38,028 bases of DNA, from NCBI GenBank assembly GCA_902792085.1, contig CADAYE010000023.1, forward strand, positions 1-38,028, in the 5' to 3' direction. The DNA is from an uncultured bacterium (GTDB lineage Bacteria; Cyanobacteriota; Vampirovibrionia; Gastranaerophilales; Gastranaerophilaceae). Below the pieces are notes generated by a model, which was not told where the DNA came from, did not search any database, and saw nothing but the letters and a program-made list of their open reading frames with translations. Within the stretch, counting starts at the first letter, position 1. Every line of letters starts with the position of its first letter. The translations under genes and the position numbers were made by a program. Shown piece after piece: positions 1 to 38,028 of the stretch.

Positions 1-480
1 GGCGGCATAAGACTGCTAACGCAGTAATATGTGTTTTTGCCTGTCGGCAAAAATCTCTTAGCGCGCCTAAGGACAACGGCGCGCGCTTACCCCTCACCCC
101 ACCCCTCTCCCCTTGGGAGAGGGAGCAGTTCTTGAAATTTCAATTTCATAGAAATGCGGGTGAGGGTTTCTATCCGACCTTTACGAAGTGCAGGTTGTGG
201 TTTGCTTGATTGCTCGCCATCGACAGCACTACGCATTTTGCTTTTTGTGGCTTTTTCCACAAGCAAAATGGCTTCGGCTTTGCCTCGCAATCAGCTTTGA
301 GGCACTTTTGCCATCAAAAGTGCCCCCTGTTCGGAGAACCTTGCGGAGCATATATATTTATATACCGATAATATTTTTTATGTAATTAATTGCTTGACCT
401 GTACAGCAATGACATGCTACTGTAAAATAGTATATAATTACTGAATTTCAAAATAAAAATAAATCAAGAAAGAACGGAGT
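1..480. other. Intergenic region rich in palindromic repeats, no gene seen
   Basis: No convincing reading frame is present; the two short open frames here cross repeat sequence and lack ribosome binding sites. The stretch holds a TTTTGCC/GGCAAAA hairpin near 37-54, a CCCTCACCC...GGGTGAGGG element at 91-166, a CATTTTGCTT/AAGCAAAATG hairpin at 234-270 and a perfect 10-bp stem (GGCACTTTTG, loop CCAT) at 301-324. The rest is AT-rich. It is the kind of repeat-filled gap seen again at 20.6-21.4 kb and 27.8-28.7 kb. Confidence 0.6.
91..166. repeat. CTCACCC-type palindromic repeat, intergenic copy
   Basis: The ends are CCCTCACCC and GGGTGAGGG, with an inner CCCTCTCCCC/GAGAGGG pair. The core GAGGGAGCAGTT recurs inside the radical SAM gene at 21.7 kb, and the ATGCGGGTGAGGG end recurs inside the laccase-domain gene at 26.6 kb. 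So this is one dispersed family with both intergenic and in-gene copies. Confidence 0.7.
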
Positions 481-1242
481 TTAATTTAAACTTTGTTCTT
501 TTTTTATTATTTCAGTCAATCCTTTATAATATGCAAGATTTAAAACCTGTTGGAAGTATGATGATACGCATAACACTGTGAGAACACATAAAAGTTGTGC
601 AATTCTTGACTGTGCATCAATTGCGAACTTAAATCCTACGCCACTTAATAATGATATAATTGCGCCCAAAGCGACAAACTGAAGAATGAATAAAAATACC
701 TGAACAAAAGTTTTTTCCATTATTTTTGCGACGCTTAACAGGTTGAATATTTTTAAGTTATATTTAAAATCTTTTGCAAATCTTACAAATACCATATTTA
801 TAAATGGCAAAGTTACAAGTAAAAATACGGCATAAGCATAAAATTCAATATGATTTACTCCAAATAATATCAATCCTAAATAACTTGCAAGTCCGAGATA
901 AATTCCCCATACAAAAATTACCGGTATTATTTTGGCAAAACATGTAAAACAATCCATTGAAATTGTCGGCAGTTGTGATTTTTCACACTCGTAATTTTCA
1001 TGAATAAATTTGTAAATATAGCCTGTGAAAAATATAAAAATCATAATACCGAGCATTGAAAATATAATAGTTTCATTCCCGTCAGGAACTGCAAATATTG
1101 CATATAAAGTATTCCCTGTAAAAACAGATATTACTTCATTAAAAGATATTGCCATAATTCCGGCAAGAGCAAATATTGCTGTTTGTGCAACAAGATTTTC
1201 TTTGCCTGTATATAGTTCTTTTATAATTTTTAAAATATTCAT
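481..1242 (-). CDS. Polytopic membrane protein of unknown function
   Basis: A 253-residue protein with about six hydrophobic segments (about residues 20-40, 55-78, 100-125, 130-152, 180-205, 215-235) and short polar loops, so an inner-membrane protein. No catalytic motif is recognised. The overall pattern, a short cytosolic N-terminus followed by paired long helices, is loosely like DUF4013-type membrane proteins, but that is a guess. It starts 9 nt downstream of the stop of the NIF3-family gene, with no clear Shine-Dalgarno of its own, so it is probably the last gene of an XRE-NIF3-membrane protein operon. An imperfect hairpin straddles its stop codon (about 470-506). Confidence 0.75.
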   Translation of the reverse strand: MNILKIIKELYTGKENLVAQTAIFALAGIMAISFNEVISVFTGNTLYAIFAVPDGNETIIFSMLGIMIFIFFTGYIYKFIHENYECEKSQLPTISMDCFTCFAKIIPVIFVWGIYLGLASYLGLILFGVNHIEFYAYAVFLLVTLPFINMVFVRFAKDFKYNLKIFNLLSVAKIMEKTFVQVFLFILQFVALGAIISLLSGVGFKFAIDAQSRIAQLLCVLTVLCVSSYFQQVLNLAYYKGLTEIIKKEQSLN

Positions 1243-1251
1243 AACAAAATA

Positions 1252-1944
1252 TTATATCAATTCAAACGGACTGTGTTCATCCGCATAAACTATTTTTGTA
1301 TCATTCCCTATAATTTTTTTAAAAACAGGCATGATTAGTATTTCGCTTTCAAAATGACCTATGTCATAAACAACTATCGGACTTTCAAGTGCGGTATGAA
1401 ATTTTAAATCTCCCGTCACAAGACAATCCGCCCCGAGTTCTTTTGCATCTTTAATAAACTCGCTGCCTGAACCGGCACAAAAAGCGATTTTTTTGAGTTC
1501 TGTTGCGTGGTTATTGTTGATAATTCTTGTATTTTGGGAAATTTGTTTTATCAGACTGTTAAACTCTCGTATTGTTGTTTTGTAATTAATTATTCTTAAA
1601 AATTCGTGTTCAATATTTGTCTTGTATTCTGAAAGTCTGAGTTTTTCAATTATAGTATCAGTTGTACCGCCATGTGCTTTGTCCATATTTGTATGGGTGC
1701 AGTAAATATTAATTTTTGACCATTCTAAGGGAATACTAAAACAAGGGTGGTGTGAAACAATCATGTCGCAATTTTGTTCTTTTGCTTGTCTTACAACATT
1801 ATTCGTAACTGTCAAACACAGCATTATTTTTCGGATTTCATCGTATCCTTCAACATTTACCCCCCAACCAGAACAATCCCAATCTTCTTGAGTTTCAATT
1901 GGAGCAAAATCTTCTATACGCTTTATTATTTCGTATTTATTCAT
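1252..1944 (-). CDS. NIF3/DUF34 family metal-binding protein
   Basis: The 230-residue product carries the NIF3 family signatures: an N-terminal WDCSGW segment matching the usual WDN-G motif, the metal-binding VSHHP motif (about residue 65), HTNMD (about 84), GSGSEFI and TGDLKFH, and a C-terminal DIGHFESE that supplies the last His and Glu ligands. NIF3 proteins form a toroidal hexamer with a two-metal site; some are annotated as GTP cyclohydrolase 1 type 2, but the substrate is generally unknown. It is short for the family (often 250-370) and lacks the inserted PII-like domain of longer members. A weak AGAAAG precedes the ATG, 10 nt after the XRE gene. Confidence 0.88.
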   Translation of the reverse strand: MNKYEIIKRIEDFAPIETQEDWDCSGWGVNVEGYDEIRKIMLCLTVTNNVVRQAKEQNCDMIVSHHPCFSIPLEWSKINIYCTHTNMDKAHGGTTDTIIEKLRLSEYKTNIEHEFLRIINYKTTIREFNSLIKQISQNTRIINNNHATELKKIAFCAGSGSEFIKDAKELGADCLVTGDLKFHTALESPIVVYDIGHFESEILIMPVFKKIIGNDTKIVYADEHSPFELI

Positions 1945-1954
1945 TTGTTTCTTT

Positions 1955-2194
1955 CTAAAGCTCTACTTTTGATACATCTATAAGCTCTAAAAATTCCATC
2001 CCCAACGCTTCTGCAATAAATTCTACAGAATCAATGGTAGGCGACACGCTGCCGTTTTCAATTTTGCTTAATCCAGTAGGTGTTATTCCAGCAGACAAAG
2101 CAAGATCTTCCTGTGAGAGATTTCTTTTTAATCTCTCAAATTTGATTTTCATCCCAAGTTTCGGTACGATTGTTCCTCTTCTTCTTTTTACCAT
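1955..2194 (-). CDS. XRE-family helix-turn-helix regulator
   Basis: A small DNA-binding protein (79 residues from the chosen start) with a Cro/CI-type HTH: KIKFERLKRNLSQEDLALSA, then TPTGLSKIENG and an IDSVEFIAEALG helix. The ATG at 2194 is preferred over an open frame reaching 2230, because the extra 12 residues would lie across the divergent promoter and operator. No Shine-Dalgarno precedes either start, so the message may be leaderless. Its start codon lies inside one arm of a 13-bp inverted repeat, which strongly suggests autoregulation. It is followed at 10-nt spacing by the NIF3-family gene. Confidence 0.85.
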   Translation of the reverse strand: MVKRRRGTIVPKLGMKIKFERLKRNLSQEDLALSAGITPTGLSKIENGSVSPTIDSVEFIAEALGMEFLELIDVSKVEL

Positions 2195-2248
2195 ATTAAC
2201 TATAGTATATGCTTGACAAACTATAATCAATATATTATAGTTAATATG
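2192..2248. promoter_or_regulatory. Divergent promoter with nested palindromic operators
   Basis: On the plus strand, TTGACA (2213-2218), a 17-nt spacer and TATAGT (2236-2241) make a near-consensus sigma-70 promoter facing the small gene at 2294. The spacer plus the -10 contains AACTATAAT-N6-ATTATAGTT (2219-2242). A second, outer perfect 13-bp inverted repeat, CATATTAACTATA (2192-2204) and its complement (2236-2248), brackets the promoter. A regulator bound here would block the plus promoter and also cover the XRE start, so the XRE protein is the likely ligand (inference). Confidence 0.75.
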
Positions 2249-2293
2249 TATTAATTATAATACTGATTATATAAATACAATTTACGAGGAAAT

Positions 2294-2512
2294 ATGGATA
2301 AAAAAATAATAAGTAAAATTTTTGATATTGAGGAAAAATTAAACATTGAAAAAGAATGGATTGAAATTGCAAATATTTTGACTTCAGAAGATGATTATGA
2401 GTGGTTTAAAATATGATTAATTATAAATGAAATTGAAAGATCAAATATGGCTATATTTAATGACTATGAAGCATTAATTGAAGATTTACAAAATTTGAAA
2501 ACTAATTTGTGA
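2294..2512 (+). pseudogene. Small gene divergent from the XRE regulator, interrupted by in-frame TGA
   Basis: From an ATG with Shine-Dalgarno GAGG (2286-2289), 40 codons read through to a TGA at 2414-2416. The same frame then stays open for 31 more codons to a TGA at 2510-2512, overlapping the 3' end of coaBC. Both parts are acidic, Glu/Ile/Asn-rich and likely helical (IEEKLNIEKEWIEIANIL before, MAIFNDYEALIEDLQNL after), so the intact product would be 72 residues. The near-consensus promoter upstream shows a real gene. No family is recognised; a small partner of the XRE repressor is possible. It may be a nonsense-mutated pseudogene, a truncated 40-residue gene, or a sequencing error. Confidence 0.55.
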
Positions 2513-3677
2513 TATGCTCTAAAATCTTTCTTGCAATAACACTTTTGGGGGCTTTTGAAATCTTTTTAACCGCACCGTTACTGTCAAAAATTGTAACTTC
2601 ATTCTCATCAGAATTAAACCCGATATCTTTTCTTGAAATATCATTTGCAATCAAATAATCACAGCCTTTTTTCTCTATTTTGGCTTTGGCATTTTCCATT
2701 AGATTTTCGCTTTCCGCGCAGAAACCGACAATTGTTTGGAAAGTTTTGTTTTTACATAACTCTGCCAAAATATCAGGGTTTTTTACAAGTTCAAGAGTAA
2801 TTGAGTCATTATCTCCTTTTTTTATTTTTTGTTCGGAGTATTCTTTTACTCTGTAATCTGCAACTGCGGCTGCCATTATTATATAATTGGCGGTGTCAAA
2901 TTCTTCATTGATTGCATTTTGCATCTCTTGTGCGGATTTTACCAAAATCTTTTTAAACGGGACATCAAAGTCTTTTGTAGTGATAAATACAACTTCTGCG
3001 CCCATGGATTGAGCCGATTTTGCAAGTGCCAATCCCATTTTGCCTGATGAATAATTTGAAATATAGCGCACAGGGTCAATTTCTTCTACTGTTCCGCCTG
3101 CGGTGATTACAACTTTTTGTCCTTTTAGTATTTGCGAATATTTTAGTGTTTCTTCTACTTCATTATATATTTTGTCTAATGAACAAAGCCTGCCTTTGCC
3201 CATATATCCGCAAGCCAAAAATCCGCTTTCAGGTTCAAGTATTTCTATCCCTCTTTTTTGTAATATTTTCAGATTGTTTTGAACAGCATCATTGTTCCAC
3301 ATATTGACATTCATAGCGGGTGCGATAATCATTTTTTTTGAAAATGCGCAGGCAACAGAAGTTAGCAAATTATCGGCAATCCCTTGTGCAATTTTACTTA
3401 TTGAGTTGGCAGTTGCGGGGGCAATAAGCATAATATCTGCCCAATCAGATAGCGAAATATGCTCAGGCTTCCAATTTTTTACATCAAATTCCTGCGTATA
3501 AACATCGTTTTGCGAAAGATTTTGCAAGGTGAGTTTTGTGACAAAATTCAATGCATTAGGTGTAGCAAGAACTTTCACTTCTGCACCTGATTTTTTAAAA
3601 TCACGAATAAGTGTGCAGATTTTGTATGCTGCAATTCCGCCTGTTATGCCAAGTAATATATGTTTACCCTGCAACAT
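2502..3677 (-). CDS. coaBC: Bifunctional CoaBC: phosphopantothenoylcysteine decarboxylase / phosphopantothenate-cysteine ligase
   Basis: A 391-residue enzyme covering two steps of coenzyme A synthesis: joining cysteine to 4'-phosphopantothenate (CoaB half), then decarboxylating the product (CoaC half). The N-terminal flavodoxin-like CoaC domain shows GITGGIAAYK near the start, the active-site His in EHISLSDWAD (about 73), the PAMNVNMW motif (about 118) and the reactive Cys in SGFLACGYMGKG (about 157). The CoaB domain begins around residue 185 with VVITAGGTVEEIDPVRYISN, followed by the FMN/CTP-region GFCAE and a Lys-Lys-Gly loop. The length is normal. Its ATG lies inside the 3' end of gmk (14-nt overlap), so the two are translationally coupled. 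Confidence 0.95.
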   Translation of the reverse strand: MLQGKHILLGITGGIAAYKICTLIRDFKKSGAEVKVLATPNALNFVTKLTLQNLSQNDVYTQEFDVKNWKPEHISLSDWADIMLIAPATANSISKIAQGIADNLLTSVACAFSKKMIIAPAMNVNMWNNDAVQNNLKILQKRGIEILEPESGFLACGYMGKGRLCSLDKIYNEVEETLKYSQILKGQKVVITAGGTVEEIDPVRYISNYSSGKMGLALAKSAQSMGAEVVFITTKDFDVPFKKILVKSAQEMQNAINEEFDTANYIIMAAAVADYRVKEYSEQKIKKGDNDSITLELVKNPDILAELCKNKTFQTIVGFCAESENLMENAKAKIEKKGCDYLIANDISRKDIGFNSDENEVTIFDSNGAVKKISKAPKSVIARKILEHITN

Positions 3678-4227
3678 TTTTCCTCACAATACTTTCAATT
3701 TCTTCAACTGCACGCTCTATACTATCATTTATTATCGTATAATCATATTTTAAAGAGCGTTCAAGTTCTATTTTGACCTGTGCAAGACGCTTTTGAATAG
3801 TTGCTTCGTCTTCTGTATGTCGTCCCCGTAGACGATTTTCAAGTTCTTCTACACTTGGTGGTGCAATAAAAATCAAAACTGCCTGCGGCATTTTTTCTTT
3901 CACCTGTAATGCGCCCTGAGTGTCAATTTCTAATATAACATTGTATCCGTCTTCCATTTTTTGCCGAATATATTTTTTCTTTGTCCCGTAATAATTTTCG
4001 GCAAACTGTGCATATTCAAGAAATTTATCTTCTTTAATATTTTTTTCAAATTCTTCTTTTGATATGAAAAAATAATTTACTCCGTCAATTTCATTCGGAC
4101 GGGGCTTTCTTGTTGTGCAGGATACAGACAAAATAAAATCATCAGAATTTCGTTTCATAAATTCATTGATAACAGTGCCTTTCCCAACACCTGAGCAACC
4201 TGAAATTACAAATAATTTTTTATCCAT
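3664..4227 (-). CDS. gmk: Guanylate kinase
   Basis: A 187-residue kinase converting GMP to GDP with ATP in the cytoplasm. The P-loop is GCSGVGKGT (residues 9-17). The GMP-binding segment SCTTRKPRPNEIDGVNYFF follows, then ILEIDTQGALQV, which carries the conserved Asp, and the lid segment RLRGRHTEDEATIQKRL. Length and order match the family. It is the first gene of a gmk-coaBC pair, an arrangement common in bacteria. It is transcribed away from groES across a 179-nt gap. Confidence 0.95.
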   Translation of the reverse strand: MDKKLFVISGCSGVGKGTVINEFMKRNSDDFILSVSCTTRKPRPNEIDGVNYFFISKEEFEKNIKEDKFLEYAQFAENYYGTKKKYIRQKMEDGYNVILEIDTQGALQVKEKMPQAVLIFIAPPSVEELENRLRGRHTEDEATIQKRLAQVKIELERSLKYDYTIINDSIERAVEEIESIVRKNVAG

Positions 4228-4318
4228 GTATTAATTATACAATGAATAATTAATTTTTCCTTAACTTTCTCAAAAAATAATAAAAACTGTTATATAAATA
4301 AATTATCAAATCATATAT

Positions 4319-4385
4319 GAGATTCTTCGCCTTTATGTCATTCTGAGCGAAGCGAAGAATCTCCTGTTAATCGGCTCAGAATGAC
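4319..4385 (+). promoter_or_regulatory. Two interleaved 12-bp hairpins in the groES leader
   Basis: GAGATTCTTCGC (4319-4330) is complementary to 4352-4363, and GTCATTCTGAGC (4337-4348) to 4374-4385. The arms interleave (A-B-A'-B'), so the two stems exclude each other unless they form a pseudoknot. They end 6 nt before the AAAGGAGAGG Shine-Dalgarno of groES. The sequence belongs to a common dispersed repeat type containing GAGCGAAGCGAAGAATCT. No CIRCE element (TTAGCACTC inverted repeat) is visible upstream of groES. Confidence 0.55.
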
Positions 4386-4406
4386 GAAAGCAAAGGAGAG
4401 GAAATC

Positions 4407-4691
4407 ATGATTAAACCTTTAGGTGACAGAATTGTTATTAAAGTTATTGAAGATACAGAGCAGACTTCAGGCGGAATATTTATTCCGGACAGCGCAAAAG
4501 AAAAACCTCAAAAAGGTGAAGTTGTCGCAGTAGGTGAAGGTAAATTAAATGATAAAAATGAAAGACAACCAATGGATGTAAAAGTTGGTGATAAAATTTT
4601 GTATGCAAAATATGCAGGAACAGATGTAAAAGTTGACGGAACAGAATATAAAATTTTGTCTATTAATGATGCATTAGCAATAATTGAATAA
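4407..4691 (+). CDS. groES: Co-chaperonin GroES (Hsp10)
   Basis: A 94-residue GroES. The start [12 protein letters not shown] and the mobile loop [20 protein letters not shown] (residues 15-34) with its Gly-Gly-Ile/Phe GroEL-contact tripeptide are canonical, as are GEVVAVGEG and [13 protein letters not shown]. It caps the GroEL ring as a heptamer. The AAAGGAGAGG Shine-Dalgarno is strong and well spaced. groEL follows 18 nt later with its own AAAGGAG, so the two form one operon. The usual HrcA/CIRCE site is not seen; the leader instead carries a repeat-derived structured segment. Confidence 0.97.
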
Positions 4692-4694
4692 TAA

Positions 4695-6356
<1,662 letters not shown>

Positions 6357-6435
6357 TGCTGTTTGTGCGTTTAGCATAAACAAAGCGAAATGCTAAAACA
6401 CTGAACAGTCAAAATATAAGACAAACTCTTACACA

Positions 6436-6469
6436 AAAAAAATGGGTATCTAATGATGCCCATTTTTTT
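6436..6469. terminator. Bidirectional terminator between groEL and sigA
   Basis: ATGGGTATC and GATGCCCAT pair with one G-T wobble around a 4-nt TAAT loop, flanked by a run of A on the left and T on the right. It can serve both converging transcripts. Confidence 0.85.
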
Positions 6470-6472
6470 AAT

Positions 6473-7489
6473 TTATGTTGCGAAATAATTAACTAAACCG
6501 TCACGAAGTTTTTCGTTTTTACAAAGTTTTTTGAGTTTTGAAATTGCTCTTGTTTCAATCTGACGGATTCTTTCTCTTGAAACTCCGTAACTTGAGCCTA
6601 TCTCATCTAAGGTCTTTTTTTCTCCGTTATTATCAAGCCCGTAGCGTAATATCAATACATCACGCTCTTTTTGGCTTAATTGGTTTAGAATTGTTCTTAT
6701 ATCTTCAAGCAAATTATCCTGAGAAACTCGGCTGTCAGGTGTAATTGTTGAATTATCCACGATAAAATCAGCAATTTTTGAGGATTCTTCGTCATTTGTT
6801 GCCGGAGTATCCATACTGATTGTTGATTGTGCAGATTTTATTATTGAAGTTAGTTTTTGAACGGATAATCCCATTCTGTATGCAATTTCTTGTTTTGTAG
6901 GAGTTCTGCCAAGTTCTGAAGTCAAATCAAGAGTTGCTTTTCTTATTTTACTGATAGAGTCTATCATGTGGATAGGAAGCCTTATAATTCTTGCTTTGTC
7001 TGCGATTGCTCTTGTTATTGACTGCTGAATCCACCATGTTGCATAAGTTGAAAATTTGTAGCCTTTAGTGTAATCAAAACGACCTGCTGCTTTGATTAAA
7101 CCGACATTACCTTCCTGTATTAAATCCAAAAATGACAAGCCTCTGCCAATATACTTTTTAGCGATACTGACAACGAGTCTTAAATTTGCATTAACAAGCA
7201 AGTCTTTTGCAAAACGGTCATTTTTTTCCTGAATTTTTTTTGCAAGTTCAAGTTCTTCCTCTGTTGTAAGAAGTGGAATTTTACCGATTTGTCGTAAATA
7301 TATTTTTACGCTGTCGTCTGCATTTACAGACCCCAAACTTTCCTGAACTTTTGGTGTTTCAACAGATTTTAATACATCTTCACCGTCTTGTTCTTCATCT
7401 TCATTTTCAAGTTGAAGTTTATGAAAATCAACGCTTTCATCAGATATTTCATCGGAAATTATCCCAAAACTGTCAAATTCTTTGCTCAT
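6473..7489 (-). CDS. sigA: Primary-type RNA polymerase sigma-70 factor
   Basis: The 338 residues show sigma regions 1.2 ([20 protein letters not shown], about 60-80), 2.1-2.4 ([20 protein letters not shown], then [13 protein letters not shown] and [14 protein letters not shown]), 3 ([13 protein letters not shown]) and 4.2 ([20 protein letters not shown]). That is the primary or group 2 pattern, recognising TTGACA/TATAAT promoters. The N-terminus before region 1.2 is only about 60 residues, acidic, and without an evident region 1.1, closer to cyanobacterial SigA/group 2 proteins than to E. coli RpoD. It is the last gene of a nadA-rlmB-sigA series, 40 nt after rlmB. Whether it is the only housekeeping sigma cannot be told here. 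Confidence 0.9.
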
Positions 7490-7529
7490 TTTTCTCCTCT
7501 TGCATTACTATAATAGCATGAAATTGATT

Positions 7530-8282
7530 TTATTTCTTTAATTTTTGTCTTAATGTCTCAAAAATTATTGCACTCAAGGCATTTGAAACATTAAGAGAAT
7601 TAAAGTTATTTTGCATAGGGATTTTTACAGTAAAGTCAGAAGCCTTTAATAATGATTTTGATACTCCTGCATGCTCTGCACCCATTATAATTGCAAAATT
7701 CATATCATCATATTTTATATCATAGTAATTATCTTTTGCTGAAGCATCAGTTGCAATTATCCACCAGTTGTTTTCTTTTAGTCTTTGAACTGCGTTAATC
7801 AGGCTATTGACTTTTATTATCGGAATAAAATTAATTGCTCCTGCGCTGATTTTTTCGACCACGGAATTTACCAAAACATTTCTTCGTGACGGGATAATGA
7901 TTCCGTCAACTCCGGCGCAAACACATGTTCTTATTATTGCACCCAAATTGTGAGAATCTTCTACACCATCTAATATAACAAGAGAACTGAACCTGTCTTT
8001 TTTTTCTGATTTTTCAATAAAATCCTCAAGTTCCATATATTTAATCGGCGAAATTTGCGCGATTATTCCCTGATGGTTAAATTGCTCATAAGGTTGAAAT
8101 TTCTCTTTTCCTACAAACTGAAAAATTATACCTTTACTTTGGGCAAGTTCTTTTATTTTGGCAATTTTTACATCAGTATGAATATTTTTTGAAATAAGAA
8201 TTTTGTTTATTTCTCTGTTTTCGGCATTCAGCGCTTCAAGAACGGAATTTTTTCCGTAGATTATATCAAAATTATCTTCCAT
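7530..8282 (-). CDS. rlmB: SpoU/TrmH-family rRNA 2'-O-methyltransferase, RlmB type
   Basis: A 250-residue SPOUT methyltransferase. The N-terminal RNA-binding domain starts with IIYGKNSVLEALNA. The C-terminal knot has motif 1 NLGAIIRTCVCAGVDG, motif 2 IMGAEHAGVS and motif 3 IPMQNNFNSLNVSNALSAI. RlmB methylates the 2'-oxygen of G2251 (E. coli numbering) in 23S rRNA using S-adenosylmethionine; the assignment among RlmB and TrmH relatives rests on the N-terminal domain and is likely rather than certain. Its ATG overlaps the nadA stop by one base (TAATG), so translation is coupled. The length is typical. Confidence 0.88.
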   Translation of the reverse strand: MEDNFDIIYGKNSVLEALNAENREINKILISKNIHTDVKIAKIKELAQSKGIIFQFVGKEKFQPYEQFNHQGIIAQISPIKYMELEDFIEKSEKKDRFSSLVILDGVEDSHNLGAIIRTCVCAGVDGIIIPSRRNVLVNSVVEKISAGAINFIPIIKVNSLINAVQRLKENNWWIIATDASAKDNYYDIKYDDMNFAIIMGAEHAGVSKSLLKASDFTVKIPMQNNFNSLNVSNALSAIIFETLRQKLKK

Positions 8283-9190
8283 TATTTTGAAACCTCAAGC
8301 ATTCTGTTAAGGCAATTAACTGCTTTTTTTGCAATCTCTTTCTCAACAAAAATTTCATTTTCTTCTGTTTCAAGAACATATAAAATATCTTCTAATGATG
8401 TCATTTTCATATTCGGACAAACTATATTGCCTTTTATCGGAATGATTTTTTTGTTGGGATAATCTCTTGTCAGTCTGTCCACAACACCCTGTTCTGTTGC
8501 AATAATAAATTCTTTATTTTTGCTTTTGGAAACATAGTTCATTATACCTGATGTCGCTCCGACAAAATCTGCAATTGAAGACACTGACATGTGGCACTCA
8601 GGATGTGCAAGAACAAGCGCATTTGGGTATTTTTTTCTTGCATTTTCAATGTCTTGCGGTCTGATTTGCAAGTGTGTCGGACAAAATCCGGGATATGTAA
8701 TTACTTCAACATTACCGAGTTGTTTTTCAACCCATTTACCTAAATAAGTATCAGGAACAAACAAAACTTTGCTTTTTCCAAGACTCTTTACAATTTTTTC
8801 CGCATTTGAACTTGTACAGCAAATATCACATTCGGCTTTAACTTCTGCTGTTGAATTTACATAGCATACTGTCGGAAGTGACGGATGTTGAGCCATAAAT
8901 TCTTTTAATTGTCTGTGACTCAGCATATCTGCCATTCGGCATCCTGCTTCAATCTGCGGTAATAAAACTTTTTTATCAGGCGATAACAATTTTGCTGTCT
9001 GAGCCATGAAATATACTCCGGCAAAAACTATTATGTCAGCATCTGTTTTAGATGCAACCTGACTTAAATATAAGGAATCTCCAACATAATCAGCAACTTC
9101 ATCAACTTCGACAGGTTGATAACAGTGTGCTAATACAATTGCATTTTTTTGCGCTTTTAATGCTTTAATTTTTTCTATAATATTTGCCAT
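8282..9190 (-). CDS. nadA: Quinolinate synthase A
   Basis: A 302-residue [4Fe-4S] enzyme that condenses iminoaspartate with dihydroxyacetone phosphate to quinolinate in NAD synthesis. The three cluster cysteines are visible in CYVNSTAE, GFCPTHLQ and CPNMKMTSLEDIL, and the substrate-site motifs AHCYQPVEV, VGDSLYLS, HPECHMSV and TSGIMNYV are present. The length fits the short NadA group. No nadB or nadC lies in this window. It opens the nadA-rlmB-sigA operon. The promoter should lie in the 113-nt gap shared with the divergent pilus gene. Confidence 0.95.
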   Translation of the reverse strand: MANIIEKIKALKAQKNAIVLAHCYQPVEVDEVADYVGDSLYLSQVASKTDADIIVFAGVYFMAQTAKLLSPDKKVLLPQIEAGCRMADMLSHRQLKEFMAQHPSLPTVCYVNSTAEVKAECDICCTSSNAEKIVKSLGKSKVLFVPDTYLGKWVEKQLGNVEVITYPGFCPTHLQIRPQDIENARKKYPNALVLAHPECHMSVSSIADFVGATSGIMNYVSKSKNKEFIIATEQGVVDRLTRDYPNKKIIPIKGNIVCPNMKMTSLEDILYVLETEENEIFVEKEIAKKAVNCLNRMLEVSK

Positions 9191-9303
9191 TTGCTTAAGA
9201 AAATTATCCTTTCAGGGTGTAAATTTATGTTAAGATTTTTTTATTTCTAAAATATATTGTATAATAAAAATAGGATTATAGTAAAGAAAATTACAGGTTA
9301 TAT

Positions 9304-10971
9304 ATGGCAAATTTTTTGGATAGTATATTGGGAGGGACAACTGAGGTTTATATTGCCGTTTCGGCTACTAATCGTATTGAACTTGGGGTTGTTGACTCGC
9401 ATACAAAACAGATGACATCATATGCCTATGCTTCCATCGAGTATAATGAATCAATAAGAGAAATTGCAGACTATGATATTTTTAGTGCAAAAATTGAAAA
9501 ACTTTTTGAGGAATGTAATCTTACTCCATCAAAATGCAATGTCCATTTGAGCTTACCTACAATATGGTTTGGTTATAAGGATAATATTCCGCTTACAAGT
9601 GATGATGAAAATATTAAAAATATTGTATTCAGTGAACTTGACCAAACTTATATCTTTAAAAGAACTGATCCTGTTCCTTACTGGTTTGATGCCCCTATAT
9701 CCTTGAATAGTGATACAAAAAGTATTTTCTATACTGCAATTCAGTCTGAAGTTATGGAAAACTTTAGAAATATGTTCAAAGAGATGGGCTCAAATTTAAT
9801 TGAAATAACCTGTTCTTTATTTTCGGATTTAAAAGGTCTAATTAGTTGCGGCTTTGTTGAACAGGAGATTAATTCCGATGTTTCAAATTGGAGTTTGATG
9901 ATTGTTAATAATAGCGGATTCCAACTTTTTGGTTTCCAAGGTAAGGCCCTTCAGGATTTTTATGAAGAACCTTTACCTATTAAATCCTTTGAAGGTGATG
10001 AAATATATTCTGCTATTGATAATGCTGCGCAAATTGCGTTGATGAGTTCTTCCGCACAGTCTTTGGTAATTATTTCCGAAACGGATTTGGTTTCGGCAAG
10101 AGATTTATCAAAGCGTTTGCAGTTCTCAAATAAGATTGTTGTAATTGAGGATAATAAATATCGTAAAAAACCTTTAGTCTCAAATATTGTGCAAGCGCTT
10201 ATTCCCGAACAACAGGTAGAGGTTTCTCTTCATTTACTTGGTATGTTTTCTGACCCGTCAATTTACCCTGTTAATTTAAACTTTTTGACTTGTATTGATG
10301 GTTATGCAAGAAACGATATTATAGAAATTCCGATAAGCGCAGATAAAACGATTGTTTTGACAAAACAAAAGGCAATGTTTTATAGTTTAATATTGCTTGT
10401 TGCTCTTGTTATTCCGTTAACATTGGGTTGGATTTCTACTTCATTTATAAGTCAAAAATATCAAAGCCAGATTGAAGAACTCGATACTGAGATTGCGAAT
10501 ATTACGGCTCAATTAAAGAATTATCAAAATAAAGGCGGTCCTGGATTTGACCCATACAGAGAAATTCAAAAAGTTTTAAAAAATAATAGAACAAAAATTA
10601 TGGCTTATGCCGCAATTGGGGATTCTGTTCCGAAGAATTTGTATTTAAGTTATTTTATGACCGGTGATGAAGGCTATGTTGATGTTCAGGGTTATGCAAA
10701 TACTGTCGAAGATGTCTATGTGTTCTATCAAAACTTGAAAGATTCTCTTGTTGAATCAAAATTACGATTGAGTAAATTGGATTTGAAATCATCTTCGTTA
10801 GATGAAGTTATACAAAATTCGTCTAATTTAAGTAGTGCCCCTTATGCATTTGAAATAACAAATATGGACGAAGGCCAGTTATCTTCATTTATGAATGCAT
10901 TACGCAATATGGGGCAGGATAATAATCAGGACCCTAACAATCCTGATAATAAAGGACAGCCGACAAATTAG
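9304..10971 (+). CDS. PilM-PilN fusion-like type IV pilus assembly protein
   Basis: A 555-residue protein read as two parts. Residues 1 to about 340 resemble the actin-like PilM fold (EVYIAVSATNRIELGVVD, then HLSLPTIWF and an NFRNMFKEMGSNLIEIT stretch), but the usual phosphate-binding D-x-G-S motif near the start is not conserved. A single membrane helix spans about 358-382 (MFYSLILLVALVIPLTLGW). A coiled coil (about 388-412) and an alpha/beta C-terminal domain (LYLSYFMTGDEGYVDVQGYA) follow, as in PilN. The tail is Asn/Asp/Pro-rich. In most bacteria these are separate genes. A PilO-like gene follows after 27 nt, giving an inner-membrane alignment complex. Family assignment is by architecture, so moderate. 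Confidence 0.7.
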   Translation: MANFLDSILGGTTEVYIAVSATNRIELGVVDSHTKQMTSYAYASIEYNESIREIADYDIFSAKIEKLFEECNLTPSKCNVHLSLPTIWFGYKDNIPLTSDDENIKNIVFSELDQTYIFKRTDPVPYWFDAPISLNSDTKSIFYTAIQSEVMENFRNMFKEMGSNLIEITCSLFSDLKGLISCGFVEQEINSDVSNWSLMIVNNSGFQLFGFQGKALQDFYEEPLPIKSFEGDEIYSAIDNAAQIALMSSSAQSLVIISETDLVSARDLSKRLQFSNKIVVIEDNKYRKKPLVSNIVQALIPEQQVEVSLHLLGMFSDPSIYPVNLNFLTCIDGYARNDIIEIPISADKTIVLTKQKAMFYSLILLVALVIPLTLGWISTSFISQKYQSQIEELDTEIANITAQLKNYQNKGGPGFDPYREIQKVLKNNRTKIMAYAAIGDSVPKNLYLSYFMTGDEGYVDVQGYANTVEDVYVFYQNLKDSLVESKLRLSKLDLKSSSLDEVIQNSSNLSSAPYAFEITNMDEGQLSSFMNALRNMGQDNNQDPNNPDNKGQPTN

Positions 10972-10998
10972 AAATAAGGTAGAGGATTTAATATTTAT

Positions 10999-11595
10999 AT
11001 GGATAATGAAAAGTTAAAACAATTTATTGTACCGATTTTGATAGTTGTCGTTGCTTTTATTGCGGCAGTATATCTTGGGATGAAACTTGCGGCAAATGTT
11101 CAGGATATAATAGGATACAAAAATGATATTGCTGCAAAAGAGCAATTGTTGGTAGAAAAAAAAGCACAATTAGAAAAATATATTGCTCAAGAAGCTGCTG
11201 AAGCAAAGAAAATTGCAGAAGAAGCCTCAAAAAGTAAGCCGTTTTACAAGCCTGCGGCGTCAGGTATGAATACTGAGGCAATTATTCAGGGGGAATTTGC
11301 TGAAATTTTGCAACTTATAAGAGCGAATAAAATTAAGGTTCGTACAATTAAATATGAGTATGACCCGCAAGATGATGCTTTTGTAAAAGGTGCAGGCGGT
11401 AAATATAAAGTTGCTCGTCTGAATATGGAAATGATTGCTACTTATTCAAGTTATAACAATTTTCTCAAAGAATTGTATAAGCATGACCATTTTCTTGATA
11501 TTCAGTCTGTTGAGATTGTTCCTTATAAGAAAAATAAGCAAATATTGCTGATTAATTTTAAATTGAAATTGTATGCTCAGGATTTAGTAAATTAG
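10999..11595 (+). CDS. PilO-like pilus alignment protein
   Basis: A 198-residue bitopic protein: a short N-terminus, one membrane helix (about 9-29, FIVPILIVVVAFIAAVYLGM), a long Lys/Glu/Ala coiled coil (about 38-78) and a C-terminal alpha/beta domain with NMEMIATYSSYNNFLKELY and VEIVPYKKNKQILLINFKLK. That layout matches PilO, which pairs with PilN in the periplasm and links the pilus motor to the secretin. It follows the PilM-PilN fusion at 27 nt. No secretin or PilP gene follows; the next gene converges and overlaps its stop by 4 nt. Confidence 0.72.
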   Translation: MDNEKLKQFIVPILIVVVAFIAAVYLGMKLAANVQDIIGYKNDIAAKEQLLVEKKAQLEKYIAQEAAEAKKIAEEASKSKPFYKPAASGMNTEAIIQGEFAEILQLIRANKIKVRTIKYEYDPQDDAFVKGAGGKYKVARLNMEMIATYSSYNNFLKELYKHDHFLDIQSVEIVPYKKNKQILLINFKLKLYAQDLVN

Positions 11596-12449
11596 TTCAT
11601 ATTTTCAAAATTGACTGAAAACATTTCCAAAGTATTATTTATACAGGTTGAACAATAGTTTGTTTCAATCGGAATTTTGTGTGCGAAATCTTTAAAATTG
11701 CTGCCGCAACGCCCTCTGTAATCTCCGGACAAAAACGGGCAGGCATAAATCCCTTTTGAAGTGAGTATTCTTCCGTATTCACAGTCAAGTCTGTTCCACT
11801 CTTTTGTCGTGATGGTTTCATCATTAATGACTGAATTTTTGTCAAAATAATTGTTGATCAGTATTTGTGATGGTTTAATATTGTATTCCCAGAATAATTT
11901 GCAAATTTCTTTTTTTAGTACTTCATTCTTTTCTTTGTAAAAATTTGTGACGATTATAAATGGTGTAAAATCATATTTAATCAGGTGTTTTATTGCGAAA
12001 ATAGCCTGTCTGTATGCTCCTCTGTATCTTACTTCATCATTTTTTATTTCGTCATAATGGTCAAGACTTATCCGAAAAAAAATTTCGTTTTTTGATTCGT
12101 TTTCTACTTTTTTTAAAAATCGTGCTTTTTTTTCGTTTATAAATGAACCGTTTGTGCATATGCACACATCTGCTTTTTTTAGGCATAATCTTAATATAGC
12201 GTTAAAATCAGGATGAGTCATAGGCTCTGCACCTGTCAAATAAATATATTTTATATCCGTGTCTTTTAGTTCTGAAAGAGCATTTTCTATTATTTCTTTT
12301 TCTATAAAATCCTGAACTTTTTTAAATTCGGGGAAATCTATATAACAATGCTTGCACTTTTGGTTGCAGTATTTTTCGCTCATTTCTATAAATAAATTGT
12401 CAAAACTTTTTAATGTGGCAATTTTTGATTTACGAATGGTTATATTCAT
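11592..12449 (-). CDS. Radical SAM protein with C-terminal cysteines
   Basis: The 285-residue protein has the CNQKCKHC cluster motif (C-x3-C-x2-C, about residues 33-40), the SAM-binding LTGAEPMTHPDF (GGEP-like), and an ICTNGSFI strand. The C-terminus adds cysteines in CPFLSGDYRGRCG and CSTCINN, which could bind auxiliary Fe-S clusters in the manner of SPASM/twitch enzymes. Such proteins often mature peptides or act on small molecules, but no precursor peptide is recognised next to it and the substrate is unknown. A receiver-domain gene lies upstream on the same strand, about 70 nt away. It overlaps the PilO-like stop by 4 nt, tail to tail. Confidence 0.85.
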   Translation of the reverse strand: MNITIRKSKIATLKSFDNLFIEMSEKYCNQKCKHCYIDFPEFKKVQDFIEKEIIENALSELKDTDIKYIYLTGAEPMTHPDFNAILRLCLKKADVCICTNGSFINEKKARFLKKVENESKNEIFFRISLDHYDEIKNDEVRYRGAYRQAIFAIKHLIKYDFTPFIIVTNFYKEKNEVLKKEICKLFWEYNIKPSQILINNYFDKNSVINDETITTKEWNRLDCEYGRILTSKGIYACPFLSGDYRGRCGSNFKDFAHKIPIETNYCSTCINNTLEMFSVNFENMN

Positions 12450-12519
12450 ATTTGAACTCCTTTACAAGATTTATATTAAACCTGTAAAGTCAAAAATAAA
12501 TTACCCGACAGGGTAAATA

Positions 12520-12900
12520 TCAGATAAATTTCTTATATATTTGAGATTCAGAGTTTCTTGCAGTATATTTCGACAGATAATTAACTTTATAGCGTTTTGC
12601 AATTTGTTCAATTGATGGAGATGCTGAAATTATTGTAATTTTGGTATTTTCATATTCTTTAAACATTTTTATTTGTTCAATCAGCCATTCTCCGGCAAGT
12701 TTTGGCAGATAATTGCTTTCCATTTGTAAATCCGTAAAAATGGCATCATATGGTTCGTCAAGTGATATTTCTATTTTATTTAATGCTTCATTTGCGCTTA
12801 TCGCAGTATCAATTTCTAAATTTTCTATGTTAAGATATTTAAGATTGTTTTTGTGAAACCTTATCCAGCTTGGAACATCATCTACAATTAAAATTTTCAT
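12520..12900 (-). CDS. Single-domain response regulator (receiver domain)
   Basis: All 126 residues form one CheY-like receiver. ILIVDD (3-8) gives the acidic pair, AIFTDLQM holds the phospho-acceptor Asp (about 57), IISASP gives the switch Ser, and YLSK gives the conserved Lys. No output domain and no adjacent histidine kinase are present, so it probably works by protein contact, perhaps as a phosphorelay intermediate. A link to the radical SAM gene downstream is only positional. Confidence 0.85.
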   Translation of the reverse strand: MKILIVDDVPSWIRFHKNNLKYLNIENLEIDTAISANEALNKIEISLDEPYDAIFTDLQMESNYLPKLAGEWLIEQIKMFKEYENTKITIISASPSIEQIAKRYKVNYLSKYTARNSESQIYKKFI

Positions 12901-12964
12901 AAATACATTTTAGCAGTATTAATAGTTAAAGTCTATATTCTTATTTGATATCTTTTACAAAAAA

Positions 12965-12995
12965 CAAAAGCCGTAACTTATAATCACGGCTTTTG
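12965..12995 (-). terminator. Rho-independent terminator after the TpsB gene
   Basis: CAAAAGCCGT (12965-12974) and ACGGCTTTTG (12986-12995) form a perfect 10-bp stem. Read on the minus strand it ends CGGCTTTTGTTTTTTG, as expected for the end of the TpsB transcript. Confidence 0.85.
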
Positions 12996-13025
12996 CTTTA
13001 TCATTTTATATTACATTATTTCTTC

Positions 13026-14993
13026 TTATAATGCTGTCGCGCTTCCGTCTAACATGTAGTCATAGTGTCTAACATCATCATAGTTATTAGGTAATTCCAT
13101 AGGTGGTAATTCCGGTTCCGGTTCGGCAACAGGTTCCGGTACAGGTGTAGGTACTACAACAGGAGCCTTTTGTCTTTTAGCAAGTAATCTGTCTAAATCA
13201 GGTTCTACTGTCAATTCAAAATGGAATCTTCCCATTTTTCTGTCAGTTTCGTACTTGTTATTAACTAAAGGGAACCCCCAATATAATCTTGCACTCAAGT
13301 CGCCAGGTAACTGAACTCTTAACCCCATACCAATTGATGCAACAAAGTAACTTTCGAGATAATCTTCTCTGTGAACAGGGAAAACACCTGCCGTATCCGC
13401 AAATACAGCACCTTTAATGTAGTTGCCTATAAAGTTACGAGTTTTGCCGTCTTTTGTGGTTATTGTTCTTGGTAATAACGGGAACATCAATTCACCGCTG
13501 ACCATGTATCCGTTTTTACCCATCATTATACCTTCAGAGTAACCTCTTACTGTTGCCAAACCACCTGTCTGGAACAAATCCATATAAGGTATATGTTTGT
13601 TGTTAGGTATAATTTGATAATTTGCTCTCAATTGCCCGATAAAGCCGTGAGAGAAATCGTGTAATCTTAATAAACTTCCGGAATATTTGAAGTAAGAGGA
13701 TTCACTGTCAAATATAGGAAATGCCATACTTGCCATTTGGTTCAAATACCAAATACCGTATTTTGTATCTTTTCTCAAATTGAATCCTGCATCAAGGCTC
13801 GTAATTTGAGTTAATTTATTAAAACCGTACGGTCCCAAAATATCATCATATTTTGACCATGTTCTTGAACGCTTATAGTTCATTGCTGCGTAAGTTTTAA
13901 ATTCAAAGCCTCTTTTTCTTACAATTGGTTGGTCATAGTACAAACTGTAAACATAAGAGTTACTTCTCAAGCCTAATCTGTTGAGTACTTCCCCTCCGTT
14001 TACAACTCTTGAAAATGTTGAGGAGAAAGAAAACCCTATACGACCATCTTTTTTGTTTACAGGAATACTGTAATCAAAGAACGGACTTGTCGCACCTCTT
14101 GAAAAGTACGAACCGATTGATAATTGGTCTCTTTGGTGGAACAAAGAATCCACAACGATAGCAGGACCGCCTCTTAAAGAGCCAGTGGATTTACGACCTG
14201 CGTTATCCATCATACCGATAATATGTAATGGGAATGTTTCCTGTGCTGTCAATTCAATATCGGTTGTTCCGGGGGTTTCACCTGCTTTAAGGTTTGCACT
14301 AAGATTTACACCATCGTGATATCTGTTAAAATCTAAAACATCTTTTTCCAAATCAACAATGTCAAATAACTGTCCGGATTTTTCAGGCATCCGCTTCAAG
14401 ATGTAATTACTTGTTGTATATCTGTTATTTGTAACGGTTACTTTCCCAATTTTACTCTCAATAAGTTCAATTTTGATGTTTCCGTTTGAAACTGTTTGTT
14501 CCGGTAAATATGCTCTCGCGGTAACATAGCCTTTTTCGGCATATAATTTGTTAAGTCCGTTGATCGCTTCCTGAATGTCACTCATAAATACATTTTTTCC
14601 AACATATTGACCGATAACACCATTAATTTCATCTCTTGATAAAATTTCAGATGGAGAAACTTCAATAGAATTGATGTAAACACCTTTTGTTCCGATTTCA
14701 TCAATTGTAGCTTTCATATAGTCGTTATTTGGGGTTGCTGAGTTTGTTACAGTACTTCCACCCGTTCCGTAGCGTCTTTGATTATACTTATTATAATCAA
14801 CTGCTTCTTCACGACTGCTTTTGTCAAAATTTATCATATCCCTGTCGTGCTGCGTTGATGCACCCTGCTCAAATTTAGCCTGGTTGTAAACATCCAGCCC
14901 TTCCGCATTTGCAGGTAAGGACGACAAAATGCAACAAACTGATGCTACCATTGCTACACCGAAGAATGTTTTTAATTTTCCTAATCTTTTCAT
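13026..14993 (-). CDS. ShlB/FhaC/HecB-family two-partner secretion outer-membrane transporter (TpsB)
   Basis: A 655-residue Omp85-superfamily protein. A signal peptide (1-30, ending PANA), a linker, two POTRA domains (about 100-250; YINSIEVSPSEILSRDEING, AEKGYVTARAYLPEQ) and a 16-strand barrel follow in order. The conserved VRGYSEG lid-lock motif lies near 478 (TVRGYSEGIMMGKNGYMVSG). TpsB exports a large TpsA adhesin or enzyme across the outer membrane, but no TpsA is in this window. The barrel should end near FHFELTVEP (about 590); about 55 further residues, rich in Pro/Glu/Val (PVVVPTPVPEPVAEPEPELP), follow. FhaC-type proteins normally stop at the last strand. The Shine-Dalgarno is AGGTGA. 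Confidence 0.87.
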   Translation of the reverse strand: MKRLGKLKTFFGVAMVASVCCILSSLPANAEGLDVYNQAKFEQGASTQHDRDMINFDKSSREEAVDYNKYNQRRYGTGGSTVTNSATPNNDYMKATIDEIGTKGVYINSIEVSPSEILSRDEINGVIGQYVGKNVFMSDIQEAINGLNKLYAEKGYVTARAYLPEQTVSNGNIKIELIESKIGKVTVTNNRYTTSNYILKRMPEKSGQLFDIVDLEKDVLDFNRYHDGVNLSANLKAGETPGTTDIELTAQETFPLHIIGMMDNAGRKSTGSLRGGPAIVVDSLFHQRDQLSIGSYFSRGATSPFFDYSIPVNKKDGRIGFSFSSTFSRVVNGGEVLNRLGLRSNSYVYSLYYDQPIVRKRGFEFKTYAAMNYKRSRTWSKYDDILGPYGFNKLTQITSLDAGFNLRKDTKYGIWYLNQMASMAFPIFDSESSYFKYSGSLLRLHDFSHGFIGQLRANYQIIPNNKHIPYMDLFQTGGLATVRGYSEGIMMGKNGYMVSGELMFPLLPRTITTKDGKTRNFIGNYIKGAVFADTAGVFPVHREDYLESYFVASIGMGLRVQLPGDLSARLYWGFPLVNNKYETDRKMGRFHFELTVEPDLDRLLAKRQKAPVVVPTPVPEPVAEPEPELPPMELPNNYDDVRHYDYMLDGSATAL

Positions 14994-15033
14994 TATCTTA
15001 TCACCTTCATTTATATTATTAAGTTATATGTAT

Positions 15034-15330
15034 TTAAAATTGTTGCCTGTTATTGTAGGTGTTACCTTGCTGATTACTTGAAGCCCCATCGTCACCGTTA
15101 TCTTTAATACGGCTGTTTCTGTCATATCTCATGATTGCAGCATCATGGATTTCCGGTCTGCCTGTTGATTTAACAACAGGAATTCTGCCGTGTGTGTATC
15201 CAAACCCTGCCGGAATTAATCCTGCATTTGATACCATATCGGCTGATGCCGGCATCAATGTCAAAAGGGTGCAAGCGAGTACAGGTGCAACTAAACCGAG
15301 TAACTTTTTCAAAATGTTAACTTTTTCCAT
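15034..15330 (-). CDS. Small secreted protein of unknown function, upstream of TpsB
   Basis: Ninety-eight residues from the ATG at 15330; a GTG four codons earlier is also possible. The chosen start has an AAGTGA at the position where the next gene has AGGTGA. A Sec signal peptide (MEKVNILKK, hydrophobic core GLVAPVLACTLLTLMP, cut after ASA) precedes a polar, low-complexity mature part with Asn/Gln/Asp-rich end (SSNQQGNTYNNRQQF). It lies 40 nt before the TpsB gene, and both signal regions look alike, so they are probably co-transcribed. It is much too small to be the TpsA substrate; no family is recognised. Confidence 0.7.
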   Translation of the reverse strand: MEKVNILKKLLGLVAPVLACTLLTLMPASADMVSNAGLIPAGFGYTHGRIPVVKSTGRPEIHDAAIMRYDRNSRIKDNGDDGASSNQQGNTYNNRQQF

Positions 15331-15591
15331 TATCCTATTCACTTTCTACTATTAAATTATATATCCAGTTGTATATCTTTAAGTATATTTTCTTACAAAT
15401 AAAATAAATAAGAAGTTTATATTACAACATTTTTACAAAAACCTGTAAAAATATTATTTGCCACTAATGAAATTATATTAAATTTATCTATTCATGTAAA
15501 GAATGTTACAAAAATTTCAACCAAAAGGATGAGGAGTGGATAAAAATATACATTTGTGGTAGTATATGTTTGACAATAAGGAGAGTTTATC

Positions 15592-16047
15592 ATGAAAAAA
15601 TCATTAAGAACATTGGCAGTTACTGCTTTATTATTGGGTGGATTAACATTTGGGTCTGCTGTCAAAGCGGCTGATTTTTCGGTTGCAATAGTTGATGTGC
15701 CGGTTGTTGTAAATGCTTCAGCACAAGTTCAGGCTTTGAAAAAAGAACAGCAGGCAAAGGCACAGGAAATTGTAAAATTTATCGAAAAAGCAAGAAAAGA
15801 TGTTGCTTCAATTTCTGATGCTAAGAAAAAACAGGCTGCAGAAGAAAAGTACAACAAAGAATTGCAGGCTAAGAAAGAAAAAATGGATACTGATTACGCT
15901 GCAAAATTGAAAGCAATTGATGAATCTATTTCTTCTCAAATTGCTGCAAAAGCAAAAGCAGATGGTTATGATGTTGTATTGAGCAAGGGTATTGTTCTTT
16001 ATGGCGGAAAAGATATAACTGCTGAAGTTGCTAAAATTATTAAATAA
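15592..16047 (+). CDS. OmpH/Skp-like periplasmic chaperone
   Basis: A 151-residue secreted protein: signal peptide 1-26 (cut near VKAA), then FSVAIVDVPVVVNASAQVQA, the short strand typical of OmpH, followed by a long Lys/Glu/Ala helical stretch (about 45-125) and a C-terminal strand DVVLSKGIVLYGGKDIT. That is the Skp/OmpH fold: tentacles that hold unfolded outer-membrane proteins as a trimer. A strong AAGGAGAG Shine-Dalgarno and a terminator 26 nt downstream show a single-gene unit. It suits a cell that also makes outer-membrane barrels such as the TpsB nearby. Confidence 0.87.
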   Translation: MKKSLRTLAVTALLLGGLTFGSAVKAADFSVAIVDVPVVVNASAQVQALKKEQQAKAQEIVKFIEKARKDVASISDAKKKQAAEEKYNKELQAKKEKMDTDYAAKLKAIDESISSQIAAKAKADGYDVVLSKGIVLYGGKDITAEVAKIIK

Positions 16048-16072
16048 TTCTACTTAATAATTTAACATTTTT

Positions 16073-16102
16073 AAAAGACCTTTCCTTTGCGGGAGGTCTT
16101 TT
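16073..16102 (+). terminator. Terminator of the OmpH-like gene
   Basis: AAAAGACC and GGTCTTTT pair, with additional TTTCC/GGGA pairing, and the stem ends in T residues just after the stop codon. Confidence 0.85.
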
Positions 16103-16231
16103 ATTACGGATTGTAAAGATATGTTAAAAGTATGTATGATTCTAATCTCCCAAATTATATTCATGCAAATTATTCTGTCGGGGAAAAATCCAAATAAAAT
16201 TTGCTATATGAAAAAAATGTATATAATATAC

Positions 16232-16269
16232 AAAAGCGTGAATTTTATGTATATAAAATTCACGCTTTT
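16232..16269. terminator. Perfect 17-bp hairpin, probable bidirectional terminator
   Basis: AAAAGCGTGAATTTTAT (16232-16248) pairs perfectly with 16253-16269 around a 4-nt GTAT loop, with A at one end and T at the other. It stands between the OmpH-like gene and the minus-strand hydrogenase operon and could stop read-through in both directions. A short open frame over it is not supported. Confidence 0.65.
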
Positions 16270-16278
16270 TAGTATTAA

Positions 16279-16450
16279 TAATATTTGGCAACTATATATT
16301 ATTTACCACAAAATTTTGGCAAAACGGATATCCCTAACGGGGAATCACCCACCCAAATTTCTAAATTTCACATTCTGTTCAATTTGAAATTGGGTGGGTG
16401 CTGATTTTAACTTATTTTTGTGGTAACTCCTATATAGTTACCTAATATTT
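16279..16450. mobile_element. MITE-like element with 8-bp target duplication
   Basis: The element itself is 16287-16442 (156 bp). Its ends are imperfect inverted repeats: GGCAACTATATA...TTACCACAAAA on the left and the complement of GGTAACTATATA...TTACCACAAAA on the right. Identical TAATATTT sequences flank it at 16279-16286 and 16443-16450. Inside, CACCCACCCAAATTTC pairs with GAAATTGGGTGGGTG. No reading frame for a transposase fits, so it would be moved in trans. It lies immediately after the hydA stop codon (16460, minus strand). Confidence 0.75.
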
Positions 16451-16459
16451 AATGTTTAA

Positions 16460-18226
16460 TTAAATATCTCTGTATGAACCGTTGTATTTGTTACGATAGG
16501 TTGTATGCAACAATTCGTGGGCTTTGTGTGAACCCGGATGTTCAAAATCCTGTTGATAAAGTTTTTGAATAGACGGATTCATATGTGATTTGCGGACAGG
16601 GAGTTCTGAGTCTTCTTTATAAAGTCCGCAAGCGCGTTTACCTTTGATTGAAGAATCATTGTGGCTGTTTGGCTGACCGCCGCCGTTGATACAACCGCCC
16701 GGGCAAGCCATAACTTCTAACATTTGGAAGTTTGCGCTGCCATCTTTGATTTCTTTAAGGGCTTTTTCTGCCTCAACCATTGTTGAAACTACACGAACAA
16801 CTACTTTTGTTCCTTTGATATCAAGTTCAACAGTTTTAGAACGATTGGAAGTTCCTCTAATTTCTTTTATATCAACTTCATTCAAAACTTCGCCTGTTGC
16901 GTATTCGTATGCCGTTCTGATTGCGGCTTCCGCTACACCGCCTGATGCCCCAAAGATTGTTCCTGCGCCTGAATATTCTCCAAACGGTGAATCAGGTGTT
17001 TCAGGTTCAATATTTTTAAAGTCAATTCCTGCACCCTTAATCATTGCACCGAGTTCTTTTGTTGTAAGAACTATATCTGTATCAGGTCTGTTATCTGTGT
17101 ATAACTGTTCGCGTTTTGCTTCGTACTTTTTAGCGGTACAAGGCATAATTGCAACAATCACAAGATTTTCTCTTGAAACATTGTGATATTTTGGCATTAA
17201 ATCAATCAATGTTGATGACATCATACTCATCGGCGATTTACAAGATGATAAATGATGCAGCATATCAGGATGTAATGTTTCCAAATATTTTACCCAAGCC
17301 GGACAGCAAGAGGTAAATATCGGCAAGTTTTGTCCTGATTTTAATCTTTCCAAAAATTCTGTTGCTTCTTCCGTGATAGTCAAGTCTGCGGAGAAGTTTG
17401 TATCAAATACATATTTGAAACCTAATCTTCTTAATGCAGCATTGATTTTTCCGATAGTATTTTCACCCGGCTCGAGTCCGAACATTTCGCCTAACGCTAC
17501 ACGAACTGACGGAGCCATCTGAACAACAACAGTTTTTTCAGGATTGTTAATTTCGTCCCAAACTTTGTCAACTTCGTTTTTAATAGTTAAGGCTCCTGTC
17601 GGACAAACTGCAACGCACTGACCGCAGTTGATGCAATCAACCTGACCGATGGGTCTGCCGTTTAGCGGTTGAACTTTTGTTTTAGAACCTCTGTTTGCAA
17701 AGCCTAAAACAGAATGTCCCTGAAATTCTGAGCATGCACGAACACAAGCACCGCAAAGAATACATTTATTCGGGTCGCGAACAAATGATGGGCTGGAATC
17801 ATCTATAGGTAAATATTCTTTTTCCGCTTTGTCAGGGAAACGAATATCTCTGATATTATATTCTTCTGCATATTTTTGAAGTTCGCAGTCACCTGATTTG
17901 TCACAGGTTAAGCATTTTCTGTCGTGATTTGCGAGAAGCAATTCAAGAACAGTTTTTCTGATACGGCGAACTTTTTCAGTATTCAAATATACTTTAATAT
18001 TTGCTTCCGGAGGCATTGTGCAAGATGAATTGATTATTTTTCTTCCGTTTGGATATTCTACTTCCACAACACACATTCTGCAGGCACCGAAAGATGTCAA
18101 ATCAGGTCTGTAACAGAATGTAGGAACATTCATTCCTGCTTTTCTGATAACTTCAAGCAAATTCGGTTCGTCCGTAAATTCAACTTCTTTGCCTTCTATT
18201 ATTAATGTTTTTTTATCTTCACTCAT
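16460..18226 (-). CDS. hydA: [FeFe]-hydrogenase catalytic subunit, trimeric HydABC type
   Basis: 588 residues. In order: an N-terminal [2Fe-2S] plant-ferredoxin domain (CYRPDLTSFGACRMCVVEVE and a later Cys), the His-Cys cluster (HDRKCLTCDKSGDC, about 100-115), a two-[4Fe-4S] ferredoxin domain (CILCGACVRACSE; CINCGQCVAVCPTGAL), and the H-cluster domain with TSCCPAWVKY (about 305), MPCTAKKYE (about 360) and EVMACPGGCINGGGQP (about 503). This is the group A3 layout, which with HydB and HydC couples H2 to both NADH and ferredoxin by electron bifurcation. It is the last gene of hydC-hydB-hydA, 15 nt after hydB. The maturases HydE/F/G are not in the window. Confidence 0.95.
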   Translation of the reverse strand: MSEDKKTLIIEGKEVEFTDEPNLLEVIRKAGMNVPTFCYRPDLTSFGACRMCVVEVEYPNGRKIINSSCTMPPEANIKVYLNTEKVRRIRKTVLELLLANHDRKCLTCDKSGDCELQKYAEEYNIRDIRFPDKAEKEYLPIDDSSPSFVRDPNKCILCGACVRACSEFQGHSVLGFANRGSKTKVQPLNGRPIGQVDCINCGQCVAVCPTGALTIKNEVDKVWDEINNPEKTVVVQMAPSVRVALGEMFGLEPGENTIGKINAALRRLGFKYVFDTNFSADLTITEEATEFLERLKSGQNLPIFTSCCPAWVKYLETLHPDMLHHLSSCKSPMSMMSSTLIDLMPKYHNVSRENLVIVAIMPCTAKKYEAKREQLYTDNRPDTDIVLTTKELGAMIKGAGIDFKNIEPETPDSPFGEYSGAGTIFGASGGVAEAAIRTAYEYATGEVLNEVDIKEIRGTSNRSKTVELDIKGTKVVVRVVSTMVEAEKALKEIKDGSANFQMLEVMACPGGCINGGGQPNSHNDSSIKGKRACGLYKEDSELPVRKSHMNPSIQKLYQQDFEHPGSHKAHELLHTTYRNKYNGSYRDI

Positions 18227-18241
18227 AATATTTTTCCTTTT

Positions 18242-20095
18242 CTATTCCAAAACGATTGCCTTGAACGGACAATTTTTCAGACACGCTTCACATTTAATAC
18301 ATTTAGACTGGTCAATGTGATGCGGTTGTTTAATTTCTCCTGAAATTGCTTCGACCGGACAATTTCTTGCACATTTTGTACAACCCTTACAAAGATCTTC
18401 CTGAATAACAATCTTTTTCATTGCGGTACAAACACCTGCAGGACATTTGTGATCTCTGATGTGTGCAATATATTCATCTCTGAAATATTTTAGTGTTGAA
18501 AGTACAGGGTTTGGAGCAGTTTTACCTAAACCGCACAACGAACCGTCTTTGATTGTGTGTGCAATTTCTTCCAGCAAATCCAAATCCTTCATTGTAGCCT
18601 TACCTGCAACGATTTTTTGCAGAATTTTCAGCATATTTTTTGTACCTTCTCTGCAAGGAACGCACTTACCGCAGGATTCGTTTTGGGTAAAGTTCATAAA
18701 GAATCTTGCAACTTCTACGATACAGGTATCTTCAGCCATTACAACCAAACCGCCTGAACCGACCATTGCACCTGCTTTGATAAGGTTATCGTAATCCATT
18801 GGGATATCAAGATGTTCTTCTGTCAAACATCCGCCTGACGGGCCGCCTATCTGTACGGCTTTGAATTTCTTTCCGCCTCTGATACCGCCGCCGATATCAA
18901 ATACGATTTCTCTTAATGTTGTTCCCATCGGAACTTCGATTAAGCCGGTATTATTAACCTCACCTGTCAGAGCAAATGTTTTTGTGCCTTTTGAAGTTTC
19001 AGTTCCCATTGAATTAAACCAGTCGGCACCTTTTAAAATGATAACAGGTACATTTGCAAGTGTTTCAACATTATTAATCAATGTCGGTCTGCCAAATAAA
19101 CCTTTATTCGCAGGGAATGGAGGTTTTGGTCTTGGCATACCTCTTTCGCCTTCTATTGAGGCAATAAGTGCTGTTTCTTCACCGCAAACAAATGCTCCTG
19201 CACCTTCTTTGATATGAATAGTCAGGTTAAATCCGGAGCCCATAATGTTTTCGCCTAAGAAATGTCTTTCTTCCGCCTGTGCAATAGCCTTTCTCAATCG
19301 TTTAATTGCAAGCGGATATTCTGCACGGACATAAATATATGCTTCGTCTGCGCCAACCGCATAAGCCGCGATAGCGATACCTTCAAGAAGCTTATGAGGG
19401 TCACCTTCCATAACGGAACGATCCATAAACGCACCGGGGTCACCTTCGTCACCGTTACAAACTACATAAGACTTTCCGCCTTTGTTTGCTGCCGTAAACT
19501 TCCATTTTTGACCTGTCGGGAAACCGCCGCCGCCACGACCACGCAAGCCTGATTTGATAATTTCGTCAATAACCGCATCAGGATTACCTTCGGTTAAAAC
19601 TTTTGATAATGCTTCGTATGCACGCAATGCGATTGCTTCGTCAATGCTTTCTGCGTTCATTTCTCCGCAGTTTGCAAGAGCGGTTCTTGTTTGTTTTGCG
19701 TAGAAATTAATATCCTCATTTTTTCTAACTTTTTCATTTGTGTGAGGATCTGTATATAAAAGTCTTTCTACAACCTGATTATTTTTGAGTGCTTCATATA
19801 TTTCTTCAACATCATCAAGTCTTACTTTTACATAAGTTAAATCCAAATCAGGGAATACAACCAAAACACCCTGTTCGCAGAAGCCGTGGCATCCTGTCGG
19901 TACAATGGTAATTTTGTCATAATCCGACATAACAGATACATCTGCGCCAAGTTCTTTAAATTTTTCAATAATTTGCAAGGAACCGTTTGCAACACATCCT
20001 GTACCTGCGCAAACAAGAACTCTGAAACCCTGTTTTTTTATTTCGTTACGAGCATTTTCCTGTTCTTTTTTAATATCAATATTTAAATTTGCCAT
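18242..20095 (-). CDS. hydB: HydB, NADH-binding flavin subunit of the bifurcating hydrogenase
   Basis: 617 residues, related to NuoF. The N-terminus is a thioredoxin-like [2Fe-2S] domain (VLVCAGTGCVANGS, PTGCHGFCEQG). The FMN/NADH domain follows with GLRGRGGGGFPTGQKW (about 185), NGDEGDPGAFMDR and the SLBB region. The [4Fe-4S] motif ESCGKCVPCREGT lies near 472. Two C-terminal ferredoxin clusters (CKGCTKCARNCPVEAI; CIKCEACLKNCPFKAI) complete the chain. Flavin and the cluster set are where NADH, ferredoxin and hydrogenase electrons meet in HydABC enzymes. It lies 4 nt after hydC, so the operon is tight. Confidence 0.95.
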   Translation of the reverse strand: MANLNIDIKKEQENARNEIKKQGFRVLVCAGTGCVANGSLQIIEKFKELGADVSVMSDYDKITIVPTGCHGFCEQGVLVVFPDLDLTYVKVRLDDVEEIYEALKNNQVVERLLYTDPHTNEKVRKNEDINFYAKQTRTALANCGEMNAESIDEAIALRAYEALSKVLTEGNPDAVIDEIIKSGLRGRGGGGFPTGQKWKFTAANKGGKSYVVCNGDEGDPGAFMDRSVMEGDPHKLLEGIAIAAYAVGADEAYIYVRAEYPLAIKRLRKAIAQAEERHFLGENIMGSGFNLTIHIKEGAGAFVCGEETALIASIEGERGMPRPKPPFPANKGLFGRPTLINNVETLANVPVIILKGADWFNSMGTETSKGTKTFALTGEVNNTGLIEVPMGTTLREIVFDIGGGIRGGKKFKAVQIGGPSGGCLTEEHLDIPMDYDNLIKAGAMVGSGGLVVMAEDTCIVEVARFFMNFTQNESCGKCVPCREGTKNMLKILQKIVAGKATMKDLDLLEEIAHTIKDGSLCGLGKTAPNPVLSTLKYFRDEYIAHIRDHKCPAGVCTAMKKIVIQEDLCKGCTKCARNCPVEAISGEIKQPHHIDQSKCIKCEACLKNCPFKAIVLE

Positions 20096-20099
20096 ATCA

Positions 20100-20597
20100 T
20101 TAACCTCTTTCCTGTTTTAAAAGAGTGTCTAAAACTATTTTAACGGCATCAGATGTCATCTGAGGATAAACCTTGCCGTTTATAACGCAAACCGGTGCAA
20201 GACCGCAAGCGCCCAAGCAACTGACTGTTTCCAAAGAGAACAAACCGTCATTTGTTGTCATTTTGCCGTCTTCGAGTTTTAAATGTGCTTTGATTGCGTT
20301 CAAAACAGGCATTGAACCACGAACATGACATGCTGTTCCGTCACATACTTTAATTTCATATTTACCTTTCGGATCCAAAGAAAATTGTGCATAAAATGTT
20401 GCAACACCGTAAACGGTTGCAGGTGATAAGCCTTCTATCTTTGTACCAATGTAAATCAGTGCATCTTCAGGGAGATATTTGTATTCTTCCTGTACCTTTT
20501 GTAAAATCGCAATCAAATGGGACTTATCTCCGCCGCAGGCTTCAATAATTGAGTCCAATTTCTTTGTGTCGATTTTACGAGAATTGTCTTCCATCAT
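20100..20597 (-). CDS. hydC: HydC, NuoE-like [2Fe-2S] subunit
   Basis: A NuoE/24-kDa-type thioredoxin-like ferredoxin. The four cluster cysteines lie in CDGTACHVRGS and CLGACGLAPVC. The upstream helical part (LIAILQKVQEEYKYLPEDAL) and TVYGVATFYAQF are family hallmarks. The ATG at 20597 (165 residues) is preferred because GGAG lies 5 nt before it; the open frame itself reaches a further ATG at 20627. It is the first gene of the hydCBA operon. The promoter should lie just upstream, in a repeat-free AT-rich stretch. Confidence 0.93.
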   Translation of the reverse strand: MMEDNSRKIDTKKLDSIIEACGGDKSHLIAILQKVQEEYKYLPEDALIYIGTKIEGLSPATVYGVATFYAQFSLDPKGKYEIKVCDGTACHVRGSMPVLNAIKAHLKLEDGKMTTNDGLFSLETVSCLGACGLAPVCVINGKVYPQMTSDAVKIVLDTLLKQERG

Positions 20598-20728
20598 TCT
20601 CGCTCCTATTCCTTCTTTTTGTCTCATTTAACCCACAACTGCTGTTTATAACAACAATTAATATTAATGTAAGTGAAAAATGCTAAAAAATCAAATTAAT
20701 TTTGGATTGATATATTTATATTAAGAAA

Positions 20729-20859
20729 TGTAAAGCCAAATTTAAAATGCCGCAAACCCTGTTATAATTTGCTATATGATATGATATGATATGATATGAT
20801 GTGGTGGGGCGGGGCAATCCTTTTGGCTGAAATGTTTTTATAAATATACAGGGGAAAAC
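20729..20859 (+). promoter_or_regulatory. Pentanucleotide leader, copy 1 (no gene attached)
   Basis: Same layout as the copies at 27351 and 37785: TGTAAA, TTTAAA (20741-20746), 16-nt spacer, TATAAT (20763-20768), TGCT, the ATATG array, a G-rich GTGGTGGGGCGGGGC stretch, and TTTTTATAAATATACAGGGGAAAAC. Here the small protein gene that follows the other copies is absent; a CTCACCCC-type repeat begins directly after the leader. Confidence 0.75.
20774..20798 (+). repeat. ATATG pentanucleotide array, 5 units
   Basis: Five exact ATATG units followed by ATG, starting 6 nt after the -10 hexamer. The other two leader copies have 4 and 6 units. Confidence 0.9.
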
Positions 20860-20918
20860 AAAAACTCACCCCTCGCCCACAGAATTTTAGGTGGGATGCA
20901 AAGCGAACCAAAAATTTT

Positions 20919-20945
20919 GTCATTCTGAAATAAATTCAGAATGAC
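20919..20945. repeat. TTCTGAA palindromic repeat, intergenic
   Basis: GTCATTCTGAA and TTCAGAATGAC form a perfect 11-bp stem around ATAAA. The same sequence type occurs at 21285-21310, 24514-24540 (inside a gene), 28070-28094 and 28556-28580. Confidence 0.85.
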
Positions 20946-20973
20946 AAAAGCCTCATTTTCTGAAAAGTTGTAG

Positions 20974-20991
20974 GTCAGGCAATTGCCTGAC
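20974..20991. repeat. 18-bp perfect palindrome
   Basis: GTCAGGCAATTGCCTGAC, preceded by AGTTGTAG. The same palindrome with the same AGTTGT flank occurs at 27850-27867, directly after the stop codon of the small gene driven by leader copy 2. Confidence 0.9.
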
Positions 20992-21218
20992 ACAAAATAA
21001 AATATAAGGCGGAGGTACCAACTCCGCTTTTAAATTTTTCTTCCCTATATAGGGAAGGGGTAGGGATGGGTTTTAATTTGATTTATTTTTTCTGATTAAT
21101 TCAAACCCCACCTAACCTCCCCTATCAAGGGGAGGAATAAGTATATTTTGTCGTTTTTTTGGTGCGTATAAACGCACCCTACATAATTACAACTCTATTC
21201 TGTCAAATAAAAATAATA

Positions 21219-21247
21219 TGTCATTGCGAGCGATAGCGAAGCAATCC
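21219..21247. repeat. GCGAGCGATAGCGAAGC-type dispersed repeat
   Basis: A TGTCATTGCGAGCGATAGCG start and a GAAGCAATCC end. A degenerate inverse copy is seen at about 25651-25681 (GGATTACTTCGGGC...CCTCGCAATAACA). Confidence 0.6.
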
Positions 21248-21267
21248 AGAAACCCAACAAAAAATAT

Positions 21268-21324
21268 AAAAACGAGAATTTTAAGATTCTGAAATAAATT
21301 CAGAATGACAAAATTCTCGTTTTT
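21268..21324. repeat. Hairpin with a palindromic repeat nested in its loop
   Basis: Outer arms AAACGAGAATTTT and AAAATTCTCGTTT pair; the loop is itself the TTCTGAA palindrome (21285-21310). It may act as a terminator, as T residues follow, but no gene ends just before it. Confidence 0.6.
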
Positions 21325-21445
21325 TGAGTAACCGTTTAATATGTAAGTGAATAGGTCAGCAAATGCTTGTGTGAACTTATCTTATTTTACAAATTTATCT
21401 TGATAAATTTATTTATGCTAATATATTGAAAAAGGGATATTAAAA

Positions 21446-22192
21446 ATGGCAAATGTGTTAGTTTACGAATTAGACGGAAAAATTTATATAAATCTTACAA
21501 ACAAATGCACAAATGACTGTATTTTTTGTCTGCGCAAAGATAAAGATGATGTCAAAGGTCAAACACTATGGCTTGATGATGAGAATTGTACGGCTCAGGA
21601 TGTAATAGCACAACTAAATAAATATTACCCTCACCCCAACCCTCAGCCATACGGCATACAGGCTCAGTCATCCTCACTTCGTTCCGGTGCTTCGCTTTGT
21701 ATCCCAAAGGGCGAGGGAGCAGTTGCAAACGAGTTCACGAGTTGTGTAAATGCAGGTGAGGGTTTAAATGAAGTAATTTTTTGCGGTTACGGTGAACCGT
21801 TATTAAAACTTGATGTTTTGAAAGAAGTTGCAAAGTATATCAAAGAAAAATATCCTCAGACAAAAATCAGAATTAATACAAACGGTCACGCTAATTATGT
21901 TTATAAAAGAGATATTGTGCCCGAATTAAAAGGTCTGATAGACACAATTTCAGTCAGTCTTAACGGTGAATCATCTTCAGAATATGACGAATTGTCTCAG
22001 CCGGTTTTTGAGGGTGCTTATGATGAGGTTAAAAAGTTTATAAAATCCTGTGCTGACAATGGTTTTGAAACGGTCGCAAGTGTTGTTGAAGGGTATAAAG
22101 GCAGACACCTTAACCTCGCTAAATGCGAACAGATTGCAACAGATCTGGGCGCAAAATTCAGAGTGCGTGAATGGATTAAAAACGGATATTAG
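21446..22192 (+). CDS. Radical SAM protein resembling the TatD-associated family, with embedded repeat
   Basis: 248 residues. The cluster motif is CTNDCIFC (C-x3-C-x2-C, about residues 23-30) after YINLTNK; FCGYGEPLLKLDVL (about 112), RINTNGHANYV and LIDTISVSLNGESSSEYDEL follow, as does the FRVREW end. This matches TatD-linked radical SAM proteins (TIGR04038 type), whose reaction is not known; no tatD gene is adjacent. Residues about 61-107, between QLNKY and NEVIF, are an in-frame palindromic repeat not expected in the family. The insertion lies in a loop before the GYGEP strand, and the motifs on both sides are intact. The stop overlaps the convergent gene by 4 nt. Confidence 0.85.
   Translation: MANVLVYELDGKIYINLTNKCTNDCIFCLRKDKDDVKGQTLWLDDENCTAQDVIAQLNKYYPHPNPQPYGIQAQSSSLRSGASLCIPKGEGAVANEFTSCVNAGEGLNEVIFCGYGEPLLKLDVLKEVAKYIKEKYPQTKIRINTNGHANYVYKRDIVPELKGLIDTISVSLNGESSSEYDELSQPVFEGAYDEVKKFIKSCADNGFETVASVVEGYKGRHLNLAKCEQIATDLGAKFRVREWIKNGY
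21626..21764 (+). repeat. Palindromic repeat inserted in frame in the radical SAM gene
   Basis: Starts CCCTCACCCC and ends GGTGAGGG; the core GAGGGAGCAGTT is shared with the intergenic copy at 91-166. It contributes about 46 codons without a stop. The translated segment is Pro/Ser/Ala-rich and unlike the flanking protein. Confidence 0.8.
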
Positions 22193-22782
22193 TAAGGCTC
22201 ACTTACAAAATTTACATCCTGAACATTTTCATCATCTTCAGGGGAGTAGTTTCTGATTCTTGCTTTAATTTCAAATGTTCTTAAATCTTTGCCGTAAACA
22301 TTTGGACCGTCAGTTCCCGTTACATCAATAATGCCTTTTATATTTTCGTCTTTAATCTGCGGAAGCATACAAATTGATGGGCCGTTTTTGAGTTTTGCAC
22401 AAGCACCTTCAAATTTCGGGGTATATGGCTGACCGTTTTCGTATTTATATTTTTTTGCAAAGCAATCGCCGTTTGAATTTCCGCAATATTGTGAAACGCC
22501 TACCGTTTCCTGTAAAAATTTGCCCGGTCTTAAAGAGTAATCTGTAAGTTTTTTTTCTGAAAACAGCGGAGAATGAAAATAATCCGTACCAACAGCATCC
22601 ATCGCTGTAATGGCATCTTGTAGTCTTATTATGTTATTTTCATATGCAAGATTTAAGGTTTTGTTTTTATAATGATTTACCGCACCCGAAAAAAGTGCAG
22701 CAAACAGAACTACTGCTATCGTAATCAGTATCGGGCCCTTTAAATTTGCAACTCCGTTTCTCATATTGTTAATATCAATCAT
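22189..22782 (-). CDS. Type IV pilin-like protein (single N-terminal membrane helix)
   Basis: 197 residues from the ATG at 22782, which has AAAGGAAAG upstream; the frame extends further to 22830 without support. An N-terminal hydrophobic helix (LKGPILITIAVVLFAALFSG, about 14-33) precedes an extracytoplasmic domain with four cysteines (QYCGNSNGDCFA; GACAKLKNGPSICML) and a DVTGTDGPNVYGKDLRTFEI motif. The helix followed by the DVTG...GPN..GKD calcium-site-like motif is what pilin-like proteins of this lineage show, but a typical G-F-T-L-x-E prepilin cleavage site is not evident. It could assemble with the PilMN/PilO machinery at 9.3-11.6 kb. Assignment is inferred. Confidence 0.6.
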   Translation of the reverse strand: MIDINNMRNGVANLKGPILITIAVVLFAALFSGAVNHYKNKTLNLAYENNIIRLQDAITAMDAVGTDYFHSPLFSEKKLTDYSLRPGKFLQETVGVSQYCGNSNGDCFAKKYKYENGQPYTPKFEGACAKLKNGPSICMLPQIKDENIKGIIDVTGTDGPNVYGKDLRTFEIKARIRNYSPEDDENVQDVNFVSEPY

Positions 22783-22873
22783 TTTACTTTCCTTTATTAG
22801 GATTATATATTTATATGTATTTCTTGGCAAGATTATGTTTTTTATTATAAAATTAATCCTATAAGGAGTGAGT

Positions 22874-23770
22874 ATGATTAATGTATGTATTTCATGTGAT
22901 GATAACTATGCAAAATATGCAGGTGTTGTAATTGCATCAATTCTTTTAAATGCGCAGGAAGATGATGATTTAAATTTTTATATTTTGGACGGTGGAATTA
23001 GTGATAAAGCAAAAATAAGAATTGACAGATTAAAAAAGATAAGAGATTTTAGTATTTCTTACGTTCAAATTGACCCGTCGCAGTTTGATGTTTATAAAAA
23101 CATACTTACTCACAAATATATTTCTATTGCTACCTTTTACAGGCTAAAACTTTCTCAGTTATTACCAAAAGTCGATAGAGTTATATATCTTGACTGTGAC
23201 GTTATTGTAAGAAAATCTCTCAATGAATTTTTTAATACCGATTTGGAAGATAATTATATGGCAGGTATTATAGATGCAAGGGTAAAATATAAACCTAAGT
23301 GGAAAAATACAAAGTATGTCAATGCCGGTGTTTTATTGATGGATTTAAACAAAATAAGACAAGATGGGATTGAAGATAAGTTTGTGGAGTTTACTCAAAA
23401 TAATATTGAAAATATAAAAGCCGGAGATCAGGATATAATAAATTTTACTCTTGACGGTAAAATAAAAATTGTTGATGACAGATGGAATGTTCAGGTTTCA
23501 AGTTTTTTAAGTCGCAGCAGTTTTACAAAAGACCCATATATTATTCACTATATTGCAAGACAAAAACCATGGCTTTTTGCATCATATAATCATTTTAAAA
23601 GTGAATATTTCAAGGTTCTTGAACATACCCCTTGGGCAATTTCTTCGGATGATAAAATTAAATGGGGAATATGGAATAATATTTGTTCTTTTGCCCATTT
23701 TGTAAAAGATAAACCTTTATTTTTTGTAAGACCCAAATTTTGGGAAGCAGTATTTAAAACTATTTTTTAA
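22874..23770 (+). CDS. Family 8 glycosyltransferase
   Basis: 298 residues from the ATG at 22874; AAGGAG lies 5 nt upstream, and an in-frame GTG at 22868 overlaps that site, so it is rejected. GT8 hallmarks: INVCISCDDNYAKYAGVVIA at the start, YLDCDVIV with the metal-binding DxD motif (about 103), YVNAGVLLMDLNKIRQ (about 147), AGDQDIIN and a late HYIARQKPW. Such enzymes transfer galactose or glucose from a UDP-sugar, often in lipopolysaccharide outer core or capsule assembly. There is no neighbouring polysaccharide cluster. Its 3' end overlaps the convergent YqeG gene by 11 nt. Confidence 0.9.
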   Translation: MINVCISCDDNYAKYAGVVIASILLNAQEDDDLNFYILDGGISDKAKIRIDRLKKIRDFSISYVQIDPSQFDVYKNILTHKYISIATFYRLKLSQLLPKVDRVIYLDCDVIVRKSLNEFFNTDLEDNYMAGIIDARVKYKPKWKNTKYVNAGVLLMDLNKIRQDGIEDKFVEFTQNNIENIKAGDQDIINFTLDGKIKIVDDRWNVQVSSFLSRSSFTKDPYIIHYIARQKPWLFASYNHFKSEYFKVLEHTPWAISSDDKIKWGIWNNICSFAHFVKDKPLFFVRPKFWEAVFKTIF

Positions 23771-24239
23771 TGCTTAGTCTTTCCAAAGCCCTGACAAAAC
23801 GGACAATTTTATGTTCTTTTTCTGCGGTTATTGAATCTACAAGAATAGTTTTGCACCCTAAGAATTTCCCGCACAAAATGTCTGTCAGGGGTCTGTCACC
23901 CACAAGCACGCAGTCTTTTGGCTCAATGTTATGCTCTGATAAAAATTTTCTTACTACTCCCGTTCTTGGTTTGCAGGCTTCAAAAAGTATAGGGAAATCC
24001 GTTACTTTTCTGACTTTTTCCATATATTTTTTGTTCGTATTATTTGAAACTACCGCTATAAAGAATTTTTCCTGAACACTGCGGATAAAACTATATGTTT
24101 CGTCGGTATAAGTCCCTGATTTTGACGCCATAAGAGTTGAATCCAAATCAAACAGCATAGCCTTAATACCCTGATTTTGAAGCTCATCAAGGTTTATGTC
24201 ATATATGCTTTTTAAATTGTAATCAGGTTTTATAAACAT
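23760..24239 (-). CDS. yqeG: YqeG-family HAD phosphatase
   Basis: A 159-residue HAD-superfamily IIIA protein. Motif I is MLFDLDSTLM (about residue 28; nucleophile Asp and the second Asp two residues on), motif II is AVVSNNT, the Lys comes from CKPRTGVVRKFL, and motif III/IV is VLVGDRPLTDILCG. It matches YqeG, sometimes called phosphatidylglycerophosphatase-like (GEP4 relatives), though its bacterial substrate is not settled. It lies 3 nt downstream of the U32 gene, so the two are co-transcribed. The C-terminus overlaps the 3' end of the convergent glycosyltransferase gene. Confidence 0.9.
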   Translation of the reverse strand: MFIKPDYNLKSIYDINLDELQNQGIKAMLFDLDSTLMASKSGTYTDETYSFIRSVQEKFFIAVVSNNTNKKYMEKVRKVTDFPILFEACKPRTGVVRKFLSEHNIEPKDCVLVGDRPLTDILCGKFLGCKTILVDSITAEKEHKIVRFVRALERLSIKK

Positions 24240-24242
24240 ATC

Positions 24243-25556
24243 TTATTCCTTAATCCCGACAGTTCTTGCCATTGCATATTTGTAACTTTGCGGTTCTTTT
24301 TCAAATTTTATATAAACTTCTGCATTGGTGTTACCAGCATCAAGTTCAAGACCGTTTTCGTCATATATTCCAAGAATTTTTGTAACAAATTGCTCTGTTG
24401 GTGTAATGATTTCCACTTCATCATTTGGTAAAATTTTATTTTTTATTTTTACGAAATATAAATAACTGTCATCCTGAACTTGTTTCAGGATCTCTTTATC
24501 AGGAATTTTTGGAGATTCTGAAATAAATTCAGAATGACAAAAATTTCTTTCTTTTTCTTTACCATGAAATTCAAACAAGAAGTCTGCTCCGGCAAGTCCT
24601 TTTGACAGGTTGTAACTATAACCGCCTGAACCGTCACCTAATGCAAAACCTGTTGTATATCCTCTGTTGCCGACTTTTTTGAGTTCGTAAAAATATTTTT
24701 CCATATCCGCATCAGGGTTTTGGTAAAGCTCATCTATTGCTTGTCTGTAGGTTTTTGCAACCGCTGAAACATAATAAAGGCTCTTTGTTCTTCCCTCAAC
24801 TTTGAATGAATCTACTCCCGTATCAATCATTTCTTTTAAATGGTGAACAAGGCATAAATCATTAGGGCTTAAAATATGTGTGCCGTGTGCGTCTTCATTT
24901 ATTTCATAATATTCATTCGGTCTTGTCTCTTCGACAAGTTTGTAACTCCATCTGCAGGGCTGACAGCAGTTTCCCTGATTTGAAATTCTTTCGCCTTTTG
25001 TAAAATAGTCACTTAACAAACATCTGCCCGAATAAGAAACGCATTGCGCTCCGTGAATAAAACATTCAATTTCCATATCAGGAACTTTGTTTTTTATTTC
25101 TGCAATTTCCGGTATAGAAAGTTCTCTTGCAAGTACAACTCTTGTCGCGCCCATATCCTGCCAGAATTTTACAGATTCATAATTCAAAATATTTGTCTGT
25201 GTGCTTACATGTAAAGGAGTATCAGGCATGTATTTTTTTAACAAATTCATTATTCCGAAATCGCTGAACAAGATTGCATCAGGATTTGCATCTTTAATTA
25301 TTTCAATACATTCTTCAAGATGTTTGATATCTTTGTTAAACGCAAAAATATTAAGCGTCATATACGCTTTTTTGCCGTATTTATGTGCCAAATCTATTGC
25401 AGTTTTGAGGTTATCAAAGGTTATAAGTTCCCCTTTTCTCATTGCTCTGAGGCTGAAATCCACAACCCCTAAATATACTGCATCTGCCCCGTAATTTACG
25501 GCATATTCCAACTTTTCCAAATTGCCCGCAGGCAAAAGTAATTCTACCTTTTTCAT
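24243..25556 (-). CDS. Peptidase U32-family protein, with embedded palindromic repeat
   Basis: 437 residues. U32 features: LLLPAGNLEKLEYAVNYGAD and AVYLGV at the start, LHVSTQTNILN, RVVLARELS, the family signature ECFIHGAQCVSYSGRCLLSDY (about 170) and the cysteine run NQGNCCQPCRW. Later, VDSFKVEGRTKSLYYV is also typical. Relatives include RlhA and the TrhP/YegQ group, which hydroxylate RNA, and collagenase-annotated PrtC; substrate not assignable here. Residues about 339-363 (HSEFISES...EILKQVQDD) are encoded by an inserted repeat between FEFHGKEKERNF and the C-terminal YLYFVKIKNKI barrel. The barrel resumes normally. Confidence 0.9.
   Translation of the reverse strand: MKKVELLLPAGNLEKLEYAVNYGADAVYLGVVDFSLRAMRKGELITFDNLKTAIDLAHKYGKKAYMTLNIFAFNKDIKHLEECIEIIKDANPDAILFSDFGIMNLLKKYMPDTPLHVSTQTNILNYESVKFWQDMGATRVVLARELSIPEIAEIKNKVPDMEIECFIHGAQCVSYSGRCLLSDYFTKGERISNQGNCCQPCRWSYKLVEETRPNEYYEINEDAHGTHILSPNDLCLVHHLKEMIDTGVDSFKVEGRTKSLYYVSAVAKTYRQAIDELYQNPDADMEKYFYELKKVGNRGYTTGFALGDGSGGYSYNLSKGLAGADFLFEFHGKEKERNFCHSEFISESPKIPDKEILKQVQDDSYLYFVKIKNKILPNDEVEIITPTEQFVTKILGIYDENGLELDAGNTNAEVYIKFEKEPQSYKYAMARTVGIKE
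24467..24540 (-). repeat. Composite palindromic repeat inserted in the U32 gene
   Basis: Two palindromic halves: ATCCTGAA...TTCAGGAT (24471-24491) and ATTCTGAA...TTCAGAAT (24515-24535), joined by about 16 nt. The intergenic unit at 28506-28580 has the same two halves in the same order, separated by 18 nt. In the gene it reads without a stop. Confidence 0.85.
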
Positions 25557-25706
25557 AACTTAATAATAATAAAAAATAATTAAATAATCAACCAAATAGG
25601 TGATGACCTTTTTTTCTAAAAATGCAAAATAGTTATATAAAGAGTTTTAAGGATTACTTCGGGCTTTGCCCTCGCAATAACATTTTTTAGAAAGAGAGAA
25701 TAAAAT

Positions 25707-25841
25707 ATGAGAACAATCACCAATGCAACCGCAACTATCAAAGAAATTTGGTCTTATCAGCACCCTGTTATGCACACTTGGTTTTTATTTAGTGCCGTTT
25801 CTTTGGGTTGTATGTTTACTGTATTGTTTTTAGCATTTTAG
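25707..25841 (+). CDS. Small single-span membrane protein (44 aa)
   Basis: A 44-codon frame, ATG at 25707, with AGAAAGAGAG 8-17 nt upstream. The product begins MRTITNATATIKEIWSYQHP and ends with one hydrophobic helix (about 24-44, WFLFSAVSLGCMFTVLFLAF), so it is a small membrane protein with the N-terminus outside the helix. A clean terminator 31 nt later supports it as a real transcription unit. No family recognised. It lies between the U32 gene and the convergent small secreted protein. Confidence 0.6.
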   Translation: MRTITNATATIKEIWSYQHPVMHTWFLFSAVSLGCMFTVLFLAF

Positions 25842-25872
25842 GTTTATAAATATATTCGCAACCCCCAATTTT

Positions 25873-25900
25873 AAAGCAGTCTTCAGACGAAGACTGCTTT
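25873..25900. terminator. Terminator after the small membrane protein gene
   Basis: AAAGCAGTCTT and AAGACTGCTTT form a perfect 11-bp stem around CAGACG, followed by TTGTT. It lies between convergent genes and could serve both. Confidence 0.85.
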
Positions 25901-25930
25901 TGTTATAAAACTTGTTTTATTTGTCAAATT

Positions 25931-26305
25931 TTAGTTATAGTATGTTACTCCGTTTATTGTGTAACTTTTTGTCGGAATAACTGCATTGAAGTTTTTATCA
26001 AGTCTTGATTGCGGTACTGTTGCGGATTGAACAGGTGCAGGGAAATTGTAATTTGTCAGAGCACGTGGGATATGAGCATGTCTTGTTCTGTATCCGTATG
26101 GCATTGCAGGACGAGATGGCATTGATGGTCTTGCTCTGCGGGCATAATTGTATTGATTTACTTCCGAAATTCTTAAAGGTCTGCTATATCCTCTTGTTAC
26201 GCTTATCGGTGAACCGGCATTATTGTATCGAACATAAGCAGTTCCTGCATTTGCAGTCGTTGTTGTAAATAAAAAGATAAATAATAAAAGTAAAAATTTT
26301 TTCAT
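25931..26305 (-). CDS. Small secreted protein, Arg/Pro/Tyr-rich
   Basis: 124 residues from the ATG at 26305, which has AGGTGG about 8 nt upstream; an in-frame GTG at 26317 overlaps that site. A Sec signal peptide (MKKFLLLLFIFLFTTTTANA) precedes a basic, low-complexity body with repeated Arg-Pro and Pro-Ser/Ala-Met-Pro (RRARPSMPSRPAMPYGYRTR) and a C-terminal SYTINGVTYYN. No cysteine and no catalytic motif. Probably a periplasmic or surface protein; no family recognised. It has its own transcript direction, opposite to the 44-aa gene. Confidence 0.7.
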   Translation of the reverse strand: MKKFLLLLFIFLFTTTTANAGTAYVRYNNAGSPISVTRGYSRPLRISEVNQYNYARRARPSMPSRPAMPYGYRTRHAHIPRALTNYNFPAPVQSATVPQSRLDKNFNAVIPTKSYTINGVTYYN

Positions 26306-26401
26306 AAATTTACCCACCTTCTGACCTTACTATATATAATAAATAACATGTTTAATGATTTTTTGCTACAATTATAGCAATATTTTTACATATTTTAATG
26401 T

Positions 26402-27304
26402 TTAGTTTAATTTTAACACTGCGCTGTGTCTTAAAGTTGTACCGTTTTCTTTTCTGTATGAAAAGAAAAGTTCGTTGTCACAACATGTACAATAAGGGCA
26501 AACATCAATTTTTTCTATCCCAATGCCGGCTAACTGTTTTCTATTAATTTCTTTGAGGTCAATGTGATATGTATTCCCTCGCCCACAATATTTTTGGGTG
26601 GGAGAGGGCGCAGCCGCAGGTGAAGTATTGAACCTTGCGGATGCGGGTGAGGGAATAAGAGATGGAAAAAATTGCGAATACACTTCTTCTCCAACTTCAT
26701 AACATTTCTCGCAAATTGCAGGGCCGATTAAGACGCAAATATCTTGAGGCTTTGAACCAAATTCATTTATCAATTTTTTTGCCGTAATTTGTGCAATTTT
26801 TGCTGCTGTTCCTCTCCAACCGGCATGCGAAACTGCTCCGATATTTTGTTTTTCATCATAAAAAATTAATGGAGTGCAATCGGCAAAATTTAAATAAATT
26901 GCAAAGTTATTTTTTGTCAAAATTAATCCGTCAGTATCCGGGTATTCAAATTTGTTTTCTGTTGCAATATCTACATTTGCGCTATGAGTTTGGGTTGGGA
27001 AAATAAGATTTTCAGGTTCAATTTTTAAATAATTTGCAATAAGTTTTTTGTTATATTCAATTGCAAAAATTTTGTCATTCTGAACGACAGTTTTACTGTC
27101 ATCCTGAACTTGTTTCAGGATCTCATCCCGATCACATGATATGGGAATTTTAACAGGGTATTTTTGAATCTTATAATTTTTGTTTTCATCAAATTGAGTT
27201 TTATCACAAATACAAATTTCTTTTGTTGTAAAAAAGGCATTTGCTTTTGTTATTAAGTCCGATTTTAAAATTTTTTTCCCGTCAATTTCATCAAAATAAA
27301 ACAT
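26402..27304 (-). CDS. pgeF: PgeF/YfiH-type laccase-domain protein, with two embedded repeats
   Basis: 300 residues, longer than the usual 240-270. The metal-site motifs are present: FPTQTHSANV (His), NFADCTPLIF (Cys) and GAVSHAGWRGTA (His), then IGPAICEKCYEVGEEV and a late CPYCTCCDNELFFSYRKENG. These proteins (formerly polyphenol oxidase or DUF152) act as purine nucleoside phosphorylase/adenosine deaminase or, in E. coli, edit wrongly cross-linked peptidoglycan precursors. Two inserted segments explain the extra length: about residues 60-77 (DEILKQVQDDSKTVVQNDK) and about 217-243 (IPSPASARFNTSPAAAPSPT). Both are read from dispersed repeats. No downstream partner. Confidence 0.88.
   Translation of the reverse strand: MFYFDEIDGKKILKSDLITKANAFFTTKEICICDKTQFDENKNYKIQKYPVKIPISCDRDEILKQVQDDSKTVVQNDKIFAIEYNKKLIANYLKIEPENLIFPTQTHSANVDIATENKFEYPDTDGLILTKNNFAIYLNFADCTPLIFYDEKQNIGAVSHAGWRGTAAKIAQITAKKLINEFGSKPQDICVLIGPAICEKCYEVGEEVYSQFFPSLIPSPASARFNTSPAAAPSPTQKYCGRGNTYHIDLKEINRKQLAGIGIEKIDVCPYCTCCDNELFFSYRKENGTTLRHSAVLKLN
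26576..26653 (-). repeat. CTCACCC-type repeat inserted in the laccase-domain gene
   Basis: Ends CCCTCGCCCAC and ATGCGGGTGAGGG; an inner GTGGGAGAGGG matches the core of the family. It encodes a Pro/Ser/Ala-rich stretch of about 27 residues between FFPSLI and the HIDLKEINRKQL helix. Confidence 0.8.
27073..27124 (-). repeat. TTCTGAA/ATCCTGAA repeat inserted in the laccase-domain gene
   Basis: A GTCATTCTGAACGACAG half followed by the 28-nt unit 27097-27124 that is identical to 24467-24494 inside the U32 gene. In the protein it gives DEILKQVQDD and VVQNDKI. Confidence 0.8.
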
Positions 27305-27350
27305 AGAAAAATTATATGGAATTTATCAAAAATATACAAATATTACAAAT

Positions 27351-27476
27351 TGTAAAGTCGGATTTAAAATGCCTCAAACCCTGTTATAATCTGCTATATG
27401 ATATGATATGATATGATGTGGTGGGGCGGGGCAATCCTTTCGGCTGAAATTTTTTTATAAATGTACAGGGGAAAAC
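27351..27476 (+). promoter_or_regulatory. Pentanucleotide leader, copy 2
   Basis: TGTAAA (27351), TTTAAA (27363-27368), a 16-nt spacer and TATAAT (27385-27390) form the promoter; CTGCT and the ATATG array follow at once, then GTGGTGGGGCGGGGCAATCC and the TTTTTTATAAATGTACAGG block. Downstream come a 14-bp hairpin and AAAGGGG before the ATG at 27552. The similarity to copies 1 and 3 runs from about 27339 through the leader. Start of transcription is expected inside the first one or two array units. Confidence 0.8.
27396..27415 (+). repeat. ATATG pentanucleotide array, 4 units
   Basis: Four exact units plus ATG. Each unit junction contains TATGAT, one base from the -10 consensus, and each unit contains an ATG followed by ATA-TGA, a two-codon reading frame. 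Confidence 0.9.
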
Positions 27477-27506
27477 GTTTTTCAGAGGTAAAGTACATTT
27501 ATAAAA
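27453..27506 (+). promoter_or_regulatory. Leader hairpin upstream of the small gene
   Basis: TTTTATAAATGTAC (27453-27466) is perfectly complementary to 27493-27506, a 14-bp stem with a 26-nt loop holding CAGGGGAAAAC. It lies 30-45 nt before the Shine-Dalgarno AAAGGGG. Copy 3 keeps the left arm, but only GTAC of the right arm; a short insertion distinguishes the two leaders. Confidence 0.65.
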
Positions 27507-27551
27507 TTGTAAGTTGGGTTTTCAATCCAACAAATCAGAAAGGGGAAAATT

Positions 27552-27842
27552 ATGAGTTTATTTTCAATGAGATTGGTAGAACATATACCTGGGGTATCCA
27601 GAGTTTACAAAAACGCAATAGGGTATACTACTAAAATTACGAGACAGGAACATTTTTATGATTATAAAAACAGAAGTTTTATTGAAGTTTCAAAAAGTTT
27701 AGATTTAAGCAAAATTGCTCATGGGAGAAATGCTTATCATAATGATTATATTCCTATTATGGATACGATTTGTCATATTGGATCCAAATTGAAACACAGC
27801 ATTTTAGATCCTTTACATAAGATTAAAAGAATTTTGCATTAG
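27552..27842 (+). CDS. Small basic protein of an unrecognised multicopy family
   Basis: 96 residues with a strong AAAGGGG Shine-Dalgarno. It begins MSLFSMRLVEHIPGVSRVYK, then NAIGYTTKITRQEHFYDYKN, SFIEVSKSLDLSKI and ends in a basic helix (DPLHKIKRILH). It is rich in Lys, Arg, His, Tyr and Ile, has no cysteine-rich or membrane segment except a single Cys, and no known domain. A near-identical N-terminus (28 residues with three substitutions) is encoded at 37944 behind the same leader. A perfect terminator follows. It belongs to the same conserved module as the pentanucleotide array; function unknown, and no toxin, peptide-export or phage motif was recognised. Confidence 0.75.
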   Translation: MSLFSMRLVEHIPGVSRVYKNAIGYTTKITRQEHFYDYKNRSFIEVSKSLDLSKIAHGRNAYHNDYIPIMDTICHIGSKLKHSILDPLHKIKRILH

Positions 27843-27849
27843 AGTTGTG

Positions 27850-27867
27850 GTCAGGCAATTGCCTGAC
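27850..27867. repeat. 18-bp perfect palindrome, second copy
   Basis: GTCAGGCAATTGCCTGAC, 8 nt after the small gene's stop, with the AGTTGT flank shared with the copy at 20974. Confidence 0.9.
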
Positions 27868-27872
27868 TTGTA

Positions 27873-27908
27873 AAATCGGGAATTTTGTTATTACAAAATT
27901 CCCGATTT
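27873..27908 (+). terminator. Strong terminator of the small gene
   Basis: AAATCGGGAATTTTGT (27873-27888) pairs perfectly over 16 bp with 27893-27908 around a TATT loop, followed by ATTTTATTT. Confidence 0.85.
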
Positions 27909-28338
27909 ATTTTATTTCTATCCTCACCCGTTTTTCTAAATTCGTAAGGTTCAATTTTTGTACCACATTTTGAATCATTTTGCAGTTTCGTAGGGTGGAC
28001 TTTAGTCCACCAATAAAAAATAAGTAAGTTGGGTACACTTCAGAAAGCCCAACTTACATATTTTATAAGATTCTGAGATAAATTCAGAATGACAAAAGCC
28101 CCATTTTTATAATAAGTAAGTTGTGGTTTCTATTACAACATAATGTCTAAACCTTTTCTCTCCCAAGGGTTTTGACGAATTTGCCAAAGCCCTTTAGTTG
28201 TGCAATTTTCAACTTTTATGCTTAATTGGGGTTGACAGCAAAACTCAATAATAATCAAACTTTCAGACTACTTAAAATTTATTGTAAATTTATATTACAA
28301 AAAATTATATTTTTATTGTATTTTTTACGCTAATTTTC

Positions 28339-28366
28339 TTGACTATTAATATTTATGTAATACGAT
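28339..28366 (+). promoter_or_regulatory. Probable rpoB promoter
   Basis: TTGACT, a 16-nt spacer and TACGAT. It would give a leader of about 305 nt containing TGTAAAGT (28382-28389) complementary to ACTTTACA (28443-28450), with a small AGGC/GCCT stem between, so a structured leader is possible. Confidence 0.5.
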
Positions 28367-28505
28367 TAGAGAACATGCAAAATGTAAAGTAAGGCTAACT
28401 ATGCCTGTACGAGCGTAAGTTTGATTACAAGCGGATTTCCCCAACTTTACAAACCCATGAAAATTGCATTATTTGCTGATAAATAAACATGCTGATGAAT
28501 AAGAA

Positions 28506-28580
28506 TGTCATTCTGAACTTGTTTCAGAATCTCATACAAAACGAAAAATAAGGAGACCCTGAAATAAATTCAGGGTGACA
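28506..28580. repeat. Composite palindromic repeat in the rpoB leader
   Basis: Left half ATTCTGAA...TTCAGAAT, an 18-nt spacer, right half ACCCTGAA...TTCAGGGT. Same order and orientation as the unit inside the U32 gene at 24467-24540. Confidence 0.8.
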
Positions 28581-28679
28581 TGAAAGGAATTTGTTATGCT
28601 GTTTTTGGCAGAGGGTTAACAGCCATAAGTTAGAAAAATTTTTTGTAGTAGTACACCATTTATTTTATGAGGTGATTTA

Positions 28680-31600
28680 ATGTCTGAGACAAAATACGAA
28701 AAAAGGGTAACACCGATGGGTATCCCGCATACTCGTTTGGATGATTTACCGGATCTTATTGAAGTGCAGAAAAAATCATTTGAATGGTTTTTAACTGAAG
28801 GTTTGAAAGAAGAATTGCTTGCTTTCTCACCTATTAAAGACTATACGGGAAGATTAGAATTGCACTTTTTGCCGAATTATACTTTTGACAATGCAAAGTA
28901 TACAGTTGAAGAGGCAAGAATTCATGACGCTACTTATGCAAAACAGTTAAGAGTCATGATTAGATTAGTAAACCGTGACAGCGGTGAAATTAAAGAACAG
29001 GAAGTTTACATCGGTGATATTCCGACAATGACTGACAAAGGTACATTCATTGTAAACGGTGCAGAGCGTGTAATTGTTTCTCAAATCGTTCGTTCTCCCG
29101 GTGTTTACTTTGACAAAACCATTTCTCCAAACGGAAAGCGTTTGTATAACGCTACAATGATTCCTAACAGAGGGGCATGGGTTAAATTCGAAACTGATGC
29201 TAATGATATCATCCATGTTAAGATTGACAAAAACAGAAAAATCCTTGCTACAACATTACTTAAAGCAATGGGTATTACTGTTGCGGAAATGGAATCAAAA
29301 TTCACTCATTTTGATTTCTTAAAGAAAACTTTGGATAAAGATACCGCAGAAACAACAGATGATGCATTAATTGATTTATACAAAAAATTAAGACCGGGAG
29401 ATCCTGCATCTCCTCAGGGCGGTCGTCAGATTTTGGAATCAAGGTTCTTTGATGCCAAGAAATATGATATCGGTCGTGTAGGTCGTTATAAATTAAATAA
29501 AAAATTAAACTTAAATATTCCAAAGAACCAGAGAACATTAACTGTTGAAGATATCGTTTCAACAATCGAATACTTAATCAACTTAACTTATGATGAAGGA
29601 ACACTGGACGATATCGACCATTTGGGTAACAGAAGAATCCGTTCTGTTGGTGAATTATTACAGAATCAATTTAGAGTCGGTCTTTCAAGAATTGAAAGAA
29701 TTGTTAAAGAAAGAATGACTTTGCAGGATTCTGAAACATTGACTCCGTTGAACTTATTGAACACCAAACCTTTGGTTGCTTCATTAAAGGAATTTTTCGG
29801 AAGTTCACAATTATCGCAATTTATGGACCAGACAAATCCGCTTGCAGAATTAACTCATAAGAGAAGAATTTCTGCGTTGGGGCCTGGTGGTTTGCAAAGA
29901 GAAAGAGCAGGTTTCCCTGTTCGTGATATTCACCCTTCTCACTACGGGCGTATTTGTCCTATCGAAACTCCGGAAGGTCCGAACGCAGGTTTGATTGGTT
30001 CTTTGGCTACTCACGCAAGAGTAAACGATTACGGCTTTATTGAATCTCCGTTCTTTGTTGTAAAAGACGGTGTTGTAACTGATGAAGTTGTTTATATGAC
30101 AGCAGATGCCGATGAAAATTACCGTTGCGCTCCTGCTGATGTTAAATTGAATAAAGACAGAACATTTAAAGACGATATAGTTCCTGTAAGATACCGTTCT
30201 GAATTCGTTATGGAACCTGCATCAAAGGTTGACTATGTCGGTGTATGTCCTATTCAGATTATTTCAGTCGCAACTTCAATGATTCCGTTTATTGAGCACG
30301 ACGATGCTAACCGTGCATTGATGGGTTCTAACATGCAGCGTCAGGCAGTACCTCTTTTGATTACGGAAAGACCAAGAGTTGGTACAGGTCTTGAATCTCG
30401 TGTAGCAAAAGACTCCGGTATGGTTATTGTCGCTGATGTTGACGGTACTGTTGAAAGAGTTGTCGGTGAAGAAATTGTAATCAGAGATCAACACGGAAAA
30501 TCTCACATATATACATTAATGAAATATGTAAGAAGTAACCAGGATACTTGTATTAACCAAAGACCTATCGTTCATGAGGGAGATAAAGTTAAGGCAGGCG
30601 ATGTAATTGCAGATGGCGCATCTACTTGCGGTGGTGAACTTTCATTAGGTAAAAACATTCTCGTTGCTTATATGCCTTGGGAAGGTTATAACTATGAAGA
30701 TGCTATTTTGCTTTCTGAAAGATGCGTACACGATGACATCTTTACTTCATTACACATTGAAAAATTAGAAATTGAAGCACGTCAGACAAAACTCGGACCT
30801 GAAGAAATTACCCGTGAAATTCCTAATGTATCAGAAGATGCACTTCGTCATTTGGATGAAAGAGGTATTGTCCGTATTGGTGCAAGAGTTTATCCTGACG
30901 ATATTCTTGTTGGTAAAGTTACTCCGAAAGGTGAATCAGAGCATCCGCCTGAAGAAAAACTTTTAAGAGCAATTTTTGCCGAAAAAGCAAGAGATGTAAA
31001 AGATAATTCATTAAGAGTTCCGCATGGCGGCGGAGGCAGAGTCCTCGATGTTAAGGTATTTGACAGAGAAAAGGGTGACGAATTGCCACCGGGTGCAAAT
31101 ACTGTAATCAGAGTTTATATCGCACAAAAACGTAAGGTTTCTGTCGGGGATAAACTTTCAGGTCGTCACGGTAACAAAGGTATTGTATCTCGTATATTAC
31201 CTAAAGAAGATATGCCGTTCTTACCTGACGGAACACCTGTTGATATCGTTTTGAACCCTCTTGGTGTACCTTCTCGTATGAATGTAGGTCAAACTTACGA
31301 ATTATTGCTTGGTTTGGCAGCATATTTGACAGGTAAACACTATGAGGCTCCTGCATTTGACGAAATGTATGGTGAAAACGAATCAGAAATCGTTACTAAA
31401 GGTGAATTGTTAGAAGGTATCAAAAAATCAGGCGCAACCTGGGTTGGCGAAGACGGTAAGGTTACTCTTATTGACGGTAGAACCGGTGAACCGTTTGACA
31501 GACCTGTTGCTGTTGGTTTGACATACTTTTTGAAATTAGTTCACTTGGTCGATGATAAAATTCACGCAAGAAGTACCGGTCCTTATTCACTCGTTACTCA

Positions 31601-31997
31601 GCAGCCGCTTGGTGGTAAAGCACAGTTTGGCGGTCAAAGATTCGGTGAAATGGAAGTATGGGCATTAGAGGCTTACGGTGCGGCTTATACTCTGCAGGAA
31701 ATGTTGACAATCAAATCTGATGATGTTAACGGAAGAAACAGAGCGTACGAAGCAATTGTTAAGGGCGATAATATCCCAAGACCTGGTATTCCTGAATCAT
31801 TCAAGGTACTTGTAAGAGAATTGCAAAGTATCGGTTTGGATATAACAGTATCTAAAAAAGACGGAACTGAAGTAGATTTAATGACAGATATGGACGACTT
31901 GAGAAAAGCCGCACCGAAAAGAACTCTGTCAGATGTCGATTCAGAATTGTTAAATATTAATTTCTTTGAATCAACATCAGGTTTCGGAGAACTATAA
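28680..31997 (+). CDS. rpoB: RNA polymerase beta subunit
   Basis: An intact 1105-residue RpoB, the size seen in cyanobacteria. In order: the N-terminal [14 protein letters not shown], the protrusion [20 protein letters not shown], rifampicin-region fork [17 protein letters not shown] and [40 protein letters not shown], the active-site side [20 protein letters not shown], and the C-terminal [20 protein letters not shown] clamp segment. A GAGGTGA Shine-Dalgarno precedes the ATG. No insertion or deletion is evident, in contrast to the two genes that follow. Serine and histidine residues of the rifampicin site are wild-type like. Confidence 0.98.
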
Positions 31998-32000
31998 AAT

Positions 32001-32071
32001 CGTGAAAAGTGAATCGTGAATAGTGAAATAGCCAAATTGGTTAATTCACAATTCACATCTCACGGTTCACG
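32001..32071. repeat. 27-bp imperfect hairpin between rpoB and rpoC1
   Basis: CGTGAAAAGTGAATCGTGAA and following bases (32001-32027) pair imperfectly with 32045-32071 (TTCACAATTCACATCTCACG...), most positions matching. It looks like an inserted repeat in a short intergenic gap. Confidence 0.65.
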
Positions 32072-32094
32072 CAAGGAAAAGGAGAAAATGACAA

Positions 32095-32250
32095 ATGTCA
32101 ACAAGCATAGATTATTTTGACTATATACGAATTAGTATTGCTTCTCCGGAAAGAATACTTCAATGGTCACACGGCGGAAAGAGACGGTTTGTTCTGCGAA
32201 AGAATCTTCGGGCCGACAAAGGACTGGGAATGTTATTGCGGAAAATATAA
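32095..32250 (+). pseudogene. rpoC1: rpoC1 N-terminal fragment (frame 1)
   Basis: From the ATG at 32095 (AAAGGAG at 32079-32085), the first 22 or so codons read [20 protein letters not shown], the conserved RpoC1 start; in E. coli the same place reads IKIALASPDMIRSWS. After position about 32160 the frame becomes nonsense and stops at 32250. The true protein continues in the next frame from about 32158. About 15 residues usually reading like GEVTKPETINYRTLK are absent, so about 44 nt (a number equal to 2 modulo 3) are missing. Confidence 0.75.
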
Positions 32251-33757
32251 AAGAGTAAGACACAAAGGCATTATCTGCGAACGCTGCGGTGTTGAAGTTA
32301 CCGATTCAAAAGTAAGACGACACAGAATGGGGCATATTGAACTTGCCGCTCCTGTATCTCATATTTGGTTTTTGAAAGGTATTCCTTCATACTTAGGTTT
32401 GCTTTTGGATATGACTTTGAAAAATCTTGAACAGGTCATCTATTTCAACAGTTATGTTGTTTTAGACGGCGGTGATTCTGATTTCAAAAAACTTCAGTTG
32501 TTATCAGAAGAAGAATACGAAGATTATATGGCTGAAAATGAAGAATCTACATTGAAAGTCGGTATCGGAGCAGAAGCAATTCAGCAGTTGCTTGGTGAAA
32601 TCGATATTAACGCTTTGGCAGAAGAAATCAGAACCGAACTTGAAGGTAGTGTTTCTGTTCAGAAAAAATCAAAATTAATTAAGAGATTAAGATTATTGGA
32701 TAACTTAATTCAATCAGGTACAAATCCGACTTGGATGATTATGAATGTAATTCCTGTCACTCCTCCGGATTTAAGACCTATGGTTCAGTTAGACGGTGGG
32801 CGTTTTGCAACATCTGATTTGAATGATTTATACAGACGAGTAATTAACAGAAATAACCGTTTAAAAAGATTGAACGAAATGGGCGCACCTGAAATTATTG
32901 TTCGTAACGAAAAGCGTATGCTTCAGGAAGCCGTTGACGCGTTGATTGATAACGGCCGAAGAGGTAGAACTGTTGTAGGACCGAATAACAGAGCGTTAAA
33001 ATCATTATCTAATATTATTGAAGGTAAACAAGGTCGTTTCCGTCAAAACTTGTTAGGTAAGCGTGTTGACTACTCAGGTCGTTCAGTTATCGTTGTAGGA
33101 CCGTCATTACGCTTAAATCAATGCGGTTTACCAAAAGAAATGGCGATTGAATTGTTCAAACCGTTCGTTATTAATAAATTAATAGAAAGAGGATATGTTC
33201 AGAATATCAAATCTGCGAAGAAAAAGATTGAACGCTCAGATCCTGTTATTTGGGATATATTGGAAGAAGTTATTGACGGGCATCCGGTATTATTGAACCG
33301 TGCTCCAACGCTTCACAGATTAGGTATCCAGGCATTTGAACCGAAACTTGTAGAAGGTCGTGCTATTCAACTTCATCCGCTCGCTTGTACAGCATTTAAC
33401 GCTGACTTCGATGGTGACCAAATGGCTGTTCACGTTCCTTTGTCAATTGAGGCTCAGGCAGAAGCAAGAATGTTGATGTTAGCAACAAACAACCTGCTTG
33501 CACCTGCAAACGGTAAACCTATTGTATCTCCTTCACAGGATATGGTCTTGGGTATGTATTACTTGACGACTATGAAAGATCCTAATCAGGAAGTACAAGG
33601 TTACTTCTACAGTTTTGAAGATGCAATTTCGGCATTCGAAGTTAAGGTAATCAAACTTCACGACAAAATTGTTGTTCGTGACAGAAAAGGCGAAAGAATT
33701 GAAACAACAGTCGGAAGAATTATCTTTAACGAAGAAATAAGAAAAGCGTTAGTATAA
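32117..33757 (+). CDS. rpoC1: RNA polymerase subunit gamma (RpoC1), open part; N-terminus out of frame
   Basis: A cyanobacterial-type RpoC1, 546 codons in this frame. True homology begins at [20 protein letters not shown], after about 14 spurious residues. The zinc-finger cysteines (CYCGKYKRV...CERCGVEV), the lid and rudder region [15 protein letters not shown], and the catalytic loop [17 protein letters not shown] with its three Asp are all present. The C-terminus [21 protein letters not shown] ends where cyanobacterial gamma subunits end, so the split from rpoC2 is genuine. The natural start is the ATG at 32095, but a frameshift with about 44 missing nt at about 32160 separates it from this part. 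Confidence 0.92.
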
Positions 33758-33758
33758 T

Positions 33759-33817
33759 GTAGGTTGGGCATACTTGCTCAACAATATAAAGTAGTAGGGT
33801 GGGATTTTAATCCCGCC
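33759..33817. repeat. Short stem repeats in the rpoC1-rpoC2 gap
   Basis: Two small inverted repeats: GTAGGTTGGGCATACTTGCTC... (33759-33782) and GTAGGGTGGGATTTTAATCC... (33794-33817). The second type is related to the GTAGGGTGGACTTTAGTCC repeat at 27987. They fill most of the 79-nt gap, so rpoC2 starts just after repeat sequence. Confidence 0.7.
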
Positions 33818-33836
33818 GAAATAAAAGGAAAAACAA

Positions 33837-33920
33837 ATGGAAATGACATATACACATGCAAAAAAAGATCCTGATTTCATTAACAAACAAATGGATAAAG
33901 GTTCATTGAAGAAATGCTGA
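33837..33920 (+). pseudogene. rpoC2: rpoC2 N-terminal fragment (frame 1)
   Basis: An ATG at 33837, preceded by AAAAGGAAAAA, opens 27 codons ending DFINKQMDKGSLKKC, then TGA at 33918. Cyanobacterial RpoC2 begins with a similar FYNK-x-VDKGxLKxLI stretch. The continuation, NADALKTLGYRYATVSG, is in another frame from about 33913. Around 15-17 residues that normally lie between (an LI...YG.A..A..A segment) are missing, i.e. about 44-50 nt. Confidence 0.72.
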
Positions 33921-33933
33921 TGCTTTAAAAACA

Positions 33934-37580
<3,647 letters not shown>

Positions 37581-37606
37581 TTAAAGTTCAATATAATATG
37601 ATAATT

Positions 37607-37641
37607 AAAAAGGAAGGTGCGTATAAAGTATCTTCCTTTTT
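37607..37641 (+). terminator. Terminator of the rpoB-rpoC1-rpoC2 operon
   Basis: AAAAAGGAAG and CTTCCTTTTT pair perfectly, followed by TTATT, 27 nt after the rpoC2 stop. Confidence 0.85.
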
Positions 37642-37784
37642 TATTATTGAACTGTTTGTCATGCTGAACTCGTTTGACTGCTTTTGCCGAAATCTTTGAT
37701 TTCGTGCAAAATGTCCCTTATCGGGCAGCATCTCCTTGTTAATCAAATTCAAGAGTGTTCAGTAGGAGATTAAATATTACAAAT

Positions 37785-37914
37785 TGTAAACTTGAATTTA
37801 AAATGGCGCAAACGCTGTTATAATCTGCTATATGATATGATATGATATGATATGATATGAGGGCTCGTGTCAATAATCTTACCCGAAAAGTTTTTATAAA
37901 TGTACAGGGGAAAC
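37785..37914 (+). promoter_or_regulatory. Pentanucleotide leader, copy 3
   Basis: TGTAAA (37785), TTTAAA (37797-37802), 16-nt spacer, TATAAT (37819-37824), CTGCT, then the ATATG array. The GGTGGGGCGG block of copies 1 and 2 is replaced by GGGCTCGTGTCAATAATC, but TTTTTATAAATGTACAGGGG and AAAGGGGAAAATT before the ATG are kept. So promoter, array and ribosome binding site are conserved while the middle diverges. Confidence 0.8.
37830..37859 (+). repeat. ATATG pentanucleotide array, 6 units
   Basis: Six exact units, the longest of the three arrays, starting 6 nt after the -10. Confidence 0.9.
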
Positions 37915-37943
37915 ATTTTTAGAAAGTACGAAAGGGGAAAATT

Positions 37944-38028
37944 ATGGGTTTATTTTCAATGAGATTGGTAGAACATGTACCTGGGGTATCCAGAGTTTAC
38001 AGAAATGCAATAGGGTATACTACTAAAA
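37944..38028 (+). CDS. Second copy of the small basic protein gene (partial, cut by window end)
   Basis: Strong AAAGGGG Shine-Dalgarno; 28 codons remain in the window, MGLFSMRLVEHVPGVSRVYR followed by NAIGYTTK. It differs from the gene at 27552 only at residues 2, 12 and 20 (G for S, V for I, R for K), all conservative or minor, while its leader differs more. That pattern fits selection on the protein or recent duplication. The remainder lies beyond the window. Confidence 0.75.
   Translation, partial: MGLFSMRLVEHVPGVSRVYRNAIGYTTK

Follow-up and report, generated by a model that had tools for sequence, protein, structure and literature searches.

A non-autonomous IS1595-family element with an apparently hybrid, palindromic interior beside hydA in a Gastranaerophilales genome

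The window analysed here is a stretch of 38,028 nucleotides in which a short, strongly folded element lies directly beyond the 3' end of the gene for a group A [FeFe] hydrogenase, hydA (Table 1). The stop codon of hydA on the minus strand (16460-16462) is 9 bp away from the right copy of an 8-bp duplication that flanks the element, and the distance from the stop to the element itself is 17 bp with the duplication included. The initial annotation had described the element as MITE-like, adjoining the hydA stop and enclosed by two identical octamers, with imperfect inverted ends, an inner stem and no transposase gene, and we found all of these traits again. Read directly from the sequence, the ends are GGCAACTATATA and, as reverse complement, GGTAACTATATA, which form imperfect inverted repeats, while the inner stem consists of CACCCACCC at 16346-16354 and GGGTGGGTG at 16392-16400. 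The complete inverted-repeat arms extend over 45 nt with a complementarity of 78% and are larger than had been stated before. Together with a few flanking bases, the element folds with energies of −58.3 kcal/mol on the plus strand and −64.3 kcal/mol on the minus strand; the z-score of the fold is about −8.2, and none of 200 shuffled sequences folded equally well. Because the longest stop-free stretch inside the element spans 38 codons, it does not code for a transposase, and its length of 156 bp (182 bp for the family consensus) falls within the range of 70-300 bp used for MITEs without a transposase gene.

Table 1. Features of the window in and around the element next to hydA, and further copies of its palindromic core.
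Feature	Position	Strand	Basis or remark
hydA, [FeFe] hydrogenase group A	16460..18226	-	TIGR02512 above its cut-off
Terminator-like hairpin of hydA, 17 pairs, beyond the element	16232..16269	-	kept in relatives without the element
MITE, 156 bp	16287..16442	.	182-bp consensus minus 26 bp; alignment, target duplications
Left 8-bp target-site duplication TAATATTT	16279..16286	.	single copy at the equivalent site in G004 and G002
Right 8-bp target-site duplication TAATATTT	16443..16450	.	read from sequence
Left terminal inverted repeat GGCAACTATATATTATTTACCACAAAA	16287..16313	+	end-pattern match, 0 mismatches
Right terminal inverted repeat GGTAACTATATAGGAGTTACCACAAAA	16416..16442	-	end-pattern match, 0 mismatches
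Small hairpin CCCTAACGGGG, between left end and core	16332..16343	.	sequence, fold
Palindromic core, without hairpin a (CCCTCCC..GGGAGGG)	16346..16400	-	model R2, 50.5 bits, E 1.2e-11
Deletion junction, 26 bp missing compared with full-length copies	16391..16392	.	alignment to consensus
Stand-alone intergenic core copy	91..166	+	model R2, 39.3 bits, E 1.4e-8; IS1595 ends not seen in the sequence read
Weaker core copy, in frame within the PgeF gene, 26 codons	26576..26653		E 1.2e-4
Weaker core copy, in frame within the gene for a TatD-linked radical SAM protein, 45 codons	21628..21762		E 0.0024

When 180 bases spanning the element were searched against the bacterium's own genome (G000; 1,924,484 bases in 39 contigs), 132 matches were obtained, which we grouped into about 40 copy sites (30 as L001-L030 and 10 as L031-L040); this number is approximate because several copies lie at contig ends of the assembly. 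The end pattern GGYAAYTATATAKKADTTACCACAAAA matched 62 times in the genome with up to three mismatches, and the reversed pattern used as a control did not match at all. The full-length form of the family is 182 bp long, and in the copy of the window 26 bp from the inner hairpin are missing. Two ends were recognised in 24 copies, eight of which were of full length (181-185 bp) and 16 carried internal deletions or duplications; at the remaining sites of the 40, a second recognisable end was absent from the sequence at hand. All 24 two-ended copies were flanked by 8-bp duplications, 18 of them identical and six agreeing in 7 of 8 bases. As a control, 552 mismatched pairs of left and right flanks were compared, of which 4 were identical and 18 showed one difference. 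The octamers duplicated at insertion are nearly pure A/T. The element is no chance structure, as it has about 40 copies in the genome and 8-bp duplications are far more frequent than among the mismatched flanks. A simple ORF scan placed none of the 24 copies inside an ORF of at least 80 amino acids, and no clear bias in gene position was apparent among them (4 convergent, 8 divergent and 12 tandem). For a genus that has been little studied, these copies document a burst of MITEs within a single genome, and the approximately 40 insertions are usable as markers. Three copies (L027, L028 and L033) are now perfect palindromes with arms of 20-21 bp, as would be expected if replication copies one hairpin arm from the other. 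Copy L030 (G000:C12:32952-33277) contains three tandem copies of its right half, with a short additional stretch where the repeats meet; it was omitted by hand from the duplication count for this tandem structure, and its outer flanks agree in 7 of 8 bases by eye.

The 3' region of hydA was found in 41 of the 46 genomes of the genus. The initial annotation had proposed to look for an empty target site in a relative, and such a site is indeed present in G064, G004 and G002, where the sequence reads through the insertion point and the element is absent; G004 and G002 contain one TAATATTT (AAATATTA on the coding strand) at this place. Four further sites out of ten joined were checked, and for each of them one or more relatives have the equivalent site uninterrupted, giving a total of five out of five. 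Judged by eye from its flanks, one copy (L004) apparently occupies the same place in G064 (L111) and G004 (L058). The shared L004 site and the empty hydA site together indicate that activity of the family preceded the split of these species and continued after it, and the insertion next to hydA would postdate the split from the closest relatives.

The end search, which had likewise been proposed together with a search for an insertion sequence with matching ends, also led to a partner, because two of the 62 end matches are the ends of a 4,882-bp transposon on another contig (C7). This C7 transposon (G000:C7:84124-89005, equivalent to L062:1625-6506) has diverged ends that face each other at 84124 (+) and 89005 (−), is flanked by the 8-bp duplication TATAATAA (8 of 8 bases identical) and codes for a transposase matched by PF12762 (DDE_Tnp_IS1595, E 6.9e-45) and by NF033547 (IS1595 family transposase, 205.7 bits at a cut-off of 75). 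The transposase is present in one copy in the genome. The cargo of the transposon comprises Fic, Schlafen/AlbA_2, type ISP C-terminal and short integrase-like ORFs; we noted that it includes fragments of a type ISP restriction gene and of an integrase and possibly represents defence or toxin cargo. The right end of the MITE is identical to that of the C7 transposon in 25 of 27 positions. Because the left end of the family consensus agrees with the two transposon ends in only 20 and 21 of 27 positions and the two elements have only about 26 bp in common, the MITE may not descend directly from the C7 transposon.

We searched a species collection with the C7 transposase and obtained 47 loci; close relatives of the protein occur in Candidatus Gastranaerophilales MAGs with 61-63% identity. 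A total of 18 IS1595-transposase loci was examined, namely 17 of the 47 and the genome's own copy with short flanks. An inverted end pair bounded by GG..CC with identical 8-bp flanks was present at 12 of these 18 loci, and the left end started exactly with GGTAACTATATA at seven of the 12; two Gastranaerophilales MAGs and several Flavobacteriia are among them. Such ends therefore characterise this branch of the IS1595 family. The MITE consensus gave only short, weak matches to the 47 loci (best E 0.05), so these loci showed no MITE with this interior. Among the 46 genus genomes, a PF12762 match occurs in five and MITE-type ends in 14, 12 of which are without a PF12762 match; this rarity of the transposase in the genus counts against the IS1595 reading.

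Based on the approximately 40 dispersed copies, their 8-bp duplications, the empty sites and the matching ends together with an IS1595-family transposase in the same genome, we conclude that the element is almost certainly a non-autonomous member of the IS1595 family. The parent had initially been regarded as impossible to name; with the C7 transposon at hand, this question is settled in favour of an IS1595-type parent. The transposase of the C7 transposon, or of a lost sister, would have acted in trans by binding to the 26-27-bp ends, and insertion via 8-bp staggered cuts into A/T-rich intergenic DNA would have led to multiplication. The internal DNA would play no part in transposition and be free to vary, and the long hairpin would render the copies prone to internal deletion or duplication. 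The copy in the window may be regarded as one such deletion derivative, which would have entered the stretch that separates the stop codon of hydA from its terminator-like hairpin.

A comparable IS1595-family MITE is listed for Haloquadratum walsbyi, with ISHwa6 as partner, a length of 165 bp, 7 copies, IR 25 and DR 8 (PMC3852290 Table 4). Compared by description, both are short and share inverted ends of about 25 bp, an 8-bp duplication and an IS1595-family partner, but the Haloquadratum element belongs to another domain of life and has fewer copies, and the passages describing it mention no palindromic passenger (PMC3852290). Given this precedent, the element is ordinary in kind as an IS1595-family MITE, and what is unusual about it is the hybrid interior. 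IS1595-family transposons with passenger genes have similar GG..ACTATATA ends and 8-bp duplications, but the MITE is gene-free and has the ends alone in common with them. Nezha and other cyanobacterial MITEs, likened here by description, are likewise high-copy bacterial MITEs (PMC3733652, PMC10969869), and a literature search of open-licence papers returned no MITE report for Gastranaerophilales.

The interior of the element belongs to a different repeat family, a point missed by the initial annotation. Read on the minus strand, the outer CACCCACCC/GGGTGGGTG stem of full-length copies encloses two hairpins, a (CCCTCCC..GGGAGGG) and b (AAATTTC..GAAATTT). A model derived from 16 such cores, stand-alone ones included, matched in 34 of the 46 genus genomes and 76 times in the bacterium's own genome, where 25 of the 32 matches listed lie in MITEs and seven outside. 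To avoid circularity, we built two further models from nine MITE cores only, R2 with structure and R3 from sequence alone, and applied them to 25 stand-alone loci. These consisted of 20 loci without MITE ends (7 from the own genome, 13 from relatives), picked from the matches listed and not at random, and five seen earlier. R2 recovered the core in all 25 loci given (E 3e-20 to 1e-6), and R3 in 23 of them at E <0.003, missing L227 and L238. The MITE interior is therefore homologous to a separate dispersed repeat family. Paired end-like sites around the core were found at none of the 25 loci: the only end at L229 comes from an adjoining MITE, and L239, L046 and L054 gave only end matches with 7 mismatches. 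Two exact patterns of the core were also searched in viral contigs, with 0 matches each.

The homology between MITE cores and stand-alone cores would also fit an interior that has always been part of an IS1595 element, the stand-alone palindromes being decayed MITEs without ends, and a degenerate end-like AGGTAATTATATAG was recognised by eye to the left of the core at L046 in G008. We consider this course of events unlikely, because the cores occur in many more genus genomes than the ends (34 vs. 14 of 46), end pairs are lacking at all 25 stand-alone loci examined, some stand-alone copies lie in frame within conserved genes with no traces of ends, and the diversity of stand-alone copies exceeds that of the MITE cores. 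Instead, the element looks like a hybrid of IS1595 ends around a REP/RPE-like core, and we lean towards a fusion of two non-autonomous repeat families, in which the palindrome within the IS1595 ends is spread by a DDE transposase. The wider distribution of the cores compared to the ends points to a capture of the palindrome by the IS1595 ends; thus, the interior would derive from separate dispersed palindromic repeats which were caught between two such ends and then carried along. This is the more interesting part of the element, since a hairpin repeat that has no evident transposase itself seems to be travelling inside a MITE. If true, the palindrome would have gained a second, unrelated dispersal route besides its stand-alone existence across the genus and its in-frame insertion in protein genes.

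Because a terminator-like hairpin of hydA follows beyond the element, the hydA transcript most likely runs through it, and the element is probably carried as a folded passenger in the 3' UTR. It had initially been suggested that the element may now serve as the 3' structure of hydA; this finds no support, as hydA has a hairpin of its own that is present also in relatives without the element. A structured RNA acting as a regulatory or stabilising 3' UTR element of hydA and conserved for this function would agree with the strong fold, with the position of the element and with some core pairs in which both partners changed and the pairing was kept (6 cells, a value attained in 3 of 500 shuffles). 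We regard such an RNA as very improbable, since the family has about 40 copies beside differing genes, the hydA 3' regions of G064, G004 and G002 do without the element, and hydA retains its own terminator-like hairpin. The initial annotation had named a single-copy sequence conserved in distant relatives as the mark of an RNA; the many copies and empty sites are the opposite. An Rfam search of positions 16000-16800 returned 17 matches up to E 5, all under the gathering scores of their families, and the RNA reading was rejected because these are sub-threshold chance matches only and the orthologous hydA site is empty in close relatives. The covariation of the core is modest, with four pairs changed on both sides (reached by 43 of 500 shuffles), and is no proof of a functional RNA. 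Mobilisation of the MITE by another family that creates 8-bp duplications, such as the IS66, IS6 or ISL3 type, is very improbable: an 8-bp duplication by itself is not specific to one transposase family, but the MITE ends match those of IS1595-family transposons in its own genome and in other phyla.

Regarding the core family that we suppose to be captured in the IS1595-family MITE, the window itself contains one stand-alone and two weaker in-frame copies (Table 1). The profile match of the TatD-linked radical SAM protein is split at the 45-codon insert, and in G064 a core copy (L238) lies in frame in a PriA-like ORF, named by eye. By analogy, these in-frame copies in conserved protein genes resemble the palindromic elements of Rickettsia, for which the passages on them report copies in frame inside conserved protein genes (PMC3733652, PMC10969869). 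The core family shares with RPE and REP elements the nature of a hairpin repeat that is dispersed, a likeness of arrangement (PMC3733652, PMC10969869). A palindrome family is thus indicated throughout the genus, with members in frame in conserved genes as in Rickettsia.

In many stand-alone copies, hairpin b is preceded by GGGTAG. Y1_Tnp genes were detected in five of seven genomes searched, which returned ten loci. We scanned nine of these RAYT-like loci, leaving out L103, where a MITE abuts a fragment, and found mostly other GTAG hairpins; at L099, a palindrome resembling the core lies about 1.1 kb away from the gene. A RAYT was considered as mover of the core, and the loci scanned give it no clear support. 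The difference from REP/RAYT systems is evident on contig C22, where the Y1 (RAYT-like) gene is flanked by other GTAG hairpins and not by this core: at L096 (G000:C22:80099-80434), it lies between inverted GTAG-GGTAGACTTTAGTCTACC hairpins in a typical REP/RAYT arrangement. At L103 (G000:C36:1-302), the abutting MITE copy seemingly truncates the Y1_Tnp (RAYT-like) reading frame. Finally, an IS1595-type end pair was observed around a different palindromic interior (GTCATTCTGAGGGCTAAAGCCCTCAGAATC...) at L050 (G027:C62:5688-5850), which suggests that ends of this type enclose other dispersed repeats also.
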